A model generated the notes under the pieces. That model had not been told where the DNA came from. It did not search any database and worked only from the letters and a program-made list of their open reading frames with translations. Shown here piece after piece: positions 1 to 64,000 of a stretch of DNA of 64,000 bases. Where the stretch lies: contig NZ_JBBNAD010000001.1 of assembly GCF_037996765.1 (NCBI RefSeq), forward strand, positions 1 through 64,000. The letters are read 5' to 3'. This DNA comes from Bdellovibrio sp. GT3 (GTDB lineage: Bacteria; Bdellovibrionota; Bdellovibrionia; Bdellovibrionales; Bdellovibrionaceae). Every line of letters starts with the position of its first letter. The first letter of the stretch is position 1. A program made the translations under genes and the position numbers.

Positions 1-892
1 ACGGCAAGATTTTTCTGTCATTGTAGTCACCCAAACCGAGAGTCCCGAGACCATTCGCTCCCGTACACTTAACGGAGTTGTCATTGAAAATTGCACATGT
101 TGTAAACGGGCCAGTGTAAATAGATTTTGCACCTTGAAAACCTGATACGGTCACTGGAGTTGCACGATCTGTGGTGTCTCCTAAACCCAATTGACCATAA
201 TTATTTCGACCGCCACATTTAACGCTATTATCAGACATAATTGCGCACATGTGAGCACCTAGTGCGATATCTTTTGCACCTTGGAAGACAGTTACTTCAG
301 TGGGAACTGAAAATGCTGAAGATGTTCCGCTACCAAAATACCCTGTTCCAAAACACTTAACTTTGTCCTCTAAGGTGATCACGCATGTGCCAGAACCACC
401 AGTATTTCGTAGAAGCTTGGCTTTTAGAATGGCAACTTCGCAGGTTGAACCAGTCTTTTCATAAGCGGTATCGCAAACTAGAGCAGCTGCAATTTTATTT
501 TGACCAGCTTGAGTACCAGTATCGAAGTGCTCACCCAACGCGACGCCAACAGTGGCTTTGCCGCCTACAGCACCCGTAATGGCAATGTCAATTGAGCCAG
601 CTGGTGACTGATAAGAGCGCTTGGGAGCAGAAGATGCGGGTGGGCATAGAGCATTGGATACAGAATTTCCGGTTGTTGTTTCAATACAACTTAGGATGGC
701 GGTCGCCGCTACTTCTACAGTCCCGTCTCCGATGGCTAGAGAGGGTGTAGTATAGCTATACGTTCCTTGGTAGTTAGAGATCGCATCATTGCTTGGCGAA
801 GAGAAACCGCCACCACCAGATCCCGAAAGACATCCAGTCAATATCTGTGTACTAGTTGCAATCAGCAATAGCGAAAACTTATTGGTCATCAT
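1..892 (-). CDS. RCC1-repeat lipoprotein, 5' part (runs off left edge)
   Basis: Reading the minus strand from an ATG at 892 (GGAG about 6 bases upstream; a second ATG follows directly) gives an open frame to base 1. The protein begins with a signal peptide ending in a lipobox (LTGC, Cys at about residue 23) and a Gly/Ser linker, so it is probably a surface or periplasmic lipoprotein. From about residue 190 it has repeating units of roughly 50 residues such as CAIMSDNSVKCGGRNNYGQL and CAIFNDNSVKCTGANGLG, each with LGLGD and DNSVKC cores. This is the RCC1 beta-propeller repeat pattern in its cysteine-rich bacterial form. Such propellers usually bind proteins; the target is unknown. The C-terminus lies outside the window. 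Confidence 0.8.
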   Translation of the reverse strand, partial: MMTNKFSLLLIATSTQILTGCLSGSGGGGFSSPSNDAISNYQGTYSYTTPSLAIGDGTVEVAATAILSCIETTTGNSVSNALCPPASSAPKRSYQSPAGSIDIAITGAVGGKATVGVALGEHFDTGTQAGQNKIAAALVCDTAYEKTGSTCEVAILKAKLLRNTGGSGTCVITLEDKVKCFGTGYFGSGTSSAFSVPTEVTVFQGAKDIALGAHMCAIMSDNSVKCGGRNNYGQLGLGDTTDRATPVTVSGFQGAKSIYTGPFTTCAIFNDNSVKCTGANGLGTLGLGDYNDRKILP

Positions 893-999
893 CTTATACT
901 CCATTCCCGAATCAACGTGAGTTGGGTAATGTCCTGAGTATTTTTCGACAACCAAGTAAACTATGTTTAGGATATTCCGGAATCCCGGATTGGAGCGTA

Positions 1000-1347
1000 T
1001 CACTTAGGAGAGTTACGAAGTTGAACCTTTTTGATGCTTACGCGCACTAATCCTTCAAACATTTCAGTTTCTTCAAACAACTCAGCAATAGAGCTGACTT
1101 CTCGATTAACCTGAACCTCTCCTAACAGTAGCCTAGAGAAGTCTACTCCAAGGGACTGAGAAAGACGGAAAACTGCATGAAGATCTCGGGGAGAGTTTCC
1201 CGCAGTCCAGTCCGAAACGACGGATACACTGACCCCTGCCATTTGCGCTACCATCTTAAAGGTAAGTTTTCTTTCCTTCATGATCCCGGATAGTATTTTT
1301 CCAAAGGGCACTTCCTTGCGCCCACGTGGTTTAATCGTCTTTTTCAT
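1000..1347 (-). CDS. XRE-type helix-turn-helix regulator
   Basis: Encodes 115 residues. Residues about 17-70 fit an XRE/Cro DNA-binding domain: GKILSGIMKERKLTFKMVAQ, then MAGVSVSVVSDWTAGNSP as turn and recognition helix, followed by a helix resembling the end of such domains (LSQSLGVDFSRLL). A basic N-terminus (KKTIKPRGRK) precedes it. The C-terminal 35 residues are of no family I recognise. It lies 75 bases downstream of the AAA+ gene on the same strand, so it may close that operon as its regulator, or be expressed alone. No strong Shine-Dalgarno sequence is visible. DNA-binding assignment is fairly sure; the target is inference. Confidence 0.75.
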   Translation of the reverse strand: MKKTIKPRGRKEVPFGKILSGIMKERKLTFKMVAQMAGVSVSVVSDWTAGNSPRDLHAVFRLSQSLGVDFSRLLLGEVQVNREVSSIAELFEETEMFEGLVRVSIKKVQLRNSPK

Positions 1348-1422
1348 AGTTCGCCATTATGGGACTCAACTTGAGTCAGTTTAAGCTTATTCCGTCTTGT
1401 CGTAACTGTCCGGATTGTCGTA

Positions 1423-3594
1423 TTAGACGATTGAAATCGTCTTCACTTTAGGGTGTCGAGATGCGATTACCTCTTCACATTCCCGGTTCAGAAACTCCAA
1501 GTTGGGACCGTAAAAATTTAGAACCTTGAAGCAGATATCCGCGATGTCTGCGCCTGTAAGTTCGTGCTTTGCAAGCTCCGTAATATCGTCTGTGCGTAAG
1601 GTTGGTGCATAGTCTTTCCATAGCTTTTCCCTGACAATAAAGGATGGTGAAGTGAACTCGAGGTGAAATAAGAACCGTCTTTTAAATGCCGGGTCCAATA
1701 GATCATACCTATTGGTTGCAGCAATCACGATACCGGGATACGCATCGAACCTTGTGAGCAGTTCGTTTGCCAAACTTAACTCATGTGTCCGTTTTGCGAA
1801 GTCCCGAGAAATGAAAAGGCTTTCGGCTTCGTCCACAAAAATCATCTCCGGTCTGTTTTCGTTGTACTTAAAATGTTCGCGGACATTTTTCTCGCTCTGA
1901 CCAACATACATGCCGAGAATGTCTGATGGCGTGATTACCTTAAGGCTCATGTTGAGGTCTTCAGCAAATGCGTTGGCTAGGGCTGTTTTCCCGAGGCCAG
2001 GAGGCCCTGAGAATAGTAGCTTAATTCCTTTGGGAAATTGCTTTGGGTTTTGCTGAAACTTCAGTAAACCATAGTTAATAGGTTTGAGTCGTTCTTGAAA
2101 GTCCTGCTCAAAATTTAAGCGAGGAGATTTGATGTCTTTCTTCCGAAGCTTCTTAACGTCTTCAGGAGGAAGGAAGTAAGAGACTCTTTGGATAAAACTT
2201 TCTTTCAAGTTCTCAAATGTTTTAAACTCCGATTGGACGGATGCCAGATGAAAAATACTGTCGTAATACCCAGGAGCGAGATCAAATTTACTCAGTTCCC
2301 AGACTTCTCTATCCGAAAGTTCAAAGGCGTATTTTCTAGCCAACTTGGCTATGATCGATGATTTTTGATTGCAGCTCAGTTCTTGAATATCCAATGCATA
2401 GGTCATGCGTCTATCCAAACCGTAAGGTAATTCGTAGTTACTTGTGAATATTGCAATACCTTGGAATTCCTGGAATAGAATTCGCGCCCATCCAGCAGTT
2501 TTTTCTTCCTCTAGTGAGGACCAAAATAGTTGGTCAGCCTCGTCAAAGAACAGAATATAGTCTTGAGACTTGGCTTGTTCGCAGTAAAACTTCATGTATG
2601 TTTCTATCGTATTTTCATTGTACTTCAGTGAAATCCTCAGAAGCTTCTTGCCAAGGTACCTAGCGATACCGTGAGCCAACGTCGTTTTCCCAACGCCAGA
2701 TGGTCCTTTGAAGAGAAATGTAAGGGACTTTGACTTATCTTCTCGTAAATGCGAGTCACATAGCTTGATAATGTCCTCACGAGTTTTACTTTCTAAAACC
2801 AACTCATCGATGGAATGCTCTGGAGTAATTTCATCAGATGCTCTACTTCCTCCACTCTTTACCTTGTTAAAGGTTCGGCTTGTATAGTCTGAGGTCAACA
2901 AATTCATATCATCCCAATTACCTCCCACTTGAGAGAGGTTGACAGTGATCACTCTTCTAGAAAAAAGATAAGAAGAACTAGAAAGCTCTCGCTCTAACTC
3001 ATCCGTTGAGTACAAAGACGATAGACGTTCTTTTAGTTTATATATTAAGTGTGCGTCGCGTTGGCGGGCACCCCTTCTTAGTGTGGCCTTAGGGAATCCG
3101 AATCCACTAAGACTAAGATGCAAAATATAGATATCCCAATGTAGTTGATTCTGTAAAAGACCTTCAGGGTCAACACGAATCCGAATTTTTGAATAGTGGG
3201 GTTCTAGTTTGTCTTGAATAACTTTTAGAGTCGTATGGCAAAGGAAAACTGTTTTTTGAATCAACAGATTAACTAGATCAACATCTTCCTTGTCAAAGAA
3301 GTTGTCCTTCTCCAGGCAATCAGTCGAACGCAGAAAAGGTAGATTGCTACTTCCTGCAAATGCTGTCAGATATTTGAAGTTTCCGCCTTGCTTGATCTGT
3401 GTTAAAGCGGCTGTTAAAAGTATACGTAGGTGCTCCAGTCCTATCAAATGATGAATGTCATCCGTTTGCATAGATGGAATGCTTAAGAGCTCCTTCGCGG
3501 TTAGAAAATGTTTGAAGTCGCTATTTGATGCATTCGCGACGTCTTCAATATCATCAAAGCCGATATCGTCCCAGTACTCGTGATCATTTCTCAT
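1423..3594 (-). CDS. Tandem AAA+ ATPase (two AAA modules)
   Basis: Encodes 723 residues with two AAA+ modules. The N-terminal 280 residues match no family I know. AAA-1 has Walker A GPSGVGKTT (about 297-305), Walker B ILFFDEAD (about 347-354) and a sensor-like TSNYELPYGLDRR. AAA-2 has Walker A GPPGLGKTA (about 530-538), Walker B MIFVDEAESLF (about 584-594) and sensor/arginine-finger region AATNRYDLLDPAFKRRF. The second module is of the classic Cdc48/FtsH-like AAA type, suggesting an oligomeric remodelling ATPase. The start overlaps the end of the upstream nuclease-like gene by 11 bases, which implies translational coupling and a shared function. Both nucleotide-binding sites look intact. The substrate is unknown. 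Confidence 0.85.
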   Translation of the reverse strand: MRNDHEYWDDIGFDDIEDVANASNSDFKHFLTAKELLSIPSMQTDDIHHLIGLEHLRILLTAALTQIKQGGNFKYLTAFAGSSNLPFLRSTDCLEKDNFFDKEDVDLVNLLIQKTVFLCHTTLKVIQDKLEPHYSKIRIRVDPEGLLQNQLHWDIYILHLSLSGFGFPKATLRRGARQRDAHLIYKLKERLSSLYSTDELERELSSSSYLFSRRVITVNLSQVGGNWDDMNLLTSDYTSRTFNKVKSGGSRASDEITPEHSIDELVLESKTREDIIKLCDSHLREDKSKSLTFLFKGPSGVGKTTLAHGIARYLGKKLLRISLKYNENTIETYMKFYCEQAKSQDYILFFDEADQLFWSSLEEEKTAGWARILFQEFQGIAIFTSNYELPYGLDRRMTYALDIQELSCNQKSSIIAKLARKYAFELSDREVWELSKFDLAPGYYDSIFHLASVQSEFKTFENLKESFIQRVSYFLPPEDVKKLRKKDIKSPRLNFEQDFQERLKPINYGLLKFQQNPKQFPKGIKLLFSGPPGLGKTALANAFAEDLNMSLKVITPSDILGMYVGQSEKNVREHFKYNENRPEMIFVDEAESLFISRDFAKRTHELSLANELLTRFDAYPGIVIAATNRYDLLDPAFKRRFLFHLEFTSPSFIVREKLWKDYAPTLRTDDITELAKHELTGADIADICFKVLNFYGPNLEFLNRECEEVIASRHPKVKTISIV

Positions 3595-4540
3595 TTTGTA
3601 ACTCCGTTGTGAACGTTTCGATTTTCATTGTTAGATTCTCTTTGAGCCCCTGGGAAAGCATGATTGCCTTTCCCAATGATTTTCTGCTGGAGTTTGTTGC
3701 TTTGATGATTTCATTTATTGTGTCGATTTCTGACCTTACCGCTTCGATAAATTCAGCGACTTCCTCGTGCTTTCCAACAGAAACAGTTTGTGGAATAAGC
3801 AGCCTGGCTACCGAGATTGCGATAGGCAGGTGTTCCAGCGTGCAGGTGATGTGCTTCTTACCTACGTGAAAATTTTTGAAATAGTCGGGAAGACAGGTTT
3901 GGTTACGAACTACGAAAATTCCTGCCGAAGCCCCACGGTTTTGAAGGCTTTCAACCATGATTTCTTCAATTTTTGCAGGGGAGATCTTTCCCGTCAGATC
4001 TTTAGCCTCAATCGCAATGAGTCCGCGCGATAGTTCGTCTCTATAGATGAAATCACCCTTTTTACCTCCTGTTAAGCCAGGGACAAGTCCTACGGATTCT
4101 ACTTCTCCGTTGCGAAGAGACGCGAGATTTGACAGAACTGCGAGAGTTTCTTCCTCAAAAGTTCCCCCTTTCAAAGTGGTCATTCCAGCTATTGCCGCAG
4201 CAGCGTCCTTTGCAGTTTCGGTCTGTTGTACTTTGTTTTTGAACTCTAAGATATTTAGAGTGATATCTTCTTTAAAGTCGCGAAGGAGCTCTTCATTGGA
4301 ACCGATAAGGTTCGTTGATAAGCCTTCGATCCATTCTTTGGTTAAACGTTCCCAATAATCAAAATCTCCACGATTTTGACCTACCTTTATGGAAACCCAT
4401 CCCACTTCGATTAGACTAGACAGTGCTGCGTCACGCTCTGCGTAATCTAAAGTTGCAAAGTGTGATGTGATTTCAGAGCTGTAGCTGGACTTTAAAGTGA
4501 ACTTTTCGGCTTGGAGTTCGCCATTGGTTGCGTGAATCAT
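3584..4540 (-). CDS. Putative PD-(D/E)xK nuclease-fold protein
   Basis: Encodes 318 residues. I do not recognise a named family, but the order of motifs in residues 125-205 fits a PD-(D/E)xK nuclease core: a helix with an acidic pair in GGTFEEETLAVL (about 126-137), GDFIY with Asp163, the strand IAIEAKD with Glu178 and Lys180, then a helix ending near Gln200 (ESLQNR). The preceding 120 residues are helical and charged and could bind a partner. The 60 C-terminal residues look helical. It overlaps the thioredoxin-like gene by 4 bases (ATGA) and the AAA+ gene by 11, so the three are translated together. The likely model is a nuclease whose action depends on the AAA+ partner, but this is inference. 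Confidence 0.6.
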   Translation of the reverse strand: MIHATNGELQAEKFTLKSSYSSEITSHFATLDYAERDAALSSLIEVGWVSIKVGQNRGDFDYWERLTKEWIEGLSTNLIGSNEELLRDFKEDITLNILEFKNKVQQTETAKDAAAAIAGMTTLKGGTFEEETLAVLSNLASLRNGEVESVGLVPGLTGGKKGDFIYRDELSRGLIAIEAKDLTGKISPAKIEEIMVESLQNRGASAGIFVVRNQTCLPDYFKNFHVGKKHITCTLEHLPIAISVARLLIPQTVSVGKHEEVAEFIEAVRSEIDTINEIIKATNSSRKSLGKAIMLSQGLKENLTMKIETFTTELQNEK

Positions 4541-4878
4541 AAACGCTCCGCAACTTTTTGGATCGTTCTTAGTACCATGGATTTGTCGGGTGAACCGATA
4601 ATGGTGTGCATTTCGTATTCACCACAATAGAAGTTAAAGGTCGGAACCTTTTCAATTCCGAAGCTCTCGACCACTTCTCTGGTAACGATTACGACCTGAT
4701 CGCAGACGTCTTCAAGCCAAGGGTTCTGGTTCCAATAGTTGTTACATAAATCTGAAGTATCTAAAAAGCAGATTACCTTTTGAGGATTACCTTCAAGTAA
4801 GCTGCAGAAAATGTCGACCGGGTCTTTCAGGTACGCGGCAATAGGGTGCTCTTTCGAGCAGAACTGTACAACTTTCAT
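4537..4878 (-). CDS. Thioredoxin-fold protein lacking a CxxC pair
   Basis: Start taken at the ATG at 4878 because GGAGG lies 4 bases upstream; the open frame extends further but that part looks non-coding. The 113-residue product ends like a thioredoxin: VVESFGIEKVPTFNFYCGE, with the cis-proline position (KVPT), then a Gly and a C-terminal helix. The first strand VICFLDTSDLCNNYW occupies the active-site position but has no Cys-x-x-Cys, so it is probably not a disulfide oxidoreductase. A catalytically inactive thioredoxin fold often acts as a binding scaffold. It overlaps the next gene by 4 bases (ATGA). Fold assignment is moderately sure; function is unknown. Confidence 0.6.
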   Translation of the reverse strand: MKVVQFCSKEHPIAAYLKDPVDIFCSLLEGNPQKVICFLDTSDLCNNYWNQNPWLEDVCDQVVIVTREVVESFGIEKVPTFNFYCGEYEMHTIIGSPDKSMVLRTIQKVAERL

Positions 4879-4957
4879 AATACCTCCGTTGATCGGACGT
4901 AATGAAAATCTCGTGCCGGATTTTTCTTGATTGCGCGACGAGCACCGGATAGTTTGC

Positions 4958-4984
4958 GCATGTCGGGTGGAGTGCCCGAAATGC
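4958..4984. other. Short hairpin between recombinase and operon
   Basis: GCAT-TCGGG pairs with CCCGA-ATGC around a 7-base loop, with one mismatch in the stem. No T-run follows on either strand, so it is not a normal terminator. It lies in the 137-base gap between the recombinase stop and the thioredoxin-like gene and could be an operator or RNA stem. Confidence 0.35.
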
Positions 4985-5015
4985 CTCATCACTAACTATT
5001 TGAATTCACTGGAGT

Positions 5016-6731
5016 TTAAATTGTGTCGATATTGATGGGTGGGGCACCATTTCCAACAGTACTCGAACCCACACGGGTCGGGTTCTTGGAGGAGAATGGT
5101 AGCACGGCAGCACCTTCATTATTTTCTCTTAAAATTGAGTTTTCTGATCTGGGCGATGGGTTTCCGTCGGTTCCTGTGGCCTTGAGTGGCTCTTTTGTTG
5201 GGGCGTAGATGCCCATTTTGATCTTCGTTGGGTGGATTTCGATGAATTTCACCAGGTTTGTGAAGATCGGTCTTTGTTTTTCTTTCGGGGCCTTCTCTAG
5301 GTTCTTTAAAACATTTTCTATTTTAGCTTTAAGGCCATCTTGGTCAACTTCCTGACCACGTAAATCCATCTCTTTTGTTTTTAGATTTTCTTTCGCTAAC
5401 TTTAACTCGTTCATTCTCTGAGTCATTTGCTTGATCTGCTCATAAAATGCTTCAGCTGGAACTTCCGTAGGAAGTTCTGCGATTCTTTGCACAAGGTTCG
5501 TGATCCGTTTGGAGGTCGTTTGGATTTCAAGTTCCAACTTCTTTGCCTGCATTTGCACTTCTGGAAGCTCACTCGTGGTCTTTGACTGATATATTTCAAT
5601 CCACTTGGAGATAAGACTTGGGTCATTGAGCAAGGCTCTTAATGACCTTGTGACAATCTCCTCAAGCCTTGGCGCTCTGACGTTTTTCACTTGGCACTGA
5701 TGCGCGTGATCTTTCGCCAAAGGATTCTTTAGCTGGGGATGTCCGTAGTAAAAGTGCTTTTCTATTCTTCCTGTTCCAGATTTACCACCTAGAGACTTTC
5801 CACACTCACCACATTGAACAAGTTCGGTGAGAGGAAATGGATATTTCTTCCAGGTCTCCGGCTTGTATCGGTTTTTGTTTTTACTAAGGCGCTCTTGGAC
5901 TTTGTTAAATATCTCTTCGCTGACAATAGCAGGCCATACCGCTTTAATGAACTCTGCCGATCCATCCTTGTGCTTTACTTCTCGAAGTCCCAAATATGCT
6001 TTGTTGGTGAGTAGTGAATTTAGCGTATCAACCGAGAAGACTTTGCCGCCCTTTTCAATACCATTCTTATTCGTGAATTTTTTATTGAAGGCACCAGCTT
6101 CGATCAAAGCTACCTGGGTTTTACGAAGTGATTCTTTCTCAAGGAATAAATTAAAGACTTTCTGAACTATACAAGCCTCTTCTTTGTTAATGACTAACTC
6201 ACCTTTGTTCTTGGGATTACGATCGTAGCCTAAAGGAATTGTTCCACCATTAAAAAGTCCTCGTTTAGACCTCGATAGCCAATTAGCCGCTATCCGTTCA
6301 GACGTTTGCATTCTTTCGTACTGGGCATAGTTAATAAGATTAAAGACCATCATCTCGCCGCTTGCGGTGGTCGTATCAAAGTTTTCTCTAAGGGTTACAA
6401 AGCTTGCTTTGTGGTGTTTGAGAAGATCCCAGACTTCGCAGAAATCTTTAATGCTTCTATTGAGACGAGAGAGTTCAGTGGCGATGATAAGATCAATTCG
6501 GCCAAGTTTCACGTCATTAAGTAAACGTAAAAACTCCGGACGGCCGTTCATGTTCTTGGCCGACTTTCCTTCATCACAATAAATATCAACCAGGGTGCCC
6601 CAGTTGGGTTCTCTTTTGTTTTGAAACTCAATGTATTCTAGTAAGCGATTTCTTTGTGAGACAAGTGAGCCATCTTGGATTCTGGCTTGTTCTTCCGTGG
6701 ACACACGGAGATAGATTCCGATTCTTTTCAT
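5016..6731 (-). CDS. Large serine recombinase
   Basis: Encodes 571 residues, normal for a large serine recombinase that integrates or excises mobile DNA. The N-terminal resolvase domain holds the catalytic Ser11 in IYLRVSTEEQA, and the conserved ATELSRLNRS segment with Arg residues near position 90. A recombinase domain follows (GLFNGGTIPLGYDR near 160, VFNLFL, LLTNKAYLG), then a zinc ribbon (CGECGKS near 307-313 and C346), then a long coiled coil about 395-490. The last 25 residues (from SSKNPTRVG) look unlike the family and may be encoded by attachment-site DNA. The start overlaps the small upstream gene by one base (TAATG) with GGAGG just upstream. It marks the adjacent genes as probably mobile. 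Confidence 0.93.
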   Translation of the reverse strand: MKRIGIYLRVSTEEQARIQDGSLVSQRNRLLEYIEFQNKREPNWGTLVDIYCDEGKSAKNMNGRPEFLRLLNDVKLGRIDLIIATELSRLNRSIKDFCEVWDLLKHHKASFVTLRENFDTTTASGEMMVFNLINYAQYERMQTSERIAANWLSRSKRGLFNGGTIPLGYDRNPKNKGELVINKEEACIVQKVFNLFLEKESLRKTQVALIEAGAFNKKFTNKNGIEKGGKVFSVDTLNSLLTNKAYLGLREVKHKDGSAEFIKAVWPAIVSEEIFNKVQERLSKNKNRYKPETWKKYPFPLTELVQCGECGKSLGGKSGTGRIEKHFYYGHPQLKNPLAKDHAHQCQVKNVRAPRLEEIVTRSLRALLNDPSLISKWIEIYQSKTTSELPEVQMQAKKLELEIQTTSKRITNLVQRIAELPTEVPAEAFYEQIKQMTQRMNELKLAKENLKTKEMDLRGQEVDQDGLKAKIENVLKNLEKAPKEKQRPIFTNLVKFIEIHPTKIKMGIYAPTKEPLKATGTDGNPSPRSENSILRENNEGAAVLPFSSKNPTRVGSSTVGNGAPPINIDTI

Positions 6732-6916
6732 TAGCTAGCCTCCTTCATTTCTGAAGCTGTGCTTTGGTCACTCGCTTGATCCTGCTGCTGTTTTAAGGCA
6801 CGGTCAATTTCGAGTAAGGCTTTTACCAGTTGCACAACTTTGGTTTCGTATTCAGTTCGTTTTAAATGCACCTCGATCATTTCAAGTTCGTAGTTTTCTA
6901 TTCCTACTACTCGCAT
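6731..6916 (-). CDS. Small charged protein upstream of recombinase
   Basis: The frame is open from a TTG at 6919 or ATG at 6916; I prefer the ATG. The roughly 61-residue product is a single predicted amphipathic helix (LEMIEVHLKRTEYETKVVQL) followed by a Gln/Ser-rich tail. Its TAA overlaps the recombinase ATG by one base and its last codons supply the GGAGG used by the recombinase, so the two are coupled. By position it could help control recombination, for instance as a directionality factor or regulator. No family is recognised. Confidence 0.55.
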   Translation of the reverse strand: MRVVGIENYELEMIEVHLKRTEYETKVVQLVKALLEIDRALKQQQDQASDQSTASEMKEAS

Positions 6917-7418
6917 CAATTATTGTTATCCTTCATAATTACACCTCCAGTTTTTTTGATTGATTGTTTTTTGCCGTTTTCCTCCTGTCTTTTGTTCCCC
7001 TCTCTCATACTTCATTTTTTTATAAATTTCCTATTAATATTTCTTATCCTGTCCATCCCATTTTCCCGTTTCGTGACCACTTTCGCTCGTAGAGGGGGAG
7101 TGGTCACGAACGCTTGCGAGGGAAAATGGGATGGACAGGACTCCGGGTTCTTCAAATATTTTGAATGTTTACGGAGGCTTTTTCTTCTTCAAATCGAATT
7201 AAATAACCGCGGAAGCTTTCCGCATATTTTCCGTAGCCTTTGGAATTTACCAAAATAGTTCATTGAAATGCGCGGACTCCGTGTCGCCTAAAATCCGCGA
7301 TCGAAGGAACTTTTTGGCTCAGATATTTTTCATTCATGTCGCATTGAATTGGGAATTAATCGTGTAAAAAAAGGTTTCAAATTTTTTGAAAGATTTTACT
7401 TTGGAGTTCTGAAAAGAA
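6917..7418. other. Gene-free spacer beside the accessory block
   Basis: This roughly 500-base stretch has no convincing gene. The plus strand is strongly T/C-rich at 6950-7050 and A/T-rich at 7330-7400. It contains the inverted repeat at 7047-7140 and must hold the promoter for the recombinase operon, and possibly one end of the integrated element. I could not pick a confident promoter or attachment core by eye. Confidence 0.5.
7047..7140. repeat. Large imperfect inverted repeat
   Basis: A perfect 21-base arm (7047-7067, beginning TCCTGTCCATCCC) pairs with 7120-7140. Inside it, 12 more bases (7070-7081, TTCGTGACCACT) pair with 7099-7110 around a 17-base loop. The two stems are separated by an uneven internal loop (2 against 9 bases). 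No T-run follows either side. It stands upstream of the recombinase operon in an otherwise T-rich gene-free stretch. It could be a recombinase or plasmid-type site, a foldback remnant of a small transposable element, or a structured RNA. Confidence 0.8.
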
Positions 7419-7452
7419 AAACCCGCTGATTTTCATTGAAGTCAGCGGGTTT
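7419..7452 (-). terminator. Rho-independent terminator
   Basis: AAACCCGCTGA pairs with TCAGCGGGTTT (11 base pairs, 12-base loop), followed on the minus strand by TTCTTTTC. It ends the minus-strand gene at 7488. Confidence 0.85.
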
Positions 7453-7487
7453 CGATAATTACTTTTGCAAGTTCAACAGTGCCTGGC

Positions 7488-9059
7488 TTATTTCCAATTT
7501 ATTCGGAACGGGCCTGTAATGCTGGGAAAAATCAGATCGCCTGACGGAGAAAGTTGGTTAATCATATAAGCTCCATTGCCGAAATTATCTTGCCCGAAGA
7601 TTGTGCGGTGGACAGTTTCTCCCGTCATCCAATCCATTCCTGTCACTTCCCAGCCATCCTTCTTGCTGTAACCATTTACCAAGACAATATTAGAAGGAAT
7701 GCTGACCGAAGGAACAGTGGTGAGTGACGAGACGTCGTTGCGCGCCCAAACCGAGCGCCATTTGTGTTCTTTCGGATCCCACTCGAATCGTTCCACTCCG
7801 TGTGCGGACCTAACCACAGGGCCCAATGCAATTGCATTCACGAGCGCGTCTTCCGGCATTTTTTCGTCACCGATATTATTCACGACGAAAGCACCATAGC
7901 CTTTTGAAACCACGGATTGCTCGCTCTGAATAAAGCGAGGAGGTTGTGCGAATCCTGCCTTCACCTCAATCTGATCGGCGATACGACGGGATTTGGTACC
8001 TTTCTTCTGCTTAAATTTTTTTGGAATTTCATCCCTCCAAAAAGCAACAAGCTTCATTCGATCCGACCCGTCGGTAATCACGACAAGTTTGTCGGCATCG
8101 TTCCCGAAGCCAACAAGAGTGGGAGTCGATCCTGTCCCTTGTTGAAGGCCCGATGCACCGTTGTGTGAATCTGTATCGTAAGGGGAAATCCATGCACCAT
8201 TTTTGTCAGTGGCAAGTTGAGCGCCGTTCCAGACCAACTTGTGCATATTTTTATTGGTGGCAACATAGATACCGCCCTTTTCATCGACCGCGCCTCCATT
8301 GCGAACTTCTTCTCCCTTTCCCAATTTAACCCGGATCGGTTTGCTTTTAAGTTCGCGATCAATCACGGCCACCGCGTTTCGGCCGATAGCCACAAGCCAG
8401 CCATCATAGGTCAGTTGTAAAGCAAAGAGTCTTTCTCCTTCACCCAGTACATCCGTCACCTTTATGGAGTTTCGGATCTTGATGCCTTGCTCTGGCTTTG
8501 CAGGATTGATCAAGCTAAAGGCATAAATGTCTGTGCCGCCATAGGTAGAAAAAAGAGTGTTGTCATTGTCCACAAGACCATAGATGCCGCCCTCAATCCA
8601 ATCTCGACCATGGTCAATGCCATAGATCTTGTGCACAACATTTTCTACCGCATCTATCGAAGTAAATTGCTGATCCAAAGCTTTTTCATGAACCTCGAGA
8701 GGAATGACGTGGGCTTTTTGGACCGGAAGCCGTGCCAACTCTTTCCAAGCTCCATTCCTGACATCAATGTAAACGACTCCTGCAGGTCCTGAAGTCCACA
8801 TGTAATCTGCAGATGGGGATGCTAAAACCGCACCTGTTACCGGACCTCCGATCACGTGCGGCGTTTTTCGAAGATCCACTTTGAACGTACCGCGCGCTAT
8901 GGGAAACGGCATCGAATCTGTTTGCGCCGGATCAAAATGAGTAGAGGCACCGTAATCAGCAGCAAGAAAGGTGTTTCGCGTGGGGCGGCTTACTTCGTTG
9001 GCAAAGACCATTTGACCGATTAAAGTGCTGAAAAGCCCAAGTATGACGGAATATCTCAC
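7488..9059 (-). CDS. Exported beta-propeller-like protein, function unknown
   Basis: Start taken at GTG 9059, preceded by GGAGG, because it places a signal peptide at the N-terminus (VRYSVILGLFSTLIG, cleavage near VFANE). The open frame extends 26 codons upstream without a signal sequence. The mature part of about 500 residues has repeated strand-rich segments with WTSGPAGVVYIDV, GIYGLVDNDNTLFSTYGG, GGIYVATNKNMHKLVW and LVVITDG, as in PQQ-type or sugar-binding beta-propellers. No catalytic motif is recognised. It appears to be a single-gene unit, ending at the terminator at 7419-7452. Periplasmic or secreted location is well supported; the role is not. Confidence 0.7.
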   Translation of the reverse strand: MRYSVILGLFSTLIGQMVFANEVSRPTRNTFLAADYGASTHFDPAQTDSMPFPIARGTFKVDLRKTPHVIGGPVTGAVLASPSADYMWTSGPAGVVYIDVRNGAWKELARLPVQKAHVIPLEVHEKALDQQFTSIDAVENVVHKIYGIDHGRDWIEGGIYGLVDNDNTLFSTYGGTDIYAFSLINPAKPEQGIKIRNSIKVTDVLGEGERLFALQLTYDGWLVAIGRNAVAVIDRELKSKPIRVKLGKGEEVRNGGAVDEKGGIYVATNKNMHKLVWNGAQLATDKNGAWISPYDTDSHNGASGLQQGTGSTPTLVGFGNDADKLVVITDGSDRMKLVAFWRDEIPKKFKQKKGTKSRRIADQIEVKAGFAQPPRFIQSEQSVVSKGYGAFVVNNIGDEKMPEDALVNAIALGPVVRSAHGVERFEWDPKEHKWRSVWARNDVSSLTTVPSVSIPSNIVLVNGYSKKDGWEVTGMDWMTGETVHRTIFGQDNFGNGAYMINQLSPSGDLIFPSITGPFRINWK

Positions 9060-9195
9060 GAAGCCTCCAAATATGATTCTAAATTTACCGATGTATGGAA
9101 ACGGAATAACATCACTAAAAGTATAATTTGGAATCAATAATACGAAATAAGTATTTCAACACTTTCAGATGAACTCTAAGTAGAGGACAGCGGTT

Positions 9196-9378
9196 CTAAT
9201 TTTTATTATTAAGTTCAGGAGAAGGCCGTTTAAAACACTTTTGCCGCACAAAGGCCTCGGAAGCCCCAATCACAGCTGCAGCCTTTGCATGCGTTCCATA
9301 TTTATTAACAACTCGCAGCAGATCATCTAATAAGAGAGCCTTGGGCTCCGCGACTTCCTCAAACTCTATCTCAATCAA
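9196..9378 (-). CDS. Small protein, possible helix-turn-helix
   Basis: A 60-residue frame starting at TTG 9378, with no clear Shine-Dalgarno sequence. The middle (LLRVVNKYGTHAKAAAVIGASEAFVRQ) resembles a helix-turn-helix in which an alternative-codon stretch gives two short helices. The same frame stays open upstream to the terminator-like hairpin at 9458-9480 without an ATG, so the start is uncertain. It could be a real small regulator, a decayed gene, or chance. Confidence 0.35.
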   Translation of the reverse strand: MIEIEFEEVAEPKALLLDDLLRVVNKYGTHAKAAAVIGASEAFVRQKCFKRPSPELNNKN

Positions 9379-9457
9379 AGCCTGAAAACGCAGCCAAGCC
9401 GGTTCGTCTACTCCGGGGACTCGCGCACCAAATCTTTCCTTGAGAAAGAGATAAAAT

Positions 9458-9487
9458 AAGCTGACTGAATAAGTCGGCTTTTTTTAT
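9458..9487 (+). terminator. Orphan plus-strand terminator
   Basis: AAGCTGACT pairs with AGTCGGCTT (one G-T pair, 5-base loop), followed by a run of T on the plus strand. There is no plus-strand gene between 9060 and 9458, so it may end a small RNA or an antisense transcript. Its stem is nearly that of the terminator at 10915-10938. Confidence 0.6.
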
Positions 9488-9627
9488 GCCCAAAATCTGC
9501 CGCCAGGCCACGCGTTTCATCTCAAAATTCGATAGATAGCTTCGAATCATTATACTATTCAGAATCATCGCATTGCGGCATATTCCGTCCTGTTTCAACG
9601 TATCTAAACTTTTAAACCGGAGTGGTT

Positions 9628-10365
9628 ATGAAAAATTTGTTCTTGTTCCTAGCGATGACATTGGGTTCTTTAAATGCTTTCTCTGCGGCTCGTGAATTCC
9701 GTATCAACGGATATTCGGCAGACGGTGGTTATGCTATCGGCTGGGGGATTCCTGGCAAGATGATCGACTTTGAAGAAGTTGAAAAGGACGAAGACAAAGT
9801 CAGCGAGCTTTGGGGGCAGATGTCTTTGATGCGCAATTATTTGGTGGATGTTCAAACAAATCAGATTTTGGCGACGATCCACACTGATCCGGATGAGTTT
9901 GTAGCAATCAGCTTGGGTGGCATGAGCAATAACCACTACAGCATGAAAACAAAAAATCTGGGTTCTTTCTATGCGAAGGATTCTATTGAGATAGTGGCGG
10001 TTTTCGAATCTTTCAAATGGAATACAAATCTTTCATCCGTTTTCGTTATTAACAAGAATACTCATCAGCCGGTTGTGGTAAACAGAATCAATAATCTTGA
10101 GGAGCGCATGCTGGCTGCGGCTAAAGCTACTTTGACTCCGGCGCAGGTTGAACAATTTGATAAAGGTGCACTTTACTTCAGTATGGAAGAGATGGGTTAC
10201 GATGTGCAATTAAATAGAGTTTATAAAATCGTTTGGGAGTCAGCTATTCCTAAAAGTATCGATGACCCCTTGGTGACTGTAACAGCTCGTTTGAAATTGG
10301 ATGTTACGGCGGATCGAGATGTTAAGTTTGAAGTGGATCAGGTTCAGTATACTGAAGAAAACTAA
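9628..10365 (+). CDS. Exported protein of unknown function
   Basis: Start taken at ATG 9628 (GGAG 5 bases upstream) rather than the GTG two codons earlier. The 245-residue product has a clear signal peptide (KNLFLFLAMTLGSLNAFSAA). The mature protein is acidic and strand-rich, with phrases such as RNYLVDVQTNQILATIHTD and VVAVF-like strands but no motif I can assign. It is probably periplasmic or secreted. It precedes another small exported protein at 10496 on the same strand, separated by 130 bases that could carry a separate promoter. Confidence 0.75.
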   Translation: MKNLFLFLAMTLGSLNAFSAAREFRINGYSADGGYAIGWGIPGKMIDFEEVEKDEDKVSELWGQMSLMRNYLVDVQTNQILATIHTDPDEFVAISLGGMSNNHYSMKTKNLGSFYAKDSIEIVAVFESFKWNTNLSSVFVINKNTHQPVVVNRINNLEERMLAAAKATLTPAQVEQFDKGALYFSMEEMGYDVQLNRVYKIVWESAIPKSIDDPLVTVTARLKLDVTADRDVKFEVDQVQYTEEN

Positions 10366-10495
10366 AAGATTAGGTGCTCGGGGGTGTCGAAATTTTGTAC
10401 ACTCCTGTAATTTGGAAAATACACATTTGTTAGCGGTCTGGGGCTCTGCACACTATGGTAATTTCTCTTTCGAAAATTATCAGGAGATAAAATCA

Positions 10496-10888
10496 ATGAA
10501 AAAACTAATTTTGTTTTGTGCTTTGATGGGAATGTCTGCGGCTGCTTCCGCGAAAACTGTGAATTACGTTTCTTGCAGTGGACCTGACTGGAAAGTTGCT
10601 TCTCAATTGGATCTTGGTTCTAACAAGATCACTCAAAAAACAACGGATGGTCGCAAAAGTGTTATGGCTTCTGTGAAGCCTATCGTTGAGATCAGCATTG
10701 ATGATATCGCGTTTCTTAATAGCGAAGGTGCGATTGCTGCTACAGATATCCAGTCTGGATATAAAGCGGTAATTGCCCCGGGTGCTGATGGTGGCCGCGT
10801 TTCGACGGTTTACTTCCTTGATTTGAAATCCGGGGGGCAGGCTTTGGCCTATGGAGCTATGGTTATTGCCGGTCCTTGCGCGAAGTAA
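10496..10888 (+). CDS. Small exported protein
   Basis: The start ATG at 10496 has AGGAG about 9 bases upstream and begins a standard signal peptide (KKLILFCALMGMSAAASA). The open frame extends upstream but without signs of coding. The mature part of about 110 residues is strand-rich, has one Cys near its start (YVSCSGPDW) and one near its end (VIAGPCAK), which could form a disulfide. No family is recognised. It is followed by a strong terminator. Confidence 0.75.
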   Translation: MKKLILFCALMGMSAAASAKTVNYVSCSGPDWKVASQLDLGSNKITQKTTDGRKSVMASVKPIVEISIDDIAFLNSEGAIAATDIQSGYKAVIAPGADGGRVSTVYFLDLKSGGQALAYGAMVIAGPCAK

Positions 10889-10914
10889 TAAATTTGCGAT
10901 TTTTAATTGAAAAA

Positions 10915-10938
10915 AAAGCCGACTTTTCAGTCGGCTTT
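10915..10938 (+). terminator. Rho-independent terminator
   Basis: AAAGCCGACT pairs with AGTCGGCTTT around a TTTC loop, followed by a T-run. It ends the exported-protein gene at 10496. Confidence 0.9.
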
Positions 10939-11089
10939 TTTTTTAGCCGCACAGGTTCCTTGTGGTGATTTGTTATTTAACTTTGCCGATGGAGTGACAA
11001 AATCGTGAATTAAAAATGGTTTTAACGTGATTTGGGGGGCGGGTTTACTTAACATTTAAGCTGAATGTACATTGAACTAGACCATGTTT

Positions 11090-11104
11090 GCTCACAGTGT
11101 GAGC
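11090..11104. promoter_or_regulatory. Short inverted repeat before 11124
   Basis: GCTCAC-AGT-GTGAGC lies 20 bases upstream of the start codon at 11124, next to the presumed ribosome-binding site. It could be an operator or a small RNA stem. Chance is possible. Confidence 0.35.
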
Positions 11105-11123
11105 GCTCAAAAGGGGCTCGATC

Positions 11124-11765
11124 ATGCGTAATCAACGATCTATGTGGCTAATTGTTTTTGTATTTGGATTTCAGCTTTTAATTTGCCAGGCATTTGCCCA
11201 AAGTTTTGAACGTGACGAGGGCATTACCAAAGAAAGCCTGATCCGATCGATCAAGAAAAGCACCTCATTGGATGACCAGCAAATTGAAGCACTGATCAAC
11301 ACGCTGACTCTTCAGTATAAACTTCGTCCTGAACAAAGAATTCCGATCAAAGGTTACCTGTATGCCGCAGGCATGAACGGTGCAATGCTTTTGGATCATG
11401 ATGTCTGGTATTTTGATGCGAACCTGATTGATCCCGCAACTCAAGAGATTGTGAAAATTCCAGAGCTGTTTTTGTGCGACTTTCATAATGGCGGGATTAA
11501 GTTTGAAGTCGCTTACAAATGGATGTTTACGTTTATTCCCAGCGGAGTGAATGTCGATGAATTGCATGGTGCTGTTTATGGACGAGGCGTGGGATTGGTG
11601 GCGGATGCATTCTTTGGTGCTGAAGGCTCCTGGATGCCAGCTAAGAACAGAGCGAATGACCTTTTGCATGTGGCATTGAAAATCGGTTTTGGCGGCGGCG
11701 TTGTTTTTCCAAAAATGGAATTCAAACTTCGTCAGATAAATGGTGTGACGGGAAGTGCGCAATAG
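11124..11765 (+). CDS. Exported protein of unknown function
   Basis: Encodes 213 residues with a signal peptide (SMWLIVFVFGFQLLICQAFA). The mature protein starts with a charged helical part and then a strand- and Gly-rich part (GAVYGRGVGLVADAFFGAEG, KIGFGGGVVF). No conserved motif is recognised. It sits upstream of, and on the same strand as, the TonB receptor, but 127 bases separate them and no link in function is visible. Confidence 0.7.
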   Translation: MRNQRSMWLIVFVFGFQLLICQAFAQSFERDEGITKESLIRSIKKSTSLDDQQIEALINTLTLQYKLRPEQRIPIKGYLYAAGMNGAMLLDHDVWYFDANLIDPATQEIVKIPELFLCDFHNGGIKFEVAYKWMFTFIPSGVNVDELHGAVYGRGVGLVADAFFGAEGSWMPAKNRANDLLHVALKIGFGGGVVFPKMEFKLRQINGVTGSAQ

Positions 11766-11892
11766 GTGCACTTTTACTGGACCTAAGCAGTGCTGTCAGG
11801 GGTGACTCCTGCATCATGTTGCTGCATCGACCTTAATTCTTTTGTTGGGCTACATCTTCTTATTTAACCTTTTTGGGTAAAGAGGATGAAGC

Positions 11893-13974
11893 ATGAATCT
11901 AAAGCCGTATATCGCATCTGTGGTGATCGCAACCAACGTGACATCCACAGCTTTTGCACAAGAAGCCGAAACAACATCAACACTTTTGCCATCTGTTATC
12001 GTGAGCACAACCTCCGACAGTGAAAAGTATATCGATACTCCAGTCAGAGTTGATTCCATTTCCGCTGAAGAGATCGAAAAAGACCACAATCGCTTTCTGG
12101 GCGATACTCTGCAAAAGGTTCCTGGTGTGGTGATTCGCGAGGTGGATCCCTTGGTTCCGGCGTTGGGTATTCGCATGCCAGCGAACTTCAATGCTCCCTA
12201 CTACCTGGCGACTATCGATCAAATTCCTATGTCTTCCGCCATCAGTATCAATCACGCAACGGCGGCAAATCTTCCAATTTCCACAGCAACAGGGGGGCTT
12301 GAGGTTCTTCGTGGTGCCACGAGTGTGTTGTACGGAGCGGATGCGATCTCTGCAGTTATTGATTTAAAAACTCCTGAATTTGGCAATCGCAAGTCGATTG
12401 GGCTTGAAGGTGGTCAGCGTGGTTTTGGGAAAGTTCTTTTGACCGGAACGGGCAAGGTTTCTGAGAATCAAGAGTACTATGCCGTGGGTAATTACACTCA
12501 TGATGATGGCTGGAGAGATATGCAAAGAATGGATCGTGGCGAAACGATCCTGAAGCATCGTAAGAATCTTTCTGAAACCAGTAAGCTGACAACGACCATT
12601 GTTGCCAATAAAAACGAAGGTCAGGGTGCAGGTTATTTGGATTACGACACCTATCAAAATGACCCGACAAACTCTGGGATCACGGCAACTGATGATACGA
12701 ATTCTGATAGTTCCTATATACGTTTGACTTCAGAATGGCGTAAAAGCATCGATGCGAAAAACGAAGTTATCGTCACTCCGTATGTCCGTCACACTGACAG
12801 CGATTACATGGCATACTGGTATGCGGATACTTTACCGACAATCACAGCTAAAGATTCCACAGTGGGAGCGAACTTCATTTACAGTCATATTTGGACTGAT
12901 TCGGAAACCAAGGCCGGTCTGGCCTTGGAGGCCACGAAGTATAATTATAAAGAAGTGCAGGAGTTACCAACGTACACGGGTGGCTTTCCGCCTTCCGAGA
13001 GCCCTCGCGGTACGCACTATGATTATGATGTGAACTACCTGAATATCTCTCCGTTCATCGCTCATACTTGGAGCATCAATGAAAAATGGCGTTGGGATTT
13101 GGGTCTTCGTGCCGACTTTTCCAATTATGACTATAAAAACAATACTTCCGACGGAGACTGTGACTCCCCAAACAATACCAACGGTTTGTGCGGAGCTTAC
13201 CTTCGCGTGGGTGATCGCACAGATAAATTTGATGGCATCACCCCTAAAACGGGCGTGAACTACCTGCTATCAAATAATCAGGCGGTGTTCTTTAATGTGG
13301 GTATGGGTTACAAAATTCCGAATGCGGCAACTCTTTACAACCTGACAGATGGCCAAACGTCTCCGAACTTGAGTGGAGAAAAGTCATACACATCCGAGCT
13401 CGGGTATAAATCCGACAATGGCGTGCTGGGTATGGAGCTTTCAGTTTATAATATTGATATCCAGGATCGTGTCGTAAGAACTTATGGTTCAACCGTTTCC
13501 ACTTACGAAAATGCCGGCAAATCCCGCTCAACAGGTATTGAGTTGGGTGCAGCCTGGAAAGCAACGCAAGAGTTGAAACTGCAAGTGGCAACTAACTATA
13601 ATGAAAGCCGTTTTATAGACTATAAATCCGGTGGCACTGATTACAGTGGTAACAAAGAAGCCAAAGCACCGAGCGAAATCTATGACGTGGTTTTGACTTA
13701 TCGTCCGACGGCACTTCGTGGTTTCGAAACTTCCTTGGAATGGAATCGCACTGGGTCTTATTGGGTGGAGGACGCAAATCAACACCTACAAGCCGGTCGC
13801 GATGTATTTAATTGGAGAGGTGAGTACCAGTATACGAAAGAGCTGAGCTTCAATGCTCGAGTCATGAATCTGACCAACACCAAGTATCCCATTGACGTTG
13901 CCAACTACGGTTCCCTGGTTTACAAACCAGCGACTCCTTTGACGGCATACATTGGCTTGGGTTACGCTCTTTAA
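11893..13974 (+). CDS. TonB-dependent outer-membrane receptor
   Basis: Encodes 693 residues. A signal peptide (to about AFA at residue 23) is followed by a plug domain (about 35-150) with the typical run LGDTLQKVPGVVI, then GLEVLRGATSVLYGADAISAVIDLKTP. A 22-strand-type barrel follows with many alternating aromatic strands, ending in YIGLGYAL. TonB receptors import siderophores, haem, cobalamin or sugars using energy from TonB-ExbBD. The gene directly after it starts at the base following this stop codon and encodes a PepSY-TM protein, a pairing usually seen with iron-siderophore uptake. No Fur box is obvious upstream, so the substrate stays open. Confidence 0.93.
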   Translation: MNLKPYIASVVIATNVTSTAFAQEAETTSTLLPSVIVSTTSDSEKYIDTPVRVDSISAEEIEKDHNRFLGDTLQKVPGVVIREVDPLVPALGIRMPANFNAPYYLATIDQIPMSSAISINHATAANLPISTATGGLEVLRGATSVLYGADAISAVIDLKTPEFGNRKSIGLEGGQRGFGKVLLTGTGKVSENQEYYAVGNYTHDDGWRDMQRMDRGETILKHRKNLSETSKLTTTIVANKNEGQGAGYLDYDTYQNDPTNSGITATDDTNSDSSYIRLTSEWRKSIDAKNEVIVTPYVRHTDSDYMAYWYADTLPTITAKDSTVGANFIYSHIWTDSETKAGLALEATKYNYKEVQELPTYTGGFPPSESPRGTHYDYDVNYLNISPFIAHTWSINEKWRWDLGLRADFSNYDYKNNTSDGDCDSPNNTNGLCGAYLRVGDRTDKFDGITPKTGVNYLLSNNQAVFFNVGMGYKIPNAATLYNLTDGQTSPNLSGEKSYTSELGYKSDNGVLGMELSVYNIDIQDRVVRTYGSTVSTYENAGKSRSTGIELGAAWKATQELKLQVATNYNESRFIDYKSGGTDYSGNKEAKAPSEIYDVVLTYRPTALRGFETSLEWNRTGSYWVEDANQHLQAGRDVFNWRGEYQYTKELSFNARVMNLTNTKYPIDVANYGSLVYKPATPLTAYIGLGYAL

Positions 13975-15258
13975 ATGAAAAAAGATCTGTATGCACGTAT
14001 CTGGCGTTGGCATTTCTACGCAGGATTGTTCGTCATTCCGTTCGTGATTATCCTGGCAGTCACGGGCAGTATCTATCTGTTTAAGCCACAGTTAGACCCC
14101 GTGATTTATCCCAAGTTGTTAACGGTTTCTCCTCAGGAGAAATCGTTGCCTGCGGCAGAGCTTGTTAATGGTGTACGCAAAGAATTTCCTAATGCCGAAG
14201 TGTCTGCATATTTTCCTCCATCAAAATCAGATCAAAGTGTCGCTGTGGGTTTTGTTGAAGCGAATGTTAATAAAACGGCTTATTTGAATCCCTACTCGGG
14301 CGAGCTCCTTGGTTCTATGAACGACCAGGATCACTATCAGAACATCACCAAGAAAATTCATGGTGATTTGTTGATAGGGACCTGGGGGGACCGTCTGGTG
14401 GAGCTCGTGGCTTGCTGGTCGATCATTCTACTTATTTCGGGAATGTACCTTTGGTGGCCCAGAGGACGCAAGTTCGCCGGTGTCTGGTGGGTGAGGCTTA
14501 ATGCGGGGAAACGCGTATTCTGGCGGGATTTTCATTCGGTCATCGCCATCTATAGTTTCGTTTTCATTCTTTTACTTCTGGTGACGGGGCTTCCTTGGAC
14601 TGGATTCTGGGGAGAGAAATATGCCAAAGTTTGGAATCATTTTCCTCAGGCCACAGCAACCTCCAATGTACCCACGGCAGTATTGAATAATGCCAGTGTG
14701 CAGATGGTGCCATGGGCAGTCGAGACTGTGCCGATGCCGATTTCAAAAGTGGTTCAGTCAGAACAGGTAAGTCTGGATGAAGTTTTAAAATCTCTTCAAG
14801 GTCGTGATCTTCAAGGCAGCATTAAGGTGGCGTTTCCAAAAGAGCTTGATGGTGTCTTCACAATATCGCAGTTTGGCGCTGATCCACGCAAGTCCGTCAC
14901 GCTTTATATTGATCAGTATAGCGGACAAGTATTGCAGGCAATTCCTTTTGCTGAGCACGGCACATTTGCCAAGGCAGTGGAGTTTGGAATCTCCCTACAT
15001 CAAGGAGAACTATTTGGTTGGGTGAACCAACTGATTGCTTTTATGACCTGCCTTGCGTTGATTTTGATTTGCATCAGCGGACTCATGATGTGGTGGAAGC
15101 GTCGCCCCTCTGGCAAGTTTGGGGCCCCTCCGTCTCCGGAAAGTAAGAGTCCATATTGGTTCATCGGATTTTTTATCGTTATGAGTGTTTTGTTCCCTCT
15201 GGTGGGGGCGTCATTGGTTGCAGTTCTGGTCTTGGATCTGATCATTTCAAAGAAGTGA
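13975..15258 (+). CDS. PepSY-TM inner-membrane protein (PiuB-like)
   Basis: Encodes 427 residues. It starts with RIWRWHFYAGLFVIPFVI and continues with TGSIYLFKP, has further membrane segments near 140-165, 195-215, 345-370 and 390-420, and periplasmic loops. KIHGDLLIGTWGDRLVELVA, FWRDFHSVIAIYS and SLHQGELFGWVNQ carry conserved His residues of the PepSY-associated TM family. Members are thought to reduce or release iron from imported siderophores at the inner membrane. The start codon directly follows the receptor stop codon, so the two are translated from one message. Family call is secure; iron role is inferred from context. Confidence 0.9.
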   Translation: MKKDLYARIWRWHFYAGLFVIPFVIILAVTGSIYLFKPQLDPVIYPKLLTVSPQEKSLPAAELVNGVRKEFPNAEVSAYFPPSKSDQSVAVGFVEANVNKTAYLNPYSGELLGSMNDQDHYQNITKKIHGDLLIGTWGDRLVELVACWSIILLISGMYLWWPRGRKFAGVWWVRLNAGKRVFWRDFHSVIAIYSFVFILLLLVTGLPWTGFWGEKYAKVWNHFPQATATSNVPTAVLNNASVQMVPWAVETVPMPISKVVQSEQVSLDEVLKSLQGRDLQGSIKVAFPKELDGVFTISQFGADPRKSVTLYIDQYSGQVLQAIPFAEHGTFAKAVEFGISLHQGELFGWVNQLIAFMTCLALILICISGLMMWWKRRPSGKFGAPPSPESKSPYWFIGFFIVMSVLFPLVGASLVAVLVLDLIISKK

Positions 15259-15275
15259 GTCGATCCGTAAAAAAA

Positions 15276-15301
15276 AGACTGGAGAGTCCGATCCCCAGTC
15301 T
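15276..15301. terminator. Terminator between convergent genes
   Basis: AGACTGG pairs with CCAGTCT. T-rich sequence follows on the plus strand (TGTATTTTTT) and on the minus strand (TTTTTT), so it can serve both the PepSY gene and the DUF1254 gene. Confidence 0.75.
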
Positions 15302-15311
15302 CTGTATTTTT

Positions 15312-16751
15312 TCAATTTTGATTGTCTGATAGATTTCGAATGTTTTGTACCTTTTCAATTCCCGGTGGCTTCCACGTGCCGTCAAGCACGGCTTGCTTTG
15401 GCCAGTACAGGCGCATAATCAAATTGAAATCCTGATCTGCGGGAGCCGGCAACCAGTTGGCTTCTTTATCTTTCCCAGGGCTGGATGCCTGCAGGTAAAT
15501 ATCCAGGGAGCCATCGCGATTAAGGCGAAGCTTGTCGCGGTCTCCGATGGCAAAGCGATTGATGGGATTTTTTACGAAGAACTGGTTGGAGTTATACATT
15601 GTTAACGACCAGAAGCCATTGACCGGTGGCAGGTTTCCTTTGGTGAAGCGGATAATGTAATTGTTTTTTCCATTCAATGGCGCTCCAGAGTTGTCGACGG
15701 AGGCCCAGGGATACATGGCATCTTGTTTTAGATTGGCGCCCAATCCTTTCTTTGCGATCACGGCACGGGCCATATAGTCATTGCCGTAAGTGCCGATAAC
15801 TTTAGGAACGCCCCAGCCATTTATCATCGTAAAGTTATCCGGGCTGCGTGCTGACTCTGTGAGTTTTTCCTGGGCGGCAAAGTATCCAGAATTTAAAGCG
15901 CGCTTTTGGTCCTCAGTTAGTTTTTCGAAATTAAAGTCACTGCCCGGCGTGATTCCCAGATTTGCCAGTTGGCGCAGTACTTGGCCATCGCTGGCAGAAG
16001 GCGGGTTGTTTTTTAACTCATTGGCGAAATAAGTAAAGAAAGTTTGGGCGTCCATTCTTTCAACCTGATCCACCGGCGGAGTTCGGGTGTCCGCGTTGAT
16101 GTTAAAGGGGACTGAATCAGGAGCGGAAGTGTTCTTGCCGAACTCATCAAGGGGTGTGATTCGCAACCCATTCTGAAAGGCGTGCACTTTGGTTATATCG
16201 GATTTTGAGGACTTGGTTCTGCCAATCATCCAAACAGAATTAGTCGGTGCCTTGATTTGGGTAACGTTAGTGGGCAACGTGCCCTGCCAGTTTGGTCCGG
16301 TGATAGCGTAGTTACCTTTTTTGTATCCGGTCGTGCGGCTTCCGGGTGAAGCAAAGACGTCAGTCCATGCGCTTAACAATGGCATCATATAGAATCTGTC
16401 GCCAGCATCCGGCACGCTTAGAACCATAGGTTGATTGGAAAGATCCAGCCATGCGGAACTATAGAGTGTGTCGGCATTCGGTGATACAACATCGGTGAAC
16501 CTGTCATCCGGGAAAGCCCGTTTATTGGAAATCTGATTGAGTGGAGCTCGTGATTGTGAAGCTCTGGGAGTAGCAGTCATGACATCGCGGGAGATTCCCA
16601 TCAGCACCAAGGGGTAGGCATAGAAGTATGCCTGCTCGGTGGAACCTTGGATATCTTGCGGGGTGTTTTTTGCGGTGTCTTTCGAGCTAGCACAGTTGGC
16701 AAGCATTCCAGCACATACGGCGAATGCCAGCAGCTTTGAAGCGACCTTCAT
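15312..16751 (-). CDS. DUF1254/DUF1214 lipoprotein
   Basis: Start taken at ATG 16751, with AAGGAGG upstream, which yields a signal peptide with lipobox LANC. The mature 460 residues contain the DUF1254 region (YFYAYPLVLMGISRDVMTA, SPNADTLYSSAWLDLS, FYMMPLLSAWTDVFASPGSR) and the DUF1214 region at the end (GFWSLTMYNSNQFF, NPINRFAIGDRDKL, ANWLPAP, LIMRLYWPK). These proteins are widespread and their biochemistry is unknown. It is 94 bases downstream of the PLA2-like gene on the same strand and might share its transcript. Confidence 0.9.
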   Translation of the reverse strand: MKVASKLLAFAVCAGMLANCASSKDTAKNTPQDIQGSTEQAYFYAYPLVLMGISRDVMTATPRASQSRAPLNQISNKRAFPDDRFTDVVSPNADTLYSSAWLDLSNQPMVLSVPDAGDRFYMMPLLSAWTDVFASPGSRTTGYKKGNYAITGPNWQGTLPTNVTQIKAPTNSVWMIGRTKSSKSDITKVHAFQNGLRITPLDEFGKNTSAPDSVPFNINADTRTPPVDQVERMDAQTFFTYFANELKNNPPSASDGQVLRQLANLGITPGSDFNFEKLTEDQKRALNSGYFAAQEKLTESARSPDNFTMINGWGVPKVIGTYGNDYMARAVIAKKGLGANLKQDAMYPWASVDNSGAPLNGKNNYIIRFTKGNLPPVNGFWSLTMYNSNQFFVKNPINRFAIGDRDKLRLNRDGSLDIYLQASSPGKDKEANWLPAPADQDFNLIMRLYWPKQAVLDGTWKPPGIEKVQNIRNLSDNQN

Positions 16752-16845
16752 GAAAATCCTCCTTGATACTTTACTGATCCAAATCAGATTGCGAAGTATT
16801 CGGACGATAGACAATGAGGCTTTTGACAGTGCTCTCGACCAAGGA

Positions 16846-17280
16846 TCAGTCGATTTTGATGCCTTCGTTTTTTGCTTTGATGATTTTGTGGATTACCTGC
16901 ATCCAATCGGAATTTGACAGTGGGGAATACCCGCGGTCGATTTGCCAACCATAGCCCCAGCGATAGCTGGTATGAAATACGGGATGGCCCCCCATACGTA
17001 CAGCATAGTAGTAGGTTTCCGCCACATTCGGGTAACCCTTGTTCTCGATGCACACTTTCAATTGATGATCGGCATTCAATCGTTCATCTGCCGTACCACC
17101 ACGCCAATAGGCGACGTCGTGTTTTACGCAACAATCCAGAAACGCTTCGGCATCTTCAATCCAAATACCATCTGGGCTGCGGCTGCAACCATCCGTTGTA
17201 AAGTCGCTAAGCTGATTCGCCACAGACTGATGGGCGAATCCCAAAATAAGCATAAATGATAATACGATTGCTGTTTTCAT
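16846..17280 (-). CDS. Exported phospholipase A2-like protein
   Basis: Start taken at ATG 17280, which places a signal peptide (KTAIVLSFMLILGFAHQSVA) first. The 144-residue product has the PLA2 core: TDGCS near residue 30 and CCVKHDVAYWRGG with Cys50-Cys51 and the His54-Asp55 catalytic dyad, followed by R..AD..L..C. This matches small prokaryotic PLA2-like proteins in which the calcium loop is reduced. It would hydrolyse the sn-2 ester of phospholipids outside the cell. It lies 13 bases after the App1-like gene with GGAT as ribosome-binding site, so the two form an operon. An active enzyme is likely but untested. Confidence 0.75.
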   Translation of the reverse strand: MKTAIVLSFMLILGFAHQSVANQLSDFTTDGCSRSPDGIWIEDAEAFLDCCVKHDVAYWRGGTADERLNADHQLKVCIENKGYPNVAETYYYAVRMGGHPVFHTSYRWGYGWQIDRGYSPLSNSDWMQVIHKIIKAKNEGIKID

Positions 17281-17293
17281 CTTGATCCGGGGC

Positions 17294-18076
17294 TTATTGG
17301 CAGCGCTCGTTAATCGCATTCATGATCTGAGTGAGTTTTCGTGTTGGGTTTCTGACGTCCCATTGCCATACGAAGTCACGGCAGTCCTGCCATTTCGGAA
17401 ATACCATAGGACCGAAGTTTTCAGATCCATCGTCTTTCTTCAGTCGATCATAAACAATGCTCTCGATACCTTTGTAGGTGCTCAGGGGAAGGATCTGTCT
17501 GGAAATCAAATCCAGTGTCACTTCCACGCTGGTAACAAAGCCGATTTGTCCTGGCATAGTCGGGTTTTTGGATTCACCCAGTCGGGAATAAGCCTCACGA
17601 ATATATGTCAAAGACGGAATTTGCGGGAACTCACGAACCATTTGGTCGTAGACGATTGTGTCGAATTGACCGTTGTCGCCAAAGTAAATCACCATGTCCG
17701 GATGTTCGTACTTTAACAAAGCACGGATCACCTTTTGTTTCAGTTCAGGATCCTGTTTGATCCCACTGTTCATGTGCAGCTTGGTAATAGGGAACCCGTT
17801 CTCCTCCAGAAAGTCGGAGTGCTGCTCTTGCATCAAAATTTTTGGCGCCAGGCTGACATAGTGAAATTCAATGTCGGGGATTTGGTTTTGCAAGGCCTGA
17901 TAGATTTCTGCCATTCCGACAAAGCGGCTGTCATCATCAAGGGCGGAGCCCGCAGAGCGGGACTTTGAAAGAATATTGGAGACCTTGATAGTGTCGTCGA
18001 TATCCGAAATAACAAGAGTTTTTGCCTCTGCAAGAGACGTCATCAGCAGTAGGGAAAGCAATAGCATTTTGTTCAT
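17294..18076 (-). CDS. Exported App1-type (HAD-fold) phosphatase
   Basis: Start taken at ATG 18076 (GGAGG 4 bases upstream). A signal peptide (MLLLSLLLMTSLAEA) is followed at once by TLVISDIDDTIKVSNI, a HAD-type DxDxT motif (Asp25, Asp27, Thr29). LAPKILMQ, IYFGDNGQFDTIVY near residue 145 supply the remaining acidic motif. This layout matches the catalytic domain of the App1/DUF2183 family, whose yeast member is a phosphatidate phosphatase. Here it would act in the periplasm or outside the cell. It is followed in the same operon by a PLA2-like protein, which suggests joint attack on phospholipids. Confidence 0.8.
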   Translation of the reverse strand: MNKMLLLSLLLMTSLAEAKTLVISDIDDTIKVSNILSKSRSAGSALDDDSRFVGMAEIYQALQNQIPDIEFHYVSLAPKILMQEQHSDFLEENGFPITKLHMNSGIKQDPELKQKVIRALLKYEHPDMVIYFGDNGQFDTIVYDQMVREFPQIPSLTYIREAYSRLGESKNPTMPGQIGFVTSVEVTLDLISRQILPLSTYKGIESIVYDRLKKDDGSENFGPMVFPKWQDCRDFVWQWDVRNPTRKLTQIMNAINERCQ

Positions 18077-18197
18077 CGATCCTCCAACAGTGACCAACAA
18101 TTCGACAACCCTGCAAATAACACCTTTTGGATGTTTAAGAGCCAGGCTTTAATTGAGCACATTTAACTGTGGGATACTTAAGCAATCGACGTGCCGA

Positions 18198-19214
18198 CTA
18201 GAAAACAGAAAGTTCCTTTTGAACGCGCAGTTCATTGGAGACCTTTTGCAGGTCTTCAGGAACCGTAATCAGAGCGCCTCGTGGAATCTCTTGTTGGATT
18301 TTAAACTTGTGCATCCACGCCAGGAATTCACGGTCAGGACCACGGCAAATCATCTGACGATCTTTGCCTTTTTCCTTCAATGTATCACCGACAACGCGGG
18401 CTGCGTGAATGGGTGATGGTTTTGTTTTTCGCATCAAAAGATAGCTGGTGGTCAGGGTGCGATTCTTCATGGGGAGTTGCTCTTCCATGGATAGAAACCA
18501 CTTGGGCGCGGCAAAGTGAATGCGATCATGACACCAGTCAGTTTTTGACTGGGTCAACTGAGGGCACAAACCTTCGTGAGTGCAAGGGGCCCACACGTGA
18601 AAGCCTTTTTCCAAAAGCTTTGCACGAAGCTGCATCAGCTTTCGGCCATCCTGCTGAGTGGAAGGCTCGGCAATCATCAACGCCTCACACTGGTAGGCCC
18701 AGTCAGGAAGTTCGGCAAGTTCGGTCAATGAGTACGAGAACAGAGCCAATATCTTTTTGGGATTTTTAATCTTGGAGGCATTGATCGTGCGGATCCACTC
18801 TTCCGATTTAAAGAAGGGGAAGTACTTTTCGATCAGGCGCTGTGGTTCGGTTGCACGCTCAATCAGTGTGTATTTCAAGTTCTGAGTTTCCGACAGACTT
18901 AAAGAGGCGGTCGCAAGACCCGCACCGAAATCCAGGACTTCTTCAAGGTCTGCGAAAAACCCACGTTTTTCACCTTCCAGGATCACCGCACGCAAGCGAG
19001 CAGCGTTCAACGGAAGGTAATAGCAAAGATAGGCGATCTGCGCCCAGGACTCATGCCATGGCGTTTGGCCATCAGGTTCATTGATAAAGAAATCAGACAG
19101 TGCCAGCACGCGCTTGGACAGCTCCTTGGAATCATTCAAGGTGAGTTTATAATCGGCTAAAGCGTTGGCGATAGCTGTTTCAATATTTTCAGGAATTGTG
19201 AACTGTCTTTGCAT
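18198..19214 (-). CDS. Rsm22-family methyltransferase-like protein
   Basis: Encodes 338 residues. The N-terminal half is helical; a methyltransferase-like segment EEVLDFGAGLATASLSL (about 92-108) resembles the SAM-binding motif. C-terminally, APCTHEGLCPQ and DWCHDRIHF bear the cysteines that, in Rsm22 proteins, bind an iron-sulfur cluster, followed by KNRTLTTSYLLMRK. In mitochondria this family is needed for small-subunit assembly; in bacteria its role is little known. The start is 13 bases after the heptosyltransferase stop, within a probable gcvP operon. Family call is good, enzymatic activity uncertain. Confidence 0.8.
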   Translation of the reverse strand: MQRQFTIPENIETAIANALADYKLTLNDSKELSKRVLALSDFFINEPDGQTPWHESWAQIAYLCYYLPLNAARLRAVILEGEKRGFFADLEEVLDFGAGLATASLSLSETQNLKYTLIERATEPQRLIEKYFPFFKSEEWIRTINASKIKNPKKILALFSYSLTELAELPDWAYQCEALMIAEPSTQQDGRKLMQLRAKLLEKGFHVWAPCTHEGLCPQLTQSKTDWCHDRIHFAAPKWFLSMEEQLPMKNRTLTTSYLLMRKTKPSPIHAARVVGDTLKEKGKDRQMICRGPDREFLAWMHKFKIQQEIPRGALITVPEDLQKVSNELRVQKELSVF

Positions 19215-19227
19215 GGATGCGGGGATT

Positions 19228-20199
19228 CTACAGACTATTGAGCGCTTTTAGCAAATCTTCGACTTGGATTTCTTCCATAGCATGGTCAAATGGGGGATTT
19301 TCGTTCTTGGAGACGAAAATTTTTACATTCTCTCCGCGGGCCGCCCAGCGACGAGGATGTTGAACGCGGATGGGGGAGTATAAACCCAGAACCGGAGCTC
19401 CCAGCGAAGCTGCCATATGCGCAACACCTGTGCTTGGCACAATCACGGCCTTGGAGTTTTTAAGAACAGTGAAAAGCTCGGCGGGCTTCAGTTTGTTTTG
19501 CAGATTAATGACCTGAGGATCATTCTTAAAGCGGGCTTTGATGGCGGTTAAAAATGGTTCATCCGCTGGCGTACCGGTCAGTGCGACCTTCGTGAATGGA
19601 GTGATTTGTTCAATCAATGAAATATAACGATCCGTCGGCCAGTTTAGAGCAGAGCCGGCCATTCCGGGGTGGACCACAACATAATTTTTCTCGGTCAGTT
19701 CATGCTTGTTTAAAAGCTCTGAATTTACAGGTGCAGAGAGCTTCAGAACCGGAGTGGGCTCTTTGGACTTTTCATCCAAAGCAAAGCGCAACAAGTCCAT
19801 GTTGTAATCAGCTTCGTGCTGTACAGCCTGACTGCGGCGTTGGCGCAAACCTTTATTCAAAAACAAAAAGCTGTGCCACTGGGATTGTACCCCAGCACGG
19901 ACTTTCACACCTTCAGCCCACAACGCAAACGAAACCCACCACGGGGCTTGAAAGCTGACTGCGACATCGGGTTTGAATTCACGAATAAAAGTACGAAGAG
20001 ATTGCAGTGAAGCTTTCCAGTTATCTTTGGAAAGCTCGATATAGGAACGTTTGGGATCGGCATTGTCGGGAATAAATCCCAAGCCTTTGGCGATCACCCA
20101 CTTCACTTCTTTATCCGCCATGAATCCCGCCTGATCCACACACATTGTGGAGATCAGGTCACCGATTTTATCAAGGCGGATAAGAAGGACTTTTTTCAT
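19228..20199 (-). CDS. Glycosyltransferase family 9 heptosyltransferase
   Basis: Encodes 323 residues of the ADP-heptose:LPS heptosyltransferase family. Features are LLIRLDKIGDLI at the N-terminus, VVVHPGMAGSALNWP near 170, VALTGTPADEPF, and VPSTGVAHMAASLGAPVLGLYSP near 255, where the C-terminal domain binds the nucleotide sugar. It would add heptose to the lipopolysaccharide core at the inner face of the membrane. The ATG follows the gcvP stop codon without a gap, so it is read from the same message. A kinase for heptose-phosphate synthesis lies far away at 47168. Confidence 0.9.
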   Translation of the reverse strand: MKKVLLIRLDKIGDLISTMCVDQAGFMADKEVKWVIAKGLGFIPDNADPKRSYIELSKDNWKASLQSLRTFIREFKPDVAVSFQAPWWVSFALWAEGVKVRAGVQSQWHSFLFLNKGLRQRRSQAVQHEADYNMDLLRFALDEKSKEPTPVLKLSAPVNSELLNKHELTEKNYVVVHPGMAGSALNWPTDRYISLIEQITPFTKVALTGTPADEPFLTAIKARFKNDPQVINLQNKLKPAELFTVLKNSKAVIVPSTGVAHMAASLGAPVLGLYSPIRVQHPRRWAARGENVKIFVSKNENPPFDHAMEEIQVEDLLKALNSL

Positions 20200-23070
20200 C
20201 TATCGGTATTCTTCGATGGATGGGCAAGAGCAGATCAGGTTGCGGTCGCCGTAGGCGTTGTCCACGCGGCCGACCACTGGCCAGAACTTGTTCGTGCGAA
20301 GCCACTCTACTGGGTAAACCGCTTCTTCGCGAGAGTACGGATGATTCCATTCAGGTTTCATCATCATCTGCGCTGTGTGCGGAGAATTTTTAAGAGCGTT
20401 GTTTTCCTTGTCCATTTTACCAGTCTCAACCGCAGTGATTTCTTTGCGGATGGAAAGCATGGCATCGATGAAGCGATCCACCTCTTGTTTCGGTTCAGAT
20501 TCTGTCGGCTCAATCATCAATGTGCCCGCTACCGGGAAGGACATTGTTGGAGCATGGAAGCCGTAGTCGATCAGACGTTTTGCAACGTCAGTCACGTCGA
20601 TACCGGAAGCTGTTTTGATATCGCGAACGTCGATAATACATTCATGGGCCACATAACCGCTTTTACCTTTGTAAAGAACCGGGTAGGCCTTTTCCAATTT
20701 CTTAGCGATGTAGTTTGCAGACAAGATTGATACCAAAGTCGCCTTACGCAGACCTTCAGCGCCCATCATTGTGATGTACGCCCAAGAGATCGGAAGAATC
20801 GAAGCCGAGCCCCAAGGAGCTGACGTCGTTGAAGTGATACCGTTTGCAGGACCCGCTTCAGGAATTACCGAGTGCTTGGGCAAGAACTCTTTCAAGTGAG
20901 CACCGACACCGATTGGACCCACGCCAGGTCCGCCACCACCGTGAGGGATGGCGAATGTTTTGTGTAAGTTCATGTGAGATACGTCAGCACCGAAAGTACC
21001 TGGGCGGCACATGCCAACCAGGGCGTTCATGTTTGCGCCGTCCATGTACACTTGGCCGCCGTTTGCGTGAACGATATCGCAGATTTCTTTGATACCTTCT
21101 TCGTAAACACCGTGCGTGGATGGGTAAGTGATCATCAGCGCAGACAAATTGTCTTTGTGTTGTTCCGCCTTAGCCTTCAAGTCAGAGATTTCAACGTTAC
21201 CCAAGTCGTCGCAGTTCACAACAACCACTTGCATGCCGGCCAAAGCTGCTGATGCAGGGTTTGTTCCGTGCGCAGATGAAGGGATTAAGCAGATGTTTCT
21301 GTGACCTTGGCCACGGGATTGGTGGTATTTGCGAATTACCAATAGACCCGCGTATTCGCCTTGAGAACCTGCATTTGGTTGCAAGCTGACAGCGGCGAAG
21401 CCCGTGATATCGCAAAGTTTGTTTTCAAGGTCTTTGATCATTTCAATCAAACCAGAAGTTTGGGAAACCGGAGCAAACGGGTGAAGTTTGCTGATCTCTG
21501 GCCAGGAAACCGGAACCAGCTCTGTCGTTGCATTCAATTTCATTGTGCAAGAACCCAATGGAATCATTGAGTGAGTCAAAGTGATGTCTTTGTTTTGCAA
21601 GTGGTGGATGTAACGAAGAAGCTCAGTCTCACTGTGGTGTGAGTTGAACACCGGGTTTGTCATGAATGCAGATTTACGTGACAATTCCGCTGGGATTTCC
21701 AGCTTCAAAGTCGCATCGATAGTCTGGCAATCGAAAGCCGCTTTGTTGCCGCCATTGAATGCCATCCAAACTGTTTCAACGTCCGTCAATGTGACAGTCT
21801 CGTTCAGAGCGATGCCCAAAGTCTTGTCGTTGATTTTTCTGAAGTTCATGCCCAGCTCTTCAGCGTGCGCCAAAATGCTTGCAGCATTGTCAGAAGTAAC
21901 AGTCACAGTATCGAAGAACGCATTCTTGGAAACGTTGTAACCAAGTTTCGACAAACCGTCAGCCATGATCGCAGTCAGGCGATTCACGCGCATCGCGATT
22001 TTCTTTAAACCCTGTGGCCCGTGGTAAACAGCGTACATGGATGCCATGTTCGCCAATAGAACCTGAGCCGTACAGATATTGGAAGTCGCTTTTTCACGAC
22101 GGATATGTTGTTCACGAGTTTGCAAAGCCAGACGCAAAGCTTGTTTGCCTTGGGAGTCCACAGACACACCCACAAGACGGCCTGGCATCATGCGCTTATA
22201 AGTATCTTTGGTTGCCAGGAATGCCGCGTGAGGGCCACCGTAACCCAATGGTACACCGAAACGTTGAGAGTTACCGACAACGATGTCAGCACCCCACTCG
22301 CCCGGAGGAGTTAAAAGAGTCATTGCCAGAAGATCCACGGACGCCACAACGTGTGCACCTTGGTCTTTGTATTTTTTCGCAAGGTCAGCATAGTTCTCTA
22401 CAGCACCTTCAGTGTCAGGGTACTGGAAGAACACACCGAACGCCGCTTTTGCAAAATCGTATGTCGCAGGATTCGTGACGATCATCTCCAAGCCCAATGG
22501 CTCAGCACGGGTGCCCAGAACTTCAATCACATGGGGATGCATTTTATCAGAAACGACAAATGCATTTGCTTTGGTTTTGCAAAGTGCGTGAGCCATGAAC
22601 ATGGCTTCAGCCGCCGCAGTTCCTTCATCCAAAAGGGATGAGTTGGAAATCTGCATGCCAGTCAGGTCTGCAACCATAGTCTGGAAGTTCAACAGTGCTT
22701 CCAAGCGACCTTGTGCAATCTCTGCCTGATAAGGAGTGTAGGCTGTGTACCAAACCGGATTTTCAAAGATGTTTCTTTGAATGATGGTCGGTGTGATCGA
22801 GTCATGGAAGCCCATGCCGATGTAGGACTTCATCACTTTGTTTTTTGAAACCATCGACTTCAAATGATTCAGCAAACCGAATTCAGAAATGCCGGGACCG
22901 ACACCTTCGAATTTATGTTCAGTGCGAATTTGGGAAGGAATGATTTTGTTGGCAAGTTCATCCAAAGAAGCAAATCCAAGCTCTTTCAACATCTCTTGGA
23001 CGTCGGAATCGCTTGGGCCGATATGGCGTGGAATAAACTCATTTCTAGGAGACAAATCGTCGATTTTCAT
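20200..23070 (-). CDS. gcvP: Glycine dehydrogenase (decarboxylating), P protein
   Basis: Encodes a full-length 956-residue P protein of the glycine cleavage system. It decarboxylates glycine using pyridoxal phosphate and passes the aminomethyl group to the H protein. The fused N- and C-terminal halves are present: [17 protein letters not shown] at the start, and the PLP-lysine region [17 protein letters not shown] near residue 700. Start taken at ATG 23070 (GAGG upstream), two codons after a GTG. gcvT and gcvH are not in this window; upstream on the same strand is an unrelated membrane protein. No glycine riboswitch is seen in the 100 bases before it. The downstream heptosyltransferase and rsm22-like genes are coupled to it. 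Confidence 0.97.
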
Positions 23071-23089
23071 AAACACCTCAATAACGCAA

Positions 23090-23112
23090 AAGAGCCTAGC
23101 ACAGCCGCTCTT
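23090..23112 (-). terminator. Weak hairpin before gcvP
   Basis: AAGAGC pairs with GCTCTT around an 11-base loop, followed by TTGCG on the minus strand. It may partly end transcription from the 23171 gene, or lie in the gcvP leader. Confidence 0.35.
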
Positions 23113-23170
23113 CCGGTTAAAGTGTTGGCTCGCGACAGAGCAAGGGCGCTAATGCAAGGCAATATGCCGA

Positions 23171-23827
23171 TTATAGCCTAAACAGGCTTGATTCGCATTG
23201 TGAGGAAACCTTTTTGGGACTTGTGCCTGTATGACAGGCCTTTATCAGCGAGCGAAACTGTTCAAGTTGCTCGGTTTGTTCTTTAAATGAATTTAAACGG
23301 GTGGACAGACTGGGAAGATTGGCCAAAAGAGTGGTTTCCAGTCGCAGGGCCAGCCAGACTTTGCTTTTAGACTCGCGTCCTTCCTCTTTCAAAATGTCGT
23401 TCATAACTGAGCGCATTGAAGGTGGCAGAGTGCGGGAGACCAGGGACATTTGTTCCAGTTTAAAGCGGAAAAGGGGATCCTTAAACGCGCGGTTGCCGGT
23501 TTCCTTGTAATAGCTGACCAGATAGTCGGTTTTTCCGTTGATCAACTCGTCTTCATCAAGTCCCACAGGGTTGCAGATGGTGGAGCAAAGAGGGGGCATT
23601 TTTTTGCCCTGAATTTGAGCAAAAAGACCCTCGAAGGTACCAATTTCCGCAAGGTAGCCTTCGCTGATCTTTGCAACTTCATTCATGTTCGGATCAGTCG
23701 GCGCTTCTTTGTGAAAGTGTCTGATGCCAATGTAGGCTGCGGCACCCAGGCCCAAGAAACCTGTCAGGATGAAAGTGAAAATAAAAATGGCCGAGTACTT
23801 CAGGCCGAATCGCACATGCTTGTTCAT
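23171..23827 (-). CDS. Membrane-anchored protein of unknown function
   Basis: Encodes 218 residues. One long N-terminal hydrophobic segment (YSAIFIFTFILTGFLGLGAAAYIGI, about 11-35) would anchor it in the inner membrane with the rest in the periplasm. The remainder is mainly helical, with conserved-looking prolines in LPPSMRSVMNDIL and four Cys (CSTIC, CHTG, CESS). I do not recognise a family. It stands alone between the LamG gene and gcvP. Confidence 0.7.
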   Translation of the reverse strand: MNKHVRFGLKYSAIFIFTFILTGFLGLGAAAYIGIRHFHKEAPTDPNMNEVAKISEGYLAEIGTFEGLFAQIQGKKMPPLCSTICNPVGLDEDELINGKTDYLVSYYKETGNRAFKDPLFRFKLEQMSLVSRTLPPSMRSVMNDILKEEGRESKSKVWLALRLETTLLANLPSLSTRLNSFKEQTEQLEQFRSLIKACHTGTSPKKVSSQCESSLFRL

Positions 23828-23883
23828 TCCGGATTATTTTATCCGAACGAACCTCTGGTGGGCAATGCTCGCCGTCCCTTGGT

Positions 23884-24804
23884 CTAATTGCACTTTTGGT
23901 GTTTATAAAGTGTGGCTACTTCAGCTCCGGTCAGAGCTTTATTCCAGACGACGACTTCATCCATACTTCCGGTGAGGGAGTTGGAATTGGGATTTGATCC
24001 TGTGGAAGCAGGTTTACCGAATAAAATAAACGGGTAGCCGGAATCTAAATTGAAGCCGCCGGTACCATTGGCTCCTGTAGCGTAACCTCCATAGGAGGCT
24101 TGGTTGGTGCAAGTTCCTGTCAACCGGGGATCTGAACCTGTGTGAACCACTTCAGTGCCGTCCAAATAGTATTTGAGGCCTGTGTAGTTTGAAGTTCCAT
24201 CCCAAGTCACCACGAGGTGATGCCAGGTTTTTGAAGCCCAATATGTTGAAGACAGAGGGCATGACTGACGTTCCATATTTGATGAACTGTGAACTTTACG
24301 AAAATCCAGTGAGCCGTCAGTGCGAAAAACGAAGAAGTAACCTCGCGATGAATTGTCATCGCTTTTGTAAAACAAACGCTGATTGTTTCCGGACGGGAAC
24401 GCCATATTTACCCACATACTCACCGTGAGTGCCGGAAGGTCGGCAAGGTCTGTGGTGTTTGTTGTTTTGATGACGTCATTGGCGTTTCCATTGCCTGTGA
24501 TCATTTGTTTTAAAGTCGTTATGGACGAGTTCGCGTAACTTAAATTCGATCCAGCCATTGTCGCAGTTAATGTGGGCCCGCCGGTGAAACCAGTGGGAAG
24601 AACCGAAGAGTTGGCCACTGCGCCGACGGTCCCATCCAGGTGCCAGATGGCAGCTACGGAATTATTTTGCGGTATCCACGCAGATCGATAAGCGGCGACA
24701 CATCGACCACCGCCCGTGCCAGAATCCTGCATGGCTCCGGTTTGCAAACCCATTTGAGCCTGGGCTGCGATCGGTAAAAGAGTCAGCAGTAGCCACTTAC
24801 TCAT
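23884..24804 (-). CDS. Exported LamG-domain protein
   Basis: Start taken at ATG 24804, which overlaps the stop of the fibre gene by one base (TAATG). The 306-residue product has a signal peptide (SKWLLLTLLPIAAQAQ). Residues about 50-300 form a LamG/concanavalin-like jelly-roll: AIWHLDGTVGAVA, LTVSMWVNMAFP, RGYFFVFRTDGSLDF, TWHHLVVTWDG, LKYYLDGTEV, GSMDEVVVWNKALTGAEV. Such domains bind carbohydrates or proteins on surfaces. Coupling to the fibre gene suggests it belongs to the same surface structure, for example as an associated binding unit. Two Cys pairs may be disulfide-linked. Confidence 0.88.
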   Translation of the reverse strand: MSKWLLLTLLPIAAQAQMGLQTGAMQDSGTGGGRCVAAYRSAWIPQNNSVAAIWHLDGTVGAVANSSVLPTGFTGGPTLTATMAGSNLSYANSSITTLKQMITGNGNANDVIKTTNTTDLADLPALTVSMWVNMAFPSGNNQRLFYKSDDNSSRGYFFVFRTDGSLDFRKVHSSSNMERQSCPLSSTYWASKTWHHLVVTWDGTSNYTGLKYYLDGTEVVHTGSDPRLTGTCTNQASYGGYATGANGTGGFNLDSGYPFILFGKPASTGSNPNSNSLTGSMDEVVVWNKALTGAEVATLYKHQKCN

Positions 24805-27800
24805 TATTGATACCCTGTAGCCCAAGTGATGACGCAATCAAAGTTACCACCATTTGCGATAGTCAGGATGTTATAAGTCGACCAAGTGCTCGCAACTGTC
24901 GGACCGTTCGGTGGCAGGAATTTTGAAGTATTACACCCCGTGAACGTATAGGTACGTGATGTTGCATCCTGAATAACCAGAGTATAGTTACCACCATTTT
25001 GCATATTAGAAAGTGTGATGGCCGTGCCGCCGACAGAGGCCAACGTATGCACGTTGCTCTTGGAAAGATCGACTGCAGCCGCAGCAACGGTGTTCGTCGT
25101 CGAAACAACGGCCGCCGTGGTGGTAATCACGCCAGTAGTATAAGAGATACCCATGCGCTCATCACCATTTGTCTGGAAGCTTAAGTGACCATCACTGTTA
25201 ACGACTTGAATGCTGCCGGATTTTGATTGGTCAGCGGTTCTCATTTGCAGGGCAGGGCCTGCTCCCGCTGGTGTTCCAAAATAAACGTAACCGCGGTGTG
25301 TGTTTGTTCCGTCATGGACTTTGGCCATCAAAACCCCGCGCCCTGTGGCGCCGTTATAGTCAAAGCCACCAATACGTAAATTACCATCAGTGCTGATTGT
25401 GGATGTGGTATAGGTTCCAGCGGTGCCGCCGTTTACTTCAAATGGATAAGTTGGGTTTGTCTCGCCGACACCAATTTTACCATTGGACAAGATAGTCATG
25501 CGGGCAGAGTTATTAGTTCCAATTGTCAAAGAGTTCGCATCAGTCGTACCTACAGTCGCAGCGGCACCGAATGCATTACCGCCGTTAACAAACACGCCGG
25601 ATGCGCCCGTAGTTGGCAAATCTGTTGAAGCAATCGTTCTGAATGAAGTTGCGCCGTCAGCTCCAGTTGGGGCTGCCAGGAATGTTTTCTGTGTTTGTGT
25701 TCCGAAGCTGGATGCGGTCACTGTCGGAGCGGCACAATCCCAACCGGTTACTGTCCATGTCGGAACATGGCCAACAGTCGAACAAGTTGCATTATAGAAT
25801 TTGCCAGTGGAATCTTTCATCACGATTCCAGAAGTGACTGCGAGAACTCCAGTAAAGTCCATATCTGTCGCGATAATAGTTCCATTGGAAATCTTATCTG
25901 AAGTAATAGCACCGGTCGCCACCGTCGGATTCGGGTAAGTACCGGTCAGGTCTCCACCCGCAGTCGCACCACTTTGCATTGCGCCCGTGATACGAGAGTC
26001 ATTACCTGCAGCAAAAGTGGTTGCTGTTGTGCCTTGCAAACTTGCGATGGTAATATCCGTTGGAGCAGCAGCAGAGCCGGTGTTATTACCTTTCAAGGTA
26101 TTTGCTGCCATGTTCGCCATTTTTGCATTGGTCACGGCACTGTTTGCGATGGTAGCTGCAACTGAGCCTGTACCACTGGCTGTTACATCACCAGTTAAGG
26201 CGCTGATCGTACCGCCGCCAGCGGCGATGTTCGTACCATTCACTTTGAAATTGCCCGTAATATTTACGTCACCAACAACATCAAGCGTATAGCCGGGAGT
26301 CGGAGTGCCGATACCCACTCGGCCTTGGTCGTCCAATCGCATGCGCTCGTCCAAGGACGTTGTATTTCTTGTGACGGTAGAGAACATGAGAGCGGAGCCG
26401 TGAGCAGTGTTCGAGTAATTTTGAGTTGCGACTGCCCGCATTTGCGCGCCCAAACCAATACCCCAGGCAGCATTCTTACCACCCCAGAAGTTGAACTCAC
26501 CCAGAGCATCGTTGTTTTGTACCGGCGTAGGACCTGAGGTTGTATCGCCACGGGAATTGATGACCGCAAATTGCGGAGCGCCACCTGTACCAGCAGTTCC
26601 CATATAGTTGGAAACTCTGAATTGAGGATAGCGATCCGCAGTAGATCCGGAATTGGTAACGCTGATGCCCGTGTCAGCATCAGTTTGACGAATATCCAGG
26701 TTGTACTCCGGATTATTCGAGCCGATTCCCACATAGCCGGACGAGTTGATACGCATTCTTTCTGCGGAATTTACTCGGAAAGACATGTATTGGTTTGCCG
26801 GAGTTGCGGCATCCACTTGGTATCTAATGGATCCTTGTTGCGCACTTGATGTATTACCGAAGTAGATCGTCGCTGGCTGAGCATTCATGGTGTACATATT
26901 AATACCTACACCACCAACAGCTTCTCTGTCGAAAGAAGCAACGGATTCAGTTGAAGGAGCATTGGATGATCCAGAGTCACCTTTTACCGCCAACACACCA
27001 TTTCTGATATGAGCTTTATAGGCAGGTGCTCCACCGATCCCGACATTACCTGCAGTATCAACAGTGATACGATCAGTGCCGTTGGTTCGGATCGCCAATT
27101 GATAAGAGTCGTTTGTCCCGATTGTGGCAGTTTGTCCGAAGGAATTACCACCGTTGATAAAGGCTCCATTGGATCCTGTTACTGAAACTGTTTCACCGAC
27201 CACACTCCATGCTGCTCCGGAGTCGGAATAGATTTTCTTCGTGTCAGTCGCGACATAAAGACGTCCTGAAACTCCTGCAGAAGGCAGACTTGAAAACAAA
27301 CCTGAGCCAATGCTTGGAGCCCCACCGTCATTTCGAACTGCATTCGTAATGCCATAGCCAGAAATTGTTGTTGGTTTTCCAGTCACGATTTTTGACCAAT
27401 CAAGATCTGGAATGTCTGTATCTGCCAAGGAAGCAGTACCCGAAGTCACACGACCTTGGGCGTCCGTGGTCACTTTAAAGTAAGTACCCGCCGTTCCTGT
27501 GTTCTTCAACGTCAGCGCGCCCGTATTGGCAATCGTTGCGTCACCACTCATTGTGACAGCCGTTGCAGCATTGGATCCGTTACCAATCCACATTGTGCCA
27601 TTATTCAATGTTGGCAAAACTGCAGTTGGAGCAGCACAAGACCAGCCTGTGACAGACCAAGTGGCCACGTGACCGGAAGTTCCACAACCAAAATTTGCAA
27701 ATTTGCCGGTGGAATCCTTGATAACCAGGTTTGCGGTGCCTGCATTGACACCAGTAAAATCCATATCCGCGCCAACAATTGTGCCGTCAGCGATTTTAGA

Positions 27801-30287
27801 ACTGTTCACTGCATCAGCAGCAATTGTTGCAGCTGCGGAGCCAGGACCAGAAGCTGTGACATCACCAGTAAGTGCTGTCACATAGTTGCCCGCTGCTTGC
27901 TTCGCAGCGAATGAATCGTAATCAGTCTTGCTTAATAGACCTGCTGTAACCCCGGCATCAGCAGCCATTGGGATTTGCAGAGTGTGAGCATTCGAAGCCG
28001 AAGACCAGGCTGGAGCTGTTCCCGTGTTTGTAACCGGAGTTGCGAAAGTTTGTGTTGAACCGTTTTGACCATTCAACGAAGTCAAACCCGCACCAGAAAC
28101 ACCCAGTGCTGTCGCCGCAGAACCATTCCAGTATTTAACCTGATTGGTATCAGCGTTATACCATGTGCGACCTTCATCAGATGCAGTCAAACCGGCCACC
28201 AATGTTGCTTCAGTCGCATTTGTGTAGTTACCAAGGCCCAAAGCACCCGTCATTGAGTCGCCAGCTTTGTTTACAGGAGTGTACGTCAATGCCGCAGTGA
28301 TATCCCCAGCTGCCAGATTTGCACCCGTCGTGATACGACCTTTTGCATCGATTGTCACTTTGGTATATGTGCCAGCTGTTGCAACAGTCGCAAGAGTCAG
28401 AGCTCCTGCATTTGAAATAGTAGCGTCTCCGCTCATAACAACTGGAGTTGCGACGTTGGAACCATTACCAAGCCAAATGTAACCGTCATTCAATGTGATG
28501 ACGAAGTTCGTAGGGTCCTGACAGACAAAACCGGAAGCAGTCCACATCGGAACATGGCCCGCCGTTGAACAAGTGGAGTTTATGAATTTGCCGGAAGCAT
28601 CTTTCATCACGATGCCGGTTGTGGCACCGTTGACTCCCGTGAAATCCATGTTCGAACCAATGATAGTGCCAGCAGCGATTTTTGAAGAGGTGATTGCGCC
28701 CGCAGCAACTGTTGGATTCGGATATGTACCAGTCAGATCACCACCAGCAGTGGCACCGGATTGAAGTGCGCCCGTAATACGCGAGTCATTACCAGCAGCA
28801 AACTGATTGGCCCCTGTACCTTGAAGCGACGCAATTGTTACGTCACTTGGTGCCGCAGCAGATCCAGTGTTATTGCCCTTCAAAGTATAGGAAGGCATGT
28901 TAGCCATTTTAGCATTGGTCACAGCGCTATTTGCGATTGTAGTCGCCGTGGAGCCTGGGCCAGTCCCAGTCACATCACCAGTCAATGCAGTGATCGCAGC
29001 ACCTGTGGAACCAACCGCTATAGCAGCAGAGCCGTTCCAGTATTTGAGTTCATTGGATGTGGAGTTGTACCAGATTTTACCGGCATCAGCGCCAACTAAG
29101 CTTGGATCTGATGAGTTGTTGGAGACATGCAGACTGCGGTTTGCCGCCATCGTCATGTAACCGATATTTGTGATGTTGTTGTTGGCCATATCGATGGCGC
29201 CAGCCATCGTACCGCCAGCCAACGGAAGTTTTGATGCGTCCGTAGTTGATGGAGCCTGACATCCCCAGCCCACCACAGTCCAAGTTGCAACATGACCCAC
29301 TGTCGAGCAGGCAAACTCTGCAAATTTTCCGGTCGCATCTTTGATAACGATATTTGAAGTTGCGACATTCGTTCCGGTGAAATCCATGTCGGCTGAAGTG
29401 ACTGTACCATTGGCGATTTTTGCACCAGTGATGGCATCATTTGCCACAGTCGGATTTGGATATGTGCCACTTAGGTCACCACCCGCAGAGCCGCCCGGTG
29501 CAATTCCAGAAATCGTCGTCGGCGTAACTGCAGTGATGCGACCATGAGCATCGACGGCAACAACCGGTACTTGTGTCGCAGAACCATAAGTTCCTGCAGT
29601 CACACCAGAGTTACCAAGAGAAACGGTGACAGTTCCAGAAGTACCACCACCAGTAAGTCCACTTCCAGCAGTTACGCCAGTGATTGACCCAGTGGATGTT
29701 GGTACGCAGGCAAACGCCGTTCCCGTCCAACGAAGTGCTTCGTTGGCATTGCAAATTAACAGTGCATCCTTTAGTAGGAAGTCGTTGATGCCTTTGTCTG
29801 CAAGTGTTTGTGCACTGTAAGATGTCATCGCAAAAGGAACTGAACGGATCGTATTTGATGGAGTGATTTCCTGCCAGCCCGTTGCATCCTGAAAAGAAAC
29901 TTTAAGGAGGCGCTCTGAAGTTGAAGTGGCATTCCAAGTGCCGCCCCCATGACATGCATGGGAAATACCATTAATGAAAGAATCAGAAAGTTTGTTGGCT
30001 CCGCCTACCGCGTATATAACTGTGCCGTCGCCAATTGCGATATCGAAAATACCGTTGGAGTTTTGCATGTTCACATGTTGGCGTTCTTCATAATACAAAA
30101 CGCATGTGCCATCAGTGGAAGTGATTTGAAAACGGAATGTAACATCGTTGTAGTTTAAAGGATTTCCCAGTGAATCAACGATGCGCCCTTGATAGGTGAG
30201 TTTTTGCGGGGAGGCGAGCGCAGTGAACACTAAAGTAATCACCCCCCAAAACAATCCTACTGCTAAGATTTTTTTACCGATTTGCAT
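24804..30287 (-). CDS. Giant repetitive fibre protein (1827 residues)
   Basis: A signal-like N-terminus (KILAVGLFWGVITLVFTALA) precedes a domain starting LTYQGRIVDSLGNPL, followed by a long chain of Gly/Thr/Ala-rich beta-repeats. Four copies of an approximately 80-residue unit begin around residues 275, 520, 830 and 1455, containing GTYPNPTV, MDFTG, IVxKDxTGKF and CST-GHV-W. Interspersed are tail-fibre-type modules GKIWYNSTSNELKYWNGSA and VGIGTPTPGYTLDVVG. The last 80 residues form a distinct tip with one Cys pair. The pattern resembles trimeric tail-fibre-like proteins described in Bdellovibrio as mosaic adhesive trimers. It is probably exported and used to bind other cells. Shine-Dalgarno AGGGA precedes ATG 30287. 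Confidence 0.85.
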   Translation of the reverse strand: MQIGKKILAVGLFWGVITLVFTALASPQKLTYQGRIVDSLGNPLNYNDVTFRFQITSTDGTCVLYYEERQHVNMQNSNGIFDIAIGDGTVIYAVGGANKLSDSFINGISHACHGGGTWNATSTSERLLKVSFQDATGWQEITPSNTIRSVPFAMTSYSAQTLADKGINDFLLKDALLICNANEALRWTGTAFACVPTSTGSITGVTAGSGLTGGGTSGTVTVSLGNSGVTAGTYGSATQVPVVAVDAHGRITAVTPTTISGIAPGGSAGGDLSGTYPNPTVANDAITGAKIANGTVTSADMDFTGTNVATSNIVIKDATGKFAEFACSTVGHVATWTVVGWGCQAPSTTDASKLPLAGGTMAGAIDMANNNITNIGYMTMAANRSLHVSNNSSDPSLVGADAGKIWYNSTSNELKYWNGSAAIAVGSTGAAITALTGDVTGTGPGSTATTIANSAVTNAKMANMPSYTLKGNNTGSAAAPSDVTIASLQGTGANQFAAGNDSRITGALQSGATAGGDLTGTYPNPTVAAGAITSSKIAAGTIIGSNMDFTGVNGATTGIVMKDASGKFINSTCSTAGHVPMWTASGFVCQDPTNFVITLNDGYIWLGNGSNVATPVVMSGDATISNAGALTLATVATAGTYTKVTIDAKGRITTGANLAAGDITAALTYTPVNKAGDSMTGALGLGNYTNATEATLVAGLTASDEGRTWYNADTNQVKYWNGSAATALGVSGAGLTSLNGQNGSTQTFATPVTNTGTAPAWSSASNAHTLQIPMAADAGVTAGLLSKTDYDSFAAKQAAGNYVTALTGDVTASGPGSAAATIAADAVNSSKIADGTIVGADMDFTGVNAGTANLVIKDSTGKFANFGCGTSGHVATWSVTGWSCAAPTAVLPTLNNGTMWIGNGSNAATAVTMSGDATIANTGALTLKNTGTAGTYFKVTTDAQGRVTSGTASLADTDIPDLDWSKIVTGKPTTISGYGITNAVRNDGGAPSIGSGLFSSLPSAGVSGRLYVATDTKKIYSDSGAAWSVVGETVSVTGSNGAFINGGNSFGQTATIGTNDSYQLAIRTNGTDRITVDTAGNVGIGGAPAYKAHIRNGVLAVKGDSGSSNAPSTESVASFDREAVGGVGINMYTMNAQPATIYFGNTSSAQQGSIRYQVDAATPANQYMSFRVNSAERMRINSSGYVGIGSNNPEYNLDIRQTDADTGISVTNSGSTADRYPQFRVSNYMGTAGTGGAPQFAVINSRGDTTSGPTPVQNNDALGEFNFWGGKNAAWGIGLGAQMRAVATQNYSNTAHGSALMFSTVTRNTTSLDERMRLDDQGRVGIGTPTPGYTLDVVGDVNITGNFKVNGTNIAAGGGTISALTGDVTASGTGSVAATIANSAVTNAKMANMAANTLKGNNTGSAAAPTDITIASLQGTTATTFAAGNDSRITGAMQSGATAGGDLTGTYPNPTVATGAITSDKISNGTIIATDMDFTGVLAVTSGIVMKDSTGKFYNATCSTVGHVPTWTVTGWDCAAPTVTASSFGTQTQKTFLAAPTGADGATSFRTIASTDLPTTGASGVFVNGGNAFGAAATVGTTDANSLTIGTNNSARMTILSNGKIGVGETNPTYPFEVNGGTAGTYTTSTISTDGNLRIGGFDYNGATGRGVLMAKVHDGTNTHRGYVYFGTPAGAGPALQMRTADQSKSGSIQVVNSDGHLSFQTNGDERMGISYTTGVITTTAAVVSTTNTVAAAAVDLSKSNVHTLASVGGTAITLSNMQNGGNYTLVIQDATSRTYTFTGCNTSKFLPPNGPTVASTWSTYNILTIANGGNFDCVITWATGYQ
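25920..29000 (-). repeat. Internal DNA repeats within the fibre gene
   Basis: A segment near 25920-26190 recurs near 28720-29000 with high similarity. Both encode GDV-GSxA.TIANSAVTNAKMANM, then TLKGNNTGSAAAP, ITIASLQGT, AAGNDSRITGA and QSGATAGGDLTGTYPNPTV. Shorter copies lie near 27700-27850 and 29300-29480. Such blocks allow expansion or contraction by recombination. Confidence 0.8.
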
Positions 30288-30460
30288 GGTACGTCCCTGT
30301 TAAAAACTCGTTAAAAAAACGTTCTGGGGTACTTATCGGTATGTGAATTCAATTAGTTAAGGTTTGTTACTTGAATGAAATCAAAAAATGGTTCGTATTT
30401 TCAAGAATGGCATTCTGGAACTGTGGGATGGATTTAATAAGATTTGGTGAAAAAAAAAGA

Positions 30461-30490
30461 AGCCCTTGGGAAACGTCTCGACCAAGGGCT
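30461..30490 (-). terminator. Rho-independent terminator
   Basis: AGCCCTTGG pairs with CCAAGGGCT around a 12-base loop, followed on the minus strand by TCTTTTTTTT. It ends the Lys-rich gene at 30510. Confidence 0.9.
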
Positions 30491-30509
30491 GTATCAAAAT
30501 GAAATGCAA

Positions 30510-30974
30510 TTATTTGCGAGTAGCCTTCTTAGTAGCCTTACGAACTGTTTTTTTAGTCGTTTTGGCAGGGCGTTTTGCAGCAGTTTTTTTAGCTGTTTTT
30601 GCGGCACCTTTTTTTGCAGTCATTGTTTTTTTGAACAACGCTTTTTCCAGTTTTGCCTTTTGCACGATCGCTTTTTTCTTGGCTACCTGGATGTTTTTTT
30701 CCAGCGCATCAGCGGATTTTTTAATTTTGCTGATTGTGCTGCTGACTTCTTTTTCCAGCTTTTCTTCAGAAGCAGAAAGAACTTTTACGATCTCCTGATA
30801 CTTCTGCCAAGCTTGCTCGACCTTTTGTTCTTTGGTTTTGTCGAATTTGCCTTTAAGGTCACCTTCGCGCTTTTTGATTTCTTCACTCAAAGTCTGGAAG
30901 TTTTCAAGAAGGCTTTGTACGTTCTTGTTCTTTGAAAGATTGTTCAACATTTTTTGGAAAGTTGCAGATGACAT
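30510..30974 (-). CDS. Coiled-coil protein with histone-like Lys/Ala tail
   Basis: Encodes 154 residues; ATG 30974 has AGGAG at good distance. Residues 1-100 are charged and helical, likely a coiled coil (LSEEIKKREGDLKGKF, LEKEVSSTISKIKKSADAL). The last 50 residues are rich in Lys, Ala and Thr (TAKKGAAKTAKKTAAKRPAK, TTKKTVRKATKKATRK), like bacterial histone H1/Hc1-type tails that bind DNA without sequence preference. It might compact the nucleoid, perhaps in the non-growing attack phase, but that is inference. It has its own terminator. Confidence 0.75.
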   Translation of the reverse strand: MSSATFQKMLNNLSKNKNVQSLLENFQTLSEEIKKREGDLKGKFDKTKEQKVEQAWQKYQEIVKVLSASEEKLEKEVSSTISKIKKSADALEKNIQVAKKKAIVQKAKLEKALFKKTMTAKKGAAKTAKKTAAKRPAKTTKKTVRKATKKATRK

Positions 30975-31043
30975 GATCGTCTCCTTTCAAGAGCTCGGAA
31001 ATCACTTTACACCCGTGACTCCCGAATTAAAAGTCTCTAACTG

Positions 31044-31367
31044 TTATTTTGACGTAAAACTGAAAGTATCCATCCAAACTTCACGATTGATAGAAAACCG
31101 GCCTGGGAACTTTTCAAGAGCTTTTTCTCTAAGTTCCATGGCTTTTTCAGAAATATAGGTTTTGATGTGTTCTTCGTCCTTAACTTTGTAGATTACACGC
31201 AGTTCTTTGGCAGAAGACTCCATAGCGCCACCTTTGCGAAGGCAAAGATCCGCACTGATAAAGCCCGGTACATTTAGCATTTCTGCAATGTGTTCATTTT
31301 TCAACCATTCAACGTACCCATCATAAGCTTCCCATTGAACTGTTGTTTGTACGATATAAGTAACCAT
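31044..31367 (-). CDS. DUF4286-family protein
   Basis: Encodes 107 residues (AGGAG upstream of ATG 31367). The sequence TYIVQTTVQWEAYDGYVEWL, then HIAEMLNVPGFISADL matches the ferredoxin-like dimeric alpha/beta-barrel of the DUF4286 family, close to antibiotic monooxygenase-like folds. No catalytic residue is obvious. It begins 10 bases after the tldE-like stop, so it is probably part of the tldD-tldE operon, though no functional tie is known. Confidence 0.75.
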   Translation of the reverse strand: MVTYIVQTTVQWEAYDGYVEWLKNEHIAEMLNVPGFISADLCLRKGGAMESSAKELRVIYKVKDEEHIKTYISEKAMELREKALEKFPGRFSINREVWMDTFSFTSK

Positions 31368-31377
31368 CTAAAATCTC

Positions 31378-32715
31378 CTAAAGAGTAAATTTAAAATCTT
31401 TGATTAATAAGCCCGGCAATTTTTTGCCACCCCACGCACGGGAGTTGTAGGTGTCGATAGTGGGATCAATATCCTGGAAGTTTGTCACTGCCAGCAAGTT
31501 TTCACCCAAAGCTTCATACAGGCTTTCATCCCAGCGCATATCAGCGATCGGCGCCACGATCTCGCCATTTTCCACCCAGAAGCACGCATAACGAGTCATG
31601 CCTGTAATACGTGCCGTAGGACGGTCTGACCAGTTCAAATAGTGCAGATTGGAAAGATAAACACCGGTGCCCAGTTCCTTCAGAATGTTTTCTTTGGCCA
31701 AAGTGCCCGGCATGATTTCCAAAGCGCGGGGACCTTCACTTGGGCCTGCTAAGTTTCCGTCTACGCCGTACTCTTTCGCAGTTCCGGAAGAGATCAGGAA
31801 TGTTTTCAGTTGGCCTTGATTGATCAAATCCACTTTTTCAGCAGACACTTCACCCAGCGAGTTAAACGGCGGAGTTAAGCCTGTCGAAAAATTCTCGCGC
31901 ATTGAAAACAACGGAGAGAGGGACTTTTCATTATCCGCCAGTTTTTGCAGTGGGCTGCTACCTTGCTTGTAAGCGCTGTAGCTCATAGCGCCCCAAGAGA
32001 ACATGGAAGCCATCTCGGCTACTGCTCCCGGAGCCAAATAGACTTTGTAAGGGCCCGGCGGCAAAACTTTTTTAGGGCGATCCATTAGTTTCAGCTGATT
32101 TTTATTTTGCGCCAAATTCGCAGCGTACTCGTCCTGATTCCAAGTCGTACCGGCGTAGATGCCTTTGACGGCTTTCTCACCCATGTACAAGGAGTAATCG
32201 ATAAAGAATGAGTCAGTTGCGAAGAAGTGATTCTGCCCCGCAGAGTTGCGATTGGCAGATACGCGAGGTCCTGCGCAGTAAAGACCCGCAAGGTCGCTGC
32301 CAGCTGCAGGGCTGATCAACTTTTCAAACATCTCTTCGTGAGTCAGAAGACTGCCTTTGATGTAGTTGCTGCTGGTGCCGTTGTTGCGCATGGGAACTTG
32401 CTTTGGATCTTCAGGCAAAAGACCGCACTCTGTGCGGGCCATCTCAAGAATTTCCAAAGCGCGTGCGGTGTCTGATGCCGACTCGCCCGTAATATCGAAA
32501 GTGATTTTCGAGGTGCGAGTGTTTTTTTGAAATTGCATGCTGATCGTACGTTGTTCAACGTGTGTGTTTTGGCGAACCTTGTTGTTATTGATACGAATAA
32601 AGACCGAGTCTTCCGCGTTCAAATTTAGGTTTGCCTCTTCGCCAGATTGAAGTTTGGCGAAAACGGTATCAGCAATCGAGTTGAATGTTTTTTGCGTGGA
32701 TTCGATGAAGTTCAT
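31378..32715 (-). CDS. TldE/PmbA-like metalloprotease subunit
   Basis: Start taken at ATG 32715, two bases after the tldD-like stop. The 445-residue product is of the TldD/PmbA family (NSAGQNHFFATDSFFIDYSL, GTTWNQDEYAANLAQ, YLAPGAVAEMASMFSWGAMS, LINQGQLKTFLISSGTAKEYG) but lacks the HExxxH motif that its neighbour keeps. In the known TldD-TldE complex the E partner is non-catalytic and shapes the cavity that degrades unfolded peptides. The gene order and spacing support such a complex here. Confidence 0.85.
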   Translation of the reverse strand: MNFIESTQKTFNSIADTVFAKLQSGEEANLNLNAEDSVFIRINNNKVRQNTHVEQRTISMQFQKNTRTSKITFDITGESASDTARALEILEMARTECGLLPEDPKQVPMRNNGTSSNYIKGSLLTHEEMFEKLISPAAGSDLAGLYCAGPRVSANRNSAGQNHFFATDSFFIDYSLYMGEKAVKGIYAGTTWNQDEYAANLAQNKNQLKLMDRPKKVLPPGPYKVYLAPGAVAEMASMFSWGAMSYSAYKQGSSPLQKLADNEKSLSPLFSMRENFSTGLTPPFNSLGEVSAEKVDLINQGQLKTFLISSGTAKEYGVDGNLAGPSEGPRALEIMPGTLAKENILKELGTGVYLSNLHYLNWSDRPTARITGMTRYACFWVENGEIVAPIADMRWDESLYEALGENLLAVTNFQDIDPTIDTYNSRAWGGKKLPGLLIKDFKFTL

Positions 32716-32716
32716 A

Positions 32717-34141
32717 TTACGCCCCAAACACTTCCATACCGCCGAACAGGCAGTATGGTGTTGTGTGACCCACACGGATCACTTGATTCGGTTCACCCTT
32801 GCCGCAGAAAGGGGAGCCGTAAGTCTCGCGGTTTTCACTGACTGCTTTTAGTGAGTTCCAGAACTTCACAGTGGTGCCGCGGTAGTTTGGATTTTTCAAA
32901 GTTTTAGTCAGTTTGCCGTTTTCAATCAATTGCGCGTATTCGCAACCGAACTGGAATTTATTGCGGTAGTCATCGATCGACCAGGATTTGTTTGCGTGCA
33001 TGAAAACACCGCGCTCCACTGATGCGATCATTTCAGAAAGCTTGGATGTGCCCGGCTCAAGATTAATATTCGCCATGCGATCAATCGGGGCGCGATTCCA
33101 ACTGGAAGAGCGAGAGTTCGCAACACCTGGCAAGCCCAAACGAGCTTGAGACTCCAAAGAGCCCAGGCCGCGCAACAGAACGCCATCTTTGATCAGGAAT
33201 TCTTTCGTGGCTTTGCTGCCGGCATCGTCAAAGGCATAAGACGCCATTGCATCCGGAATTGTTGGATCGAAAGTCACGTTCATCAATTTTGAACCGTATT
33301 GAAGTTTGCCAAAGTCGTCAGGTTTTACGAAGCTCCAGCCGGCATAGTTTCTTTCGTCACCCAGGATGCGATCGTATTCCAGGGGATGACCGATGGATTC
33401 ATGAACCTGCAAAGTCATTTGATCCGGGGCAATCAGCAAATCCAAAGTTTCAGAAGGGCAGTTTTCAGCGGAAAGCAATTCCACCGCTTCTTGGCCGATA
33501 ACTTTTGCACGCTCCAAAATAGAAGCACGATCAAAAACCTCAGCGCCGATTTGGTTACAACGGGCAAGACCGCCGTTTTCAGAACGCTGTTGAACTTCGC
33601 CAGCATCCATTGCCGTGGCATTGAAGTCTGTGCTGACGATTGAAAACTTTTGGTGAACGTCAGAACCATGAGTACTGACCACAGAGAATTCGGAATCGAT
33701 AATCATTGCCATCGCAATGCGGTTGATAACTTTATCAGAAACTTTCATGGAGCGTGTCGCATCGATGAAAAGGTCGGTTATTTCTTTGGCAGAGTAGGAA
33801 TCCATTGGGCGAACCACTGGCGAAGAATATTTGCCCTGGGCCACGGGTCTTTGCAAAACAGAAAAGTCATGGACCTTGAAGGAAGAAGCCTGACGAGCCA
33901 TCAATTTTGCTTTTTCAAATGCACGCTTAACGCCGTCAGAAGTCAGATCACTGGTTCCAGCGTAGCCAAAGTGTCCGTTTACCAGAACCTCAACCATCAA
34001 ACCATTTTCAAAAGTGATATCACTGCCTTCAAATTGTTCATTGCGGATCACGCGCCAAGTGGTCTTTTCAGAAACCAAACGAAGTTGAGCCCAATCAACG
34101 GAGCCTTTTAAGTTATTTAGCGCCTTGTGCAAATCAAGCAT
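32717..34141 (-). CDS. TldD-like metalloprotease subunit
   Basis: Start taken at ATG 34141. The 474-residue protein carries the zinc site HESIGH (His247, Glu248, His252), plus a later FGCEYAQLIENGKL segment whose Cys is expected to complete the metal ligands. TldD proteins form a heterodimer with TldE and degrade small unfolded peptides, for instance in maturation of peptide toxins or in clearing proteolytic products. A predator that digests other cells may use it in peptide turnover. It is translated with the downstream tldE-like gene. Confidence 0.88.
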   Translation of the reverse strand: MLDLHKALNNLKGSVDWAQLRLVSEKTTWRVIRNEQFEGSDITFENGLMVEVLVNGHFGYAGTSDLTSDGVKRAFEKAKLMARQASSFKVHDFSVLQRPVAQGKYSSPVVRPMDSYSAKEITDLFIDATRSMKVSDKVINRIAMAMIIDSEFSVVSTHGSDVHQKFSIVSTDFNATAMDAGEVQQRSENGGLARCNQIGAEVFDRASILERAKVIGQEAVELLSAENCPSETLDLLIAPDQMTLQVHESIGHPLEYDRILGDERNYAGWSFVKPDDFGKLQYGSKLMNVTFDPTIPDAMASYAFDDAGSKATKEFLIKDGVLLRGLGSLESQARLGLPGVANSRSSSWNRAPIDRMANINLEPGTSKLSEMIASVERGVFMHANKSWSIDDYRNKFQFGCEYAQLIENGKLTKTLKNPNYRGTTVKFWNSLKAVSENRETYGSPFCGKGEPNQVIRVGHTTPYCLFGGMEVFGA

Positions 34142-34497
34142 TATCGCCCCTTTTTCCTGAGTAGAATTCGCTACTTCCAATAGCGGAAGAGAGCGAAAAA
34201 CTCAATCTTTTAGGGCCCGAGAAAGCAGATTAGAACCTCAGCTGGCTTTTAGGGGTTTTGGTGCTCGCAAAATATTCAAAGTCTCGCCGTTTTTGGTCTC
34301 TGGTGCATCGTGACTCCGGATTTGCCTTCGGCCATGGGGTCCAGAACTGTGTTTTGCGAAACAAATTTCAATATGTCTTCACACAAACTTCAAATCTCGG
34401 TGTCAAACTGACCAAATATGATTGGCAAGGAGTTTGCTTTACTCAATGGGTATCAGATGCCCGGAGCCAATTAGGGTGAGGGGAGAAGGGAGAAACC
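34142..34497. other. Intergenic region between divergent genes
   Basis: This 356-base stretch separates the minus-strand tldD-like gene from the plus-strand small exported protein. It must hold promoters for both. An open plus frame at 34258-34479 shows no coding character. I see no convincing terminator or other element. Confidence 0.4.
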
Positions 34498-34734
34498 ATG
34501 AGAATTCTTTTAGCGTTCGCAACAACTTTGCTTTTGACGATGATGGCCAGCTGGGCACCGGCGGCGGTGATGGCTGAAAAATCAAACTGCGCCTTGAGCA
34601 GCGAAGGAATTTATCAGGGTTTCTGGGTTAAACACCGGATCACGGCAGGGGACGAAGTCCTTTATGGAGCTGACAACCTTGAAGCCATCACTTCTGAGCT
34701 TGGCAGCCTTCGTTCTCAGGGTCTTTGCCAGTAG
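34498..34734 (+). CDS. Small exported protein
   Basis: Encodes 78 residues with AGGGAG 6 bases before ATG 34498. A signal peptide (ILLAFATTLLLTMMASWAPAAVMA) precedes about 50 residues that have two Cys (NCALS and the C-terminal LCQ), enough for one disulfide. No family is recognised. A dispersed repeat copy lies directly downstream (34758-34771). Confidence 0.55.
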   Translation: MRILLAFATTLLLTMMASWAPAAVMAEKSNCALSSEGIYQGFWVKHRITAGDEVLYGADNLEAITSELGSLRSQGLCQ

Positions 34735-34757
34735 GTGACGCACTCTTGCTACCCAAA

Positions 34758-34771
34758 GTAAGGCCGTACCT
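34758..34771. repeat. Dispersed repeat GTAAGGCCGTACCT
   Basis: The 14-base sequence is identical to part of the inverted repeat at 53521-53557 and one base different from 53637-53650. It lies just upstream of the epmA-like gene. Confidence 0.7.
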
Positions 34772-34787
34772 TTAATCTGCAAAGACT

Positions 34788-35999
34788 TTGGATAGAAATA
34801 CTTTTTTAAACCAACATTGGAAGTCTTATCCCGCGATGCCCGCTGATGCGAAGGCGGCGGGAAGAATTTATCGAATTGAACGGGAAGAGGATGGTCTTGA
34901 GATCACCTTGATTCGCGATCAGGAAGAACAAATCATTTCTTTTGAAAAAGCGCCTCCGCAATCAGAGTTTTTGATTGAAGGGGATATCGTTGCGATTGTT
35001 TCTGCGACGGAAGTGATTCTGTTGGCGCCTAATAAATCAGCTTTGCCAAAGCGCACTTATAACAAAGACATTTTGGAAAAATGGAATCGGTACGTGGAAG
35101 AGGTTCGTCACTTTTTCCGCCGTAAAGGATTCATCGAAGTGAAAACTCCTTCGTTGGTGGTCTGTCCTGGAACAGAGCCGGCACTGGATGTTTTTGCGAC
35201 CGAACTTAAAGTCGGCTCCCGTAAAGAGAAACTCTATTTGCCAACAAGTCCGGAACTTCATTTAAAAAAGACCCTGGCTTTGGGGGCAGAAAAGATATTT
35301 GAAATTGCTCCGTGTTTCAGAAACGGTGAGGTGACTGAACGTCATCAGCCGGAGTTTTCGATGCTGGAGTGGTACCGTGCTTACGACAATCTGGTCACCA
35401 TCAAGCAAGATGTGATTGATCTGGTTCAGCACCTGGTGAAGGTGTTGAAATTCCAACCTCCTCGGCAGATTTTAAGTTATTCGGTGGCAGAGCTGTTCAA
35501 AATCCATTGCGGTTTTGATCTGACTCCGGAAACCACCAAAGCTGAACTTAAAGACCTAGCTCACAAATTAAATGTCGATGTACATAGTGCAGAAAGCATC
35601 GACGATTTTTTCTTCCTGATTTTCATGGCTAAAATTGAATCCCAACTGCATGGCGAGGACCTGATCTTTGTCGAAAAGTATCCTCCATACCAGGCTGCTT
35701 TGGCTCGTTTGACTTCGGATGGTTGGGGAGATCGCTTTGAGGCGTATTGGCAGGGACTAGAACTTTGCAATGCGTTTCATGAACTCAATGATCCAACGGT
35801 ACAGCGCCAACGATCCGAGGAAGATCTGCAAAAAAAACTGGAATCCCACAAAGAAATGATCCCCTTGGATCAGGAGTTCTTTGCGTGTTTGGATGCGGGT
35901 TTACCACCAAGTGGTGGTATTGCTTTAGGTGTCGAACGCCTTTTCATGGCTTTGCACGGAATCAGAAAAATTTCGGAAATAACTGTGTTTCCAAAATAG
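34788..35999 (+). CDS. epmA: EF-P beta-lysylation protein EpmA-like, N-extended
   Basis: This class II lysyl-tRNA synthetase paralogue attaches lysine to elongation factor P, relieving ribosome stalling at proline runs. Motif 2 (CFRNGEVTERHQPEFSMLEW) and motif 3 (GGIALGVERLFMALHG) are intact. With a TTG start at 34788 the protein has 403 residues, about 80 more than the E. coli enzyme. The extra N-terminal part (GRIYRIEREEDGLEITLIRD, LIEGDIVAIVSATEVILLAP) looks like a small beta-barrel. The Shine-Dalgarno sequence is weak, and an ATG at about 34836 is an alternative, but the strand pattern begins before it. EF-P and EpmB are not in the window. Confidence 0.85.
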   Translation: MDRNTFLNQHWKSYPAMPADAKAAGRIYRIEREEDGLEITLIRDQEEQIISFEKAPPQSEFLIEGDIVAIVSATEVILLAPNKSALPKRTYNKDILEKWNRYVEEVRHFFRRKGFIEVKTPSLVVCPGTEPALDVFATELKVGSRKEKLYLPTSPELHLKKTLALGAEKIFEIAPCFRNGEVTERHQPEFSMLEWYRAYDNLVTIKQDVIDLVQHLVKVLKFQPPRQILSYSVAELFKIHCGFDLTPETTKAELKDLAHKLNVDVHSAESIDDFFFLIFMAKIESQLHGEDLIFVEKYPPYQAALARLTSDGWGDRFEAYWQGLELCNAFHELNDPTVQRQRSEEDLQKKLESHKEMIPLDQEFFACLDAGLPPSGGIALGVERLFMALHGIRKISEITVFPK

Positions 36000-36013
36000 A
36001 TTTCGGGAATAAA

Positions 36014-36037
36014 AAAAGGGACCTTCTGGTCCCTTTT
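36014..36037. terminator. Bidirectional terminator
   Basis: AAAAGGGACC pairs with GGTCCCTTTT around TTCT. T-rich sequence follows on both strands. It separates the convergent epmA-like and HU genes. Confidence 0.85.
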
Positions 36038-36058
36038 CTTTACTTGGCAGAGTGAAAA

Positions 36059-36343
36059 CTACTCTTTGCCGCCGTTGATGTCTTCTTTTAGTTCTTTGCC
36101 CACTTTGAAGAATGGCAATTTCTTTTCATCAACATTGATGATTTCGCCAGTGCGAGGATTGCGACCTTTATAGGCACCATATTGGCGATTTACGAATGAA
36201 CCAAAACCACGAATTTCGATACGGTCATCACGCATCAACGCCTCAACCATTGAGTCGAAGATTGTATTCACCACGGTCTCTGCTTTTACGCGAGTGATGC
36301 CTGCTTTTTCAGAGATCAAATTAATCAAATCCGCTTTAGTCAT
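36059..36343 (-). CDS. HU/IHF-family DNA-binding protein
   Basis: Encodes 94 residues of the HU/IHF family (TKADLINLISEKAGITRVKA, EIRGFGSFVNRQYGAYKGRN with the conserved GFG-F-R core, NPRTGEIINV with the DNA-intercalating Pro). It binds and bends DNA as a dimer and helps condense the nucleoid. The RNP region is like IHF beta subunits, but subunit type cannot be settled from sequence alone. It is preceded by 90 bases of non-coding DNA and followed by a terminator. Confidence 0.95.
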   Translation of the reverse strand: MTKADLINLISEKAGITRVKAETVVNTIFDSMVEALMRDDRIEIRGFGSFVNRQYGAYKGRNPRTGEIINVDEKKLPFFKVGKELKEDINGGKE

Positions 36344-36433
36344 CGTCCAGATCCTCTAGAACATAAAGTATTGATAACACTCCCGATTATACAGAGTGTG
36401 TGGGGGCTGACTACCACTTTTCAATGATTTAAC

Positions 36434-37696
36434 TCATTGCTTCTTATACATTCCGGTGTTGAGAAGGATTTTACGGTAGGCATCAATGACGGACTGGACC
36501 ATTTTGCCGGTATCGAACAGATCTGTGACGCGCTGACGCGCTCTTTCGCCGATTTCGTCCGCAGGCATGGTGCCCGAAAAGATCTCCACCAGCAGGTTTG
36601 CGATGGAATCGACGTCCGCCGGGCGAAGTAAGAACCCATCTCGGCCATCTTCGATAATATTGGCAATGGGGGAAACTTCGGAACCCATAACCACTTTTTT
36701 CTGAGCCATGGCTTCCAGGGTGGAAGGTTCAAAACCGGTACTGCGTGAACCCATATTGATGAAAACGTCGCCCAAAACAATGTAATCCTCAAGTTCCGCC
36801 GCTGGAATCGCACCGGCCAGAATCACTCGATTGCCCAGGGCTAAATTTAAAACCTGGTATTCAATGTCTTTAAATTTCGGACCGTTTCCAACCACGATCA
36901 GGTAGCTGTTGGGTTTTTTGATCGCGACTTTTTCAAAGGCTTGAAGCAAAGGAATCATCTCCGCGGTATCGGTCATGTCATTGATGGTGACCGCGACGTG
37001 CGAGTTTTCCGGGAGGTTTAACTTTGCCCGTAGCTCCAGAGATTTTTCCTTGGGGGTCAAATCCCCCAAATCAATACCATAAGGAACCGTGTAAGTGTGA
37101 TAGTCAGGGTACAGATAGTATCTTTCGAGAATGATCTTTTGCTGAGGATTGGTTACGAAAATCCCATCCGCTGTGGAAAGAAGCTGACGATCCCCACCAT
37201 AATAAGTCGTTAAAAACTTATAAGCTGTCGCGAAGCCCGTGGTCAAAATGCTTGGCAGAGTTTCCTGTTTCATCGCAAGGATCGCAAACAACTGCGACAT
37301 TTGAGTCGCTTCCACGTCATAGGCCATTGCGATTTTCAGATCGTCTTTACGATTGCCAATGCGATAGCCTGATTTGTCGATGCTATGAACGATATGAAAG
37401 GGAGTCTCGCGATGAAGCTGCATGAACTTTTGGCGCACGGCCATTTGAAAGCGCAAATGTGCCAGATTTTTTTCGCCTTCATTCAGATAAAAGACGCGAA
37501 CGCCATCCCGGGTGATTTCTGGTTTTTTCAACGGAGAGTTCGCAGAAATAACCGTGACCTTATGTCCCTCGCGCGCAAGACCACGAGCGATGGGCCATAG
37601 GAATCCATGATCAGTTGCCCGACTTAAAATCGGAAAGCGATGTGAGGTCAGGCAAATGTTAAGGGTTTCTGGCAAAGCAGATTTTTTTGCGAACAT
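36434..37696 (-). CDS. GT-B glycosyltransferase (family 4 type)
   Basis: Encodes 420 residues with a Rossmann-type N-terminal half (ICLTSHRFPILSRATDHGFL, HKVTVISANSP) and a C-terminal nucleotide-sugar domain: YLIVVGNGPKFKDIEYQV, VILAGAIPAAELEDYI, and SRSTGFEPSTLEAMAQKKVV with the acceptor Glu, typical of retaining family 4 enzymes. It likely builds a surface polysaccharide or glycolipid in the cytoplasm. It lies 17 bases after the preceding glycosyltransferase-like gene in a string that starts at pyrD. Confidence 0.88.
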   Translation of the reverse strand: MFAKKSALPETLNICLTSHRFPILSRATDHGFLWPIARGLAREGHKVTVISANSPLKKPEITRDGVRVFYLNEGEKNLAHLRFQMAVRQKFMQLHRETPFHIVHSIDKSGYRIGNRKDDLKIAMAYDVEATQMSQLFAILAMKQETLPSILTTGFATAYKFLTTYYGGDRQLLSTADGIFVTNPQQKIILERYYLYPDYHTYTVPYGIDLGDLTPKEKSLELRAKLNLPENSHVAVTINDMTDTAEMIPLLQAFEKVAIKKPNSYLIVVGNGPKFKDIEYQVLNLALGNRVILAGAIPAAELEDYIVLGDVFINMGSRSTGFEPSTLEAMAQKKVVMGSEVSPIANIIEDGRDGFLLRPADVDSIANLLVEIFSGTMPADEIGERARQRVTDLFDTGKMVQSVIDAYRKILLNTGMYKKQ

Positions 37697-37713
37697 GAAT
37701 TTAGGTTAAAAGA

Positions 37714-38829
37714 CTATCTCGCGGAAGCCAAGGCCCGATTGTAAAGTCGGTTTAATTCATTCATGGACGAGTCCACAATATGACTGCTCTGGGCCCAATC
37801 CTCTGTTAAGGCTTCCGGAAGATTGAAACTGGAGCGAGTTAACAGCTTGTCCAATTCCTTGCGAAGGCTTTGGGTGTTCAGTACCCAACAGTTCACTGTG
37901 TTTTTCCAGATATCCGCGTGCAGGCTGGTTTGTTTGGAATCCAAGATCAAAGTCGATTGAGCCTGAATGGCGCGCAAGTAGTACTCGGTCATTTCTGGTG
38001 GAGTGAACTGTTGTCCTGCCATAACAAAGGCCGCACTTTTTGCCAGAAGAATCTTGGAAAGTTGCGGGGAAATGCTACCGGTCACGATCCAACGGTCGCC
38101 GCACGCATTCTTTTCCATCCAATTTGCAAACTGCTTTCTTTCTCGCAATGACCAGTGAGTGTAGGTGCCCCACAGAATCACTTTGTGCTTGCGAGCCAAC
38201 ATCAGCAGATGCTGAAAGCGTTCTGAGTCCGGCTTAAAACTGCCCTCGCGAAACGGCATAATAAAGAAGTCTTGAGAGTTTAGATTCGCCAGCAATTGAG
38301 CTTCGGACTCTTCCAATTCTTCCAGTTGCTCGGGTTGGTTTTTGAAGTTCAAAGCGGGTGGCAGTATTCCGCGCCCCTGTTGGCGTGAGCGAACGTTCAA
38401 GCCGCGCAATTGCGCCAGGGATTCGACCGTGGGAAAGGTGATCACATCACTTTCCTCAACCAGGTAACGAACCGGATTGGTTTTTTTCAGGCCTCGTTTG
38501 ATATGCAATAGAGTCGTCGTCAAAACGCAGTTGGGATGTGATTTCGCGTAAGTCGACAAAATCACCTGTGCTGCATTCATGCGATCGTCTTCCAAAACCA
38601 AATGCAAAATATGAGGCTGCATCCCGAAAAGACCCGGGATGATTTTAAGACCTTCCAAAAGGGACCACTTTTTAAAGTAGCCCATGAATTCAATGCCGTT
38701 GGTATTTTCAGGGGGTATTTCGCCGTGACTGGTCAGTACGGTGACTTCATGCTGTTGGGATCGCAGAGACTGCGCCAAGTGCCAAGTCGTACCGTTTGAG
38801 TTTTTACTGACAAGTATTATTTTGGCCAT
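37714..38829 (-). CDS. GT-B-like protein
   Basis: Encodes 371 residues. The opening KIILVSKNSNGTTWHLAQSL and the later LARKHKVILWGTYTHWSL, DRWIVTGSISPQLSKILLAKSAAFVMAG give the order of a GT-B fold, but the usual donor-binding Glu pair is less clear (QFTPPEMTEYYLRAIQ). It overlaps the Nudix gene by 13 bases and is followed closely by a glycosyltransferase, so a role in the same polysaccharide is likely. It may be a degenerate or non-catalytic partner. Confidence 0.6.
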   Translation of the reverse strand: MAKIILVSKNSNGTTWHLAQSLRSQQHEVTVLTSHGEIPPENTNGIEFMGYFKKWSLLEGLKIIPGLFGMQPHILHLVLEDDRMNAAQVILSTYAKSHPNCVLTTTLLHIKRGLKKTNPVRYLVEESDVITFPTVESLAQLRGLNVRSRQQGRGILPPALNFKNQPEQLEELEESEAQLLANLNSQDFFIMPFREGSFKPDSERFQHLLMLARKHKVILWGTYTHWSLRERKQFANWMEKNACGDRWIVTGSISPQLSKILLAKSAAFVMAGQQFTPPEMTEYYLRAIQAQSTLILDSKQTSLHADIWKNTVNCWVLNTQSLRKELDKLLTRSSFNLPEALTEDWAQSSHIVDSSMNELNRLYNRALASAR

Positions 38830-39275
38830 TCAATTCCCAAGGCTTTGTAAATCCGGTCAAGGATCTTACGATTGGCTTCAGGGATATTGCGGTGTTTTAG
38901 TTCTTCCGGATGTATCCACTCAAGCATCATATGATGTTTAGCGCGAGGTTCGCCCTTCCAATATAGGATTTCATAAAACAATATGAGAATCCCTACATCT
39001 CCGTAGGAATGAGTGCAGGCCAGCTTCAATTCACCGACTTCAGCCTGAATTCCAAGCTCCTCGTCGAGTTCGCGGGCCAAGGCCTGTTCAGGTGTCTCAC
39101 CACTTTCGATTTTTCCACCGGGAAATTCCCATTGTCCTGCAAGGGAGTTGTTTTCAGGGCGTTGACCGACCAAGATTTTTCCATCTTTGCGCAAAAATCC
39201 CGCAACGACTGGAATCCAATGACCCTTGCGGATTTTTGGTTTTCTTGGTTTTAACTCAACACTATCTGCCGACAT
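38817..39275 (-). CDS. mutT: MutT-type Nudix hydrolase
   Basis: Encodes 152 residues. The Nudix box is complete (GKIESGETPEQALARELDEE, then LGI), preceded by GQWEFPG. ILVGQRPEN and the C-terminal EWIHPEEL fit MutT/8-oxo-dGTP diphosphatases, which remove oxidised nucleotides. It overlaps pyrD by 14 bases upstream and the glycosyltransferase-like gene by 13 downstream, so all are one transcript. Substrate choice among MutT-like enzymes cannot be decided here. Confidence 0.88.
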   Translation of the reverse strand: MSADSVELKPRKPKIRKGHWIPVVAGFLRKDGKILVGQRPENNSLAGQWEFPGGKIESGETPEQALARELDEELGIQAEVGELKLACTHSYGDVGILILFYEILYWKGEPRAKHHMMLEWIHPEELKHRNIPEANRKILDRIYKALGIEWPK

Positions 39276-40248
39276 CTTTCCTTCTAGCTGCTACATCGTG
39301 GAAAAAACGAGGTCCATGAAACACGAGTGCAGAGTAAATTTGAACAAGATCTGCGCCCATTTGCAATCTTTCAAAGACATCATCCGGGGTTAAGATGCCC
39401 CCAGCGCTTACTATCAGCATTCCTTGACGCTTTTTGCCTAAAGTTTGAACAGTAATTTGCAATGCGCGTTGAGAAAGATCCTTTAAGGGAGCCCCAGAGA
39501 GGCCGCCTTCATTCGGAAAATGGCATCCAGCGGGACGGGAAAGAGTCGTGTTGGTTAACACGAAACCATCAACTCCCAGTTCCTGGCAGTTTGCAACGGC
39601 TTCTGCCAATCCGTCTTCAGGCATATCGGGACTTAGTTTGACCAGGACCGGAGTGGGTTCAAAGTGTGAAACACGGTCGATGATTGGCTTTAACAGTGCT
39701 CCCAGATTTTCTTTCTTTTGCAGTTCGCGCAGACCCTGAGTGTTGGGGCTTGAGATATTCACGACAAAAGCGTCGGCCCAAGGACGAAGCTTGTCCACCA
39801 GTTCCAGGTAATCATTCACAGCGTGTTCGTTTGGTGTCTGGCGGTTCTTTCCGATATTCACAAACACCGGTGTTCTGAAGTTTGGGGCATAGGAAGCAAG
39901 ATTATAGAAAACTTCATCGGCACCGTGGCTGGGAAAACCCATTTTGTTCCACATTGCCGTGAGCTTCATATCGCGATCCATGATTTTACCGGGGTTGGCC
40001 TTTTGAGGTTGCGGCGTCACAGTTCCAACTTCCACAAAACCGCAGCCCAGTCTCCACCAGTCGCTCAGGTGTTCAGCATCTTTATCCACTCCTCCGGCAA
40101 TTCCCAAGGGATTTGCAAAGGTCATGTCTCTCCAGGTGAAGGAGTTCCATCGCGGGGTTTTGCCGCCGTAGAGATAAGAGAGAGCGGGCAGGGCGTAGCC
40201 GTTGATATCGTGTGCAAGTTTGGGTGGAAGCAGTAGCCAAGGGCGCAT
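39262..40248 (-). CDS. pyrD: Dihydroorotate dehydrogenase (quinone), class 2
   Basis: Start taken at ATG 40248 (GGAG upstream), 17 codons inside the longer frame. The 328-residue enzyme oxidises dihydroorotate to orotate in pyrimidine synthesis, passing electrons via FMN to quinone. NPLGIAGGVDKDAEHL, VEVGTVTPQPQKANPG, VNISSPNTQGLRELQ with the class 2 catalytic Ser, FVLTNTT and the FMN phosphate site VSAGGI are visible, as is the N-terminal hydrophobic helix WLLLPPKLAHDING for membrane contact. First gene of the pyrD-mutT-glycosyltransferase string. Confidence 0.96.
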   Translation of the reverse strand: MRPWLLLPPKLAHDINGYALPALSYLYGGKTPRWNSFTWRDMTFANPLGIAGGVDKDAEHLSDWWRLGCGFVEVGTVTPQPQKANPGKIMDRDMKLTAMWNKMGFPSHGADEVFYNLASYAPNFRTPVFVNIGKNRQTPNEHAVNDYLELVDKLRPWADAFVVNISSPNTQGLRELQKKENLGALLKPIIDRVSHFEPTPVLVKLSPDMPEDGLAEAVANCQELGVDGFVLTNTTLSRPAGCHFPNEGGLSGAPLKDLSQRALQITVQTLGKKRQGMLIVSAGGILTPDDVFERLQMGADLVQIYSALVFHGPRFFHDVAARRKDVGR

Positions 40249-40279
40249 GATAAAGTCTCCGGAAAAAAAGCAAAAAAAA

Positions 40280-40301
40280 AGGTGGGTCGTAAAACCCACC
40301 T
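40280..40301 (-). terminator. Rho-independent terminator
   Basis: AGGTGGGT pairs with ACCCACCT, followed on the minus strand by a long T-run. It ends gdhA and separates it from pyrD. Confidence 0.9.
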
Positions 40302-40308
40302 CTTCGAA

Positions 40309-41583
40309 TTAACGAGGGTACAAACCTCTGAGAAGCATCGCTTTCTCAAGACGTTGAACTGAAACCGCCATCGCGGCAGATCTCATGTCGACGTTTTTCT
40401 CTTGAGCCATTGAGTAACCTTTGTCGAAAGCCTTAGTGATCAGGACTTTCAATTTGGAGTTAACTTCTTCTTCGTCCCAGAACAATGCCATCGTGTCTTG
40501 AACCCATTCAAAGTAAGATACGATTACACCACCGCCGTTGGCGATAACGTCTGGAGCGATGAACACGCCACGTTTAGAAAGAATTTTAGTTGCTGCATTC
40601 GTGATAGGACCGTTCGCACCTTCAACGATGATTTTCGCTTGGATTTTTTCAGCGTTGTGAGTGTCGATTTGGTTTTCAAGAGCGCACGGGAACAAAGCAT
40701 CACATTTAACTTCCAGCAAGTCATCGTTGCTGATTGGTGTTGCTTTTGGATAGCCCTTCAAGAACTTGTGAGCTTTGATGTACTCAAGTACTTCAGGGAT
40801 ATCAAGACCGTCACCGTTGAAGATACCACCGGAAACGTCAGAAACTGCCACGATGCGAGCGCCGCGGTCGTAAGCGAATTTCGCTGCGAAAGAACCCACG
40901 TTACCGAAACCTTGGATCGCGATAGTGGAGCCTCTCATGTTCATTTTGCAAACTTCGAATGCTTTTTCAGCTACGTAAACAACACCCAAACCTGTAGCGT
41001 GGTTACGACCCAAAGATCCACCGATTTCAACTGGTTTACCAGTTACAACACCCGGTTGCGCAAAGCCACCTTGCTCTTGAGAGTAAGTGTCCATGAACCA
41101 AGCCATTGTTTGTGGATCAGTGCCCACGTCTGGAGCTGGGATGTCTTTAGTTGGTCCAACGAATGGGCCAATTTCAGAAGCATAACGACGAGTCAGATTT
41201 TGTTTTTCAGTGCGTGACAATTTAGTTGGATCAACAGTGATACCACCTTTTGCGCCACCCAATGGAAGACCTAGTACTGAGTTTTTGAAAGTCATCAAAG
41301 CCGCAAGACCAACAACTTCTTGAAGATCCACGTTTTGATGGTAACGGATACCACCTTTGTAAGGACCCAAAGTTGGAGAGTACTGAACGCGGTAGCCTGT
41401 GAATACTTTCACAGAGTAGTCGTCCATACGAACTGGTACAGATACAGTGATGCAACGACGTGGGCGTTTTAGGCGCTCAAGAACGTTAGGATCACAGTTA
41501 ATAATTTTTGCGGATTCATCTAGAGTCTGGATAGCGTTGCGGAACAAAGGCCCGTCATACAAGGGCTCAATCTTGTGGTCCAT
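40309..41583 (-). CDS. gdhA: Glutamate dehydrogenase
   Basis: Encodes 424 residues of the Glu/Leu/Phe/Val dehydrogenase family. It interconverts glutamate and 2-oxoglutarate plus ammonium. LGPYKGGIRYH, the catalytic PLGGAKGGI Lys region, DIPAPDVGT and the Rossmann IQGFGNVGSFAA segment are all in place. Length and the RYHQNVDLQEV pattern suggest the hexameric catabolic type; coenzyme (NAD or NADP) is not certain. It is a single gene with its own terminator. It fits a life on amino acids released from digested cells. Confidence 0.95.
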   Translation of the reverse strand: MDHKIEPLYDGPLFRNAIQTLDESAKIINCDPNVLERLKRPRRCITVSVPVRMDDYSVKVFTGYRVQYSPTLGPYKGGIRYHQNVDLQEVVGLAALMTFKNSVLGLPLGGAKGGITVDPTKLSRTEKQNLTRRYASEIGPFVGPTKDIPAPDVGTDPQTMAWFMDTYSQEQGGFAQPGVVTGKPVEIGGSLGRNHATGLGVVYVAEKAFEVCKMNMRGSTIAIQGFGNVGSFAAKFAYDRGARIVAVSDVSGGIFNGDGLDIPEVLEYIKAHKFLKGYPKATPISNDDLLEVKCDALFPCALENQIDTHNAEKIQAKIIVEGANGPITNAATKILSKRGVFIAPDVIANGGGVIVSYFEWVQDTMALFWDEEEVNSKLKVLITKAFDKGYSMAQEKNVDMRSAAMAVSVQRLEKAMLLRGLYPR

Positions 41584-41696
41584 GATAATGTGTCTCCTTA
41601 AAAATACACCGTCGCAGTTTAATGAAGTAAATACTCAGTGTCACCCGGGAAAAATAGCTGATGACTCGGTGGTTCTTTTTACCCACAATTAGACCT
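41584..41696. other. Divergent promoter region gdhA / hydrolase
   Basis: About 110 bases separate the gdhA start (minus) from the hydrolase start (plus). No recognised binding site is visible. Confidence 0.4.
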
Positions 41697-43412
41697 ATGT
41701 CTCGTTGTCTATTTGTTTTCATCATCGCAGCTATTCCAGTTTTCACTTTTGCACAGAAATCCGCGTCGCCACAGCAGGCGTTTATTGAGCAGTTTCAAAG
41801 TCCGCGCATTTGGTTTCCATCAAGTGACAATCCTATTCTTGCCGACGCGCCGGGGCGTTATCCAGCGGTTTTGAACTTTCTATTCGAAGGTATCCTAGGC
41901 TGGACGCCAACTGGTGCCGGACAGGGACTGACAGACAAGTGCGACACGACTCTTTGGTCATCGCGTTTACAAGATCCAAGAGTTTCCGTTTCCGCTCAAA
42001 TGCAGGGCGGTCTGATGCAAAAGTACATCCAGGATTGCGGGGCTGAGCTGCAGACAGAAGATCTAGGGGAGATGGTGAATGTCCGTCGTTATCTAACGAT
42101 GCGTTATGAGCCGCAGGATCACCCGTTTCTTCGTCGAGTCGTAATTAATCTCCCAGGAAACGTAAAACTGAAAGGATTGTTGGCTTTAAAAGGGGACACC
42201 AAACGTCGTCCGTTGGTTATTTTCAGATCCGGAATATTTTCAAGTATTGAGGATTTCAGGCCCGAGCGTGGCTGGATGATGATGCTGTTTGAACAGTCTC
42301 CCTTCAACGTGCTGCTATTGGAAAATCTGACCAGTGCCGACTTCATTGCCAACAACAGCCAGTTTTCTTTCGGTGGATATGATGAGGGGATTCAAAACAT
42401 TCTGATTGCGCAGCTTTTGCGAAATCCGTTGGAGCCAATCTCCCGATTGGTCGACAGCGTGCATGTGATGGGCATGAGTTTGGGTGGTCCCGGAGTTTTG
42501 TTTTCCTCGTTGTTGAATAAGTATAATTCGCCGGCCAGTGCGCCACTTATCCAAAGTTTCCTTGCGATGTGCCCGGTGGTGAACTTGAAACCGACCATGG
42601 AAAGCCTGACAGGAAGCGGTGTTCGTTCGGCGTTTATTGATCTGTGGGGGCGCCGTCGTTTGTCCGGTATTGAAGACAAACTTCCTGGTGTGGTTCAGTA
42701 CGAGAGTTTCAAATACCTGCAGAAAGCCGTTTCCGAAGTGGTGCGAACTTACCATGGTGGATTGTCTTACATGTCTTCAGTGAAGCTTCCCCCGGGCATG
42801 AAGGACGGGGAAAATTTCTGGGCGTTGAATGATTTCTGGCCGTACTACAAGGATGTCAAAGAGCCCGTTGTTATCTGGGCCACGGATAACGACATGATGG
42901 TGCCGTATTCAATTAATGCGCAAATGCTGGCTAATAAATCCATGAAGGTGGACAGTCGCAATATTCGCGTCGTTGAGTTTCCGGAAGGTTATCATTGTAC
43001 TTTGCCGGTGGCATACGACTGGAAAATGTCGACGTCGCTTTTGCAGTCCTACGTTTTGTCACACGCGCCGAATTTCAAAATGCGTGAAAACAAGTTGAAT
43101 GTGGAAATGTCCGATGATGAGTGGAATGGCTTTTTTACCGGGACGACGAAAGTGACTTACGAGGTCGATGAACCCGGAAAGAAAAAGAACTTCGTGAATC
43201 TGGAAATTCTTTTGCAAAACTCCAAAGGCAAGGAAAAGTCCCTGAGCATGAGTTTACCCCTGTCGGAATTTGACTTCCGCTTTATGAACGCAGAATTATC
43301 GTCCTCGGAAAAAGACATGATCGTCCGTTGGGTGAATCAAAACCTTCAGGTCAAAATGGTGGATATTTCTGGTAAGCCGAATCTTCAGATCAGCTGGTCT
43401 GTTGCCAAATAG
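41697..43412 (+). CDS. Exported alpha/beta hydrolase
   Basis: Start taken at ATG 41697, which begins a signal peptide (CLFVFIIAAIPVFTFAQ); the frame is open 12 codons further upstream. The 571-residue product contains an alpha/beta-hydrolase core of about 170-470: RPLVIFRSGIFSS, VHVMGMSLGGPGVL with the nucleophile Ser near residue 258, VIWATDNDMMVPY and a late His in EGYHCTLP as the third member. The N- and C-terminal parts are of no known family. It is likely a periplasmic or secreted esterase or lipase; the substrate is unknown. Confidence 0.72.
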   Translation: MSRCLFVFIIAAIPVFTFAQKSASPQQAFIEQFQSPRIWFPSSDNPILADAPGRYPAVLNFLFEGILGWTPTGAGQGLTDKCDTTLWSSRLQDPRVSVSAQMQGGLMQKYIQDCGAELQTEDLGEMVNVRRYLTMRYEPQDHPFLRRVVINLPGNVKLKGLLALKGDTKRRPLVIFRSGIFSSIEDFRPERGWMMMLFEQSPFNVLLLENLTSADFIANNSQFSFGGYDEGIQNILIAQLLRNPLEPISRLVDSVHVMGMSLGGPGVLFSSLLNKYNSPASAPLIQSFLAMCPVVNLKPTMESLTGSGVRSAFIDLWGRRRLSGIEDKLPGVVQYESFKYLQKAVSEVVRTYHGGLSYMSSVKLPPGMKDGENFWALNDFWPYYKDVKEPVVIWATDNDMMVPYSINAQMLANKSMKVDSRNIRVVEFPEGYHCTLPVAYDWKMSTSLLQSYVLSHAPNFKMRENKLNVEMSDDEWNGFFTGTTKVTYEVDEPGKKKNFVNLEILLQNSKGKEKSLSMSLPLSEFDFRFMNAELSSSEKDMIVRWVNQNLQVKMVDISGKPNLQISWSVAK

Positions 43413-43425
43413 TTCTGTTTTTTTG

Positions 43426-43445
43426 CAGTCTTGATCTCGGGACTG
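43426..43445 (+). terminator. Weak terminator-like hairpin
   Basis: CAGTC pairs with GACTG around a 10-base loop, followed by TTTCTTT. It lies between the hydrolase and the GMC oxidoreductase genes and may only partly stop transcription. Confidence 0.35.
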
Positions 43446-43480
43446 TTTCTTTGTGCGCCCATATGCGGTTTTCTTGTTGA

Positions 43481-45220
43481 ATGGATAATGGGCGCAGAAA
43501 ATTTCTTAAATCTGGAGTTCTGGGGAGCTTGCTGGGCGCGCTTTCCACGTCTACCGCGCAAGCAGAACCGCAGGTAAAAGAAGTGCCTGTCCATGTGAAC
43601 TATCGCAGACTCGCCAGTCCAGTTTCAGATTTGCGCGAGCGCTATGAGGTGGTGGTGATTGGCTCCGGCTATGGTGGCGCCATCAGTGCCGCAAGGCTTG
43701 CCGGTCACCGGGCGGTGGCGGTTCTTGAGAGGGGACCCGAACGACCTCCAGGAAGCTTTATGGAAAAATTCCGCGATATTCGTCAGGATGTATTGTGTGA
43801 TGAAAATCCTTTTGGACTTTTTGAAATACATGCCAATCGGGAAATGGACGTTGTTAATGGAAATGGACTGGGCGGGACTTCGCTGATCAATGCTGGGGCG
43901 TTGGTGGAGCCGGATAGCGAAACGATTCGCAGTCCAGAGTGGCCGAAGGCTCTCGTGCAGGAAGTGAACTCCGGACGGTTTCAAAAGTATTATTCCCGCG
44001 TGCGGGCGATGTTGCAGGGTCAATCCTTCGATCCCGACTCCATGGAGAGTTCCAAAGTAAATGCACATGTCATTGCCTCTCACAAGATGGGTGCGGCTAT
44101 TCAGTTTCCTCCTATAGCAGTTAATCTTTCCGGTCAGCAAAGACAGCAAACGGGCATCACTCAACCCAAATGCATCGGCTGTGGGAACTGTTGTTCTGGT
44201 TGCAACACCGGAGCGAAGAATACTTTGAATATGAACTATCTGCCGCTGGCAAAAAATCGTGGTGCGGAGCTGTTCACACAGATTGAAGTTCAGCGAATTG
44301 AGAAAAGGGCAGACCGAGACTATCTGATTCATTGTGAGCATACTTCCAGTGAAGGACGACGGAGCCACAAAGTCATACGTGCCGAATGCGTGATTGTGGC
44401 TGCGGGCACGATGGGGAGTACGAAATTGCTATTGAACTCGAGAAGTCGGGGATTGAGTTTGTCCTCTATGCTGGGGCGACGTTTTTCCGGCAATGGTGAT
44501 GTTTTGGGTCTTTCATTCAATACGGCCTTTCGCACCAATGCGATTGGGTATGCCTCTGCCAGTCAGGTAAGAGTTAACATGAAACCGGGTGCTGTTATCT
44601 ATTCAATTGCTGACTATCGCAAACGCAAGAATCTGTTTGATCGCTTTATTATCGAGGAAGGAACATTTCCCGGAGCCCTGACAGTACCTTTGCGTCTGGC
44701 TATGGGAATTGCAAAGTTTCGCCTTTCCTGGGCGCGTTTCGTGCGTGTCAGTCGTGATGTTACGTTATCCAAGGACATTGAAAAGGGTGCACTCAATTAT
44801 TCAATGGTCTATTTGGGAATGGGACATGATCGCGCCAATGGAAAGTTGCAACTGGATCGCAAGGGGAGGATCAGATTGCGTTGGCCTGAGGTCAAGCATG
44901 ATCCGATTTATCATACCATCGACCGCGCGATGAAGGCGCAGTCGCGGGCCTTGGGTGGAAACTTCGTGATGAATCCGCGCTCGTTAATAATCAGTGGAAA
45001 AAATCTGATGACGGTGCATCCCCTGGGGGGATGTGTGATGGCGGATTCGGTGGCAAGCGGCGTGGTAAATCACCTGGGGCAGGTCTATCAGTCTGATGGG
45101 AGTCTGCACGAAGGGCTTTATGTTTTGGATGGTTCGATTGTTCCGACGGCGCTCGGGGTGAATCCGCTGTTAACGATTTCAGCCCTTGCTGAGCGCGCGG
45201 TGGAGAAGATTCTTCTCTGA
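43481..45220 (+). CDS. Tat-exported GMC oxidoreductase (cholesterol-oxidase-like)
   Basis: Encodes 579 residues. A twin-arginine signal (RRKFLKSG, then GVLGSLLGALSTSTAQA) predicts export of a folded, cofactor-loaded enzyme. FAD-binding YEVVVIGSGYGGAISAARLA is near 55-75; GNGLGGTSLINAGALV follows. Near residue 230 the cysteines CIGCGNCCSGCNTGAKNTLN match cholesterol-oxidase-type GMC enzymes. The C-terminus has MTVHPLGGCVMADS and VNPLLTISALAERAVEKIL. It would oxidise an alcohol, perhaps a sterol or hopanoid, in the periplasm. No ribosome-binding site is strong. Confidence 0.85.
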   Translation: MDNGRRKFLKSGVLGSLLGALSTSTAQAEPQVKEVPVHVNYRRLASPVSDLRERYEVVVIGSGYGGAISAARLAGHRAVAVLERGPERPPGSFMEKFRDIRQDVLCDENPFGLFEIHANREMDVVNGNGLGGTSLINAGALVEPDSETIRSPEWPKALVQEVNSGRFQKYYSRVRAMLQGQSFDPDSMESSKVNAHVIASHKMGAAIQFPPIAVNLSGQQRQQTGITQPKCIGCGNCCSGCNTGAKNTLNMNYLPLAKNRGAELFTQIEVQRIEKRADRDYLIHCEHTSSEGRRSHKVIRAECVIVAAGTMGSTKLLLNSRSRGLSLSSMLGRRFSGNGDVLGLSFNTAFRTNAIGYASASQVRVNMKPGAVIYSIADYRKRKNLFDRFIIEEGTFPGALTVPLRLAMGIAKFRLSWARFVRVSRDVTLSKDIEKGALNYSMVYLGMGHDRANGKLQLDRKGRIRLRWPEVKHDPIYHTIDRAMKAQSRALGGNFVMNPRSLIISGKNLMTVHPLGGCVMADSVASGVVNHLGQVYQSDGSLHEGLYVLDGSIVPTALGVNPLLTISALAERAVEKILL

Positions 45221-45233
45221 TGCGGGGTCTTGC

Positions 45234-46079
45234 TTACTTCTGTTCATTTAAAAGGGATTTGTTTTTTTCAATCCATGGCAAGAACCGTGGCAAGTGTGTC
45301 GCAATCACAAGGCCGCTGCAGGTGCTCATGATGTCGGGACCTACCGTAGTTGAAATAATACCCACTTGTTGGAATTCACCATTCACTCCATAGAACACCG
45401 GGCCGCCGGAGTCGCCCTCGCAGGCACCTTTGATTTGTCCATTGGACATGATCATGGTTCCAATTTGACCTTTGTAGTCGATTTGAATTTCGCGGTTTTC
45501 TTTAGCGGTAAATCTCAAATAAGTTTGATCGATGCGCGATTCGCTTGTTTTGCCGAAGCCGGCTAAAATAGCGAACGGTGCCGCTTCTGATTTCCCGTCA
45601 TAAAATTTAACCGGGGTGTATTCTTCCGGCACTGCGCGCTCCAGTTTCAAAAGCGCGATATCGGAAAATACCTTTGCGTCTGGTTTGTCATAGTCTTCAT
45701 GGATTACCCATTTGGTGACTGGGATATTGAACTTCTCTCGTTCGTATCCTGAATCAGGGGACATGTTGATGTTCGGGATAACATAGTAATTTTTAATAAC
45801 AGTTTCAAAGCAATGGGCAGCTGTTAATACGATATCTTTGTCGATCATCGTTCCAGAGCAATAGCCGCGGCCGCCGGTTTGAGTGGTACCCAGGATTAGA
45901 ACAACTTTGTTAGCGAGAACGTCACCCGCAGCAACTTCAGTTCCTCCTACGATGGCTTGGGAATAAGGAGTCGCAAGAGTTGCCATCACGGCCAAGAGTG
46001 CTGCTAAAGCAGGCAGTGACGCGCTAGGCGGCGCTTTTGTAAACACTTTGGTCACTTGCTTCAATAGGTTGCGTCTCAT
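45234..46079 (-). CDS. Secreted trypsin-like serine protease
   Basis: Start taken at ATG 46079 (GGAGG 7 bases upstream). A long signal region ends in a hydrophobic run (LAALLAVMATLATPYSQA), then the trypsin N-terminus IVGG near residue 39. The catalytic triad is complete: TAAHC near 89, SDIALL near 138 and GDSGGPVF near 221. The residue six before the catalytic Ser (ACEGDSGG) and the specificity pocket suggest a chymotrypsin-fold protease of trypsin type, though cleavage preference is not settled. No propeptide beyond the signal is seen. Likely used to digest proteins outside the cell. Confidence 0.92.
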   Translation of the reverse strand: MRRNLLKQVTKVFTKAPPSASLPALAALLAVMATLATPYSQAIVGGTEVAAGDVLANKVVLILGTTQTGGRGYCSGTMIDKDIVLTAAHCFETVIKNYYVIPNINMSPDSGYEREKFNIPVTKWVIHEDYDKPDAKVFSDIALLKLERAVPEEYTPVKFYDGKSEAAPFAILAGFGKTSESRIDQTYLRFTAKENREIQIDYKGQIGTMIMSNGQIKGACEGDSGGPVFYGVNGEFQQVGIISTTVGPDIMSTCSGLVIATHLPRFLPWIEKNKSLLNEQK

Positions 46080-46153
46080 GGTCGATCCTCCATCCGTCAT
46101 AAGCAGGCATCCAATTTTTATGCCGATTTGGGCCACGAAGGGAGTTCTGATAT

Positions 46154-47062
46154 TTACAGCTGTGCTTTGAAAAACGAGGATTTTTCGGCGAGTTTGTTCA
46201 TGTACTCCAAGACATCTTCTTGTGCTTCGCTGGATAGCTTTTTGAAGGGCACGATGTGCTCGTCAGGAACATAACGGAAGGTGAAGTTGATTCTTCTGGT
46301 TTCGAAGTTTTTAATCTCGTTCAACGGAAAATTTAGATCCGACTTGTCTTCGACACGTTGAACGCGGTGGAAAAGTTGTTTTTTAAATTTTTCGCCACCA
46401 AAGATCTGCAATGAGCAATCATCCAACCACTGTTGCAATACCACGTCGGACTTTGATTCTGTGCCTTTACTTGATACGAATTGGAATAAAGCGCGCTCAC
46501 CAAAAGAAATGGAAGCCACCGGACCTGGTTCGAAATCCTTATGCTCTCCCACGCGGGCGCAATCGATTTTTTTACCGTCTTCCTGGATTTGGTTGCCATA
46601 GTAATTAATCAAGCAGGTGTTCAAAGTCCAACCGCGAGGGATATCGCGTGGATCGAATTTCTCTTTCACTAAGCTTTCAATTTTATTTACCAGATTTTCC
46701 AGGACCGCAGGATAACGTTCACCCGTTACGCAGCGGTTATAGATTCCCTTTGGGGGGTGGTAATAGTTCAAGCACGCAAACTGCCAATTGCCCAACCAAT
46801 AAACCGGGCGCAACAATGGTCTTTGTTTTTGGTTCTCAGGCGGCGGGTTGTTCTTGGAATAGCGCATCTCCCAGATGGGATAAAGCGTGTTCAAGTACTT
46901 CAGGATCTCGTCTTTTTCGCGGGCCGTGATGTAGTTCTGCTCGTAAATCAAATTAGACGTGGATTTGCGCTCTTCGCCATTGCGAAGACCGGGTTTGTTC
47001 CCACGGGAATTGTTTTTAAAAGCAGGACCCTTGCCCTGAGATTTGCCTTTGGATTTGAACAT
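46154..47062 (-). CDS. AlkB-like 2-oxoglutarate/Fe(II) dioxygenase
   Basis: The ATG at 47062 gives 302 residues; an ATG 20 bases upstream is an alternative and neither has a clear Shine-Dalgarno sequence. A basic disordered N-terminus (KSKGKSQGKGPAFKNNSRG) is followed by an AlkB-type double-stranded beta-helix: NTCLINYYGN near 150, iron ligands in GEHKDF (about 172), the second His in LFHRVQRV (about 232), and the 2-oxoglutarate Arg in RRINFTFR (about 259). The basic tail suggests nucleic-acid binding, so the enzyme may repair alkylated DNA or RNA or demethylate RNA. It is divergent from the heptose kinase gene. Confidence 0.8.
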   Translation of the reverse strand: MFKSKGKSQGKGPAFKNNSRGNKPGLRNGEERKSTSNLIYEQNYITAREKDEILKYLNTLYPIWEMRYSKNNPPPENQKQRPLLRPVYWLGNWQFACLNYYHPPKGIYNRCVTGERYPAVLENLVNKIESLVKEKFDPRDIPRGWTLNTCLINYYGNQIQEDGKKIDCARVGEHKDFEPGPVASISFGERALFQFVSSKGTESKSDVVLQQWLDDCSLQIFGGEKFKKQLFHRVQRVEDKSDLNFPLNEIKNFETRRINFTFRYVPDEHIVPFKKLSSEAQEDVLEYMNKLAEKSSFFKAQL

Positions 47063-47167
47063 AGGGCAGGTATTTAACATAAAGGGGCTTTTGATGCCAA
47101 TAGCCGTGGTGCGAAAGGGATGACAGCCTCCACGCAATCCGTTAAAAATGGCTCTGGGAGTGAAAAA

Positions 47168-48196
47168 ATGACAGCACCTGTACAAGCCAAACTTGGACCT
47201 CAAGAAAAAGAACTTCTGATCAAACAGATCCCGGCCCTTAAAGGCAGAAAAATCCTCATTATCGGGGATGTGGGATTGGATGAGTACGTGATGGGGCAGG
47301 TGCGTCGTATCAGTCCGGAAGCTCCCGTTCCGGTTTTGGACGTGGAAGAAGAAGACATGCGTTTGGGCTTGGCTGCCAACGTTGCACAAAACGTGGCAAG
47401 CCTGGGTGGTACTCCGATGATGGTTTCCGTTGTTGGGGACGACACGGGTGCTGACATGTTGAAAGAGCTTTCCGCAAAAAGCGGCGTCAGCTGGGAATAC
47501 ATGATCGTTGATAAGGCTCGTCCAACAACGCGTAAAACCCGTGTGATGGCAAAGCAACAGCAGATCGTGCGTGTTGACCGCGAACTAAGAAAATATCTGT
47601 CTGAGGAAACTGAAACGCGATTGCTGGCGATGGTTGAAAAACATGTCGGTCAAGCGGACTGTGTGATCATCGAGGACTATGCAAAAGGTGTGGTTTCTAA
47701 AAATGTCGTCGAGAAAGTTTCTGCGATTTGCAAAAAAGCCGGCAAAAAACTGATGGTCGATCCACATCGCAACAATCAAGGTTCATTCTATCTGGGTGTT
47801 GATTTGATCAAGCCAAACTACGACGAAGCGGTTGTGTTGACGGGTATGGATTTCGACGATTTGAAAGGCAATCCGAACAAGGTTGTTGAAGTCGGCCGTG
47901 CTCTGCAAAAAATCACAGGGGCGAAAGAAGTGGTTCTGACTCGTGGAAAAGACGGTATGACGATTTTCTCGGGCGAGCAAATCACTGAAGTTCCGACTTA
48001 CGCGCAAAAAGTATTCGACGTGACGGGTGCTGGTGATACTGTCATTGCTGCTCTTTCATTGGGTATGGTCAGTGGTCTTTCATTGGTTCATAGCTGCATG
48101 CTAGCCAACAACGCCGCAGGTGTTGTGGTCGGTAAAGTCGGTTGCGTTCCATGTGAAATCCCAGAGCTGATCGAATACATCAACGAAGTCCACTAA
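47168..48196 (+). CDS. hldA: D-glycero-beta-D-manno-heptose-7-phosphate kinase
   Basis: Start taken at ATG 47168 (GGGAG 7 bases upstream), not the ATG at 47120. The 342-residue product is a PfkB-type kinase related to the N-terminal half of HldE/RfaE: LIIGDVGLDEYVMGQVRRIS, APVPVLDV, GLAANVAQNVASLGG, IIEDYAKGVV, PHRNN and the catalytic VFDVTGAGDTVIAALSL. It makes heptose-1,7-bisphosphate, precursor of ADP-heptose for the LPS core. The adenylyltransferase domain is absent and must be encoded elsewhere. The heptosyltransferase at 19228 uses the end product. Confidence 0.9.
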   Translation: MTAPVQAKLGPQEKELLIKQIPALKGRKILIIGDVGLDEYVMGQVRRISPEAPVPVLDVEEEDMRLGLAANVAQNVASLGGTPMMVSVVGDDTGADMLKELSAKSGVSWEYMIVDKARPTTRKTRVMAKQQQIVRVDRELRKYLSEETETRLLAMVEKHVGQADCVIIEDYAKGVVSKNVVEKVSAICKKAGKKLMVDPHRNNQGSFYLGVDLIKPNYDEAVVLTGMDFDDLKGNPNKVVEVGRALQKITGAKEVVLTRGKDGMTIFSGEQITEVPTYAQKVFDVTGAGDTVIAALSLGMVSGLSLVHSCMLANNAAGVVVGKVGCVPCEIPELIEYINEVH

Positions 48197-48201
48197 CCAG
48201 C

Positions 48202-48582
48202 ATGGAAAAGGCGTACAAAGTTAATTCAAAACTTTTGCCCGAGGGATTTCCGCGTCAGTTTGATGCACACATTTACTTCACAAATGATGATATGGAGTTC
48301 GCAAAAGAACTGCGCGAGAAGGCTCTTGTCTCATTCAAAGATCAAGAGGTCTTCACAGGACAGCTGATTCCTGAACCAATTGGTCCCCATCCAACGCCCA
48401 TGTTTGAGATTAATTTCCCCAGAGAGAAATTCACCGATGTGGTACTATGGTTAATGCACGAGCGCGGCGAATTGTCGGTCCTGGTGCACGAACTCGCTGG
48501 TGATGACTTGTACGATCACACGCAGGCGGCGATGTGGTTGGGCAAACCTGTGGAATTAAAGCTAGAGGCATTCAAAGACTAA
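48202..48582 (+). CDS. DOPA 4,5-dioxygenase family protein
   Basis: Encodes 126 residues. FDAHIYFTNDD, then GPHPTPMFEINFP, and LSVLVHELAGDDLYDHTQAA with WLG give the ferredoxin-like fold and the conserved His set of the DOPA 4,5-dioxygenase family. In bacteria the family has no settled substrate. It starts 6 bases after the heptose kinase stop and precedes a phosphotransferase closely, so the three are probably one operon. Confidence 0.88.
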   Translation: MEKAYKVNSKLLPEGFPRQFDAHIYFTNDDMEFAKELREKALVSFKDQEVFTGQLIPEPIGPHPTPMFEINFPREKFTDVVLWLMHERGELSVLVHELAGDDLYDHTQAAMWLGKPVELKLEAFKD

Positions 48583-48604
48583 GCCTTATGGATGGGAGCC
48601 TTGG

Positions 48605-49492
48605 TTGATCACTCCTGATTCAAATCTGTATAAAAATATTGTGACCACCTGGAAAGCTCCGGGGGAGCTGTGGCTTGCGAAGCTGCCAGAGCACCTTCTT
48701 AAAATCGAAAAGCTTTGGGGGCTGGAGCCAATTCAGCCGCTGGACAACCTTTCATTTCATTTTGTAGGTACTGCGAAACGAAAGTCTGATGGGTTGGAAG
48801 TTGTTATAAAAACTGGCTGCGATATTGAGTCTTTGGACCGCGAACGTCAGTGGTTGCGGCACTTTTCCGGTGTGGCGGCGCAGGTACTTGAAACAGATAA
48901 AAATCTTGGCGCCACAATGATGGAGAGGCTGACGCCAGGTGAAACTTTAAAGCACAACAAAGACCTGGATGATGATCAGAAAACAATCGTCATTGCGGGA
49001 ATTATTCATGAGCTGAATTCGCGCTCGATCATCAGTGGTGCATTCAAGCATATCTCAGAACTTGCCAAGGATCTGGATGTTTTGGAGGGAGCTGTGGACT
49101 CACGCATGCTCTCCAAGGCCCGCGGAATTATCAGCGAACTGACATTTGACCGCAGTCAGGATCGTCTGCTGCATGGGGATCTTCATCACGACAATATTCT
49201 GAAACATAAGAGTTCGTGGAAGGTCATTGATCCTCACGGCTACATTGGAGATCCGACATTCGAGATGGCTGTGATGATGTACAATCCTTTGGATGCGTAT
49301 CCTACAAATCGGCCCCTTAGAAAAACTTTGGATCGTCGTATGTCTATTCTCAATGACTACCTCAACTTCGACATGCAGCGAATGAAGTCGTGGGCCTTTG
49401 CTGCGGCAATGATTTCAACAGCTTGGGATTATGGGGATACGAAAAAGCTTTTTGGCATTCCATTTTTGGTTGCCCAGGAATTGCGATCCTGA
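48605..49492 (+). CDS. Aminoglycoside/hydroxyurea-type phosphotransferase
   Basis: Encodes 295 residues starting at TTG 48605; GGGAG lies 6 bases before it and there is no nearby ATG in frame. The kinase core is present: LLHGDLHHDNIL (catalytic loop, near 195), then VIDPHGYIGDPTFE with the metal-binding Asp. The sequence is closest to the streptomycin 6-/hydroxyurea phosphotransferase group. True antibiotic resistance is not implied; many such proteins have metabolic substrates. Probably co-transcribed with the two genes before it. Confidence 0.82.
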   Translation: MITPDSNLYKNIVTTWKAPGELWLAKLPEHLLKIEKLWGLEPIQPLDNLSFHFVGTAKRKSDGLEVVIKTGCDIESLDRERQWLRHFSGVAAQVLETDKNLGATMMERLTPGETLKHNKDLDDDQKTIVIAGIIHELNSRSIISGAFKHISELAKDLDVLEGAVDSRMLSKARGIISELTFDRSQDRLLHGDLHHDNILKHKSSWKVIDPHGYIGDPTFEMAVMMYNPLDAYPTNRPLRKTLDRRMSILNDYLNFDMQRMKSWAFAAAMISTAWDYGDTKKLFGIPFLVAQELRS

Positions 49493-49524
49493 TGTGATGA
49501 ACCCTCTAACTGAGGGAGCATCCT

Positions 49525-50019
49525 ATGAAATTCATCGCAGCGGTTTTTCTATTTCTAATTGCCGGCACACAAGTGTATGCAGCAGATCCCTTTGATTCGT
49601 TTATGGGAAATTATGTGATCGAGGGTAAGCCTCGTATCAAAGAAGTAAACAACAACTATTGTCTTCTTTATAGCTTTAGTGGTCTTAAAGGGATCACTGT
49701 AAAACCCGGTGAAGCCAAGTTTGAGTCGCACATGGTTCATTTTATTTCCACGCACAAATCAGTCAGACATTCGGTCATGAATTATGAAACTCGCAATGAT
49801 CGCGATTCTGCGGGCTCCTTTGCCGTAACTTATGGTGGAGAAGGCTGGGCTTCGAACGTTCGCGGAACCTGGTCCGTTGGGAACAAACAAGGGGTTCGAA
49901 TTCGCTTAAAGCAAACAGAGCGTGGTGCTGTGGTGTCCTTGGATGATGAAACACTTCGGTCGGGAAGACTTGCGAAAGCCTGCTATTACGAGGCTGATCT
50001 GGTTAAGGTGGCCGAATAA
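49525..50019 (+). CDS. Exported protein of unknown function
   Basis: GAGGGAG precedes ATG 49525. The 164-residue product has a signal peptide (KFIAAVFLFLIAGTQVYA) and a strand-rich mature part, DPFDSFMGNYVIEGKP, MVHFISTHKSVRHSVM, SFAVTYGGEGWASN, that may form a small beta-barrel such as a lipocalin-like or META-like fold. Two Cys lie far apart. No family is recognised. A terminator follows. Confidence 0.72.
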   Translation: MKFIAAVFLFLIAGTQVYAADPFDSFMGNYVIEGKPRIKEVNNNYCLLYSFSGLKGITVKPGEAKFESHMVHFISTHKSVRHSVMNYETRNDRDSAGSFAVTYGGEGWASNVRGTWSVGNKQGVRIRLKQTERGAVVSLDDETLRSGRLAKACYYEADLVKVAE

Positions 50020-50057
50020 ACCGCCAGGCTCTGGACAATTAAGCATTTTTTGCAAGA

Positions 50058-50083
50058 AAGGCTCTTTTATAGGGCCTTTTTTA
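50058..50083 (+). terminator. Rho-independent terminator
   Basis: AAGGCTC pairs with GGGCCTT (one G-T pair) around 7 bases, followed by TTTTTATT. It ends the exported-protein gene at 49525. Confidence 0.75.
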
Positions 50084-50157
50084 TTGGCTAAAGCGCTGAA
50101 ATATAAGGAATTACTACAAGTTCCCCAAGGGCTGTGTTACAAAATCGGCCGCTGAGT

Positions 50158-50254
50158 ACTTCCGCGAAGCGGAAGTGTAAACCAGCTAATCCTATGTAAC
50201 GGGACCACAAAAGTCCCAGCTGTAACAAGCATGGCTGTAATAAGCCGAGGAGCC
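50158..50254 (+). promoter_or_regulatory. Structured leader upstream of rlmN
   Basis: Four small stems lie in a row: ACTTCCGC-GAA-GCGGAAGT (50158-50176), GGGAC-CACAAAA-GTCCC (50201-50217), GCT-GTAACA-AGC (50219-50230) and GGCT-GTAATA-AGCC (50233-50246). The last is 3 bases from the GAGG of the ribosome-binding site. A second AGCC at 251-254 could pair with the same GGCT and would enclose GAGGAG, giving two exclusive folds. I do not recognise a known riboswitch class. Confidence 0.5.
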
Positions 50255-50259
50255 CTAAG

Positions 50260-51516
50260 ATGGAATTGAACGAAGCGACTACAAGCGCCACTCTTGCACC
50301 AATCAACTACACTGACGACAACGTCGCAAAACCCCTGGAAAACAAAGCTGCAAACTTCTACTCCATGACTTTGGAGGATTTGAAAGCTTACCTAAAAGGT
50401 AAAGGCAAAGAGCAATTCCGTGCTCAGCAAATCTTTAAATGGGTTTACGAGCAACGTGTGACGGATCCAGAACAAATGACGAATTTGTCCAAGGACTTCC
50501 GCGCAGAACTTCCAAAACTTCTTTCTTTCGAACTTCCAAAAACTTTGACTCACTTGAAGTCCGTGGATGGAACTCAAAAATTCCTATTCGACATGGGCGA
50601 CAACCAAAGTGTTGAGTCTGTGGTGATTCCATCTGAGGGCCGTCTGACTTTGTGTATTTCCTCTGAAGTGGGTTGCAACATCGGTTGCAAGTTCTGCTTC
50701 ACCGGTAAGCAAAAATTGAAACGTAGATTGCGTACTGAAGATATCGTGGGTCAGTTCATGCAAGTTCATGATTCTTTGGCCGAAGGTCAGCGCATCACGA
50801 ACATCGTGTTCATGGGTATGGGCGAGCCATTGGATAATCCAGAAGCAGTATTTAAAACGATCGACGTGATCCATTCCCCATGGGGTATTAATCTTTCCCG
50901 TAAGAAAATCACTGTTTCCACTTCCGGTATCGTTCCTGAGATGTGGCGTATTGCTGATTCCAAAGTTCGTTTGGCAGTAAGCTTGAATGCTCCGACGGAT
51001 GAAATCCGCTCGCAAGTGATGCCAATCAATAAGAAGTGGAACACGACTATGTTGTTGGATGCTTGTAAGCAGTATACCGACAAAACGGGCGACAAGGTGA
51101 CGTTCGAGTACGTGATGCTAAAAGGTGTGACGGATTCTATCGAGAACGCGCGCCAGGTGGCGAAACTGACTCGTGGTGTGCCGTGCAAAATCAATATCAT
51201 TCCATTCAATGAACATCCAGGTGCGCCGTACGAGCGTCCTTCTGATGCAACCATCGAGGCGTTCCACACGGAACTGAATCGCTTGGGTTGCCATGTTCTT
51301 CTTCGCCGCTCTATGGGGCGCGATATCTTTGCGGCTTGCGGTCAGTTGAACAGCACGCACAAAGACGAAAACGCGACAATGGATATCTCCAATTCTGATT
51401 TGGCCGGTATGCCTAAATCAAAACGTCAGTTGTTGGCGGAACATAAAGCTGAGCACGCTGCTAAAAATGCGGCATTTGCTGCGATGAGCTTTGAAAACGA
51501 AACAGAACTTAACTAG
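50260..51516 (+). CDS. rlmN: Dual-specificity RNA methyltransferase RlmN
   Basis: Encodes 418 residues. This radical-SAM enzyme methylates C2 of A2503 in 23S rRNA and A37 in some tRNAs. The cluster motif CNIGCKFC is at Cys139, Cys143 and Cys146; FRAQQIFKWVYEQRV, FMGMGEPLDNPEAV, LAVSLNAP and a late Cys in IFAACGQL, which forms the methyl-carrier intermediate, are present. The protein is about 30 residues longer than usual at the start and has an extra C-terminal Ala-rich helix (AEHKAEHAAKNAAFAAM). A structured leader precedes it. Confidence 0.95.
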   Translation: MELNEATTSATLAPINYTDDNVAKPLENKAANFYSMTLEDLKAYLKGKGKEQFRAQQIFKWVYEQRVTDPEQMTNLSKDFRAELPKLLSFELPKTLTHLKSVDGTQKFLFDMGDNQSVESVVIPSEGRLTLCISSEVGCNIGCKFCFTGKQKLKRRLRTEDIVGQFMQVHDSLAEGQRITNIVFMGMGEPLDNPEAVFKTIDVIHSPWGINLSRKKITVSTSGIVPEMWRIADSKVRLAVSLNAPTDEIRSQVMPINKKWNTTMLLDACKQYTDKTGDKVTFEYVMLKGVTDSIENARQVAKLTRGVPCKINIIPFNEHPGAPYERPSDATIEAFHTELNRLGCHVLLRRSMGRDIFAACGQLNSTHKDENATMDISNSDLAGMPKSKRQLLAEHKAEHAAKNAAFAAMSFENETELN

Positions 51517-51570
51517 TCTCAAGCCGCGCTTTGAAGATATCAAAGCGCAAATCACCCGGAGAAATTCAAA

Positions 51571-52479
51571 ATGTCTGAAATTTTAGTAGTAGGAAGTCTT
51601 GCATACGATTCAATTCAAACTCCATCGGGCCGTGCTGATCGCGCCTTGGGTGGCTCTGCGAATTACTTCTCTTTGGCAGCATCTTTGTTTTCCAAAGTTC
51701 GCGTGGTCGGTGTTGTGGGTGAAGACTATGACCAAAAAGACTATGATCTTTTGAACAACCGTGGTGTTGATTTGACCGGTCTTTCCAAAGTTCCAGGCAA
51801 AACATTCCATTGGGCGGGTTCCTACGAAGGTGACATGAATGAAGCGAAAACTCTGAACACAGAGTTGAACGTTTTTGAACACTTCAATCCACAATTGCCA
51901 GAGCACTATAAAGATTCTTCCTTCGTATTTTTGGCAAACATCGCACCTGAACTTCAGTTGCAGGTTTTGTCTCAGGTTAAACAACCTAAATTTGTAGGTC
52001 TTGATACAATGAACCTTTGGATCAACATCAAGAAAGACGCTTTGCTTGAAGTTGTTAAAAAAGTGAATCTTGTGTTGATCAACGAAGGTGAGGCGAAAAT
52101 GCTTACTGGCGCTTCCAATGCGATTTCTGCTGCGCCAATGATCACAGCAATGGGTCCTTCAGCGGTAGTTATCAAACGTGGCGAGTACGGTTTCGCTATG
52201 TACACGAAAGAAGCGGGTTACTTCATTCTGCCTGCAATGCCGATCCCAACAGTGATCGATCCAACAGGTGCGGGAGATACATTTGCCGGCGGTTTCTTCG
52301 GTTACATCGCCGCTCAAAAAGAAGCTCCAACATTGAACACTTTGAAACAAGCCTGCATCATGGGCTCCATGATGGCGTCTCACACAATCCAGGATTTCTC
52401 GGTGAAGGCACTTTCCAAAGTGACTTTGGCAGATCTTGAAAAACGTCTGGCAGAATACAAAAAAGTCATCACCGTATAA
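51571..52479 (+). CDS. PfkB-family sugar/nucleoside kinase
   Basis: Encodes 302 residues of the ribokinase/PfkB family: VVGSLAYDSIQTP, ALGGSANYFSLAASL, VRVVGVVGEDY, NEGEAKMLTG and the catalytic DPTGAGDTFAGGFFGYIA. The N-terminal FHWAGSYEGDM suggests an adenosine- or ribokinase-like group, but the substrate cannot be decided. It follows rlmN by 54 bases with GGAG before its start, so may share its transcript. A terminator follows. Confidence 0.9.
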   Translation: MSEILVVGSLAYDSIQTPSGRADRALGGSANYFSLAASLFSKVRVVGVVGEDYDQKDYDLLNNRGVDLTGLSKVPGKTFHWAGSYEGDMNEAKTLNTELNVFEHFNPQLPEHYKDSSFVFLANIAPELQLQVLSQVKQPKFVGLDTMNLWINIKKDALLEVVKKVNLVLINEGEAKMLTGASNAISAAPMITAMGPSAVVIKRGEYGFAMYTKEAGYFILPAMPIPTVIDPTGAGDTFAGGFFGYIAAQKEAPTLNTLKQACIMGSMMASHTIQDFSVKALSKVTLADLEKRLAEYKKVITV

Positions 52480-52515
52480 GGTGCCAGGTCCTACTTACGG
52501 ACGCATTGCAAAAGA

Positions 52516-52542
52516 AAAGGCAGATCACTAAGATCTGCCTTT
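52516..52542. terminator. Bidirectional terminator
   Basis: AAAGGCAGATC pairs with GATCTGCCTTT around 5 bases, with T-runs on both strands. It separates the PfkB kinase gene from ohr. Confidence 0.9.
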
Positions 52543-52578
52543 TTTATTTTGTATAGTCTTTGCCTTTTACGGGAGGGG

Positions 52579-52992
52579 TTAGACTAGTTCGATCTCAACA
52601 GGAACATTGCCGCGAGTGGCGTTGGAGTAAGGGCACACTTTGTGGGCCGTCTCCAGAAGTTGCTGGGCGATGTTTCGCTCAACACCTTCTATCTTCGCAC
52701 GCAATTTGACTGCCAAAGCAAAGCCACCAGCATTGTTCGGACCGATGCCGACGTCTGCCGTGACAGTAGACGTGATTTTCGTCTTCTGTTGCATGGCCAC
52801 AAAATTCAGCGCGCTATCAAAGCAGGCTGCGTATCCGGCTGCAAAAAGTTGTTCCGGATTGGTGAAGGCTCCACCTGATCCGCCCATTTCTTTGGGAATA
52901 CGTACTTCAAGATTCAGGACTCCGTCAGAGCTTTCTACCCTTCCGTTGCGTCCGCCAGTTGCGGTTGCAACTGCTGTATAGAGCTTACTCAT
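52579..52992 (-). CDS. ohr: Organic hydroperoxide resistance protein
   Basis: Encodes 137 residues of the OsmC/Ohr family. Cys57 (AAGYAACFDSAL) and Cys120 (HKVCPYSNATRGN) are the redox pair that reduces organic hydroperoxides with dihydrolipoyl proteins. GGSGGAFTNPEQLFAAGY is typical. It overlaps ohrR by 4 bases (ATGA), an arrangement that couples the enzyme to its sensor. Expected to be induced by organic peroxides. Confidence 0.96.
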   Translation of the reverse strand: MSKLYTAVATATGGRNGRVESSDGVLNLEVRIPKEMGGSGGAFTNPEQLFAAGYAACFDSALNFVAMQQKTKITSTVTADVGIGPNNAGGFALAVKLRAKIEGVERNIAQQLLETAHKVCPYSNATRGNVPVEIELV

Positions 52993-53438
52993 GAATGACC
53001 TCCTTCTAAGGCTTTTCTCATTTGCTCGTTTAACTTATTCAAATTTTTGTAAATAGCCTGCAGCTCTGTCTGTTTGCATTCGACATTGCAAAGCAGTTTC
53101 TCAGGGACCGAAGCGAAGTGCTTTTCCAGCTTGCGACCCTCGGCGGTCAGGTGAACTTCGACCGTGCGCTCGTCCTTGGCAGAGCGTTTGCGGGTGACCC
53201 AGCCACGAGTCTCCATGCGCTTAATCAGGGGAGTGACAGTTCCCGTATCCAACATCAAAAGGTCTGCAATCTCGGTCACTTTGCGCGGAGCTTTTTCCCA
53301 CAGAACCATAAATACCAAGTACTGCGGATACGTCAGATCAAAAGCTTTAAAGTGTTCTGCATAAAGCTGTGTGATCAGTCGGGAAGCCGCGTAGATCGGA
53401 AAGCAAAGCTGGTTTTTCAAAAGCAGTTTTTGGTTCAT
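52989..53438 (-). CDS. ohrR: OhrR, MarR-family peroxide-sensing repressor
   Basis: Encodes 149 residues of the MarR family. The sensing Cys is Cys12 in QLCFPIYAASR, the residue that organic peroxides oxidise to release DNA. The winged helix is visible (KVTEIADLLMLDTGTVTPLI, METRGWVTRKRSAKDERTVE). It is first in the ohrR-ohr operon and should repress it through the palindrome at 53459-53491, 21 bases upstream of the start codon. Confidence 0.95.
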   Translation of the reverse strand: MNQKLLLKNQLCFPIYAASRLITQLYAEHFKAFDLTYPQYLVFMVLWEKAPRKVTEIADLLMLDTGTVTPLIKRMETRGWVTRKRSAKDERTVEVHLTAEGRKLEKHFASVPEKLLCNVECKQTELQAIYKNLNKLNEQMRKALEGGHS

Positions 53439-53458
53439 GCCCTGATTCTACGCTGATT

Positions 53459-53491
53459 TATATTGTGTGCAATTAAATTGCATACAATATA
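53459..53491. promoter_or_regulatory. OhrR operator
   Basis: Inverted repeat of two 16-base arms, TATATTGTGTGCAATT and its complement, around one central A, with a single mismatch. The core GCAATTAAATTGC matches the usual OhrR-type binding site. It is directly upstream of ohrR. Confidence 0.88.
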
Positions 53492-53520
53492 AAAATAATA
53501 CATGCGGGGTCCTGCGCCAA

Positions 53521-53557
53521 GAGGTACGGCCTTACCTGCGAGGTAAGGCCGTACCTC
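53521..53557. repeat. Perfect inverted repeat with GTAAGGCCGTACCT
   Basis: GAGGTACGGCCTTACC pairs exactly with 53542-53557 around TGCGA; with one bulge the stem extends outward (GCGCCA to TGGCG). TTTCTTTTT follows on the plus strand, so a transcript would fold into a terminator-like stem, but no plus-strand gene lies before it. The arm sequence recurs at 34758-34771 and 53637-53650. Confidence 0.85.
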
Positions 53558-53636
53558 TGGCGTTTCTTTTTGAGACGGATTTGCGAGGTTCTGCTCGCGG
53601 GGAAGGTGGGGCCAAAGTGGGCTTGGTGGTTATGAG

Positions 53637-53650
53637 GTAAGTCCGTACCT
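53637..53650. repeat. Dispersed repeat copy GTAAGTCCGTACCT
   Basis: One base different from the copies at 34758-34771 and 53543-53556. It is in the gap before the coiled-coil gene. Confidence 0.65.
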
Positions 53651-53736
53651 TTTGGGGCTGGACCTTGTGCCAGATAGGTGGAATCCCGTGGGAGTTCCTT
53701 AAGAGAAGTTGAGGAATTTCCGATAATTCCACTAGT

Positions 53737-55098
53737 ATGTCGAAACGAAAAAAGAAATCTTCAGCAGCGGAAAATCTGATTGAGTCACTGATGGACGATG
53801 TCCGTGGTATTCAAGAGGATGGTTCGTTCCATAAAGATGAGAAGCCGGTGGCCGATGAGCCGACGGATTATCATCAGGCGTCTTCTGCAAGTGCAGATGG
53901 TGATGAAGATATGTGGTCAGGCCTTGAAAAGGACGTCGGTGCCGATATCGATGAATCTGAATTCAATGGTGGCATGGCTGAATATACCAGTGCTGAACAA
54001 GGCGACGACTATGAAAATAAAGTTGTCGAAGAGTTTTCTTCCGGTGATGAAATGCTGGACGGGGAAAAACCCGTAGGTTTCGATATTCCTCCTCGCCCTA
54101 AATATGAGACTCCTTCAATGGAGGCTTATGACGGTCCTTCCAGCGAAGGGGACTATCAGGCGATCGATAGCATTGACGATATCGCCAGCGTCGAGAGTGA
54201 TGATGATCATGTCGTGGAAATGCCTGAGTACCAGGATGATTTCACCAGTCCGGTGGATTCTCTGGCGGCATCCATGGGCGAGGACTCCAAAGAAGACAAA
54301 ACAGTTTCCATTCAGGATTCAGCGGCCTCCAGTTCGCACACAAATGCAACCAATACAGACGCGGATCGCACATTGGCGGTTTCAGGATTTGCCAATGCCA
54401 GATTAGGTGCGCGTAAGTCACCGAATGTTGATGTGAAAGTCAGCGTCGGTAATTTCCGTGGCAGCAATCGTGCGGGTTCTGCGAATGTGATGACATCCGT
54501 GGATGCAAGTCTTGCGCAGGCAGAGAATCTGAAGTTGGCGCAACAGCGTATTCTGGAGCTGGAAAAAGAAGTTGAATTCCTGCGCAGCGAGAATGAGGAG
54601 CTGGCTTCGGCCGGTGAAATCATTCGCACTCGTACTGACGAGCTGGGTGTGCGCATTGTCGCGATTGAGAAGGAAAAAGCGGAAGACCGTGAATCCTTCC
54701 AAAGCGAAATCCTGATTCTGAAGGGTAATCTTCAGTATAAGGAAAACGAAGTTGCCAAAGCTCGCGTGAAAGTCGATGAGCTGGAAACTCGACTTAAATC
54801 TGATTTCAAAAAGATCCGTGTTCGCGAACGCGAACTGGAAAATCGTCTAGAGCTTTTGCGTGCTGAAAAAGCGGCATTAGTTCGGTCCAAAGATGAGTAT
54901 ATTCTAGACCAGAAAAGAAAGATTGATCAGCTTTCCCAGGAACTCGATAATTATCGTAATAAGTGTCTTGAGTTGAACAAGACTATCGAGGGGAATCAGG
55001 ACCAATTCAAACGTACGGAGCGTGCTCTGCGTTTGGCTCTTTCTAATTTGGAAGTCAAAGAAGAAGGCGGCCCGGTTCCACTCAAAAAAGCTGAGTAG
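53737..55098 (+). CDS. Acidic disordered/coiled-coil protein
   Basis: Encodes 453 residues. A basic start (KRKKKSS) is followed by about 200 residues rich in Asp, Glu and Ser and low in hydrophobics (DDVRGIQEDG, SSGDEMLDGE, SVESDDDHVVEMPEY), likely disordered. From about 260 to 440 a continuous coiled coil is predicted (ILELEKEVEFLRSENEEL, VRERELENRLELLRAEKAAL). No signal peptide. The layout is like scaffold or cytoskeleton-adaptor proteins, but no family is recognised. It is followed closely by a metallophosphoesterase and pgi. Confidence 0.72.
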   Translation: MSKRKKKSSAAENLIESLMDDVRGIQEDGSFHKDEKPVADEPTDYHQASSASADGDEDMWSGLEKDVGADIDESEFNGGMAEYTSAEQGDDYENKVVEEFSSGDEMLDGEKPVGFDIPPRPKYETPSMEAYDGPSSEGDYQAIDSIDDIASVESDDDHVVEMPEYQDDFTSPVDSLAASMGEDSKEDKTVSIQDSAASSSHTNATNTDADRTLAVSGFANARLGARKSPNVDVKVSVGNFRGSNRAGSANVMTSVDASLAQAENLKLAQQRILELEKEVEFLRSENEELASAGEIIRTRTDELGVRIVAIEKEKAEDRESFQSEILILKGNLQYKENEVAKARVKVDELETRLKSDFKKIRVRERELENRLELLRAEKAALVRSKDEYILDQKRKIDQLSQELDNYRNKCLELNKTIEGNQDQFKRTERALRLALSNLEVKEEGGPVPLKKAE

Positions 55099-55104
55099 GA
55101 ATTC

Positions 55105-56259
55105 ATGGACCCCACATCACCAGTAGAAACCAGGACAGAATCCAGCGATGGCAGCCAGACGGTTGTCAAACCTGCACCTGTAAAGAAAATCAAGGTGGTT
55201 ATCAGCGATTTGCATTTGGGCAAAGGACGTCTTTTGCCTGAAGGTGGTATCAATTCCCTGGAAGAATTCTATTACGGCGAAAAACTGGTGGAGTTTATTC
55301 ACTACTACTCCACGGGTGTTTATCGTGACTACGAGGTGGAGTTGATCATCAATGGTGACTTCTTCAACTTCCTGCAGTGTGATTACAAAGGTCACTTTCT
55401 TTCCGTTATTACTGAAGCGGTCACCCTGGATATTTTAAAGGATGTGGTCAAAGGCCATGAAAATGTCTTTAAGGCCATGGCAGAGTTTGCAGCGAAGCCT
55501 GGCAAATCCATTACCTATATTGTGGGCAACCATGATCAGGGGATGTTGTGGCCCGCTTGTCGCGCCTATGTAAACCAGGTGATTGGTGCGCCGGTGCGCT
55601 TTAAAAACATCGTTTATTTCTTTGATGGTGTACATATCGAGCACGGCCACATGCACGAAGCTGCAAACCGTATGGACCCCAAAAAGTTTTTCCTGAAAAA
55701 GAATCTGGTAGAGCCTATTTTGAATCTTCCGTTCGGCTCCCATTTCTTTTTGGAAGTCGTTCTAAAGATCAAGCAAACGTATCCCCACGTGGACAAGATT
55801 CGCCCTTTCGGGAAAATGGTGCGCTGGGCGTTGCTGAATGAGACCATGACGATGGTTAAGGCCTTCGCCATGGCCTATAAATACTTCTTTAAAAGTGCCT
55901 TCGTTAAAGATCCTCGCCGTAATTGGCCATTGAAACGTATTATCCAGGTCATCCTGGAAAGTGCGATTTTTCCGGATTTAAGTGAGTCGGCGCGTAAAAT
56001 CCTGGGGGACGACAGGGTTCATACGGTGGTTTTTGGACACACCCATGTGTACCAGTACCGCCAGTGGTCTGAACACAAAGAATATTTTAACACAGGAACA
56101 TGGACTGAGATCACTTCTTTAGATATCGTGTCTCTTGGAAAAATCACGAAATTGACCTATTGCCTGATTGAATATCCAGAAGACGGCGGACGCCCACGTG
56201 GACGTCTGAAAGAGTGGAACGGATATCACCGTATCGAGGAAGACGTCGCGATTTCGTAG
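55105..56259 (+). CDS. Calcineurin-like metallophosphoesterase
   Basis: Encodes 384 residues. All metal-binding motifs are present: VVISDLHLGKG near 32-41, INGDFFNF near 78-85, IVGNHDQG near 138-144, HIEHGHMHEAAN near 177-187, and FGHTHVYQYR near 312-320. The protein lacks a signal peptide, so it acts in the cytoplasm. The extra helices between the fourth and fifth motif (about 200-295) resemble those of membrane-associated members such as LpxH-like enzymes, but the substrate is unknown. It starts 6 bases after the coiled-coil gene and is probably co-transcribed with it. Confidence 0.88.
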   Translation: MDPTSPVETRTESSDGSQTVVKPAPVKKIKVVISDLHLGKGRLLPEGGINSLEEFYYGEKLVEFIHYYSTGVYRDYEVELIINGDFFNFLQCDYKGHFLSVITEAVTLDILKDVVKGHENVFKAMAEFAAKPGKSITYIVGNHDQGMLWPACRAYVNQVIGAPVRFKNIVYFFDGVHIEHGHMHEAANRMDPKKFFLKKNLVEPILNLPFGSHFFLEVVLKIKQTYPHVDKIRPFGKMVRWALLNETMTMVKAFAMAYKYFFKSAFVKDPRRNWPLKRIIQVILESAIFPDLSESARKILGDDRVHTVVFGHTHVYQYRQWSEHKEYFNTGTWTEITSLDIVSLGKITKLTYCLIEYPEDGGRPRGRLKEWNGYHRIEEDVAIS

Positions 56260-56296
56260 TTTTTCCAAACAACCGCTGTTGGAAAGAGAAATCACG

Positions 56297-57511
56297 ATGT
56301 TGGAAATCACACAGGCCAAATTCACAAATCCCGATAATCTTATTCAGGAATGCCAGTCATCTTTGAAATTGTTTTTGCAAAGAAAAGAGATCGGCTTTCC
56401 GCAATTGGTTGAGCGAATCAACCTGTGGCAACAGTCCCATAAAATGGGCGCAGAGTTTTCTGCAAAATTCAAAAAAATGGTGATCGTGGGGTTGGGGGGA
56501 AGCTCCCTGGGCACACGTGTAATTCGCGAAGTCTTTAATGCCAACAACATGTTCTTCGTTGATAACGTTGATGCCTTGGTATTTGAAACCTTGATCGACG
56601 AGTTGGGTGATCTGAAAGACGTAGCCTGGGCTTTCATTTCCAAAAGCGGAACAACCATTGAATCCTTGTGTGCATTGGAGCTTTTGGATCAAGTTTATAA
56701 AGATGAAGGTTTGCACCTTCCCTCAAATTCGATTGTTATCTCTGAAAGCAAAGCCAGCTCTTTAACAGAATGGGCTCGCAAGCACAAAGTTCCAGAATGC
56801 GAAATTCCAGTGGATGTCGGTGGTCGCTTTTCGGTTCTTTCACCAGTGGGAATGTTTCCTGCTGCGTACCTTGGATTGGATCTTGAAAAGTTCCGCGTGG
56901 GTGCAAAACGTGCTTTGTTGGATACTGCGACGATCACGCAAACAATGGCGCAGGTTATTCAGTCTTACAATCGTGAAGAGTGGATCACTCTTCTGTGGTC
57001 CTACAATTCCCGCATGAAAGACTTCGGCGGCTGGTTTGCACAGTTGTGGGCGGAGTCTTTGGGTAAACCAGTGACTCGCGCAGGAACTCCAGCGCCAAGA
57101 GTATCAACTCCGATTGCAGCGATTGGTGCCTCCGACCAGCACTCCATCCTGCAACAGGTGATGGAAGGCACAAAAGACAAGTTCGTGATCTTCCAGCGCG
57201 TGGATGAAGCTGAAGGCGGCTCTATGCGTATCAAAAATGCGCAATTCAAAGAAACAATGGATCTGCAAGGTCGCACGATGGGTGAGCTGTTGAAGGCAGA
57301 AGCTTTGGCAACCCAAGAAGCCCTGGTTGCCAACGGTGTTTCAACAATGACTTTGAAAACAAAAGCCTTGGATGAAGAAACATTGGGTTACCTGTTCATG
57401 TTCTGGCAGTTGGTTGTGGCAGGATTGGGCGAATACCTGAAGATTGATGCTTTCAATCAGCCAGGTGTAGAGGCCGGTAAGATTTTGGCAAAGGCCAAGC
57501 TTAAGAAGTAA
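56297..57511 (+). CDS. pgi: Glucose-6-phosphate isomerase
   Basis: ATG 56297 is chosen over a TTG six codons before it. The 404-residue enzyme interconverts glucose-6- and fructose-6-phosphate. VIVGLGGSSLGTRVI, FISKSGTTIESL, VDVGGRFSVLSPVGMFPAAY (signature) and the C-terminal NQPGVEAGK, where the Lys helps ring opening, are present. The short form (about 400-450 residues) occurs in many bacteria. It lies 37 bases after the phosphoesterase and is followed by a terminator. It links the sugar-uptake module at the right end to glycolysis. Confidence 0.95.
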   Translation: MLEITQAKFTNPDNLIQECQSSLKLFLQRKEIGFPQLVERINLWQQSHKMGAEFSAKFKKMVIVGLGGSSLGTRVIREVFNANNMFFVDNVDALVFETLIDELGDLKDVAWAFISKSGTTIESLCALELLDQVYKDEGLHLPSNSIVISESKASSLTEWARKHKVPECEIPVDVGGRFSVLSPVGMFPAAYLGLDLEKFRVGAKRALLDTATITQTMAQVIQSYNREEWITLLWSYNSRMKDFGGWFAQLWAESLGKPVTRAGTPAPRVSTPIAAIGASDQHSILQQVMEGTKDKFVIFQRVDEAEGGSMRIKNAQFKETMDLQGRTMGELLKAEALATQEALVANGVSTMTLKTKALDEETLGYLFMFWQLVVAGLGEYLKIDAFNQPGVEAGKILAKAKLKK

Positions 57512-57536
57512 TTTTTAAATTCATTTAGAGGAAAAA

Positions 57537-57575
57537 GGGAACTCCGCAACAACTCAAAGCGGAGTTCCCTTTTTT
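57537..57575. terminator. Bidirectional terminator
   Basis: GGGAACTCCGC pairs with GCGGAGTTCCC around 11 bases, with T-runs on both strands. It separates pgi from the convergent hemerythrin-like gene. Confidence 0.9.
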
Positions 57576-57578
57576 ATT

Positions 57579-58100
57579 TCACTGCAATTGATCCGGCGAA
57601 GAATGCGGATACAGGTGGTGTTCGCTGTTTTGCAGGACCTCGATGTGTCTTTGCATTTCCAAATATATCAATCCCAACTCGATCCGCTTGTCGAGTGTCG
57701 TGGCCACATCAAGTTCCGGCAGAAGGTCCCTTTCCTCTACCATGATTTGATGAAGCGCCATCTCTGCGAGGACGCGGGCTTTCAGCATAAACGATCCCTC
57801 GGATGTTGTTGCCTCCATGTCTTTGCAGATCTGCAGGGCCAGGCGATGCTCTAATTCGCCTTCTGATATCTCGACCGTAAACCGATGTTCGTATTTTAAA
57901 CACTTGTACCAGGTTTCCAGCTCGGGGCCGACGTGCGCCTCGAGCAGCAGTGCGAGTTTTTGGAATGCTTCCTGTTTTTTCAAGTAAGGTTCGTTGTCAT
58001 CTTTAAGGGTGCTTAAGAGGGCTTTCAAATTCCTGTGATCGTCTTTGATAATTTGAACGATGTCATAGGGATGGGATTTTCGTGTGCGTATTTGTTCCAT
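57579..58100 (-). CDS. Hemerythrin-like (HHE) domain protein
   Basis: Encodes 173 residues. A four-helix HHE-type domain is suggested by IIKDDHRNLKALLSTL, LALLLEAHVGPELETWY, then HQIMVEERDLLPELDV and RHIEVLQNSEHH, with the spaced His and Glu residues that bind a di-iron centre. Such proteins store or sense oxygen or nitric oxide, or repair iron clusters; which applies is unknown. A single gene converging on pgi. Confidence 0.78.
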   Translation of the reverse strand: MEQIRTRKSHPYDIVQIIKDDHRNLKALLSTLKDDNEPYLKKQEAFQKLALLLEAHVGPELETWYKCLKYEHRFTVEISEGELEHRLALQICKDMEATTSEGSFMLKARVLAEMALHQIMVEERDLLPELDVATTLDKRIELGLIYLEMQRHIEVLQNSEHHLYPHSSPDQLQ

Positions 58101-58203
58101 CGCAAGCGCCTCCGTCTGAGGGGAAGCTTTTGCAAGCGATGGTCCTGACGAAATTTAGAGCTGTACTAAAATCTATTGGCAGTAGAAGAGCCTGCATGAG
58201 AAA

Positions 58204-58230
58204 ACACAGAGGATTTTTGCCCCTCCGTGT
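58204..58230 (-). terminator. Probable terminator after ROK kinase
   Basis: ACAC-GAGG pairs with CCTC-GTGT with one mismatch, followed on the minus strand by TTTTCTC. It lies 15 bases after the ROK kinase stop codon. Confidence 0.5.
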
Positions 58231-58244
58231 GGATTTTTGGAATG

Positions 58245-59216
58245 TTATTTACCAGATTTGCTGTAAAGATGCGGAAGGTATCCCGCACCCAAAACGCCTG
58301 CGTGATTCTTTGTTTTGGCGATTTCGATTTTGCATTCAAGATCAGTATTGATCCCGCGAATGAATTTCGAGTAGTTCGTTTTCATTTCTTTGAAGTAAAG
58401 ATCCTTGATTTTGATCAGGCCACCGCTGATGAAGATTTTTTCCAGATGAAATGAAAGGGAAAGATCATGGCAAAGACTTGCCAAAGCTACAGCCATGTCT
58501 GAATACAACTTACCGTATTTAGGATCTTTGGTGTCCACCAACTCCTCGACAGAGTTTCCAGTGAAACCCATTTCTTTCGCCCGGCGCAAAAGACCGGTTC
58601 CAGAAGCCAGGCCCTCGACAGTGTAGTGGTGAATTTTGTCAGGATTGTTTTTCAAGCCCATCATGTCGACCACGAAGTGCCCACATTCAGAACCCATCCC
58701 GCGGCTTTGGCAGGGCATACCGTTAAAGATAATTCCAGAGCCCACACCTGTTCCCACAGTAACGACAGCAAAGGAATTCATGCCCTTTGCTCCGCCAACC
58801 CAGCCTTCCGCCAAAGCAGCAGCCGTGGCATCGTGCTGGAAGTAAACTTTCGTTTTAAATCCGTGTTTTACGATTTCCTTTTCAACCATGTCGCGGATAG
58901 GAACAACTTTCCAACCAGGATAATTCACCGGATTTATAAGTTTTCCTTCCTCAGCATTCAAAGGTCCGGCACTAGCCAGGCCGATGCCTTTAAAGACAGT
59001 TGCAGAGGTCTCTTTAGGAAAACGTTTTTTGAAATCAAGTGCGATGTCAGTCATGACTTGGATCACGCGTTTTTGAGTTTTTTGGGCAGAGCCCTCGCGT
59101 TTCATGTCGACAGGAACTTTGATGAAATCAAGCATCTCTCCGTGGTTATCCAGAAGAGCTGCAGCCAGCTTGGTTCCGCCCAAGTCGAAACCAATGGTAT
59201 AAGTTTTTTTCGTCAT
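58245..59216 (-). CDS. ROK-family sugar kinase (glucokinase-like)
   Basis: Start taken at ATG 59216, 7 bases after the amylase stop; a GTG at 59249 inside the amylase gene is an alternative. The 323-residue protein has the ATP-binding IGFDLGGTKLAAAL, GIGLASAGPLN, FQHDATAAALAEGW, VTVGTGVGSGIIF and the GSECGHF zinc/sugar loop of ROK kinases. It most likely phosphorylates glucose or a related sugar released from maltodextrins, which fits its position after amylase and the ABC transporter. Confidence 0.9.
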   Translation of the reverse strand: MTKKTYTIGFDLGGTKLAAALLDNHGEMLDFIKVPVDMKREGSAQKTQKRVIQVMTDIALDFKKRFPKETSATVFKGIGLASAGPLNAEEGKLINPVNYPGWKVVPIRDMVEKEIVKHGFKTKVYFQHDATAAALAEGWVGGAKGMNSFAVVTVGTGVGSGIIFNGMPCQSRGMGSECGHFVVDMMGLKNNPDKIHHYTVEGLASGTGLLRRAKEMGFTGNSVEELVDTKDPKYGKLYSDMAVALASLCHDLSLSFHLEKIFISGGLIKIKDLYFKEMKTNYSKFIRGINTDLECKIEIAKTKNHAGVLGAGYLPHLYSKSGK

Positions 59217-59223
59217 AGATTTT

Positions 59224-60669
59224 TTATTTTTTGTTTTTAAATTGCTCACGGTTCAAAAGTACCAGAGATGAGTATGGAGGCAAGGTCACAGTGATAGTTC
59301 CGTCAGATTTGACGTTGTATTTCATATCCGTGCATTTGCGTAGCTGACGGCTGTAAGACGGGCCAGTCAGGTCACAGTAGTTGCCCGCAGGCAGGCCTGT
59401 TTGCAAGTCACGTGTGATGGAGTTGTTTGAAAAATTCAAAGCAACAAAACCCAAATTACCGCGGCTGAATGCAACAAAACTGAAGCCGTCAGTGTTCCAG
59501 TTGTTCACGTAGAATGCTTTGTCCGTCTGATTTCTGAAGTTGACCATAGCGGCCACCTCAGGAAGGCGGTGTTCGCAAGTCCAAGGGGCTACACATGTGT
59601 TATCGTTGGCAAGGACATTCAAAGTGCGCAGATTTGGGCCGATCGGTGGACCTTGATCGTAAGATGTGAAATCGTAGCCTGAATACACCTGCGGATAACC
59701 GTAAGGATAAGCCAGCATATAGATTTGAGCCAGGCGATACACATTGTGATCAGCCCCCGTGTAGCGAAGGATGTTTCCATCGCCGGTTCTTTCAAGATCA
59801 TGATTCGTCACGAACACCAAAGAATGTTCGCTGTCAGGAAGACCGCGGGACAGGTTTAAAAGATTTCCCAGGCCACCATACTTGATGCTGCCACCAAGAA
59901 TGAATGGATATTCGTAAGCCGTAACATCACCACCAGCAAAGTAGTCACCGTATTGAACCGGGCCGCCGTTTTCATGGATGATTTCCTGAAACACGTAAGC
60001 GCTGCGTTTCATCTTACGAACGATTTGCGCGATATCACGGGCAGGAATGTGTTTTGCGGCGTCAATGCGGAAGCCCGAAACACCCAAATCAAGCATGTGG
60101 TTCAGATATTCAGCAATTGTCTGCTGAACTTTCGGTGCTCCCGTTGCTAAATCCGCAAGCCCTACCAACTGGCAGTACTGCAATTCATACAGGTCACGAT
60201 AGTTGACGATGTTGTCATGACCATTGCGACCACAAGCGTGGAAATCGTTGGAAGTATAAAGTCCCGGATATTCTTTGTGAGTGAATTTGGAACCCGCAAA
60301 GCCGACACCTTGTGGAAATCCAGCCATGTGATTGATAACTGCATCAGCATAGACATCGACACCAGCGGCGTTACAACGTCTGACCATGTCGGCAAATTCG
60401 GCTTCATTGCCTCCGCGGGATTCCAATTTATAGCTGATAACTTGATAGCGCTCCCACCATGCGCCGTTGTGAATCATGTGTTCGTGGGGAGGAGAAACTT
60501 GAACGGCAGAAAAACCAGAGGGACCCAGATAAACTTCACACTCGCGTGCAACATCTCTCCATGGCCACTCAAAAAGTTGCACGAATACTGTTCTTGGAGC
60601 TGCAAGCGCTGAACTTGTGCCCAACAAAACAGTCAGGAGTAAGATTGAACGTTGCAACTTTGAAAACAC
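59224..60669 (-). CDS. Exported alpha-amylase (GH13, animal-type)
   Basis: GTG start at 60669 with GGAGT upstream; a signal peptide (LQRSILLLTVLLGTSSALA) leads the 481-residue enzyme. It hydrolyses internal alpha-1,4 bonds of starch or glycogen. Catalytic residues: Asp in SGFRIDAAKH near 200, Glu in YVFQEII near 235, Asp in FVTNHDLERTG near 292; also DAVINHM. The Arg in GFRIDAAKH and the Asn in VTNHD are two of three chloride ligands known from animal-type amylases. The protein has no starch-binding add-on. Substrate could be prey glycogen. Confidence 0.93.
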   Translation of the reverse strand: MFSKLQRSILLLTVLLGTSSALAAPRTVFVQLFEWPWRDVARECEVYLGPSGFSAVQVSPPHEHMIHNGAWWERYQVISYKLESRGGNEAEFADMVRRCNAAGVDVYADAVINHMAGFPQGVGFAGSKFTHKEYPGLYTSNDFHACGRNGHDNIVNYRDLYELQYCQLVGLADLATGAPKVQQTIAEYLNHMLDLGVSGFRIDAAKHIPARDIAQIVRKMKRSAYVFQEIIHENGGPVQYGDYFAGGDVTAYEYPFILGGSIKYGGLGNLLNLSRGLPDSEHSLVFVTNHDLERTGDGNILRYTGADHNVYRLAQIYMLAYPYGYPQVYSGYDFTSYDQGPPIGPNLRTLNVLANDNTCVAPWTCEHRLPEVAAMVNFRNQTDKAFYVNNWNTDGFSFVAFSRGNLGFVALNFSNNSITRDLQTGLPAGNYCDLTGPSYSRQLRKCTDMKYNVKSDGTITVTLPPYSSLVLLNREQFKNKK

Positions 60670-60677
60670 GCGGACTC

Positions 60678-61721
60678 CTATAGCCTCTGATTTTGTCCTG
60701 TTTTCTTATCAAACAGGTGGGCCTTTGTCAGATCTATTTTTAGTGGAACCTTTTGACCCTTGGAAAATTTATCCAAGGAATCCGTAATAATTCTCACGCT
60801 TTGTCCCTCTAATTGACCGTGCAGCATCTGTTGGCCACCTAAGTTTTCTGACAGTTCCACCGTGTAGTCACCCAAGGCAATGTCCTGGCTACCCAGATCG
60901 CCCTTATTGATTTTAAAGCTTTCAGGGCGGACTCCCAAAACTTGGTCGGCTTTTTGGGCCTCCGGCCATGGCAGGCGGCGAACGATGCTGCCTTCCATGA
61001 AATTCATTTCAGGGGAGCCGATGAAACTTGCGATGAACATGTTTTTAGGGCGGTGATAGATCTCGGTTGGTGTTCCGACTTGTTCGATCACGCCGTCTTT
61101 CAATACAGCGATACGGTCGCCCATAGTCGTCGCTTCCATTTGATCATGGGTTACATAGATCATCGTGGATTTTGAATTTTCATGCAGGCGTTTGATTTCA
61201 ACACGCATTTGCGTGCGCAAGTGAGCATCCAAATTTGAAAGAGGTTCATCAAACAAAACCACCGGTGTCTGGCGAGCCAGGGCACGTCCCAAAGCCACGC
61301 GTTGACGTTGACCACCGGAAAGTTCTTTCGGGCGACGAGCCAGCAGGTGAGAAATTTGCAAAAGATCCGCGATCTCTTTCACGCGCTTGGCGATTTCAGC
61401 CTGAGCCATGTTTTTCAATTTCAAACCAAAGCCCATGTTTTCTTCGACTGTCATATGTGGATACAAAGCATAGCTTTGGAAGACCATTGCCAAGTCACGA
61501 TCCTGAGGCTCCACGTTGTTGATGACTTTGCCGCCTACTTTGATAGTTCCTGAATCCAATGTTTCAAGACCTGCCAATGTACGAAGCAAGGTGGATTTGC
61601 CACAACCGGAAGGTCCGACCAAAACCAGGAACTCACCCGCAGCGATATCCAGGGAAATGTCTTTTAGAACTTTTGCCGAACCAAAACTTTTTGCGCAGTT
61701 GGAAAATTCAATTGTAGCCAT
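60678..61721 (-). CDS. ABC transporter ATPase, MalK/UgpC type
   Basis: ATG 61721 chosen (AGGTG just upstream, overlapping the permease stop region); a GTG two codons before is possible. The 347-residue ATPase has Walker A GPSGCGKST, Q-loop VFQSYALYPHMTV, signature LSGGQRQRV, Walker B VVLFDEPLSNLD, and the C-terminal regulatory domain found in carbohydrate importers. It energises the fused permease and second permease of this operon. A specific substrate can only be inferred from the neighbouring amylase. Confidence 0.93.
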   Translation of the reverse strand: MATIEFSNCAKSFGSAKVLKDISLDIAAGEFLVLVGPSGCGKSTLLRTLAGLETLDSGTIKVGGKVINNVEPQDRDLAMVFQSYALYPHMTVEENMGFGLKLKNMAQAEIAKRVKEIADLLQISHLLARRPKELSGGQRQRVALGRALARQTPVVLFDEPLSNLDAHLRTQMRVEIKRLHENSKSTMIYVTHDQMEATTMGDRIAVLKDGVIEQVGTPTEIYHRPKNMFIASFIGSPEMNFMEGSIVRRLPWPEAQKADQVLGVRPESFKINKGDLGSQDIALGDYTVELSENLGGQQMLHGQLEGQSVRIITDSLDKFSKGQKVPLKIDLTKAHLFDKKTGQNQRL

Positions 61722-61727
61722 ATTCAC

Positions 61728-62546
61728 CTAACCCTTCACGCTTCCCATTGTCATACCAGAGACCAAATAACGGGAAATACTGATGAACAAAATCAAAACA
61801 GGAATACTGACGATCAATGCTCCTGCTGCATACAGGCCCCATTGAGTGGCAAGACTTGCCTGGAACGAACGAAGTCCCAATGGCAATGTGTAAAGCTGCG
61901 GATCCTGCAGTACCACAGCTGCAATAACGTACTCTGACCAACTGGCCATGAAACTGAACAATGCCGTGATAACCAACGCCGGGGAGGAAATTGGCAGGAT
62001 AATTTTTGTGAAAATCATCCAGCGGGAGCAGCCATCCAATAATGCAGCTTCTTCCAGTTCACGCGGAATAGTGTCGTAGTAGGCCTTCATTTGCCAGATA
62101 CAGAATGGCAGTGCGGTTGAGGAGTAAATAATGAACAAACCCCAAAAGCTGTCGATCAGGTGTAACTGGGACAAAATAATGAAAAACGGCAGCATCAACA
62201 TCGTTGCCGGAAACATTTGTGTCGTCAGCAAAGAGAACAGCATCATGTTACGACCGCGAAAGCGGTAGCGTGACAAAGCGTAGGCACTGCATGAAGCCAG
62301 GGCAACACCCGCCAGGGTCGTCACACCGCTGATGATCAATGAGTTTTTCATCCAGATCAAAAAGTCAGTTTCGGTGAAAAGTGAAACAAAGTTTTTGTAA
62401 GTGGCGTTGGGTCCGATGATTTCCAGGCTTTGAGTTTGAAAGGCGTTATCGCCACGCAAAGACACGGAGATCACATAGACAATCGGATACAGTGAAAACA
62501 CCGCGAACAACAAAACAGAGATCCATGCAAAAAGACGTTTCAACAT
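61728..62546 (-). CDS. Carbohydrate ABC permease, MalG type
   Basis: Encodes 272 residues with six membrane segments. The cytoplasmic loop that docks to the ATPase is EEAALLDGCSRWMIFTKIIL, followed by LPISSPALV. An N-terminal FSLYPIVYVISVSL and the MKNSLIISG segment are typical of MalG-type permeases. Its start codon overlaps the stop of the fused MalE-MalF gene by one base, and its own stop touches the ATPase start. Confidence 0.92.
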   Translation of the reverse strand: MLKRLFAWISVLLFAVFSLYPIVYVISVSLRGDNAFQTQSLEIIGPNATYKNFVSLFTETDFLIWMKNSLIISGVTTLAGVALASCSAYALSRYRFRGRNMMLFSLLTTQMFPATMLMLPFFIILSQLHLIDSFWGLFIIYSSTALPFCIWQMKAYYDTIPRELEEAALLDGCSRWMIFTKIILPISSPALVITALFSFMASWSEYVIAAVVLQDPQLYTLPLGLRSFQASLATQWGLYAAGALIVSIPVLILFISISRYLVSGMTMGSVKG

Positions 62547-64000
62547 TACTTGGTCTCCTTTTTGTACTGAGACTTGAGCATGCCCAATCCCCAGATAACC
62601 AGGATCAGGAAGATCAGAACTGAAACCGCAGCCGCGTAACCATAGCGATACAAGTTGAAGGCCGCTTTATAAACATAGGATACCAGGATGTGTGTTTGGT
62701 CGCCCGGTTCGCCGGCGTTGGATACCAGCCAGATCACATTCAAATTGTTGAAAGTCCAGATCGAACCCAAAAGTGCCGCCGGTACCATGACTGGCAAAAG
62801 CAATGGCCACGTGATGTGACGGAAACGCTGCCAGGAAGTGGCGCCATCCAGACGAGCGGCTTCGTACAGTGAGCCTGGAATTGATTGCAAGCCACCCAAT
62901 GCAACGATCATCATGAATGGGAATCCCAACCAAACGTTGGTGATGATACAGGCGATGAATGCCGTGGTTGGCTGACTTAACCATTGAACCGGCGACAGTT
63001 GCAGGAAGTTTTGCAAAAAGATGTTAATCGGCCCGTATTCCTGATTGAACATCGCACGCCAGGTGAGTGCGGTGATGTATTGAGGCACTGCCCATGGGAT
63101 AATTAAAAGAGCGCGCCAGAATCCCTTGAATGGCATCACAGAATCAATCACCACCGCTAGGAAAACCCCTAGAGTGACGTGGAAGAAAACGTTGGAGACC
63201 GTCCAGATAATGGTTTTCAGGAACAGGGAGTAAAACTTCGGATCAGAGAGTGCATTCACGTAATGAGTAAAGCCAACAAGGGACCAGTCCTGGAACGTGC
63301 GCAACGAGAAGTTCGAAAATGAAATCGCGATATTATAAAAGAACGGATAAACGATGACCGCAAAGATTCCGATGAATGCTGGCAGCATCATATAATACGC
63401 AAAACGATTCGGACCATTGAAGCCTTTGATAAACGCAACCAGGGATTTGCGACCAGTCCACAGAACAAGCAGAATCACCAGTCCAAAAAAGACTTTGATG
63501 ACGATGGCGCCGGCATCCGGTTGCAATACTTCGTTCATTTCGGAAATTTGTTTTTCTGCCAAAACCTGCGCGCCTTGCGCACCAGCTTGTGGAGTCAAAC
63601 TGCCAGCCAATACTTTTTGGTATTGAATGCGCAAGCTGTCCCAGATGGCACGGACCTCAGGTACGATGGGCATTGGGTGGCCGACTTCCATAATGTCAGC
63701 GGAGATTTTCAGAAGTGGATTATTTTTTACAACGTCGGTATTGCGGGCTTCCAGATTGGAAGGAAGGGTTCCCACTTTTTCGGCGAATTGCAATTGCACG
63801 GCGGTCGATGTCAGGTAACGCAGAAGTTTAATCGCAGCCGCTTCATGTTCCGGAGACTTCATATTCACGTTCAGTGAATAACCCTTGGTTCCAACCAGGG
63901 AGGCTGGCCATTTGCCAGTGCCGGAAATCATCGGAATACGGGTGATGCCAAAATCAACTTTGGCTTCTTTGTAGTCGCCCCAAGACCAGTCACCATTGAT
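62546..64000 (-). CDS. Fused sugar-binding protein and MalF permease, 3' part
   Basis: The frame runs past the right edge without a start codon, so only the C-terminal 484 residues are seen. The first part is a MalE-type binding protein C-terminus (INGDWSWGDYKEAKVDFGIT, SLNVNMKSPEHEAAAIKLLR, HPMPIVPEVRAIWDSLRI). After about 150 residues it passes without a stop into a first membrane segment (VIKVFFGLVILLVLWTG) and then a complete MalF-type permease with the EAARLDGATSWQRFRHI loop. A single chain therefore combines capture in the periplasm with transport, a rare arrangement. It is followed by malG- and malK-like genes. Confidence 0.93.
   Translation of the reverse strand: MNGDWSWGDYKEAKVDFGITRIPMISGTGKWPASLVGTKGYSLNVNMKSPEHEAAAIKLLRYLTSTAVQLQFAEKVGTLPSNLEARNTDVVKNNPLLKISADIMEVGHPMPIVPEVRAIWDSLRIQYQKVLAGSLTPQAGAQGAQVLAEKQISEMNEVLQPDAGAIVIKVFFGLVILLVLWTGRKSLVAFIKGFNGPNRFAYYMMLPAFIGIFAVIVYPFFYNIAISFSNFSLRTFQDWSLVGFTHYVNALSDPKFYSLFLKTIIWTVSNVFFHVTLGVFLAVVIDSVMPFKGFWRALLIIPWAVPQYITALTWRAMFNQEYGPINIFLQNFLQLSPVQWLSQPTTAFIACIITNVWLGFPFMMIVALGGLQSIPGSLYEAARLDGATSWQRFRHITWPLLLPVMVPAALLGSIWTFNNLNVIWLVSNAGEPGDQTHILVSYVYKAAFNLYRYGYAAAVSVLIFLILVIWGLGMLKSQYKKETK

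What the first reader, a model, noticed from the sequence alone, without database searches (positions are those of the whole stretch)
1000..6919. Accessory block that could be an undescribed defence or mobile system
A large serine recombinase leads a minus-strand string in which a thioredoxin-fold protein, a PD-(D/E)xK-like protein and a tandem AAA+ ATPase overlap by 4 and 11 bases, followed by an XRE-type regulator. ATPase-plus-nuclease pairs with a regulator beside an integrase are the usual layout of anti-phage systems. I cannot match this combination to a named system.
Basis: partly seen in the sequence, partly recalled or inferred. Interest (0 to 1): 0.8.

Follow-up and report, generated by a model that had tools for sequence, protein, structure and literature searches.

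The report
Mobile-island defence operon, nuclease plus unfoldase
Four co-regulated bacterial genes (a thioredoxin-like protein, a DNA-cutting-type nuclease, a double ATP-driven unfoldase and a repressor) ride on a mobile DNA island that also carries proven kinds of anti-virus systems, so they are probably a rare, unnamed anti-virus system; the recombinase next to them belongs to a different mobile element.

Summary
The genes and both overlaps (4 and 11 bp) are real. The recombinase-led "string" is not one unit. A tRNA-Leu attachment core at window 5041-5049 separates two mobile elements stacked in tandem: element A (5041 to about 9430; serine recombinase P0005 plus cargo) and island B, whose left end is the operon Trx-fold / PD-(D/E)xK nuclease / tandem AAA / XRE / RCC1-like lipoprotein. 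Island B continues on contig C5, carries a full Thoeris system, and ends at tRNA-Leu(tag) beside its own, different serine recombinase. A same-genus genome has the same island (16.4 kb, same five genes in order, 57-83% protein identity, other cargo, no P0005); sister genomes have the empty site. A third genome has Trx + nuclease + XRE without the ATPase, next to candidate defence genes. In 369 genomes of the phylum the Trx and the nuclease occur together in exactly three. No library names the set; the best resemblance (IetA) fails. Most likely an undescribed defence module in which a Cdc48-like unfoldase and a one-cysteine thioredoxin-fold partner control an Mrr-type nuclease. Association with defence is well supported; the mechanism is inferred; nothing shows activity.

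The parts
4537..4878 (-). Thioredoxin-fold protein, 113 aa, one conserved cysteine (C45, CxxY) and the cis-proline motif VPTF (P79)
   Evidence: AlphaFold pLDDT 67.8, pTM 0.66; Foldseek best 6x0b E 9.2e-6; VIA Z 10.3 to thioredoxins; C45 and P79 invariant in four relatives, second Cys absent in all
3584..4540 (-). Mrr-type PD-(D/E)xK nuclease, 318 aa: KG..FE (124-129), GD (162-163), EAK (178-180), helical arms on both sides
   Evidence: Invariant G125 F128 E129 G162 D163 E178 K180 in 9 relatives including haloarchaeal ones; Mrr_cat matches 7 of 9, best 3.5e-6, P0003 itself only 0.02; predicted core resembles PD-(D/E)xK folds
1423..3594 (-). Tandem AAA ATPase, 723 aa; both Walker A/B, sensor and Arg-finger motifs intact; FtsH/Cdc48-type pore loop MYVG (562-565) in D2
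   Evidence: Pfam AAA E 1.5e-38, two stretches; nearest solved structures are archaeal VCP-like ATPase, Rix7, Cdc48, NSF; motif positions; alignment with five relatives
1000..1347 (-). XRE/Cro regulator with a C-terminal extension (FEGLVRVSIKKV)
   Evidence: HTH_3 E 1.1e-5; 82.6% identical in G022; family in 16 of 40 relatives, alignment
1363..1377 (.). Perfect palindrome GACTCAA-C-TTGAGTC in front of the XRE gene, probable operator
   Evidence: Only exact copy in the window; unchanged in G022
4879..5040 (-). Left end of island B: conserved upstream region of the Trx gene with its ribosome-binding site
   Evidence: About 40 bases identical up to GGAGGT and about 35 bases identical near the island end, while coding DNA is 62-66% identical
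2..892 (-). RCC1-like lipoprotein, cut by the contig start; fifth gene of the conserved block, probably not part of the mechanism
   Evidence: 57% identical to its counterpart in G022; rest on G000:C5; such proteins are common in the genus (26 of 40 genomes)
5041..5049 (.). Attachment core TGGTGCCCC (minus strand), the 3' end of tRNA-Leu; junction between element A and island B
   Evidence: Same core at both ends of the G022 island and at tRNA-Leu(tag) in G000:C5; shared with the 81%-identical recombinase of G019 at tRNA-Leu(taa)
5016..6731 (-). Large serine recombinase P0005 of element A (neighbour, not part of the operon)
   Evidence: PHROG 95 integrase E 1.2e-101, Resolvase/Recombinase/Zn ribbon; absent beside the operon in G022
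6731..6916 (-). Small ORF P0006 of element A, overlapping the recombinase start
   Evidence: no family match
9422..9490 (.). Outer end of element A and the chromosomal flank of the tRNA-Leu(tag) site
   Evidence: Aligns with the same flank in relatives, score up to 109 against a shuffle maximum of 24

Best explanation
The operon Trx - nuclease - tandem AAA - XRE is an undescribed defence module, cargo of a tRNA-Leu integrative island. Shown from sequence: co-directional overlapping genes, conserved regulator and operator-like palindrome, mobility of the island, company of known defence systems, intact ATPase and nuclease motifs. Inferred: the Trx-fold protein and the nuclease, translated from overlapping genes and found together in all three loci, form a complex in which the Trx-fold subunit (one cysteine, so not an ordinary disulfide reductase) holds, matures or anchors the nuclease. 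The AAA protein, which has the pore loop of protein unfoldases and not a DNA-motor layout, forms a hexamer that recognises an infection-made protein or protein-DNA complex and, by pulling on it or on the Trx-nuclease complex, frees the nuclease to cut DNA (phage DNA, or host DNA as abortive infection). The XRE protein keeps the block silent through the palindrome until needed. Logic like Hachiman or McrBC (ATPase restrains or drives a PD-(D/E)xK effector), built from other parts. In one relative the Trx-nuclease pair stands without the AAA, so the pair is the core and the AAA an added control.
For: Trio and order conserved in G022; Trx and nuclease found in exactly the same 3 of 369 phylum genomes (chance 1.2e-7 if the two were independent; two weaker Trx-like hits at E about 2e-4). 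Island B also encodes Thoeris (ThsA E 2.9e-188, ThsB 3.2e-72 and 1.9e-54), its G022 copy PDC-S73 (5.2e-184); the third locus has PDC-M41B (1.6e-122) and PDC-M30A-like genes. Clean insertion: joined flanks match end to end in several sister genomes, best 97%. Islands far more diverged than their chromosomal flank (pS about 0.8 against dS 0.35 for gcvH, 0.84 for gcvT), proteins under purifying selection. Trx fold, PD-(D/E)xK core, AAA motifs.
Against: No activity has been shown. Only three loci, so 'always together' rests on few events. Guilt by association is weaker for an operon at the end of an island than inside a defence cluster. The ATPase is missing in one of three loci. The nuclease model is weak outside its core (mean pLDDT 56.7). 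No model of the complex was made; restraint by Trx and release by AAA are conjecture. The homologous haloarchaeal nucleases have no Trx beside them.
Confidence: 0.55

Rival explanations
1. A stabilising (addiction) module of the island, toxin-antitoxin-like: nuclease as toxin, Trx-fold protein as its antidote or chaperone, XRE as autorepressor; the AAA protein a helper. It keeps the island in the chromosome; phage defence is secondary.
For: Small gene overlapping upstream of the toxin-like gene; XRE with an operator-like palindrome; pair present without AAA in G344; same end position in both islands B while other cargo changes.
Against: A large two-engine ATPase is costly and unusual for addiction; XRE has its own upstream region instead of being the antitoxin of the pair; Mrr-type nucleases are usually restriction effectors (family knowledge).
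Confidence: 0.2
2. A McrBC-like or Type IV restriction system: the AAA protein is a DNA-bound motor and the nuclease cuts modified or foreign DNA directly; Trx is a structural subunit.
For: Mrr_cat family link and fold resemblance of the nuclease core to McrC (Z 7.9); AAA plus PD-(D/E)xK pair; a related tandem AAA also sits beside a DUF2130-like PD-(D/E)xK protein in G030.
Against: The ATPase is Cdc48/IetA-type with two PF00004 domains and the aromatic pore loop of protein unfoldases, no McrB family match and no recognisable DNA-reading domain.
Confidence: 0.15
3. Not defence: genes for upkeep, transfer or excision of the mobile island.
For: The operon is the common part at the left end of both copies; the related XRE family stands at other mobile elements together with exported proteins.
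Against: G344 has the Trx-nuclease-XRE set in an element with another recombinase; integration is explained by the separate serine recombinase at the other end; no relaxase or conjugation gene was seen among the ORFs read.
Confidence: 0.1
4. The finding as written: a recombinase-led five-gene system.
For: Same strand, short gap.
Against: tRNA-Leu attachment core between recombinase and operon; a recombinase relative stands without the operon (G019, 81%) and the operon without the recombinase (G022).
Confidence: 0.03

Closest known systems
IetAS (AAA ATPase IetA + protease IetS)
   Same: AAA of the same broad Cdc48/FtsH type paired with an effector; best defence-library match of P0002 (PADLOC IetA 1.5e-38)
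   Different: Single AAA in IetA against two here; NCBIfam score 124 against cut-off 510; no protease gene; effector is a nuclease; extra Trx-fold subunit
McrBC
   Same: AAA ATPase plus PD-(D/E)xK nuclease; nuclease core fold resembles McrC (Z 7.9)
   Different: No McrB or McrC family match; ATPase is a tandem unfoldase type; Trx-fold partner
Hachiman (HamAB)
   Same: Works-like parallel: ATP-driven sensor restrains an effector nuclease and frees it (PMC12278908, abstract)
   Different: HamB is a helicase, not an AAA unfoldase; no Trx; no family match
Mrr-type solo nucleases of haloarchaeal and methanogen plasmids (e.g. WP_284014865, WP_015313854)
   Same: Full-length relatives of P0003 (20-25% identity), in neighbourhoods with helicases and restriction genes
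   Different: No Trx and no adjacent coupled tandem AAA; longer coiled middle part

Membership tests
IetAS | IetA-family AAA ATPase above the curated score | tested here: not met
   NCBIfam IteA 123.8 bits against cut-off 510
IetAS | Adjacent serine (subtilisin-like) protease IetS | tested here: not met
   No protease among the operon proteins in Pfam, PADLOC, NCBIfam or noticed among neighbouring ORFs read in L072 and L008
McrBC | McrB AAA GTPase and McrC families | tested here: not met
   No McrB or McrC family match listed for P0002 or P0003; only a fold-level resemblance to McrC, Z 7.9
PD-(D/E)xK superfamily, Mrr_cat branch | GD ... (E)xK catalytic motif in alpha-beta-beta-beta-alpha-beta core | tested here: met
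   G162 D163 E178 K180 invariant in 9 sequences; core order in the model; fold matches
PD-(D/E)xK superfamily, Mrr_cat branch | Pfam Mrr_cat score of the window protein above cut-off | tested here: inconclusive
   P0003 15.4 bits against 21; 7 of 9 relatives match, best E 3.5e-6
Thioredoxin fold | Fold | tested here: met
   VIA Z 10.3, rmsd 2.4, 93 aligned; Foldseek E 9.2e-6
Thioredoxin (redox enzyme) | CxxC active site | tested here: not met
   CNNY, CTKY, CADY, CEHQ in four relatives
AAA (Cdc48/FtsH type) | Two AAA domains with Walker A/B, sensor Asn, Arg fingers, aromatic pore loop | tested here: met
Named anti-phage system in PADLOC 2.0.0 | Model for each partner | tested here: not met
   No match for P0003 or P0004 at E 1; P0002 matches only the AAA members of other systems
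Anti-phage defence system | Protection of cells against phage | not testable with these tools
   Needs an experiment

The most novel reading that the evidence does not exclude
A new class of immune system in which a dedicated one-cysteine thioredoxin-fold subunit is bound to an Mrr-type nuclease and senses or holds its state, and a Cdc48-like double unfoldase dismantles that complex on infection to release the nuclease; cousins exchange the nuclease for another partner (G057: Trx-like gene overlapping a 522-aa protein of no known family).
Probability: 0.25. Interest if true: 0.75.

Novelty: new variant of a known kind. Interest (0 to 1): 0.52.

Why it matters
ATPase-plus-nuclease immune pairs are known, but I know of none with a thioredoxin-fold subunit tied to the nuclease or with a Cdc48-type double unfoldase as the engine. 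If it protects cells, it would link protein unfolding, and possibly redox state, to nuclease release. The tRNA-Leu site also turns out to be a defence hotspot with stacked mobile elements.

Tried and rejected
Single system led by the recombinase: rejected (attachment core, G022, G019). IetAS and McrBC membership: rejected on defining features. Search for the nuclease in genome contigs and of nuclease, Trx and AAA in viral contigs: no relatives, but these tools use short exact patterns and find close relatives only; the broad alignment A8 had no searchable stretch. Plasmid search with the Trx: nothing. Plasmid and phage AAA hits were mostly Cdc48, FtsH or WYL-associated ATPases with other neighbours, not the trio. 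Solved-structure profile search with the nuclease alignment gave only chance or coiled-coil matches, discarded. XRE operator scan: one exact site, the weaker ones are at chance level. Literature searches found no description of this combination; abstracts only were used.

Full report
What is there. On the minus strand lie, in reading order, a small ORF (6731-6916), a large serine recombinase (5016-6731), a 113-aa protein (4537-4878), a 318-aa protein (3584-4540), a 723-aa tandem AAA ATPase (1423-3594), a 115-aa XRE regulator (1000-1347) and a lipoprotein cut by the contig start. The overlaps of 4 and 11 bp are as reported. The 113-aa protein begins at the ATG at 4878 behind GGAGG; both close and distant relatives begin there, so the longer GTG form (4992) is not right.

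What the proteins are. The 113-aa protein matches no family, but its model (pLDDT 67.8, made from three relatives) is a thioredoxin fold (Foldseek E 9.2e-6; Z 10.3). The first cysteine of the usual CxxC and the cis-proline are invariant in four relatives and the second cysteine is missing in all. The 318-aa protein has the PD-(D/E)xK signature GD...EAK, invariant in nine relatives including haloarchaeal and methanogen plasmid proteins; seven of nine match Mrr_cat (best 3.5e-6; the window protein itself only 0.02), and its model's core resembles PD-(D/E)xK proteins such as TIP26, Cdn1, Can2 and McrC (Z 7.6-9.5; mean pLDDT only 56.7). The ATPase has two intact AAA domains, closest among solved structures to VCP-like ATPase, Rix7 and Cdc48, with the MYVG pore loop typical of protein unfoldases (family knowledge). 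Its best defence-library match is IetA (1.5e-38), far below the curated IetA cut-off.

Relatives. Among 60 relatives only G022, same genus, has the trio, with identical order, overlaps of 4 and 8 bp, and the XRE and lipoprotein genes behind it. Over 369 genomes of the phylum the nuclease occurs in three and the Trx, at strong scores, in the same three. The third, G344, has Trx, nuclease (overlapping by 14 bp) and XRE but no AAA. Tandem AAA relatives in G030, G275, G253 and G068 stand with other partners, one of them a DUF2130-like PD-(D/E)xK protein. Between G000 and G022 all proteins are under purifying selection, and stretches of the upstream regions, including the palindrome GACTCAAGTTGAGTC before the XRE gene, are conserved better than coding DNA.

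Two mobile elements, not one. In complete genome G022 the island is 16.4 kb, framed by direct repeats AGATTTGGTGCCCC, one being the 3' end of tRNA-Leu(tag) next to gcvH and gcvT. A query of the two flanks joined matches end to end in several sister genomes (97% in G011, 93% in G021, 85% in G019), so the island is a clean insertion. Beside the tRNA sits a second serine recombinase, 77% identical between G000 and G022 and absent from the other 38 genomes searched: the island's likely integrase. In G000 the same right end lies on contig C5, whose first 734 bases repeat window 13-745 at 99.5%; I read C1 and C5 as adjacent, with the lipoprotein gene across the gap (inference). The left end core is at window 5041-5049. 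Beyond it lies the 3' end of recombinase P0005, whose 81% relative in G019 abuts another tRNA-Leu with the same 38 bp and carries none of the operon. At window 9422-9490 the chromosomal flank of the tRNA-Leu site reappears (score up to 109, shuffles at most 24). So P0005 belongs to a separate element of about 4.4 kb stacked beside the operon's island of about 18.5 kb.

Defence context. Island B in G000 carries a complete Thoeris system (ThsA 2.9e-188; two ThsB) and a HEPN/Toprim protein; in G022 the same island carries PDC-S73 (5.2e-184). G344's locus has PDC-M41B (1.6e-122) and PDC-M30A-like genes. At the same tRNA site G005 has an integrase-like gene and a restriction-methylation-like protein. 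Synonymous change in most island genes is saturated while gcvH has dS 0.35 and gcvT 0.84, so the two islands were probably acquired separately.

How it probably works. I infer a nuclease kept by its Trx-fold partner and controlled by a protein unfoldase, with the XRE protein as repressor; the pair is the core and the AAA an added control, since one of three loci lacks it. The order of steps is not shown by any data here. Rival readings are an addiction module, a McrBC-like DNA-motor restriction system, or island upkeep.

Novelty. No library (Pfam, PADLOC 2.0.0, NCBIfam, PHROGs) and no paper found names this set. It fails IetAS and McrBC membership. As an ATPase-plus-nuclease immune candidate it is a variant of a known kind; the Trx-coupled nuclease and the double unfoldase are what is new. 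The host's name is not given by the tools; from the gene content I take it for a Bdellovibrio-like bacterium (own judgement, not tested).

Noticed in passing
L072 (G000:C5) 6391-8944: Complete Thoeris system, ThsB-ThsA-ThsB, inside the same island.
   Followed up: yes
L119 (G057:C12:77000-89207) 7970-9869 and 4703-7135: Distant one-cysteine Trx-like gene overlapping by 53 bp a 522-aa protein with no family match, in an element with the same kind of XRE gene, exported proteins, PDC-S06 (1.4e-226) and a relative (30%, E 2e-101) of the 913-aa protein of the G022 island.
   Followed up: partly
L008 14320-17061; L072 3573-6313; L119 4703-7135: Family of 810-913-aa proteins without Pfam match on these islands, C-terminal part looking by eye like a tyrosine recombinase; split by a frame break in G000.
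   Followed up: partly
window 7047-7140: Nested inverted repeats (21 nt 100%, inner 19 nt 84%) upstream of recombinase P0005 in element A.
   Followed up: no
window 7488-9137: 549-aa cargo protein of element A with no Pfam match; absent from the G019 relative of the element.
   Followed up: no
window 1-745 and G000:C5 1-734: Contig ends overlap at 99.5% with a frame error near the C5 end; the assembly breaks in the repeat-rich RCC1-like lipoprotein.
   Followed up: partly
L042-L047, L038, L119: XRE regulators with the same C-terminal extension often stand at mobile elements with exported protein or lipoprotein genes behind them.
   Followed up: partly
L115 (G005:C1:689000-704000) 4694-9969: The same tRNA-Leu site holds a different integrase-like gene and a 1337-aa restriction-methylation-like protein: a defence hotspot.
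   Followed up: partly
L011, L012, L013, L019, L020, L021: Full-length relatives of the nuclease on haloarchaeal and methanogen plasmids beside helicases and restriction genes, without Trx.
   Followed up: partly
G000 whole genome: The methyltransferase that flanks the tRNA-Leu site in sister genomes was not found in G000, so the left flank seems rearranged.
   Followed up: no
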